DNA from: a virus
Strand: one strand, 5' to 3'
DNA length: 23,394 bases
Virus record (IMG/VR): IMGVR_UViG_3300042465_000693
Coordinates: 1-23,394 of that record
Shown: in pieces, positions 1-23,394 of the stretch
Numbering within the stretch: the first letter of the stretch is position 1
Layout: the number at the start of each line of letters is the position of its first letter
The notes under the pieces: model-generated
The model's input: the letters and a program-made list of their open reading frames with translations, nothing else
Told to the model about the DNA's origin: nothing
The model's database searches: none
Program-made: the position numbers and the translations under genes

Positions 1-50
1 CCTTGTTGTACAAATAAATTATAAGAATCTTGTATTGCTTGCTCGTTCAT
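1..50 (-). CDS. Partial gene start: virion/cargo-like protein, N-terminus only
   Basis: An ATG at 50-48 opens a frame that runs off the window edge after 16 full codons (MNEQAIQDSYNLFVQQ, then a split codon). It starts 15 bases after the stop of the 576-aa gene, the spacing seen elsewhere in this cassette. From memory, several Bacteroidota phages have a very large internal or cargo protein here whose N-terminus resembles this one (an acidic Met-Asn-Glu opening, then a 'DxYxLF' helix). Position and N-terminus therefore suggest another internal virion protein. Too little is visible to assign a domain, and the length is unknown. Confidence 0.6.
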   Translation of the reverse strand, partial: MNEQAIQDSYNLFVQQ

Positions 51-65
51 ATTTTAATTATATTA

Positions 66-1796
66 TTAATTATACTTACCACCTACACCTTGAGTAGAAC
101 TACCAATGTTTTTCTTTATAAAATCTTCGATTACTTTTTTTGCTGCAGCTGCATCATCTTTATCTAATCTTGAATTATAAGTTTTTATTGCACCGCTTGG
201 AGCAACAATATCAATATCATTTTTACCTGAACCTTCTTTTACAGAGAATCCTTGTGGTAATTTAGTTTGTATTAAATCTATTGATTTTGTATCATTACCA
301 AAAAAATCACCTGTAGTAAACACCTCAACAGGAATATCTACTTCTACAGGTTTTTCTTTTCGAGTTATACCTTCAAATACATCTGTTGTATTAACGGCTC
401 TTCCTTTGCTAAATCTTGCAGCATTTTTTAAGATTAAATCTTCAGGTAAACCATTAACATTTAACGCTGATACAATTGCCTTTTCTAATTCTTGAGAAGA
501 TTTATTACCATAAGCATATGGAATAAAATTACCACTTTTATCTGAAACTTCAATTTGTGTTGTACCTCTTCTTAAATCTATACCTAAACCTGCAAAGTAT
601 TTAACAGCAGCATCAGCTTTATTTGCGTCACCTGAAACTAAGTTTGCTAATTGCTCACCAAAGTTAATTGCGTCTTTTTCTTTTTCAGCTTTATCAGCAC
701 GATATTTTGTACCTTCAGTGCTTAACTCTCCTGTTTGAGCAGTAGTAGTCATCTTAACCTCTGAATCAAGTTTAGCTAATAAAGAACTCTTAACCCACTG
801 CTCAGCTTCTTTCTTTTGAGCAGCATAATTTGCACCACTCTCATCTAATGTAGGTAATTGAGTAGACGTATTAATCTTTAATAAAATCTTACTTGAGTCA
901 GCTTTAGCTTCTTCTTTATCGTAAGTAAAAGACTCAGAACTATAGTTACCTGTATTTTCAGTTAATACTGAAGATAAGTTATATGGGTTAGAAAACCAAG
1001 AAGCTACTTGATTATCTAATGCATTATTAAAATCTTTAATTACTCCTGCATATTGTGGGTATCTACCAATAGCACCTACACCCGTTAATTGAGTAATAGT
1101 TCCTGCACCTGTTATAGTAGCAGCTTTATATAAAGACTCAACTCTTGTGCCTAAACTTGCTTTGGTTTTATTCATTGCTTCTTCTACTTTAAAAGTAGGA
1201 ATTTCTGCAAGGATTTTACCTCTAAGCACACTAACAGGGACAATATTATTAGTTACTTTTTTAAGACCTGTAGTGGGGTCAATCTCTAAACTTGCAAGAT
1301 TTACTGTACCGTCCTTGGCATTAATAACTGCTTGTGTTTTTGAAAAATCAGCAAATCCTTCTACTGAAGAAAGATTAGCAATATTCATAGCTTGGAGTTC
1401 TCCTTTTTGAACACGCTCCATTCTTGATTTGTAGTTTTCTTGGTATAATTTTGAAAGGTCAAATACTTGACTTGTTCCATCATTAAGATTTTGACGTTGT
1501 ACAGTATAATCTTTTAAACTTAACTGTCCTGACCTTAATAATTTATCTTGCAATAAACGCGCTTGCTGTGCATCAGATGCATATTGTAAGGTAAACTTAT
1601 TACCATCTTGGAATTGACCTTGAGGAGCATTATCAATCTTAACACCAAGTTGACGAGTATCCTCATCAATCTTGGCTTTTGTATCTTCTCTAAATTTTTT
1701 CTCTTTTAATAATGAATCAGAAACCTCTTTACCAATTGCACTCCAATCTACGTATGCATCTTCCTGACGTTCTGCGTATTTATAATATGTTGCCAT
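66..1796 (-). CDS. Internal virion / cargo-like structural protein, 576 aa
   Basis: A long, hydrophilic, largely helical protein with no signal peptide or membrane segment. The N-terminus (MATYYKYAERQEDAYVDW) and the following charged helices (about residues 15-130, including LQYASDAQQARLLQDKLLRS) look like a family found in the tail/internal-protein cassette of marine and Bacteroidota phages. The rest alternates Thr/Ser-rich strand-like segments with Lys/Glu-rich helices (about 350-400), and no enzymatic motif is visible. It follows the 298-aa gene with only four bases between the stop codon at 1801 and the start at 1796, so the two are probably co-translated. I infer a virion component carried inside the head or ejected with DNA, by analogy with T7-type internal proteins and the cargo proteins of crAss-like phages. 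It could instead be a tail component; nothing here shows its location directly. Confidence 0.65.
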   Translation of the reverse strand: MATYYKYAERQEDAYVDWSAIGKEVSDSLLKEKKFREDTKAKIDEDTRQLGVKIDNAPQGQFQDGNKFTLQYASDAQQARLLQDKLLRSGQLSLKDYTVQRQNLNDGTSQVFDLSKLYQENYKSRMERVQKGELQAMNIANLSSVEGFADFSKTQAVINAKDGTVNLASLEIDPTTGLKKVTNNIVPVSVLRGKILAEIPTFKVEEAMNKTKASLGTRVESLYKAATITGAGTITQLTGVGAIGRYPQYAGVIKDFNNALDNQVASWFSNPYNLSSVLTENTGNYSSESFTYDKEEAKADSSKILLKINTSTQLPTLDESGANYAAQKKEAEQWVKSSLLAKLDSEVKMTTTAQTGELSTEGTKYRADKAEKEKDAINFGEQLANLVSGDANKADAAVKYFAGLGIDLRRGTTQIEVSDKSGNFIPYAYGNKSSQELEKAIVSALNVNGLPEDLILKNAARFSKGRAVNTTDVFEGITRKEKPVEVDIPVEVFTTGDFFGNDTKSIDLIQTKLPQGFSVKEGSGKNDIDIVAPSGAIKTYNSRLDKDDAAAAKKVIEDFIKKNIGSSTQGVGGKYN

Positions 1797-1800
1797 ATAA

Positions 1801-2697
1801 TTATATACCTCCTAATAACTTTAACAATTCTCCTCTACTCATTGCCCCTAATTGGGTTTTTGTTAAGCCGCCTAATGCAGGATTATTAAATGCATTTAAT
1901 GGACTTGCTCCTTGAGCCCCACCAAATGGCATAGCAGTTCCAAACGGTGTATTTTTAAATTGACTTGCTATATTAGCTTGTGCTAGATTACTTTGAGGCA
2001 TAACAGCTCTTGTTGCTTGTGGCGCAATCTGTCCTAAGCCTAATGCTGAAGGTGCAGCAAATGGTGTACCTTGAAATGTTTGATTTGAAGTTGCAGGTAC
2101 TGTTCCTCCTGCACTTGCTGTTACATCTACGCCTGTATTTGGATATAAAGGAACTAAAGATGATATAGCTTGAGTTGCTGTATCTGCTATACCTTTAACT
2201 CCTGCTGTAGTAAATGCAGTAGCCGCCTGTTGAGCATCACGAGCTGCAAGTTGAGCACCCTCAGCTTCACTTAAATATAATTTTGATTGTTCTTGTGCTA
2301 ATCTTGAACTTTCTGCTGCGGTTAATTTATCAAGATTTAACATCTCAGTTCCCATAGCTCCCGCTATTTCTCTTTGCCCTTGCTGTTGCGCCATCTGAAT
2401 ACGACCTGCCGTAGCAGCCGCTCCTCTTTCGCTTTCTTGTCCTGCTTGAATAGCCTGTGCACCCGCAGAAACTAAAGCCTCACGCTCTAATTCGTATGGT
2501 TCTTTGTTAATACCTAAACTTGCATAGTAATTAACGTCAAGTTTCTTGCGAGCTTCTGCTAATGCTTTTGCTGCTTCTTCTTCTGCTTGCTGTTGAAGTC
2601 TTCTTTGTTTGCCTGCCTGAGCAAATGATACTCCTGCTGACCCTGCTGTAGAAGTTACTGCTCCAATTACTAATGCGGTTCCAATTCCTATTCCCAT
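1801..2697 (-). CDS. Small internal virion/ejection-like protein with glycine-rich hydrophobic N-terminus, 298 aa
   Basis: The N-terminus is a Gly/Ala/Ile-rich hydrophobic stretch (MGIGIGTALVIGAVTSTAGS, residues 1-20) followed by a long Gln/Glu/Ala-rich coiled coil (about 28-165, with QRRLQQQAEEEAAKALAEAR near 32-51). The last 100 residues are low-complexity Pro/Ala/Asn/Gly with Phe-Gly pairs, ending in a short amphipathic helix (SRGELLKLLGGI). A membrane-seeking N-terminus plus an Ala/Gln coiled coil is typical of podovirus internal virion (ejection) proteins such as T7 gp14 and of cargo proteins; this is resemblance of architecture, not proven homology. The neighbours fit: tail genes upstream, a larger internal-type protein immediately downstream. 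Composition is strongly biased to Ala, Gln and Gly. Confidence 0.65.
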   Translation of the reverse strand: MGIGIGTALVIGAVTSTAGSAGVSFAQAGKQRRLQQQAEEEAAKALAEARKKLDVNYYASLGINKEPYELEREALVSAGAQAIQAGQESERGAAATAGRIQMAQQQGQREIAGAMGTEMLNLDKLTAAESSRLAQEQSKLYLSEAEGAQLAARDAQQAATAFTTAGVKGIADTATQAISSLVPLYPNTGVDVTASAGGTVPATSNQTFQGTPFAAPSALGLGQIAPQATRAVMPQSNLAQANIASQFKNTPFGTAMPFGGAQGASPLNAFNNPALGGLTKTQLGAMSRGELLKLLGGI

Positions 2698-2699
2698 TG

Positions 2700-3110
2700 T
2701 TATAATATTTTTACTAATTCACACGTATGTTTATGACCCTCAATATATCCAAGTTGTTTATATGTTTCCACTAAACCATTATTTTGGATTACAGCATAAC
2801 CATATTTATAACCTGCCTCTTTGCTACTATTAGTAAGCGTCTCAAGTAGAATATTAATAGCCTGCTTTCTATATGGTTTCTTTCTATATTGCTTGTTTGA
2901 TATAATCCAATTTATCCAAACTATTTTAGAGTTTGTTGCGTACATAAAGCCCGCACAAATTGGTACATCTCCATCTAATACCATAATACCACCCGTCCCC
3001 TCACTTGGTAAAAAGTCTTTTGCAGGAGGTTCAAACCCCCAATCTCTCCACCATCCTATAAGAATGTCCTCGTAATCGTTTGTATTTAAAGGTCGTATAG
3101 TAAATACCAT
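2700..3110 (-). CDS. GNAT-family N-acetyltransferase, 136 aa
   Basis: The fold pattern is that of a small Gcn5-related acetyltransferase, which transfers acetyl from acetyl-CoA to an amine. Residues 3-20 give the first strand and helix (IRPLNTNDYEDI). A conserved-looking block follows (WWRDWGFEPPAKDFLP, 20-35), then strands at 41-57 and 62-70. The acetyl-CoA loop and helix lie at about 76-92 (RKKPYRKQAINILLETL), and the C-terminal motif at 109-122 (QNNGLVETYKQLGY). The canonical R/QxxGxG/A loop is degenerate: Lys, Pro and Tyr replace the glycines. The gene sits between tail and internal-virion genes, where similar GNATs occur in other Bacteroidota phages as I recall. The substrate is unknown; a virion protein, a host protein or a small molecule are all possible. 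Activity is uncertain because of the altered loop. Confidence 0.75.
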   Translation of the reverse strand: MVFTIRPLNTNDYEDILIGWWRDWGFEPPAKDFLPSEGTGGIMVLDGDVPICAGFMYATNSKIVWINWIISNKQYRKKPYRKQAINILLETLTNSSKEAGYKYGYAVIQNNGLVETYKQLGYIEGHKHTCELVKIL

Positions 3111-3117
3111 ATTACTA

Positions 3118-3125
3118 CAAAGATA
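3118..3125 (-). promoter_or_regulatory. Possible Bacteroidota -7 box (TATCTTTG) before the GNAT gene
   Basis: In the 21-base gap before the GNAT gene the minus strand reads TATCTTTG, matching TAnnTTTG. Only seven bases separate it from the ATG, so any transcript would be almost leaderless, and no TTTG -33 element is seen at a suitable distance. It may be chance in AT-rich DNA. Confidence 0.2.
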
Positions 3126-3131
3126 AAGTTT

Positions 3132-3941
3132 TTATGGATAACTTTTCATAATATCCGCCTCTGCAGCAAATAATTCTACCTTGTCGGTATTAGTATTCTG
3201 AAGGGTGAATGTGCAGTAGTGACCCAATACTCCGTGAGATTCAGCCACCGAGTTCTTAATGTATAAGAAATAAGCTGTTTGAGATGGTATAGGATAGACT
3301 GCCCCTGCAATTGTAGAGTCAATAGTTAACCTATTAACACCAAAAGGAGGAAGAACATAGTTTACTTCAATATTAGTTACTTGCCCTGCAAGCACCAACG
3401 CAGTTGAAGGAGGTATTGCATAGTACACGTAGTCGCCTATGCTAATAATGCTTCCTATAACTACTAATGGGTTCATAGAGAAAAATATTACTTGTGCTGT
3501 ATTAGGACCTGAAACTGCAATGCTTCTACCTATACCATTTAATGACCTTAATGGGTATTGGTCTGGCGATGCCGGCACCGTTCCTGAGTTTCTGACAAAT
3601 GCAAAATAAGACTGCTCCTTCTTAGAAAACCAACTATAATCAACAAACCCTGTGGTTTGAATGTCAGTAGTTAAAGTTGCAGCCCAAGCGTCGTCACCCT
3701 CTAAGTTTAAAGTCTTAAATAATTTATTCTCAAGAGGAGCATCATTAAATACACTTGTTAGTTGTGAAAAATATTGGTTCCCGTAGAAATTATTCCTAAC
3801 CGCATTGACGTTATGACGATACAAATTACCTCCTTTAAATGTATAGAAGTAATTGTTCATCCCAATCATCCAATCAGGTTGGAATGAGTAAAATGATACC
3901 CATCCTTTAGCCGATTCACTATATGTTAATGTATATTCCAT
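3132..3941 (-). CDS. Tail-tip/muzzle-associated structural protein, 269 aa
   Basis: The first 100 residues carry a pattern that I recognise from large-phage tail proteins: an aromatic-rich N-terminus (GWVSFYSFQPDWMIGMNN, about 12-29), then FYTFKGGNLYRHN and RNNFYG (about 32-54), then LFKTLNLEGDDAW (about 74-86). This block appears in crAss-like and other tail-stabilisation or tail-tip proteins. The rest (about 110-269) is strand-rich with Val, Ile, Thr and Tyr and no catalytic signature. The gene lies ten bases downstream of the Cys-rich protein and after the giant tail gene, which supports assembly onto the distal tail. I infer a tail-tip or muzzle-attached component; the exact position in the particle cannot be read from the sequence. 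Confidence 0.65.
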   Translation of the reverse strand: MEYTLTYSESAKGWVSFYSFQPDWMIGMNNYFYTFKGGNLYRHNVNAVRNNFYGNQYFSQLTSVFNDAPLENKLFKTLNLEGDDAWAATLTTDIQTTGFVDYSWFSKKEQSYFAFVRNSGTVPASPDQYPLRSLNGIGRSIAVSGPNTAQVIFFSMNPLVVIGSIISIGDYVYYAIPPSTALVLAGQVTNIEVNYVLPPFGVNRLTIDSTIAGAVYPIPSQTAYFLYIKNSVAESHGVLGHYCTFTLQNTNTDKVELFAAEADIMKSYP

Positions 3942-3951
3942 CTATTTAATA

Positions 3952-4644
3952 TTAACTACAACAATTAAACGTATTAATAATTACACCGGCTAACACTTCA
4001 TATGCTAATGGGCATTCGGGAATTTCTGAAATTGTAATATACCAACCATCAGCTAAAACACTTGCTCCTCCACTATCTTGATATACTGCATCTCCTACTA
4101 TTAATCCCGGTGTTACTGAGTTTGTATAATAAGTAGTTGGCATTTCTTGCCCACAAACGCCTTCAGAATTTGGTTGTGGTTCTGTACTTGAAACGTATGC
4201 TATAAGAGCACAGCAACTTAGAAATTCTGTTACAACTCCTGAGACTACTTGATATGACATAGGGCACTCAGGGTCAATTGTAGGTATAGAATACCAACCA
4301 TTATCTAATGGGATACTTGCTGTAATATCATAAAATACAGGGTCTCCTGCGGCAATACCATCATCTATACAGTCAACAGGCTGATAGTAGTATGTATTAT
4401 CTATTGGTTGTGCGCACGCTGTATTTGAATTTTCTTGAGCTGATGTAGTTGTAGTAAATGAAAAAATACAACAACTTGGGCAAGTTTGCGCTACTTGTAA
4501 TACGCAACCTACTTGCCTTCTTCTAACAATAGTATCTGAATAATATCCATCAGAGGCACAAGTAAGTAATGTTGCGTCCGTAAAGACCGCAGTCGCTGTT
4601 GATAATGTTGGTCCGTTTAAGTAGTAATTTGTTGTAATCGGCAT
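3952..4644 (-). CDS. Cys-rich tail-associated protein with two tandem ~85-aa repeats, 230 aa
   Basis: I chose the ATG at 4644 (MPITTNYYLNG), not the upstream in-frame TTG at 4668, which overlaps the preceding gene; the ATG lies eleven bases after that gene's stop. Two tandem modules are clear. Module 1 begins CCIFSFTTTT and ends VVSGVVTEFLSCC; module 2 begins CCALIAYVSS and ends VLAGVIINTFNCC. Each contains a xCxQxxxxTYY segment, an xxxGDxVYxD-like segment (GDPVFYD, GDAVYQD), a DGWY/NGWY turn and an xxECPxxYxV strand. Paired Cys residues mark the module boundaries. I know no name for this family. Position after the giant tail gene suggests an exposed tail appendage or receptor-contact module; disulfide formation in the mature particle is inference. 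Confidence 0.7.
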   Translation of the reverse strand: MPITTNYYLNGPTLSTATAVFTDATLLTCASDGYYSDTIVRRRQVGCVLQVAQTCPSCCIFSFTTTTSAQENSNTACAQPIDNTYYYQPVDCIDDGIAAGDPVFYDITASIPLDNGWYSIPTIDPECPMSYQVVSGVVTEFLSCCALIAYVSSTEPQPNSEGVCGQEMPTTYYTNSVTPGLIVGDAVYQDSGGASVLADGWYITISEIPECPLAYEVLAGVIINTFNCCS

Positions 4645-4655
4645 AATTTTATTTT

Positions 4656-7600
4656 TTAAAGACTGCAATCACCTAATAAATCAAATCCTATAATACCACT
4701 AATTAAAAATGGAGTATAAGGTTTTAATACACATATAGTATTATATGGTAATGGAGTATCTCCTGTTATTGTTAAATTTTGACTGTCTCCATTGCAATCA
4801 ATCCATTGAAATTCAGCACTTGGAGTTTCTAATCCTTCAGGACTAAATGTACGACAAGGTAATTCGCAATCACAACAAATAGTAGTTATATTGTCATTTT
4901 CATCGTAACACAAAGGTACAGAAACTGAATCTCTAAAATCCCAAATCAAATATAAATATTCTCCTGTAGTTGGTACAGTAAAGTCTGCATAATTATAGGC
5001 ACCACCTCCCAAATTAGGGGAAGCCGTACTTGCAACAAACAATAAAATCTGAATATCTACGGGGTTATTAGCATACAATGTATTAGACCTGTAATACATA
5101 AACTTATCACTTAAAGGCTCAAAGTCAAATGTATCACTTGCATACTTATTTGTACTAATAGTCATTGTACTTCCCGCAGGAGGAAATCCTCCCGAACCTA
5201 CATAACCCGTTAGTATATTGTAATATGAAACAAGAGGATTGGCTGTACCTGAAACAAATGATACCAAATTAGATTGTAATGGAGAAACAAAAGTTCCATT
5301 AGTGTATCTATATTGAGTATGAATAGTTTCTCCTGCTTGATAATCATTAGTTATTACTACATTAACAATCTTTAATTCTTGTTGAGCAGGGCAATTAACT
5401 GTTAATTGAAGAGTTACGGTTCCACTTGATACTATTTGTATATCAACCGTACTTATATTTTGAATATCTTTATTAAAATTAAAACTACCACTACCGCCAA
5501 TATCTCCTGAACTATAAATTATATCATTATAATTTGCATTAATTGTAACTGTACCTACGCCAACAATTGAGTATGATATAATTACATCACCTACTAATTG
5601 ACTTAAATCAACACAATAATTTATCTCATCTCCTATAGTTAAAGCAAATGTTTGAGTAATACCACAATCTAAACACTGAGGATTACTTGGTACTACTATA
5701 TCATTAGATGATAATACATATTCATTTAAGTAAGGGTCAAATCCTCCGAGCTTTTGAGTATTAAAAGATTCAATAAATAAATCTCTAAACCAAGACCTCA
5801 TCCCACTCTCTGATACAACAGTTAGTTGACTTGAAGCAGAATCATCTCCCGTTAATTGAATAACGGCACCTCTCTTAGTATCTGTAAAGTATCTATCTGT
5901 TCCCCACTGAACATAACTTTCAGGGTTAAAGCTAATACCATACTTCTCAGTACGAGCAATTTGAGTTCCTAATACTTCAGGAATAGACGTTAATGCGCCA
6001 CCCCCCGAAGCATCAGATAATAAATTTTTATCTGCTAATACATAAGAAATTTTATCTTCTTGTAACACAAGAATATCAGTCTTCCTTGCATCCAGTAAAT
6101 AGATTGGACCAAAAGATATTTCTAAATTCTTAAAGTTTAATAAGCCTAAATTAAACTCATTTAACTTATTAACATTTGATTCATTATTAAATACACCACT
6201 ATAAGTAATGTCAGCAAATCTATTTACCTCGCTGTAGTCTTGATTAGCTACAGACGTTACTCTATTGCCTAAGTTAAATGCTCTTCCTGTGATTGAATCA
6301 CGAATCTTATAACTTTCAACACCATTACCAAAAGCAAAACAATTAAAAAATTCTGTGTCTACAACAGCAGGGATACCAAGAGCAAAGTCTTGGCTAGTCA
6401 CATTACCCGTATGCTCACCCGATGCGCTGATACTAAATGATAAATCATTCTCATACCAAATGTTTGGCTGTGCATCTTGAGGCTCTGTCTCAAATACAAT
6501 TGTAGTCTCTGCCCTGTAAACAGTTATGTCAGCACTTGCCTTTGACAATCTACCCGCACGACTACCACCACAAGTATATGTACCTGTAACAAGTAATCCT
6601 AAATAGTTTGTTGTAGCGTTTCTATAAAACTTATAGTAGTTAGTACCAAGAGCTGTTAAAACATCTATTGCAGTAGTGGCAGTAGTTGGTATATAAACAT
6701 TATTAATTGTACACCCACCACCACACTCAGTAATACCATCATTAATAGTAGTTTGGATATTTTCTCCATTCCACCAATCTTGCATATTATCATAATTATT
6801 TGATGATACATATGTTTTTTCTAATGTATAAATCCTTCTTTCACAGGCACCAGTTCCGTCACTCTTACCTAATCTTGATAACTTTATAAGTAATTTTATT
6901 CTACTCCCCGCAGGTACGGTATAATCTTGATATACCCAAGTTGGGTTTAAAGGGTCATATCCTACTACACGTTCAACATTCATTGGGTAATTTAATATAG
7001 GAGAAGTACCTTCGTACTCAGCCGTTGTAAGTAAATTTCCCGGAGCTATTACAGATAATTCGTCAGTGACAGCAGAAAAACTGTTTGTATTTATTTTCAT
7101 ATAAACTCCCGAAGGAACATATATATCTTGAGAAGGGTCTAATTCACTTGGTATAACAATAAAATTTTCAGCCTTAGATTCTTTTTCTAAGACAGTAGCA
7201 TAAACACAAGTTTCTGTAGGACCATCCGAATCAGCCTTAACAATAAATCTATCGCCTTGCTCTACCTTCCTTGCATTCTCACCCTCAAGTAAAAAATATG
7301 TTTCATTTGTATTTGGGTCTTTAAAGAAAATGCTACTATAAATAGTCTCATAATTTTCTTCGTCAGGCTTAATTACAAACTTATATCTTGTTGCCCAATA
7401 AGGAGCAATCTGTGTTGTAGGAATAGTTACTCTAATACTATTTTTATTTTTAGCATATCCACAAGGAATATGTTGCGTATTAAGAGGACTTACTAAGGCT
7501 GTTGAAGACCTGTTAAACTCGTCCATATAAACAATACCAATCTCGTAGTCTCTATTACTATGTAAACTTTTAGGATTTGCTATTTCTTGAAATGTTGCCT

Positions 7601-9296
7601 GAGCAAAATTTACTTTATAATATTCAAATACACTTTGAGTTGGAGTGGTTACATTATTAACATATTCCATTGCAGGGAATAATAATCCAATAATAGGACT
7701 ACCCGGTATTGTATCAATAAATATAGGTTGATTTGTTCCTGTTATACCACTTCTATATTTTGTTAATGAATCTAATGTATTTGGTAATACACAATTTACA
7801 TTATCTGTAAAAGTAATACCATCACAAGATGTTTCATCTAATGGGTTTGCAGAATATACAGGTTTAATGTTAAGGGTTGTACCAATAGCATCTTTAAATT
7901 CTGTACTATTTGCTAAATCATAAGCCGAGGCGTAGTTTGTTTGTAAATAAAATGTAAATGATAATTGTATAGTTCCTGTAGTTGCAGTTGGGTAAGGTAA
8001 AGTGCCTGAAAATTGTGCGTGCTCAATATTAACATCTAAGTTAATAGAAGAGCCTGAAATTAAATTTAAACCATCTAAATCCATAGTAACATACGCATCT
8101 GTTACAGATATAGGTCCATTAATAGTATAATTACCTATTGCTGTTCCGTCAGGTATTGGTGTATCCCCAATTGTTTCACTTACTAATGTAGTAGTGTATT
8201 CAAACATTGTAGCAATACCATTTAAATCTACAAGGTCGTAACCTTCAATATAATTACCATACATTAATCTATTACCCATAATAGTTTGAGCTTGTGCAAG
8301 AAGTGGTACGTTGTCGTACAATCTAAGCAACTCAGATTCAGGTAATACTGTAAAGATTTTACTATTTGAGAATTGGTAAGGGTATAATGAATTATCAGGA
8401 ATACCTAATTCTTGTTTGTTTATTTTTTCAATAACCTTAATAATATTACCATCTGCATTTTTAAAAAGTAAATCAATACTCTTTACAAGAGGTCCGCCTG
8501 TATTCAAAGTTATATTACAGGCATTAGTATTATTTACCATTCCCTCATTTAAATAACTTTCAATACTGAAGTTAAATGGTTTAGGAAAGAATGAAGGTGC
8601 CGAGAATTGAGACGTAGCAGAATACTGCCCATCCGCATACTCATATCTATAAGCAAAACAAATAAATCTTGTCTCTAAGAAATTATCTTGACTACTTGTA
8701 GCTATTGGTTGAATAGTAGGTGCCTCAATAGGTGGTTGCTTTATAACTAAAATTGATTCAGCACTAAATTGGTCTATATCTAATACAGGATTAGGATAGT
8801 TAATTTTTGTGTTTATAAAGCGTGGCGGATTATAGTTATCTGTGAAATATAAAAAATCATTAATTATATTAACGCCAGTAATTAAATATGTTGGATTAAA
8901 GTTTAATGTTGTATTTAAACCATTACCATCATCTATACTTATTACATTATAAGTTAATATGTTAGTAAAAACATTAAACGATGCTATTATATCAAGTTTA
9001 CCTGTAGCTCCTACAGGAAATGCAGGGTCGTGAACAAACCAATAAATTGTTTCATTGGCAGCATCTTCAACGGCACCAATACATCTTGCTGATGCGCTTA
9101 ATGGTGTTCCGTCAATATAATTTAAAGAAGTAAGCGGTAGATTACCTTTAGTATTTTCAATAGCACCAATCTCAGATTGTTCTGTAGAACCCATCCTAAT
9201 ATTTAATGCATCAATATACTCGCCATTAGGAATAAGTCTCTCATCGACAACCTTATTCATTCTGCCCGCTGTAAAATTCCTTGTTATATTCGCCAT
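4656..9296 (-). CDS. Giant tail stabilisation / muzzle-like protein, 1546 aa
   Basis: The N-terminus carries a pattern familiar from crAss-like tail stabilisation proteins: FTAGRMNKVVDERLIPNGEY (8-27), then DALNIRMGSTEQSEIGAIEN (29-48). Most of the chain is strand-rich, with recurring Asn/Asp-Gly turns and aromatic strands, as in a beta-propeller plus beta-sandwich tail protein; no enzymatic motif is visible. A conserved-looking segment in the last third (about 1060-1185, with ISFGPIYLLDARKTDILVLQ and WGTDRYFTDTKRGAVIQLTG) resembles propeller blades of T7 gp12-type and crAss-like proteins. From about residue 1205 the composition changes: Cys pairs appear (CLDC, CVD, NCP, ICCDCELPC, GDC) in immunoglobulin-like strand-rich modules, probably a variable distal region. 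It starts four bases after the 307-aa ring gene. The role is inferred as the tail tube end (muzzle) below the rings. Confidence 0.8.
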   Translation of the reverse strand: MANITRNFTAGRMNKVVDERLIPNGEYIDALNIRMGSTEQSEIGAIENTKGNLPLTSLNYIDGTPLSASARCIGAVEDAANETIYWFVHDPAFPVGATGKLDIIASFNVFTNILTYNVISIDDGNGLNTTLNFNPTYLITGVNIINDFLYFTDNYNPPRFINTKINYPNPVLDIDQFSAESILVIKQPPIEAPTIQPIATSSQDNFLETRFICFAYRYEYADGQYSATSQFSAPSFFPKPFNFSIESYLNEGMVNNTNACNITLNTGGPLVKSIDLLFKNADGNIIKVIEKINKQELGIPDNSLYPYQFSNSKIFTVLPESELLRLYDNVPLLAQAQTIMGNRLMYGNYIEGYDLVDLNGIATMFEYTTTLVSETIGDTPIPDGTAIGNYTINGPISVTDAYVTMDLDGLNLISGSSINLDVNIEHAQFSGTLPYPTATTGTIQLSFTFYLQTNYASAYDLANSTEFKDAIGTTLNIKPVYSANPLDETSCDGITFTDNVNCVLPNTLDSLTKYRSGITGTNQPIFIDTIPGSPIIGLLFPAMEYVNNVTTPTQSVFEYYKVNFAQATFQEIANPKSLHSNRDYEIGIVYMDEFNRSSTALVSPLNTQHIPCGYAKNKNSIRVTIPTTQIAPYWATRYKFVIKPDEENYETIYSSIFFKDPNTNETYFLLEGENARKVEQGDRFIVKADSDGPTETCVYATVLEKESKAENFIVIPSELDPSQDIYVPSGVYMKINTNSFSAVTDELSVIAPGNLLTTAEYEGTSPILNYPMNVERVVGYDPLNPTWVYQDYTVPAGSRIKLLIKLSRLGKSDGTGACERRIYTLEKTYVSSNNYDNMQDWWNGENIQTTINDGITECGGGCTINNVYIPTTATTAIDVLTALGTNYYKFYRNATTNYLGLLVTGTYTCGGSRAGRLSKASADITVYRAETTIVFETEPQDAQPNIWYENDLSFSISASGEHTGNVTSQDFALGIPAVVDTEFFNCFAFGNGVESYKIRDSITGRAFNLGNRVTSVANQDYSEVNRFADITYSGVFNNESNVNKLNEFNLGLLNFKNLEISFGPIYLLDARKTDILVLQEDKISYVLADKNLLSDASGGGALTSIPEVLGTQIARTEKYGISFNPESYVQWGTDRYFTDTKRGAVIQLTGDDSASSQLTVVSESGMRSWFRDLFIESFNTQKLGGFDPYLNEYVLSSNDIVVPSNPQCLDCGITQTFALTIGDEINYCVDLSQLVGDVIISYSIVGVGTVTINANYNDIIYSSGDIGGSGSFNFNKDIQNISTVDIQIVSSGTVTLQLTVNCPAQQELKIVNVVITNDYQAGETIHTQYRYTNGTFVSPLQSNLVSFVSGTANPLVSYYNILTGYVGSGGFPPAGSTMTISTNKYASDTFDFEPLSDKFMYYRSNTLYANNPVDIQILLFVASTASPNLGGGAYNYADFTVPTTGEYLYLIWDFRDSVSVPLCYDENDNITTICCDCELPCRTFSPEGLETPSAEFQWIDCNGDSQNLTITGDTPLPYNTICVLKPYTPFLISGIIGFDLLGDCSL

Positions 9297-9300
9297 AATA

Positions 9301-10224
9301 TTATTTAATCATCTTATCCATCCCTCTTAGATTCATTAATAATCTTCCCGGATGTATATTGCTAATTCTTATTTTTGCATTTCTTAATAATGAAGACTTA
9401 TTTTTGCGAGCACGTGCAACGACATATTCCTGAACTCCTAATTTAGAGTTTACTATCTCGTATTGGATATATGCGTATATATACGACTCAAATAATTTAT
9501 TAACAGTTACTAAAGAGTCATCTCCATTTTCCATACCATCAGATATGTACTCAAGGATACACGACTGCTCCATCATATCTGAACTAAAATTAATTACACC
9601 CTTTTTCTTATCTATATTAAATGTTGGGTTAAAGTTAGCAGTTTCTGTGTTTAAACCAAAACGAGAACCAATAGTAAATTGGAAGTACCATAGTCCGTCC
9701 ATATACCAACCCTCTTGCCCGTTGTAAGGGCTATTTGGATTTAAGTAGATGTCTTTCTTTTGGTTATTTAATCTTTGAAAATCAATTTGAGAATTTTGAG
9801 GAGATATAATATTACCATTTTGGTCAAATAAAATAAATCCTTTATTATCTTGAAGGTAAGCATTAGCCGACAACACTTGAATATTCTCTGTAAGTGGTCT
9901 TAAATAACCATCCTTGTACAAAGAAATACGTACCCAATTGACATAATCAGAGGGCAATACAAAAATTAAGTTGCTTGCTACAGTTAACTCTAAAGCCTTT
10001 ATCTCTTTAAATGCATCGTAATTTAATTCTTGAACCGCTCTTTTGGCGTGGAATAAAATCTTATATCTCTCCTCATTATTTACTAAAGAGTGATTACCAT
10101 AATACATTAATAAAAAGTTATTAACTATATCATATAGTGATACATATTGGTATGAACCCCAGTTTTTATCTTCGGGAGCTACACCATTATTATCGTAGTA
10201 TTCGTATTGTGATATATATGCCAT
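9301..10224 (-). CDS. Head-tail ring / tail tubular protein, 307 aa
   Basis: A helical N-terminal half is followed by a strand-rich centre and a helical C-terminus. Recognisable stretches are RYKILFHAKRAVQELNYDAF (about 53-72), ALELTVASNLIFVLPSDYVN (about 77-96) with the following WVRISLYKDGYLRPL, and LEYISDGME near 225. These match what I recall of the tail tubular (T7 gp11-like) ring proteins of crAss-like and other Bacteroidota podoviruses. The C-terminal basic stretch (VVARARKNKSSLLRNAKIRI) probably contacts a partner or DNA. The gene lies between another adaptor-type gene and the giant muzzle-like gene with very short gaps, as expected for proteins that stack below the portal. Ring identity is inferred from order and these motifs. 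Confidence 0.75.
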   Translation of the reverse strand: MAYISQYEYYDNNGVAPEDKNWGSYQYVSLYDIVNNFLLMYYGNHSLVNNEERYKILFHAKRAVQELNYDAFKEIKALELTVASNLIFVLPSDYVNWVRISLYKDGYLRPLTENIQVLSANAYLQDNKGFILFDQNGNIISPQNSQIDFQRLNNQKKDIYLNPNSPYNGQEGWYMDGLWYFQFTIGSRFGLNTETANFNPTFNIDKKKGVINFSSDMMEQSCILEYISDGMENGDDSLVTVNKLFESYIYAYIQYEIVNSKLGVQEYVVARARKNKSSLLRNAKIRISNIHPGRLLMNLRGMDKMIK

Positions 10225-10234
10225 AATTTATTTT

Positions 10235-10981
10235 TTATTGTTTATTAGATGATAGGCTTCCGCTTTGCTCTTGACCTATTGCAAATGCTGCAACTTCAGA
10301 CTCTCTAATTGATACACCACAATACTGAAGAATCTTCATAATTAATTTATATCCATCTTCAATTGGTAATTGGAAGTCTTGATAGTCAGGTTGAGATTGG
10401 TCAAATGCAGGCTCACCATTTACTAAGGTAATATAAGTCCACTTAGGGTCTGCAGGATAGCTAAAGTATGTACATTTTACAGAGTTAACCCCATTAATAG
10501 TATCAGGGTAAACACTAATAATATTTCCAACTAATGTGTATGCAGGGTACTTAGTATTAGGAGTTGTATAGATAGAATCTACCAACATATTAATCTTGCT
10601 AACAGAAACTTTTTCTGCTTCACCTAAACGTAAACCAAATAAATCAAAAATCTCTATCTTAGAAATCATATAAGCATCAAATCCCGTAGTTATTAAAGAC
10701 GGATATTTATATTCATTAGTTAAAGGTGTTGCTTGAGCAAGCGTATCTACGTGCATAAAAATTTCTAAAATTTCAGCAATAGGAAGTTTAGTATCCGCGT
10801 AGTCTGTACCTGAAACACGAGCGTTTTCAGCATTTGTAACCTTATTATAACTAATAAAATACTCCTCATATATCTCCATTTGCGCATTTTTAGCGTACAA
10901 ATTAAAGTCTGATGGAGAGATATAACCGTAGTTGTTTTTATTTAACACGGATAGGACTGTGTTTCTTACGTCGTTAATCAT
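10235..10981 (-). CDS. Head-tail adaptor / ring protein, 248 aa
   Basis: The N-terminal region (MINDVRNTVLSVLNKNNYGY, then ISPSDFNLYAKNAQMEIYEE) is a helical pair typical of phage head-tail connector adaptors. A central strand-rich part with YTLVGNIISVYPDTI follows (about 155-170), then CTYFSYPADPKWTYI (about 178-192), a layout often seen in adaptor or tail-tube proteins. The C-terminal helix contains LPIEDGYKLIMKILQYCGVSI. It is the first gene after a terminator and a possible promoter, and precedes the tail tubular gene by ten bases. Order after the capsid genes and before the tail genes suggests one of the rings attached beneath the portal. No exact family name is claimed. Confidence 0.65.
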   Translation of the reverse strand: MINDVRNTVLSVLNKNNYGYISPSDFNLYAKNAQMEIYEEYFISYNKVTNAENARVSGTDYADTKLPIAEILEIFMHVDTLAQATPLTNEYKYPSLITTGFDAYMISKIEIFDLFGLRLGEAEKVSVSKINMLVDSIYTTPNTKYPAYTLVGNIISVYPDTINGVNSVKCTYFSYPADPKWTYITLVNGEPAFDQSQPDYQDFQLPIEDGYKLIMKILQYCGVSIRESEVAAFAIGQEQSGSLSSNKQ

Positions 10982-10998
10982 CTATATTCTTTTTTTTA

Positions 10999-11006
10999 CA
11001 AATATA
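10999..11006 (-). promoter_or_regulatory. Candidate promoter -7 box (TATATTTG) before the adaptor/ring gene
   Basis: The minus strand reads TATATTTG, an exact match to the Bacteroidota TAnnTTTG box, 17 bases before the ATG at 10981 and directly after a terminator hairpin and T-run. A TTTG lies 16 bases upstream inside the hairpin loop, slightly closer than the usual 17-23-base spacing for the -33 element. Position between a terminator and a new gene set is what a restart promoter would look like. Confidence 0.4.
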
Positions 11007-11036
11007 AAGAAAAAAGGGGGTACAAATTGCACCCCC
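11005..11036 (-). terminator. Rho-independent terminator after the 246-aa gene
   Basis: On the minus strand GGGGGT pairs with ACCCCC around a nine-base loop (GCAATTTGT), followed at once by TTTTTTCTTT. The C5/G5 stem stands out in an otherwise AT-rich sequence. It lies 28 bases after the stop of the 246-aa gene and before the adaptor gene, so it should reduce read-through from the head genes into the tail genes. Confidence 0.8.
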
Positions 11037-11064
11037 GTTAATTGTATTTTTACTATAAACTAAT

Positions 11065-11805
11065 TTATAGGTTACTCTCTAACATCTTTAAATGGTCAAG
11101 ACCATCATCAGATTGAAGGTAATGAGCTACTGTTAAATAAGGGTCCTCCCCAAATGGTACAGAAAGCATTTTCTTTTTATTGGTAGCGGTATTAAACCAA
11201 ACCTCTTTATTGTTGTTTCTGAAGTTTAATAGCTTAGCATTAAAGAACACGTGAATGTTAGCGTTGTGTCTAAGCATTGGGTCATTTAATACGTTTAAGA
11301 AAGCTCTTGGGTCTCTTTTAGCAAACACCAATATATCTCTCTTTAACTCAGCTGTAGTAACTTTTTGTGGGTCTCTTCCAAATAATACCCTTGACATTGT
11401 TTCCAATTGGTCAAGAGATAATTGGCGAGCCTCAATAAGCGCATCAACCTCAATATTTAAAATCTCTACCTCTTTGTTGGCATCCTTTTCGTTGTTAACT
11501 TCTACGAAAGACCTACCGTTTAATGGATGGTAATATAAAAACTGCTGTAAAACAGGATTAGTTCTTGAAACGCTTAAAAAGCCATTTTCAAAAATAACAG
11601 GTTCAACAATAGCATTACCATCTTGTTCGTCCTCAAAAGGACTTCTTTGATTGACAGCATATCTTAATGCTCTGTTGACGTTATTTGCTTCGTCAAACCA
11701 AAGTAATGGATAGCGTCTTGAATTTCTTATAGGCAGCGTGTACGAAAGTGGAGCTGCTTCTTTAACTAATTTGTAGATTTTATCTACGGGTGTTGCATTT
11801 TTCAT
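11065..11805 (-). CDS. Head-associated protein of unknown function, 246 aa
   Basis: A soluble alpha/beta protein with no signal or membrane segment. Notable segments are YTLPIRNSRRYPLLWFDEAN (about 22-41), FEDEQDGNAIVEPVIFENGF (about 57-76), a long helical middle (EVEILNIEVDALIEARQLSL, about 112-131), AELKRDILVFAKRDPRAFLN (about 151-170), and ending MLSVPFGEDPYLTVAHYLQSDDG. I recall similar proteins directly after the capsid gene in Bacteroidota and marine phages, annotated only as hypothetical or structural. The gene is isolated: the capsid terminator lies upstream and another terminator downstream, so its output may be set separately from both capsid and tail genes. Candidate roles are capsid decoration, vertex or assembly factor; none is shown by the sequence. 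Confidence 0.6.
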   Translation of the reverse strand: MKNATPVDKIYKLVKEAAPLSYTLPIRNSRRYPLLWFDEANNVNRALRYAVNQRSPFEDEQDGNAIVEPVIFENGFLSVSRTNPVLQQFLYYHPLNGRSFVEVNNEKDANKEVEILNIEVDALIEARQLSLDQLETMSRVLFGRDPQKVTTAELKRDILVFAKRDPRAFLNVLNDPMLRHNANIHVFFNAKLLNFRNNNKEVWFNTATNKKKMLSVPFGEDPYLTVAHYLQSDDGLDHLKMLESNL

Positions 11806-11840
11806 TTGATATAATAAGATTAAATAATAAATAAAATAAA

Positions 11841-11870
11841 GAAGGCAGTGTCTTTAAAGACACCACCTTC
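11841..11870 (-). terminator. Hairpin terminator after the major capsid gene
   Basis: GAAGG and CCTTC flank a 16-base perfect palindrome, GTGTCTTTAAAGACAC, giving a long stem broken only by a TG/TG pair. On the minus strand it is followed by TTTATTTTATTTATT, and on the plus strand by TTTTATT, so it could work in both directions. It starts nine bases after the capsid stop codon. Termination here with partial read-through would keep capsid mRNA abundant relative to downstream genes. Confidence 0.8.
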
Positions 11871-11879
11871 TTTTATTAA

Positions 11880-13325
11880 TTAGTAGTTGAACAATACGAA
11901 GTTGTTCGCACCAAGTGTACATACACATCTCTCAGACAAGAAGTTAACCTCCATTGCGTCAAGGTCGCTTGTAGCTGCACCACCTGCAGAACCTGTAATC
12001 CAAGTTTTGTATCTGCGGTCTTCTGCCTCTGTAGCTCTGTAACGTACGTGTAAGAATGGTCTCTTAGCGTTTTTACCCATAATTTGGTCATACACTGAAG
12101 TAGAACCTGCAGGAACTAATAAACCGTTTACACGACCTGAACCAGCTGTAGCAGGTAAACCACCACGCATAGTTGGGTCATTTAAGTATTTCCAATCAGA
12201 CTTGTAGAAATCGTAACCTCTACGGAATCCTGTGAAACCTAAGTTTAATGCCATCTCGATGTCGTTATCAAACAAACCAAATGAAGCTCCGTTTGCAGCA
12301 GAACCACTATTGTATCCGTTTAATGTAGCCAACATATCGTCGATGTCAAAACCAAACTCTCTGTTTAAGAAGATTGCATTCTCTTCGATTGCACCTTGCT
12401 TATCTAAACGAGAGATGATTGTATCGAAATCAGCTAATGTAGTTGGATTTCCACCACCCCATACGTTTCCTCTGTTTTCTACTACGTAGAAGATACCTTC
12501 AGAACCTTTGTTACCTGCTGCAGTGTAAGTAGTTTGAGTTACTACACCTGAACCTGCTTCTGCGGGAACTGCTTCAACCATAGAGGTCTCTAAGTAATCC
12601 TCAAAACGTAAACGAGTTTCGTGCTCAGATTTCAAATACCATAAGTAACCATTTGCTCCATTTTCAGTAGTAATTTCTACCCATCCAATTTGAGCCATAT
12701 CAGAACCTGATACTGCGTACTTGTCTTTGATAATGATTGGAGAGTTTTCAAAGAAATCGTCGTTAGCCTCTAAAGAGCCTTCCATTCCGTTTGTTCCTTT
12801 TTTAAATTCTGAACCATAAATCCAAACAGTTAATGTTGCTGCTGAACCAAAAGTTTGACCACCACCTTCGTAGTAAGCAACTTGGAAAGTACCTGCAGTA
12901 GTGTTAACTGCAATAACGATACCTTTGTTAGAACCTGTTCCTGCATTGTCAGAAATGTAAACAGTCTGTCCTTTACGGATAGCTATTCCACCTGAACCCG
13001 GACCTGAAGCAGGGATTAAAGTATCACTTACAGTAATTGTTGCTGTATCAGCAGCTGCAGATGCAGATGAAGCACAGTTAACATATTTAGTATGAAGACG
13101 ACCTTGTTCTGCCCATTTTACTAAGTCAGAGTTAGAAGGCATCTCAGCTCCTACCATACGAAGGAAAGAAGCGATTGTTCTGTTACCATAACGCTCAAAT
13201 TCTTTCTCATAAGTATCAGGAAGATACTGATTTAAGAAGTCGAAGTTGGTAATGTAATTTGTCGATAAAGGGACTTGCTCAGCACTCGGCTGTAACGCAA
13301 ACCCCGGTGAAGGTAATATTGCCAT
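11880..13325 (-). CDS. Major capsid protein, 481 aa
   Basis: Length, position after portal and scaffold-like genes, and its own strong terminator all mark the major capsid protein, presumably an HK97-fold subunit. The N-terminus (SAEQVPLSTNYITNFDFLNQ, about 14-33) is followed by a helix with KEFERYGNRTIASFLRMVGA (about 40-59). Residues 75-175 are rich in Thr, Ala, Gly and Val and look like an all-beta insertion or extended loop (TATITVSDTL, GQTVYISDNAGT, GTFQVAYYEGGG). Later segments include NLGFTGFRRGYDFYKSDWKY and RPFLHVRYRATEAEDRRYKT, and the C-terminus, NFLSERCVCTLGANNFVLFN, resembles capsid ends of crAss-like phages as I recall. An A-rich tract (AAAAAAAAGAAAAA) precedes the ATG, a likely strong Bacteroidota-type initiation region. 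The gene lies 20 bases downstream of the scaffold-like gene. Confidence 0.85.
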   Translation of the reverse strand: MAILPSPGFALQPSAEQVPLSTNYITNFDFLNQYLPDTYEKEFERYGNRTIASFLRMVGAEMPSNSDLVKWAEQGRLHTKYVNCASSASAAADTATITVSDTLIPASGPGSGGIAIRKGQTVYISDNAGTGSNKGIVIAVNTTAGTFQVAYYEGGGQTFGSAATLTVWIYGSEFKKGTNGMEGSLEANDDFFENSPIIIKDKYAVSGSDMAQIGWVEITTENGANGYLWYLKSEHETRLRFEDYLETSMVEAVPAEAGSGVVTQTTYTAAGNKGSEGIFYVVENRGNVWGGGNPTTLADFDTIISRLDKQGAIEENAIFLNREFGFDIDDMLATLNGYNSGSAANGASFGLFDNDIEMALNLGFTGFRRGYDFYKSDWKYLNDPTMRGGLPATAGSGRVNGLLVPAGSTSVYDQIMGKNAKRPFLHVRYRATEAEDRRYKTWITGSAGGAATSDLDAMEVNFLSERCVCTLGANNFVLFNY

Positions 13326-13345
13326 TTTTTCTTTTTTTTAAGTTT

Positions 13346-14437
13346 TTAAATTCGTTTAATACTTTTAATTTTTAGGGCACGACCTGAATCGTTGTCCTTT
13401 GCTTTTACTTGCATTCCTCCTTTGTTTGTTACTTCGGGTGCTCTACGCTCAGACATATTAATATTTTTAGTCTTGCGCATTACATCCTCGGTAGCATCAG
13501 ATAAACCTTGTTCGTAAAAGAACTTGGCAAATCTGTCGGGATTCATTGCGATTGCTAATGACCTGTGGTATCCTGCTGCGTCTTTCATTAGTCCGTCTTC
13601 ATCCAAAAACTTATTGATAAAGTTTAGTGGTGTTGATTGACTTTTTTTCAACTCATTAGAATCACCGGGAGTAAAAGATAACTTTCGGTCATTTACGTTA
13701 AATTCAAAACCTTTAAATTCTTCGTTAAATACCTCATCTGTCTTCTTTTGGAACCAATCGCGTTTGCGGGATTCTTGCTCCTGTTGGCTTTTCGCTTGTT
13801 GTGTATATTGTTTATAAGCCTCATACACTTCCTTCTCTTCATCAGGAATACCTACCGCACTTGACTCAAGGGGCATATTGTATTTTTCCTTTTGTTGATT
13901 GAAGTATTTTTTGGCTTCACCAATAATCTTCTTTTTTGCTAACTTTATTTTTTTAATTGTATGCTCCTCGTCAATGTCTTCGTCGTAACGATAGTCGTCC
14001 ATTAGGACATCAATATCGTTATCGTCAAAGCCTTCCTGAGTGGCAGCCAAATAACTATGCAAAAGCTCTTCAGGTTCCATTGAATCGTAGTCCTTTCTCA
14101 AATTGACAAAGTCTTCAAATCCTCTTCCTGTTTCCTTTTTGTATTTAAAATAAGCAGCAACGTCTTCGGGCAAATCTTCTGCCTGACTACGCTCAGCTAA
14201 CAACTCATCAAATGAGTTAATCTGCTTATTATATCTCTTCCCAATATATGAAAGAACGTCTTCTTCTTTTAATTCAACCTCCTGTGCAGCTTCCTGTGCA
14301 GGTGTTTCCATATTTATAACCGGAGTTTCCTCAACAGTTTCATTAAATTGCTTTTCGTGTTTTGCAAGCAATTCTTTTTCTACTTCTTGTACTGATTTAG
14401 GTTCGTAACCTTCTACAGCTCTTACTTTAAATTCCAT
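13346..14437 (-). CDS. Scaffold-like / head assembly protein, 363 aa
   Basis: A very charged, mostly helical protein between portal and major capsid protein. The N-terminal 60 residues are Glu-rich and probably disordered. A compact helical part follows (KEEDVLSYIGKRYNKQINSF, about 57-76), then an acidic segment (EGFDDNDIDVLMDDYRYDED) and long Lys/Glu/Gln helices (KKIKLAKKKIIGEAKKYFNQ; YKQYTQQAKSQQEQESRKRD). The C-terminus turns basic (SGRALKIKSIKRI). High charge, coiled-coil tendency, acidic N-terminus with basic C-terminus, and the portal-to-capsid slot are the usual marks of a scaffold whose basic tail binds the capsid protein. crAss-like phages have an equivalent gene in this slot. No protease motif is seen, so how it leaves the head is unknown. 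Confidence 0.65.
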   Translation of the reverse strand: MEFKVRAVEGYEPKSVQEVEKELLAKHEKQFNETVEETPVINMETPAQEAAQEVELKEEDVLSYIGKRYNKQINSFDELLAERSQAEDLPEDVAAYFKYKKETGRGFEDFVNLRKDYDSMEPEELLHSYLAATQEGFDDNDIDVLMDDYRYDEDIDEEHTIKKIKLAKKKIIGEAKKYFNQQKEKYNMPLESSAVGIPDEEKEVYEAYKQYTQQAKSQQEQESRKRDWFQKKTDEVFNEEFKGFEFNVNDRKLSFTPGDSNELKKSQSTPLNFINKFLDEDGLMKDAAGYHRSLAIAMNPDRFAKFFYEQGLSDATEDVMRKTKNINMSERRAPEVTNKGGMQVKAKDNDSGRALKIKSIKRI

Positions 14438-14458
14438 TGGATATGATTTTATTTAGTG

Positions 14459-14466
14459 CAAATTTA
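14459..14466 (-). promoter_or_regulatory. Candidate promoter -7 box (TAAATTTG) before the scaffold-like gene
   Basis: In the 48-base gap between portal and scaffold-like genes the minus strand reads TAAATTTG, matching TAnnTTTG, 21 bases before the ATG at 14437. No TTTG lies at the usual upstream spacing; the nearest is about 30 bases away. It would give the scaffold and capsid genes extra transcription over the packaging genes. Confidence 0.35.
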
Positions 14467-14485
14467 TATAAAAAATTCAATATTA

Positions 14486-16924
14486 TTATCGTGGCTCAAA
14501 TTCACCCATATCAAAGCCATCTAAACTATCCTCGTTAGATTCAAAATTCAAAGGAGGTAAGTTATTCTTACGTTGGTTAATCAACTTAGATTGCTCTGTG
14601 TTTTGTTGACTAATACGCTTTGCTTTAGCATCCTCTTTCTCTTTGTCTCTACCTGATATAGTGCTCTGCTCTAATCCGTTTAATTGTAAACTATATTGGA
14701 ACTCCTCCGCCATTAGATAACTCTTCAGCTCAGCTTCTTTCTGCATCTTCTCAATATCAAATGCAACCTCAGCCTGCTTGATTTGCATCTTAGCCTGCGT
14801 CTCCATTTGAATCTTCTGCATAGCCAACTGCCCTGCCATCTCCTGAGATTTAAGATTTTGTTGAGCGGTCATAGCTTGGTTTTGCATAGCCATCTTCTCC
14901 TCACGTTCTTGCTTCTTAGTTCTCTTCAATTTTAATAATTGATTAGCAAGTTTTAAGTTCTTTATCTCACGTATGTCGATAGCATCTTCAAGATTAATAT
15001 CGCCCTTAGATAATGCCACTTGAATATTCGCTTCAAGTTGTGCCTTCTCTTCTTCATCAGGGGAAACCTCTATAAAAATACCAAAATCATAAATATATAA
15101 ATCATTAATCTCACTTAAAATTGAGACGTTATACTTACCAATCTTATTTGCAAACTCATCCTTAAAGTCTGCGTACTCTAAAATATCGCCAATGCGATAC
15201 GTTAATGCTTCAGCCATTGAACGAAATACAAATAAACTACTCTCTAATATATGTCGTGTAGCTGTATTTGAGTTTAGAGCAGCTAACTTTTGTAAGCCAA
15301 CTAATGAGTTAGGGTCAGGCATTGAACCGTCTCTTGCCTCATTTAAACCTGTTACAGAACGAATCATATCCATATAATGATTATAGTTTGTAATAAGCAT
15401 TTGGGTTTTGCTTGCTCCTGAGTTAGATGTTAATTGTTGGATTGGCACCCTTGCATTATTAAACTCACCGTCTTGAGTATAGCTTCTACCAATTACACTA
15501 CCCGTTTGGAAGTATAATCTTAAAGCGTCTTCAGGATTGTAAGCATTACCTGTTCCTAAGTCTACCTCGTTTAATCCATCGGCATCAATAAACACACCAT
15601 CAGGTACCACGCGCGCGATAACTTGCTGTAGCTTTAAGTGAGTAATCTGAATTAAATCGGCAAAAGGAATCATCCTTCTTACTAATGACTCAATAACTCC
15701 CTTGTACATACGTGGAGCAACGGCAACATAATTTGGTAATGCGTGCTGAGTAGCAGACTTTGGACGAACCATATTCTCTGCAAGCTCCCACTTTAATAAG
15801 ATGTTGGTACCCATAACCATTACGCCATTATACCAAACATCAATAGTCTTTTCTATCTTCTCAAAGTTACCCTCCTCCATCATTTCGACAGGGGGATTGA
15901 AGGTATCGTCCTTCTCAATTATTCTTGTAGCACCACCGTCAAGTTTTTTCTTTTTGTAAACTACTTTTTTGGTGGTCTTATAATTAAAGTACATTAATGT
16001 ACAGGTATCTGAATTAAACATACTGTTCTCATAGAACTGAGCTACGTTATAATAATTATACCAACTCTGACTGTACATCGAGATTTCTTTTAAATCCTCA
16101 TTAGTAAGTGTTGGGTCAATCTTCATACACTCAATTACAGGAAGACTTTTAATCTCTCCCCAATAAAAACAATCTCTAAAGTATGGGTCTTCGGTATAAC
16201 TATACACCACATTCGCAGGGTCCACGTATGACACCTCAACGCCTGCGCCCGGTAAAAATTCGTGCTTAGCTACACCAACTCCTAATACGGTTAAATCATA
16301 GTCAACTCTTTTACGTAAGTCTTGGTAATGATTTTCGTCAAGGATGGTATTGATAGCTTCTTCTTCTGCAATTTCAATTGCAGGTTTGTAATTCAACTGC
16401 ATATACAACGATAATTCCTCGTCTGTATTTGGCAATTGTGCAGGGTCCATCATAAAAGGATTTACACCTGTCTTATCTTGTATTGTAGTTAAGATGTCTT
16501 TAGCAGCCATCTGTCCTTCAATTGTATCTTGGTATCTACTTCTCTTAGATTGAGACATTGCGTCTTGTGCATACGCCTTTACTTTGAAAAGTCTGTCAGA
16601 CATTCCATTAACAACGATGTCAACAAATTTTGGGATAATAGGAACGGGAGTCCAATCTAAGTTTAGATAAGATAAATCTCCATCAATAGCTAATTCATTT
16701 TTGTATTTTGCAATAGACTGCTCGCCCCTTGCATATAACCTTAGTCTATGGAAGTCTCTCCATTGGCTATAAAATCTGCATTGATTACCATCTTTTCTAA
16801 ACCACTCATATTGAATAGCCTGACCTATAAGTAAACCATACTCATAAGTAGCCTTTTCGCTATCGGATACGAACTGAGACGGGAACCCTGTAGATAAAAC
16901 ATTTATTAATATATCGTTCTTCAT
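14486..16924 (-). CDS. Portal protein, 812 aa
   Basis: This protein should form the dodecameric vertex ring through which DNA is packaged. The N-terminal part carries blocks that I recognise from Bacteroidota (crAss-like) portals: YARGEQSIAKYKNELAIDGD (about 64-83), SYLNLDWTPVPIIPKFVDIV (about 85-104) and NGMSDRLFKVKAYAQDAM. A wing-like strand region follows, with VDYDLTVLGVGVAKHEFLPG and VSYVDPANVVYSYTEDPYFR. The stem/crown part contains TGLNEARDGSMPDPNSLVGL and the helix continuing to SNTATRHI (about 520-560). The C-terminal 200 residues are a long Gln/Lys/Glu coiled coil (about 620-765), consistent with a barrel-type extension. The start overlaps the terminase stop by four bases (ATGA), implying translational coupling. 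Length of about 800 residues is normal for this type. Confidence 0.9.
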   Translation of the reverse strand: MKNDILINVLSTGFPSQFVSDSEKATYEYGLLIGQAIQYEWFRKDGNQCRFYSQWRDFHRLRLYARGEQSIAKYKNELAIDGDLSYLNLDWTPVPIIPKFVDIVVNGMSDRLFKVKAYAQDAMSQSKRSRYQDTIEGQMAAKDILTTIQDKTGVNPFMMDPAQLPNTDEELSLYMQLNYKPAIEIAEEEAINTILDENHYQDLRKRVDYDLTVLGVGVAKHEFLPGAGVEVSYVDPANVVYSYTEDPYFRDCFYWGEIKSLPVIECMKIDPTLTNEDLKEISMYSQSWYNYYNVAQFYENSMFNSDTCTLMYFNYKTTKKVVYKKKKLDGGATRIIEKDDTFNPPVEMMEEGNFEKIEKTIDVWYNGVMVMGTNILLKWELAENMVRPKSATQHALPNYVAVAPRMYKGVIESLVRRMIPFADLIQITHLKLQQVIARVVPDGVFIDADGLNEVDLGTGNAYNPEDALRLYFQTGSVIGRSYTQDGEFNNARVPIQQLTSNSGASKTQMLITNYNHYMDMIRSVTGLNEARDGSMPDPNSLVGLQKLAALNSNTATRHILESSLFVFRSMAEALTYRIGDILEYADFKDEFANKIGKYNVSILSEINDLYIYDFGIFIEVSPDEEEKAQLEANIQVALSKGDINLEDAIDIREIKNLKLANQLLKLKRTKKQEREEKMAMQNQAMTAQQNLKSQEMAGQLAMQKIQMETQAKMQIKQAEVAFDIEKMQKEAELKSYLMAEEFQYSLQLNGLEQSTISGRDKEKEDAKAKRISQQNTEQSKLINQRKNNLPPLNFESNEDSLDGFDMGEFEPR

Positions 16925-19203
16925 CTAATTATTTGACTTGATGTTCCATCGTTTGTATATCTTGCAAAGTTAATGCTTATTTTTGACTCTTTTTTCTCCG
17001 GCACGTAAACGTGTTTTTGATTAGCCATAATAGCCAATCCCGAACTAATTGAAGCATCAAATTTTGTTCTGTCGTTAATATCAAATTTAGCCCAATCCTC
17101 TAACGTCCTTGTGAATGGCATTGTTCCCATATCGTCGGGGTCTCTGTAGTTACCCGCTAAATCCATTCCCACATATTTTTCGATGTAGGACTCGATAGCA
17201 GCCGCGTGAGCCTGCTTAACATCCTCAGATGAGTTAGGTATGCCCCCAAGCTCTTTCTCTGTCTTAGAGAGTTTGCTATGGTGTTTGTCGGGTCTGTTTA
17301 AACAGAACTGCCTGTACCCTCTATTTTTAAAATGGTATAGTAATCTTGGCTTATTATTTTCCACTAAGATAGGCATACCATAAAATACGCAAGCCATCAG
17401 CACCTCCTCAAAAAATATCTCTGCAGTTTGAGGTCTTGCAATATACTCTAAAAAAAATTGATTTGTTGGAGCGTCGTCCATATGAAACTTAGTAAGTCCG
17501 TGAAGCGAACCGTTCGAGCCCCGCCCACCAACCACTGCAGATATATCGTACGAGTCACAACCAAAAGAACCTAAGCTCTCACTTGCAGGATATTTGTTCC
17601 CACCCTTCTCTCTTACATTATTTTGTAGATGCCTTGGCGGAAGCCAACTCACTAAGAACCTACCCTTATTATCGGGTGTCCAAACAACTGTCGAATCCTT
17701 CACCCCGTCCCGCCAGTGAAAGGTTCCACGTGTAACGTGATGCTCCTTTATAAGCGAATCGTTGTAGTCAATCTGTTGATATATTTTAGTTAAATTAAAT
17801 AACGCTTGCTTACTTTCATCTCTAAATGCGTGTGACTCCGTACGTGGAAACTGACGGTAAAATTCGTTGAGTGCGTCGGCATCATTTTTAAGTGAGTCAA
17901 CCTCCGCCTGCCAATAATCAACAGCACCATTTTTAATCATTGCCTTGTCAACACCTAAAATAGGATTTTCAGGTTTGTTAAATACGGGCATACCGAAGAT
18001 GTCTATAAATCCTTCCATATTCCATTCCATTGGAATAAACAAGGCATACAGCCCACTCTTAGTTTGACCGTTTCCACTTCTAATTTTTATATTAGAGTCC
18101 TCGTAAAGGTCTTTAAAGTTTTGCCCGCCCTTTGATAGCGCATTTGAGGTAGACCCTGCCATACACTTACCAATAATCTTAGAGCCCAAACGTAAACACG
18201 TTTTAGTTACACGCCAATTATCTTTAATATTATTAGGCTTAGTCCATTTTCCAATTTCGTCGTGAGCTAAGAATAATAACTTCTCCCCGTCATAGGAGTT
18301 GTCTTCTGTATTCTTCCAGTCAATAGATGTATCAAGTCCGTCAATCTCTTCCTGACTATTGTCGTACATATTCTTCTTTGTAATCTTAGATGCAGGCAAC
18401 CTAAAGGCAAGCTCTGTCTTTGGCTTATCCATACCATCCATAATCGGTTTAAAGAAAAATGGTAATCTGCTATTAATTGGAACAACCTTGTCGGTAAACA
18501 TCTTCTTTGCATCGGAACCCGTCTTAGATAATATACCAACCCTCGCATCACGCGCGAGCGTACCTACATTAATACATTCTGAGGATGCCATAAATGAAAA
18601 TCCTGAACGTCTAATCTTTAGATATATCATACCAAAGGAGCGGTTATCTGCCCTACACGCTTCCCAAAAAATCCAATAAATTCTATTTGCCTCTCTAAAG
18701 TCGGGGTATCCAACGTCAATACTTGACCATTGCAAGTACATATAATGTGAGCCTGTGATGTAAGTAGGAGTGCCTTTGTTCATAAACCAAAAGCCCTGCT
18801 CTCTGTAATCAAACTCTTTCTCAATATAATCCACCCATCGGTCTTTAAACTCTTTAGGCTTTTCATTCCAATGAAAGATTGATTGTATTCTTGCTAACTC
18901 TTTAGGAATTTCTTGTCTCTCCCAATATTGTTCTGATGACTTATAGTGTCTTTGAAGACACTCTTTGGGAGCAGGAGGCAAGGCAATGTATAGCCCTGAT
19001 ATATTAATGATGTCACCTATTTGACCATTTTTAGATATAACCACCAAATCATATTGTTCGTTATACCCGTAAAGCCAACTACGTGATGTATTCTTTTTAG
19101 TCTTTGCATTTGCGGGAAGGTAGTCCTCGACTACATAGTATAATCTATTGCCTTGACCTTCGCTCTGCAAATCCCTGTCTTGTATCAGTTTTTTTGTTGC
19201 CAT
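16921..19203 (-). CDS. terL: Terminase large subunit (packaging ATPase/nuclease), 760 aa
   Basis: This is the DNA-packaging motor. The ATPase half shows a degenerate Walker A region (KIRRSGFS, 196-203), a clear Walker B (LLFLAHDE, 309-316, with D315 and E316) and a coupling-type motif GSTSN (350-354). The nuclease half shows an RNase H-like acidic set: D550 and D553 in GCDSYD, E615 after a hydrophobic strand (MPILVENNKPRLLYHFKNRG), and D716 in KFDASISSGLAIMA. The usual Walker A lysine is replaced by Phe202. A further domain before residue 190 holds WFMNKGTPTYITGSHYMYLQ, also typical of this lineage as I recall. The start overlaps the upstream small gene by 59 bases; the stop overlaps the portal start as ATGA. 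Confidence rests on the ordered motif set and the portal next door. Confidence 0.93.
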   Translation of the reverse strand: MATKKLIQDRDLQSEGQGNRLYYVVEDYLPANAKTKKNTSRSWLYGYNEQYDLVVISKNGQIGDIINISGLYIALPPAPKECLQRHYKSSEQYWERQEIPKELARIQSIFHWNEKPKEFKDRWVDYIEKEFDYREQGFWFMNKGTPTYITGSHYMYLQWSSIDVGYPDFREANRIYWIFWEACRADNRSFGMIYLKIRRSGFSFMASSECINVGTLARDARVGILSKTGSDAKKMFTDKVVPINSRLPFFFKPIMDGMDKPKTELAFRLPASKITKKNMYDNSQEEIDGLDTSIDWKNTEDNSYDGEKLLFLAHDEIGKWTKPNNIKDNWRVTKTCLRLGSKIIGKCMAGSTSNALSKGGQNFKDLYEDSNIKIRSGNGQTKSGLYALFIPMEWNMEGFIDIFGMPVFNKPENPILGVDKAMIKNGAVDYWQAEVDSLKNDADALNEFYRQFPRTESHAFRDESKQALFNLTKIYQQIDYNDSLIKEHHVTRGTFHWRDGVKDSTVVWTPDNKGRFLVSWLPPRHLQNNVREKGGNKYPASESLGSFGCDSYDISAVVGGRGSNGSLHGLTKFHMDDAPTNQFFLEYIARPQTAEIFFEEVLMACVFYGMPILVENNKPRLLYHFKNRGYRQFCLNRPDKHHSKLSKTEKELGGIPNSSEDVKQAHAAAIESYIEKYVGMDLAGNYRDPDDMGTMPFTRTLEDWAKFDINDRTKFDASISSGLAIMANQKHVYVPEKKESKISINFARYTNDGTSSQIIR

Positions 19204-19432
19204 TATCTATCGAGTCAAGAGCTTCCTCTTCTAATTCAATTCTACTTAATATCTCAAATGCATCGAAGATAGCTAATTTCTTAGTCGCAGCAGCGTTCTT
19301 TAATTTATCTGCAGCTAAATCATCTTCTGAATTTGGTTTAATAATTTCTTCCTTTGCAACTTTTATAAGTTGCTCTACAGCTAATCTGCCCGCCTCAATT
19401 ATTTTTTTCTTAATTTCTTTTGAATCTCTCAT
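19145..19432 (-). CDS. Small terminase subunit candidate, 95 aa
   Basis: A short, highly charged, all-helical protein directly upstream of the large terminase and overlapping it by 59 bases in another frame. Visible helices are about 3-30 (KEIKKKIIEAGRLAVEQLIK) and about 40-72, with AADKLKNAAATKKLAIFDAF and ILSRIELEEEAL. I recall this Ala/Lys-rich core from genes adjacent to terL in Bacteroidota phages. Position, size and helical content suggest the DNA-recognition subunit, but no winged or helix-turn-helix signature is clear, and the C-terminal 20 residues may be shaped mainly by the overlap. Its start overlaps the stop of the 187-aa gene as ATGA. It could instead be an unrelated packaging cofactor. 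Confidence 0.6.
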   Translation of the reverse strand: MRDSKEIKKKIIEAGRLAVEQLIKVAKEEIIKPNSEDDLAADKLKNAAATKKLAIFDAFEILSRIELEEEALDSIDNGNKKTDTRQGFAERRSRQ

Positions 19433-19992
19433 AACTTAATTGTTATTTGATGGTCAAACATTCTGTACAATTTTTCTCCGTCTACCTCAAACTCATACTC
19501 GCTATCAGGTTTAAAGCAAACCTTGTCGCCCGCCATAACTCCGTAGTCTATTAATGTTTTATTAGGATAGACCATAAGCCCCATTAATGGTTCCTCACTA
19601 AGATGTTTTTTAATGTATGAATCTTCGGCAGCAATTGGCTTTACAAAGCAATACTTATCGTACGCATTCCAACTATCTTCGTGCTTATACATAAAGAATT
19701 GGTCGGGCTCGATAAGAAAGATGTCGTCTTTAAAAAAACTTTTACCGCTCTTTTGACGACCCCTCATATCATTATAAAACTTAAATACGTTGTGATGTAC
19801 GAGTAGTGTATCCCCAACCTGAACAGGTCCCGAATATCTTAGAGGAGTTTCAATAACCTCGGCATAGCGATTAGAAAACATATGGTCTTCTTCGGATGTA
19901 CTGACAATAAATTCAATACCCCCTATGCTCTTTGTGTTATCGTATCTTTTCCCCTTCATTGGTTTAACTATGAAGTAGAATGGAGATTTCAT
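19429..19992 (-). CDS. Tandem GroES-like (Cpn10-fold) protein, candidate phage co-chaperonin, 187 aa
   Basis: Two consecutive halves each resemble the co-chaperonin GroES barrel. Half 1 (about 5-103) has YFIVKPMKGKRYDNT, then KSIGGIEFIV (21-30) in the place of the GroES mobile loop (KSAGGIVL in E. coli), then AEVIETPLRYSGPVQVGDTL (44-63) in the place of GEVLAVG...VKVGDIV, and ends DDIFLIEPDQFFMY. Half 2 (about 112-187) repeats the order: KYCFVKPI, MGLMVYP, then GVMAGDKVCF (151-160), and DGEKLYRMFDHQITIKL (171-187), close to the GroES ending DGEEYLILRESDILAI. Only half 1 keeps a clear GGI loop. Both ends couple to neighbours (TAATG upstream, ATGA downstream). I infer a chaperonin partner for capsid folding, as T4 gp31 is; a structural protein with a GroES-like fold is the alternative. 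Confidence 0.6.
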   Translation of the reverse strand: MKSPFYFIVKPMKGKRYDNTKSIGGIEFIVSTSEEDHMFSNRYAEVIETPLRYSGPVQVGDTLLVHHNVFKFYNDMRGRQKSGKSFFKDDIFLIEPDQFFMYKHEDSWNAYDKYCFVKPIAAEDSYIKKHLSEEPLMGLMVYPNKTLIDYGVMAGDKVCFKPDSEYEFEVDGEKLYRMFDHQITIKL

Positions 19993-20219
19993 TAATAATT
20001 TATATTATATTCGATTGAAATTGGTATTGTAGAGGTGAACTCCTTCCAAAGTACCACCTCCTGCTTTTCGTTAATGATGTATATTTTAACAGACATCTTA
20101 TCGGTGTCCATCTTAATAAGATGAATCTCGTTGGTATCGTTCAATACTTTCTGCCCTATAAGGTAATGCATAGCACCGCCTTTATAGTCAGGACCTACTG
20201 ATATTTTACGAATCTCCAT
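19992..20219 (-). CDS. Conserved small protein of unknown function, 75 aa
   Basis: A compact beta-rich protein: KISVGPDYKGGAMHYLIGQK (about 5-24), an acidic turn, IHLIKMDTDKMSVKIYIINE (about 32-51), then EVVLWKEFTSTIPISIEYNI to the end. No signal or membrane segment. I recall similar proteins near terL in other Bacteroidota phages, without known function. Its stop overlaps the start of the GroES-like gene (TAATG) and it begins one base after the 78-aa gene ends, so it belongs to the same transcript. It may be a small assembly factor; this is guessed from position only. Confidence 0.6.
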   Translation of the reverse strand: MEIRKISVGPDYKGGAMHYLIGQKVLNDTNEIHLIKMDTDKMSVKIYIINEKQEVVLWKEFTSTIPISIEYNINY

Positions 20220-20220
20220 A

Positions 20221-20457
20221 TTAGTGAACTACTCCTAAGTAGTCCGTACCTGTAATTCTATATACATTTCCTGCAACTAAACCCGCTGATAGGGCAGCCG
20301 CATTATTTAAATATACAGGAACACTTGGTAGTGGTAAAGATAATATATCCGCTAAGGTAAAGTTTACCGTCTCGTCTTGATTACTTACATTTGTACCAAT
20401 TACTTTATCTGCAAGTGTTGGGGTACCTGTGATAGGATATGAACTTATTCTTGCCAT
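20221..20457 (-). CDS. Short fibre/decoration-like protein, 78 aa
   Basis: The N-terminal half (MARISSYPITGTPTLADKVI, then GTNVSNQDETVNFTLADIL) looks like the anchor of short phage structural fibres. The C-terminus contains YLNNAAALSAGLVAGNVYRI (about 49-68) and ends YLGVVH. That Asn-Ala-Ala/Gly-Leu/Gly-x-x-Tyr-Arg tail recurs at the ends of phage head- or tail-fibre-like proteins as I recall them. At 78 residues it is essentially anchor plus tip, without a shaft. It sits seven bases after the 86-aa gene. A capsid fibre or a small decoration protein is the best reading; no homology search supports this yet. Confidence 0.6.
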   Translation of the reverse strand: MARISSYPITGTPTLADKVIGTNVSNQDETVNFTLADILSLPLPSVPVYLNNAAALSAGLVAGNVYRITGTDYLGVVH

Positions 20458-20464
20458 TTTTTAA

Positions 20465-20725
20465 TTACTTGGTGTCGTTATCTTTTTTAGTAATTTCTCC
20501 TGTCATAATATTAATAACAGAATCCTTACCATACTTTTCTACTAATTCTATTTCGTTCTTAGCGAACTCAGCTCTCATTTCGTCGAGTGCCTTGAATAGT
20601 TCTTGCTTTCTTAATTCTAAATCACCTAAAGCTAATTTAGCACTTGTGAAGTCATTGTTCATTTCTTGAACCAATTTTAACTCATCCGGAGTTAAAGATT
20701 GAATTTGAGTGTTTGCGATTTCCAT
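20465..20725 (-). CDS. Coiled-coil protein of unknown function, 86 aa
   Basis: A small acidic protein made almost entirely of helix: SLTPDELKLVQEMNNDFTSA (10-29) leads into a heptad-rich stretch with LGDLELRKQELFKALDEMRA (about 33-52) continuing to VEKYGKDSV. It ends with a short strand-turn, VINIMTGEITKKDND (about 69-83), a pattern (Y-G-x-x-S-V-I-N-x-x-T-G-E) that I recall from small genes of Flavobacteria phages. No membrane segment or catalytic motif. It begins the packaging/assembly gene cluster after the peptidase gene, with a possible -7 box in front. A regulator, a spanin-type partner and an assembly factor are all possible; I cannot choose. Confidence 0.6.
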   Translation of the reverse strand: MEIANTQIQSLTPDELKLVQEMNNDFTSAKLALGDLELRKQELFKALDEMRAEFAKNEIELVEKYGKDSVINIMTGEITKKDNDTK

Positions 20726-20729
20726 TTTG

Positions 20730-20737
20730 CAAATATA
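20730..20737 (-). promoter_or_regulatory. Possible -7 box (TATATTTG) before the 86-aa gene
   Basis: In the 23-base gap after the peptidase gene the minus strand reads TATATTTG, matching TAnnTTTG. It ends only four bases before the ATG at 20725, so the predicted transcript would be leaderless or begin inside the gene, and no -33 element is obvious. Confidence 0.25.
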
Positions 20738-20748
20738 ATGTTATTTTA

Positions 20749-21216
20749 TTAAAGGTATGGTATGTATTGTGTTTTTCCTTTTACTCTTACAGCTTTTAAC
20801 GCCTGTTTACGCTTTCTTTTTGTAGAAAACGATACGTGAACCCAATCAGGATTTGCATCCGTTCCAAACTCCCAAATTAATTGGTCGAACTCTAAATGGT
20901 CTTTAATGTAGTCAAAAACCATCTTATTAGATACGCCTGTGCCTCTACCGTCTTGGTCTAAGTCGGCTGCCTCGCCTAAGCAGTGTTGTGATGTAGGGCT
21001 TGAACCGGGAGTTGCATCATTTAAAGCCTTTGAGCGGTACCCTGAGGATACCCAAATAGGCTTATCAAAATGCTCACGCACCTTGTCTAATACGTTTGTA
21101 GCTAATAATTTTAAGCACTCTAAGTGTGCAGGCGTTGGGTCATTCTTAATACCTAAACGCTTTGCAGTCGAAGATGGTGTTAGTTCAGCTAATGTGAAAT
21201 GCTCTGATAGTTTCAT
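20749..21216 (-). CDS. M15-family zinc peptidase, probable endolysin, 155 aa
   Basis: The protein matches the peptidase M15 (D-Ala-D-Ala carboxypeptidase-like) pattern used by many phages to cut peptidoglycan cross-links. Zinc ligands are visible as H78 and D85 in SQHCLGEAADLD (SxHxxGxAxD) and H127 in PDWVHVSF. E116 in IWEFG is a likely catalytic residue. The lead-in SEHFTLAELTPSSTAKRLGI (4-23) and the substrate-side VSSGYRSKALN (57-67) are also standard for the family. There is no signal peptide, so release needs a holin; the membrane protein two genes upstream fits that role. Its ATG shares four bases (ATGA) with the stop of the 39-aa gene, so translation is probably coupled. A virion-associated lysin is the less likely alternative. 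The basic tail (KRKRKQALKAVRVKGK) may bind the wall. Confidence 0.88.
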   Translation of the reverse strand: MKLSEHFTLAELTPSSTAKRLGIKNDPTPAHLECLKLLATNVLDKVREHFDKPIWVSSGYRSKALNDATPGSSPTSQHCLGEAADLDQDGRGTGVSNKMVFDYIKDHLEFDQLIWEFGTDANPDWVHVSFSTKRKRKQALKAVRVKGKTQYIPYL

Positions 21217-21332
21217 CGTCCTTGTCCTCTATATTTTTTAGGTTGTAAACTTTTAGCCTTTGAATGCCTACCGCTCTTGCGCTTACCGAAGTTAACTTTA
21301 ATCTTCTCCGATAGTACCTTTGTCTTTGCCAT
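21213..21332 (-). CDS. 39-aa strongly basic small protein between holin and endolysin
   Basis: A complete small frame, ATG at 21332 to TGA at 21213, below the usual ORF length cut. It begins MAKTKVLSEKIKVNFGKRKS, continues GRHSKAKSLQPKKYRGQ and ends GR. About 14 of 39 residues are Lys or Arg, with one Glu as the only acidic residue. Three facts support it: its stop overlaps the endolysin start as ATGA, its start overlaps the holin-like gene by 35 bases in another frame, and I recall small KxNFGKRKxG...KKYRGQGR-type proteins in Bacteroidota phages. Without it there would be an unexplained 81-base gap in a cassette that otherwise has almost none. Function is unknown; binding to nucleic acid or to the acidic membrane surface would suit the charge. 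Confidence 0.75.
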   Translation of the reverse strand: MAKTKVLSEKIKVNFGKRKSGRHSKAKSLQPKKYRGQGR

Positions 21333-21498
21333 TATTATTAAACTTTTGAATTTCGTTAATAGTTCTTGCTAAGGTATAGCCTATGGTAGCTAATAAAATA
21401 ATCGTCTGTAGAGTTTCGTTAATGGTAGTGACACGCATTGCAACCATACAAAGCGCATTAATCCCAATAACTTTTACATCTTCAATATATAGCATCAT
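21298..21498 (-). CDS. Two-helix membrane protein, holin-like, 66 aa
   Basis: Two hydrophobic segments are visible: about residues 9-23 (KVIGINALCMVAMRV) and about 30-45 (LQTIILLATIGYTLAR), joined by a short polar loop, followed by a charged tail (NEIQKFNNNGKDKGTIGED). Size, two membrane segments, a charged C-terminus and location just upstream of the peptidase fit a class II-type holin that would release the endolysin. Two ATG codons stand in tandem (21498 and 21495); the first overlaps the previous gene's stop as TAATG, the second would shorten the protein by one residue, a dual-start arrangement known from holins such as lambda S (there with a longer offset). A general small membrane protein is the alternative. 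Confidence 0.65.
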   Translation of the reverse strand: MMLYIEDVKVIGINALCMVAMRVTTINETLQTIILLATIGYTLARTINEIQKFNNNGKDKGTIGED

Positions 21499-21656
21499 TA
21501 TTCGGCTTCTATTTCTCCAAACTCTACATCGGGTTGGCTTTCAATAAAATCAATAGCTTTTACAATATTTGACACTTCGATTAAACCAAAGCAACCTTTT
21601 GAGATTGCAATATTCAGCGCCTCTTTTAAAATTTGTTTTGCTAATTTATTGTCCAT
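21498..21656 (-). CDS. 52-aa acidic small protein
   Basis: A short complete frame, ATG at 21656 to TAA at 21498, missed by length filters. It reads MDNKLAKQILKEALNIAISK, continues GCFGLIEVSNIVKAIDFIES and ends QPDVEFGEIEAE. Both ends overlap neighbours by exactly one base as TAATG, which is strong support for translation. The predicted structure is two helices around a Gly-Cys-Phe-Gly turn, with an acidic tail. No known family is recognised. It lies between the fibre-proximal 69-aa gene and the holin-like gene, so it may act in fibre assembly or lysis timing; that is only positional. Confidence 0.7.
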   Translation of the reverse strand: MDNKLAKQILKEALNIAISKGCFGLIEVSNIVKAIDFIESQPDVEFGEIEAE

Positions 21657-21865
21657 TACTTAATTTTTAAAGGTGTTAAATCTTCGTTTGTCCAATAATC
21701 TTTGGCTAACATAATTTCCAAATGCTCCAAATTTCTTTGGATTGTTTTTTCCTCATCTTCAGTCAAAGTTTCTTTTGCTTTTAACTCATTTACAAGGTTT
21801 ACGCTATCTAATGCCGAAGCATAATTAATTGCGATTTGTTCGATTGTTATTTCTATTTTTTCCAT
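21656..21865 (-). CDS. 69-aa small protein downstream of the fibre gene
   Basis: A helical, acidic protein: MEKIEITIEQIAINYASALD (1-20), then LVNELKAKETLTEDEEKTIQ (about 24-43) and RNLEHLEIMLAKDYWTNEDL, ending TPLKIK. No membrane segment or catalytic motif. Its start overlaps the fibre stop and its stop overlaps the 52-aa gene start, each as TAATG. Small genes directly after fibre genes are often fibre chaperones or assembly factors, and a helical acidic protein would suit that, but I know no characterised homologue. Confidence 0.65.
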   Translation of the reverse strand: MEKIEITIEQIAINYASALDSVNLVNELKAKETLTEDEEKTIQRNLEHLEIMLAKDYWTNEDLTPLKIK

Positions 21866-23394
21866 TATGCTTTTAATAAAATTTTATAATCCGTTCCATT
21901 AATTTTTACTGCCCAACTTCTATCAGAAACTAAAATTTCGGTCGCTACTGCACCTGCGTTTGTTCCTGCACTACCAAAAACAGCTTGGTTGTTTGCTGTT
22001 GCAGTTGCGCCACGCCCTAAAATTAGACTTCCCGAAAAATTTCCAGATTGCGTTCCTTGTCCTATTGCTGTATTATTGTTTCCTGCTGTATTTGCAGATA
22101 AGGAATTTTGTCCTACTGCTGTATTTTCAGACCCAGTTGAATTAAAATACATAGAAGCTCTTCCAATTGAGGTATTAAATGCACCAGTAGTATTAGTAAA
22201 TGATGATTGGTCGCCTATTGCAGTATTAGAACTTCCAGTTGAATTTTTTAACGCTTGGTAACCTATTGCAGTTATTTCTACTCCACTTGTATTGCTATAA
22301 GCAGATTCAAAACCAACTGCAGTGTTATTTGATGCGGTGTTGTTTTGCAATGCAGATTTTCCAATTGCAGTATTATTACTTCCTGTAGTATTAGAAAATA
22401 AACAATCTTGCCCCATAACAACATTATTATTTCCCGTTGTGTTATTTATTGCAGAACTTATTCCTATAGCAGTATTTGATATACCCGTTGTATTGTAAAA
22501 TAATGAGCTATTACCTATTGCGGTGTTATTTACTCCCGTTGTGTTTGTTCTTAACGCTTGATAACCAATAGCAACTATTCCTGAACCACTTGTATTGCTA
22601 ACCCCCGCCTCAAAACCTACTGCGGTATTATTAGATGCGGTGTTAAATTGTAGTGCAGTTAAACCTACTGCCGTATTATTTGAACCCGAAACATTTATAG
22701 TTAAAGCATTGGAACCAATTGCCGTATTGTTTATACCCGTTGTTGTATTATATCCCGCACTTTCGCCGATTGATGTATTATTATTTCCCGTAGTATTTTT
22801 GAAAGATGCTTGGAATCCTAAAGCGGTATTACTATTTCCCGTTGAACTTTTCAACGCTTGATAACCGATTGCAGTTATATATAACCCCGTTGTATTGCTA
22901 TAACCTGCCTCAAAACCTACTGCGGTGTTATTTGATGCGGTGTTATTAAATAATGCAGTAGCACCAATAGCCACATTACTACTACCTGTTAAATTGTTAA
23001 ATAACGAATTAACTCCTGTCGAAGTATTGTTATTACCCGTAGTATTTGATGTTAAAGTTGCACGACCAATAGCCGTATTTCCCGTACCTAATGTACTTGC
23101 TGTTAAAGCCAAAGAACCAACGGCAGTATTATATCCCTCTATCGATAACTTCAACGCTTGATAACCTATTGCAGTTTGTTCTACTGCACTTGTATTACTA
23201 TAAGCAGCTTCAAAACCTAAAGCGGTATTATTTGATGCGGTGTTATTAAATAATGCAGTATAACCAATTGCAGTATTGTTTGAACTTGTTGTATTTGAAA
23301 ACAAACTTAAATGACCCATTGAAACATTATAAGAACCAGTTGTTGTTTGAACTTGTGATGCTCTACCAACTGCGGTGTTGCTAATACCCGTTGT
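21865..23394 (-). CDS. Repetitive trimeric-type tail fibre/adhesin, C-terminal part (gene start outside window)
   Basis: The frame stays open to the window edge (25 further codons upstream of the ATG at 23319), so that Met (VSMGHLSL) is inside the repeat and the gene is partial: at least 509 residues. Nearly all of it is a 16-17-residue repeat of the type N-T-A-[IV]-G-x-x-A-L-x-x-N-T-T-G-x-N, like the head repeats of YadA/Hia-type trimeric adhesins and similar phage fibres, expected to form a left-handed beta-roll trimer. The last 55 residues form a different cap: LILGRGATATANNQAVFGSA, then TNAGAVATEILVSDRSWAVK and INGTDYKILLKA, an ending that I recall from Bacteroidota phage and prophage fibres. 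No S74 chaperone domain is present. The four genes after it are coupled to its stop. Virion fibre versus host-surface adhesin cannot be settled without the N-terminus. Confidence 0.85.
   Translation of the reverse strand, partial: TTGISNTAVGRASQVQTTTGSYNVSMGHLSLFSNTTSSNNTAIGYTALFNNTASNNTALGFEAAYSNTSAVEQTAIGYQALKLSIEGYNTAVGSLALTASTLGTGNTAIGRATLTSNTTGNNNTSTGVNSLFNNLTGSSNVAIGATALFNNTASNNTAVGFEAGYSNTTGLYITAIGYQALKSSTGNSNTALGFQASFKNTTGNNNTSIGESAGYNTTTGINNTAIGSNALTINVSGSNNTAVGLTALQFNTASNNTAVGFEAGVSNTSGSGIVAIGYQALRTNTTGVNNTAIGNSSLFYNTTGISNTAIGISSAINNTTGNNNVVMGQDCLFSNTTGSNNTAIGKSALQNNTASNNTAVGFESAYSNTSGVEITAIGYQALKNSTGSSNTAIGDQSSFTNTTGAFNTSIGRASMYFNSTGSENTAVGQNSLSANTAGNNNTAIGQGTQSGNFSGSLILGRGATATANNQAVFGSAGTNAGAVATEILVSDRSWAVKINGTDYKILLKA
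22072..23274 (-). repeat. Four tandem ~300-bp super-repeats inside the fibre gene
   Basis: The 16-17-residue repeats are grouped in a higher-order unit of six (100-101 residues). Units run 23274-22975, 22974-22675, 22674-22372 and 22371-22072. The marker GATGCGGTGTT occurs once per unit, at 22331, 22634, 22934 and 23234 (spacings 303, 300, 300). In each unit the first three repeats are conserved (ALxxNTASNN, GFExxxSNT, IGYQALK/R), while the last three vary. A fifth, cut unit begins before the window. Confidence 0.9.

Follow-up and report, generated by a model that had tools for sequence, protein, structure and literature searches.

Whether a frame of 39 codons, wedged between a holin-like gene and an endolysin gene, encodes a real protein, and what such a basic chain might do for the phage, is the question raised by this locus. 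The window (the whole stretch of DNA that was analysed, 23,394 nucleotides) derives from a crassvirus-related podovirus, probably with a host in the Bacteroidota, as judged from a crAss muzzle domain, from its terminase and portal families and from relatives among Flavobacterium and Cellulophaga phages. The muzzle protein C-terminal domain (PF25729, E = 4.9e-17) is encoded at 3132-3941 on the minus strand and ties the podovirus to crAss-like phages. On the same strand, positions 19429-19992 encode a protein of 187 aa that weakly resembles Cpn10 (E = 0.049). Its counterparts by position in elemo, phi13:2 and Panino carry a co-chaperonin annotation and always lie directly before the terminase. 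Positions 21865-23394, also on the minus strand, encode a 509-aa protein that is cut by the window end. It is made up of NTAIGYQAL-like repeats rich in Asn and Thr, has no Pfam match and might represent a head region resembling that of an adhesin or tail fibre.

A conserved, optional gene between holin-like and peptidase genes

The frame occupies positions 21213-21332 of the minus strand (stop codon counted), starts with ATG at 21332, stops with TGA and is translated into MAKTKVLSEKIKVNFGKRKSGRHSKAKSLQPKKYRGQGR. Ten Lys and four Arg residues stand against a single Glu and no Asp. The gene starts inside the upstream gene for a 66-aa holin-like membrane protein (21298-21498, minus strand), a label that comes from weak PHROG holin matches only (E = 0.1 and 0.16), and the two genes overlap by 35 nt. 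Its last codons form an ATGA stop/start overlap (21213-21216) with the downstream gene for an M15 peptidase (20749-21216, minus strand), which matches PF08291 (E = 3.6e-17) and the endolysin family phrog_894 (E = 1.5e-34). The same -4 junction is found in the viral contigs L055, L069 and L101. A very basic frame with exactly this overlap and this link to the peptidase had been described by an earlier sequence-only reading, and all three features have been confirmed on the minus strand. Two segments of the gene matter for its classification: the codons of FGKRK (21276-21290), which alignment identifies as the mark of a subfamily, and those of YRGQGR at the extreme C-terminus (21216-21233), the invariant signature of the family described below.

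A 39-codon frame alone is unremarkable, and it is its conservation as a protein that argues for a real gene. Two viral contigs encode the microprotein at the same position: the copy in L001 is identical, and the nearest variant, L002, is 92% identical and differs by seven synonymous and three non-synonymous codons (dS 0.50, dN 0.03), giving a dN/dS of 0.06. Among 44 sequences of the FGKR type, the median dN/dS is 0.16 where it is defined, and half of the pairs that were compared show saturation at synonymous sites. Diverged copies adjoin homologous peptidases in L055, L069 and L077. This strong synonymous-site bias, which the earlier reading had proposed to look for across homologues, indicates clear purifying selection on the protein sequence.

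That reading had also held that homologous loci with intact flanking genes and a disrupted or absent frame would speak against the gene. Homologues of the M15 peptidase without the frame do exist, in L004-L020, where they are 79-82% identical to that of the window, and in MW202828. No decayed frame, however, has been found among the loci examined, and the synonymous bias is strong. Since homologous M15 peptidases occur without the frame, the gene is optional. In agreement with this, the microprotein is absent from the closest sequenced relatives by terminase, namely MW202828 (TerL 77%), elemo (46%), Cellulophaga phi13:2, phi38:1, Panino and Gundel, and the motif is absent from crAss001 and phi14:2.

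The YRGQGR-tailed microproteins

The microprotein is a functional, optional phage protein of a very widespread, unnamed family. A tblastn search with the 39 residues and two relatives against a phage collection returned no match, which is uninformative because queries so rich in Lys probably do not survive the low-complexity filter, and relatives were sought by DNA patterns instead. As delimited from the sequences so collected, the family is a very large set of phage microproteins that end in KxYRGQG[RK] at the extreme C-terminus, are 35-65 residues long, consist to about a quarter or more of Lys and Arg and contain almost no acidic residues. The window protein agrees with this description in its end (KKYRGQGR, directly followed by the stop codon), in its size and charge (39 residues, 14 of them Lys or Arg and one acidic) and in the purifying selection seen against L002.

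Two scans of viral contigs with the codons of KYRGQGR-stop and PYRGQGR-stop gave at least 120 stretches each, so that at least 240 viral stretches carry [K/P]YRGQGR-stop, and all those listed are the ends of tiny basic frames, one of which runs off its contig. Among the matches listed, codon choice in the tail varies freely, Ser (AGY), which the pattern permitted at both Arg sites, is used at none of 478 sites, position -8, which was left free, is Lys in 90%, and the mean fractions of Lys/Arg and Asp/Glu are 0.33 and 0.02. The mean net charge of the family is +13.7 +/- 2.1, with a hydrophobic fraction of 0.19 and a Gly/Pro/Ser/Asn fraction of 0.29. The bodies of 185 non-redundant sequences fall into the types G-x-H-[SA]-K (71), TRQG (32), FGKR (31), TSIG/MNK (30) and others (21), and a -4 junction with the downstream gene is present at 45 of 188 non-redundant loci. 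In 49 long viral records picked on length alone, exactly one copy was found in 48 and two, near the record ends, in the remaining one; a reversed control pattern gave no match in these records. The K-form pattern matched only 42 times in 257 Gb of bacterial and archaeal genomes. About 18 of these matches read as real members, many of them on marine single-cell or bin contigs of possibly viral origin; some 24 others read as chance, six of which carry Ser.

Members are present in crassvirus-like, T7-like and T4-like phages of Bacteroidota, Pelagibacter, Methylophilales and marine cyanobacteria, including the Pelagibacter phages HTVC115P, HTVC026P, HTVC109P and HTVC008M, the Methylophilales phage Melnitz, the Flavobacterium phage immuto and Syn5 (gp19). 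The KKYRGQGR ending had been likened to small ORFs of Bacteroidota phages; the recurrence is borne out, but the distribution is far wider than that group. Members are often unannotated and none has a known function. The gene had been called unlisted and, consistently, it has matches in known phages whose copies are unannotated, as in P-SSM2 (71822-71959), Baldr (518-640) and HTVC109P (37478-37594). The P-SSM2 member (46-47 aa; 2323-2460 of L395), left unannotated by RefSeq, ends in RNRGQGK, a rare departure from YRGQGK. One representative matched 452 cyanophage records (phrog_516, unknown function). No paper containing YRGQGR or phrog_516 was found in the open literature. Since a single query yielded 452 cyanophage records, and since many pelagiphages and crassvirus-related Bacteroidota phages carry members as well, the family is probably among the commoner phage proteins of aquatic systems, although it is scattered over PHROG families of unknown function or left unannotated.

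Neighbourhood and proposed function

The microprotein is strongly basic, poor in hydrophobic residues and predicted to be disordered. AlphaFold2 predicts no secondary structure (pTM 0.14), a subfamily profile matches no solved structure in the PDB, and the 39 residues contain no transmembrane or signal-like segment. The earlier suggestion of a nucleic-acid binder is plausible from the charge and the predicted disorder. The preferred reading, held weakly at a probability of about one in three, is that the chain is disordered and binds nucleic acid, and that its C-terminus engages a host component that is conserved, perhaps the ribosome. The strongly positive charge of the microprotein suggests a partner that contains nucleic acid, and the exact preservation of the C-terminus among phages whose virion and lysis proteins are unrelated suggests that this partner is shared among hosts rather than encoded by the phage. 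The Lys/Arg/Ser/Gly-rich body of the chain would most likely bind nucleic acid, and the fixed KxYRGQG[RK] end would fit into a site of a partner that different bacterial phyla have in common, most plausibly the host ribosome or some other machine that contains RNA. The gene would be found at any place that lets it be expressed together with strongly translated modules; in the window lineage, such a module would be the lysis cassette, where the gene overlaps that of the endolysin and may be translationally coupled to it. More speculative is the idea that T4-like, T7-like and crassvirus-like phages of several bacterial phyla share one family whose YRGQG[RK] hook acts on a universal host machine such as the ribosome; if this is true, aquatic phages would possess a general peptide for taking over or tuning the host that has so far gone unnamed. 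A role at the ribosome or another RNA machine, however, leaves the enrichment beside lysis genes unexplained, and the conservation of six residues could equally reflect a maturation or sorting signal. Because the hexapeptide is invariant across distant phages, a partner search is directly testable in cultured Syn5, S-PM2, Syn9, HTVC008M, Melnitz and immuto.

The lysis-module setting noted by the sequence-only reading recurs above chance. When Pfam and PHROG families were placed over the 49 long records, an M15 endolysin was found within 2 kb of the microprotein in 11 of the 16 records having one, as compared with 2.6 expected at a random position (p about 1e-5), and of the 11 records with a phrog_3427 holin, 6 have it no more than 125 bp away, as compared with 0.5 expected within 500 bp; both families were taken from the window's own neighbours, and the match to phrog_3427 was weak. 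Among relatives of the window phage, other body types occupy this slot: the lysis cassette of L101 (TerL 80%) encodes a G-x-H-S-K type, again joined to the peptidase gene by ATGA, and L162 and L212 (TerL 74-76%) have an RPGVHAK type beside a holin. The subfamilies therefore look interchangeable. The main rival to the nucleic-acid-binding reading follows from this setting, namely that phages of diderm hosts use the microprotein as a late cationic peptide that either aids envelope breakage, as the phiKT disruptin gp28 does, or modulates release. The gene order endolysin-gp28-holin in phiKT is the same kind of slot, and every isolate host found is a diderm bacterium, in searches that cannot exclude other hosts. 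P-SSM2, Syn9 and S-PM2, which are listed as spanin-less cyanomyoviruses (PMC6139136), all carry a copy. A crude scan of the partial window detected no spanin-like pair, but related members coexist with spanin-like pairs in L094, L132, L158, L159 and L229, which makes a spanin replacement doubtful. Moreover, the microprotein contains no amphipathic or hydrophobic stretch (the best 18-mer has a mean hydrophobicity of -0.24, as compared with +0.35 for gp28), a membrane-active peptide does not require an exact hexapeptide, and many members lie far from lysis genes. In Syn5, which is T7-like, the gp19 copy lies in the replication region between the genes for RNA polymerase and SSB, indicating that the microprotein is tied neither to lysis nor to the virion. 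A lysis accessory role is little less probable than the nucleic-acid-binding reading.

As a separate observation, spanin-like pairs consisting of a transmembrane coiled-coil protein and a lipoprotein-like protein lie near M15 endolysins of Bacteroidota phages, apparently unannotated, at 3196-3785 of L028, at 2807-3441 of L040 and downstream of the microprotein in L229.

It is unlikely that the microprotein is a virion or packaging component, either a protamine-like DNA condenser or a small head or tail protein. A basic and disordered chain would suit such a role, and members are found beside terminase, scaffold/capsid and baseplate genes; the neighbours include terminase, portal and capsid/scaffold genes in Eyrgjafa and HTVC109P and gp25/gp6 in cyanophages. 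On the other hand, an invariant tail is ill-suited to unrelated capsids, and the position of the Syn5 gene is early or middle. The genome of S-CREM2 matches the motif pattern at 37.7 kb, and the microprotein is absent from the 52 proteins found in S-CREM2 virions (PMC10665884), which is weak evidence because the tryptic peptides of a Lys-rich chain would be very short and easily missed.

The overlap with the holin-like ORF and the ATGA link to the endolysin gene had suggested an antiholin or another regulator specific to the overlapping holin gene. This idea has become highly improbable, since an antiholin would be a membrane or periplasmic protein and the microprotein has neither a membrane segment nor a signal, and most genomes place it away from a holin. 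Because other members sit beside baseplate, terminase, capsid and replication genes, and because some close relatives lack the gene altogether, the microprotein is not a dedicated antiholin. Least probable of all is a regulatory leader peptide, in which ribosomes would be arrested at the nascent YRGQGR-stop and the overlapping gene downstream would thereby be controlled. Although the conservation adjoins the stop codon and the -4 junctions recur, the identity and the spacing of the downstream genes differ greatly between loci, and a leader peptide could do without a body that is basic throughout and under purifying selection.

Comparison with known systems

In a single-sequence search, 22 residues of the N-terminal extension of Thermus ribosomal protein L27 aligned with GKRKSGRHSKAKSLQPKKYRGQ at E = 0.66. 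The likeness did not reappear with the subfamily profile and failed against E. coli L27, so that mimicry of L27 was rejected and the alignment is counted as chance.

The archetype disruptin is gp28 of coliphage phiKT (Holt et al. 2022, as described in PMC12819732). According to that description, gp28, like the window protein, is a short cationic peptide encoded between endolysin and holin genes, and the window gene likewise lies within a lysis cassette, between the holin-like gene and the M15 peptidase gene. In contrast, gp28 is hydrophobic and amphipathic (43% hydrophobic, charge +7) and lacks the YRGQGR tail, whereas the window protein has no hydrophobic 18-mer and no predicted helix that could act on a membrane. 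No sequence similarity connects the two, and homology to the disruptin was rejected; the likeness is positional, not one of sequence or physics.

The closest counterpart in known phages is phrog_516 of the T4-like cyanophages. T4 itself lacks the motif, and no homologue was found among its small genes near gp25. The window protein did not match the phrog_516 HMM at E <= 1, its only match being phrog_13447 (E = 0.29). The bodies differ, KKTRQG..NTKYAATSRN in phrog_516 as compared with FGKRK in the window protein, and so do the settings, phrog_516 genes typically lying directly upstream of gp25/gp6 and the window gene in a lysis cassette. Nevertheless, phrog_516 proteins such as S-PM2p079 (47 aa) are, like the window protein, tiny and basic and end in YRGQG[RK], and both belong to the same YRGQGR set.
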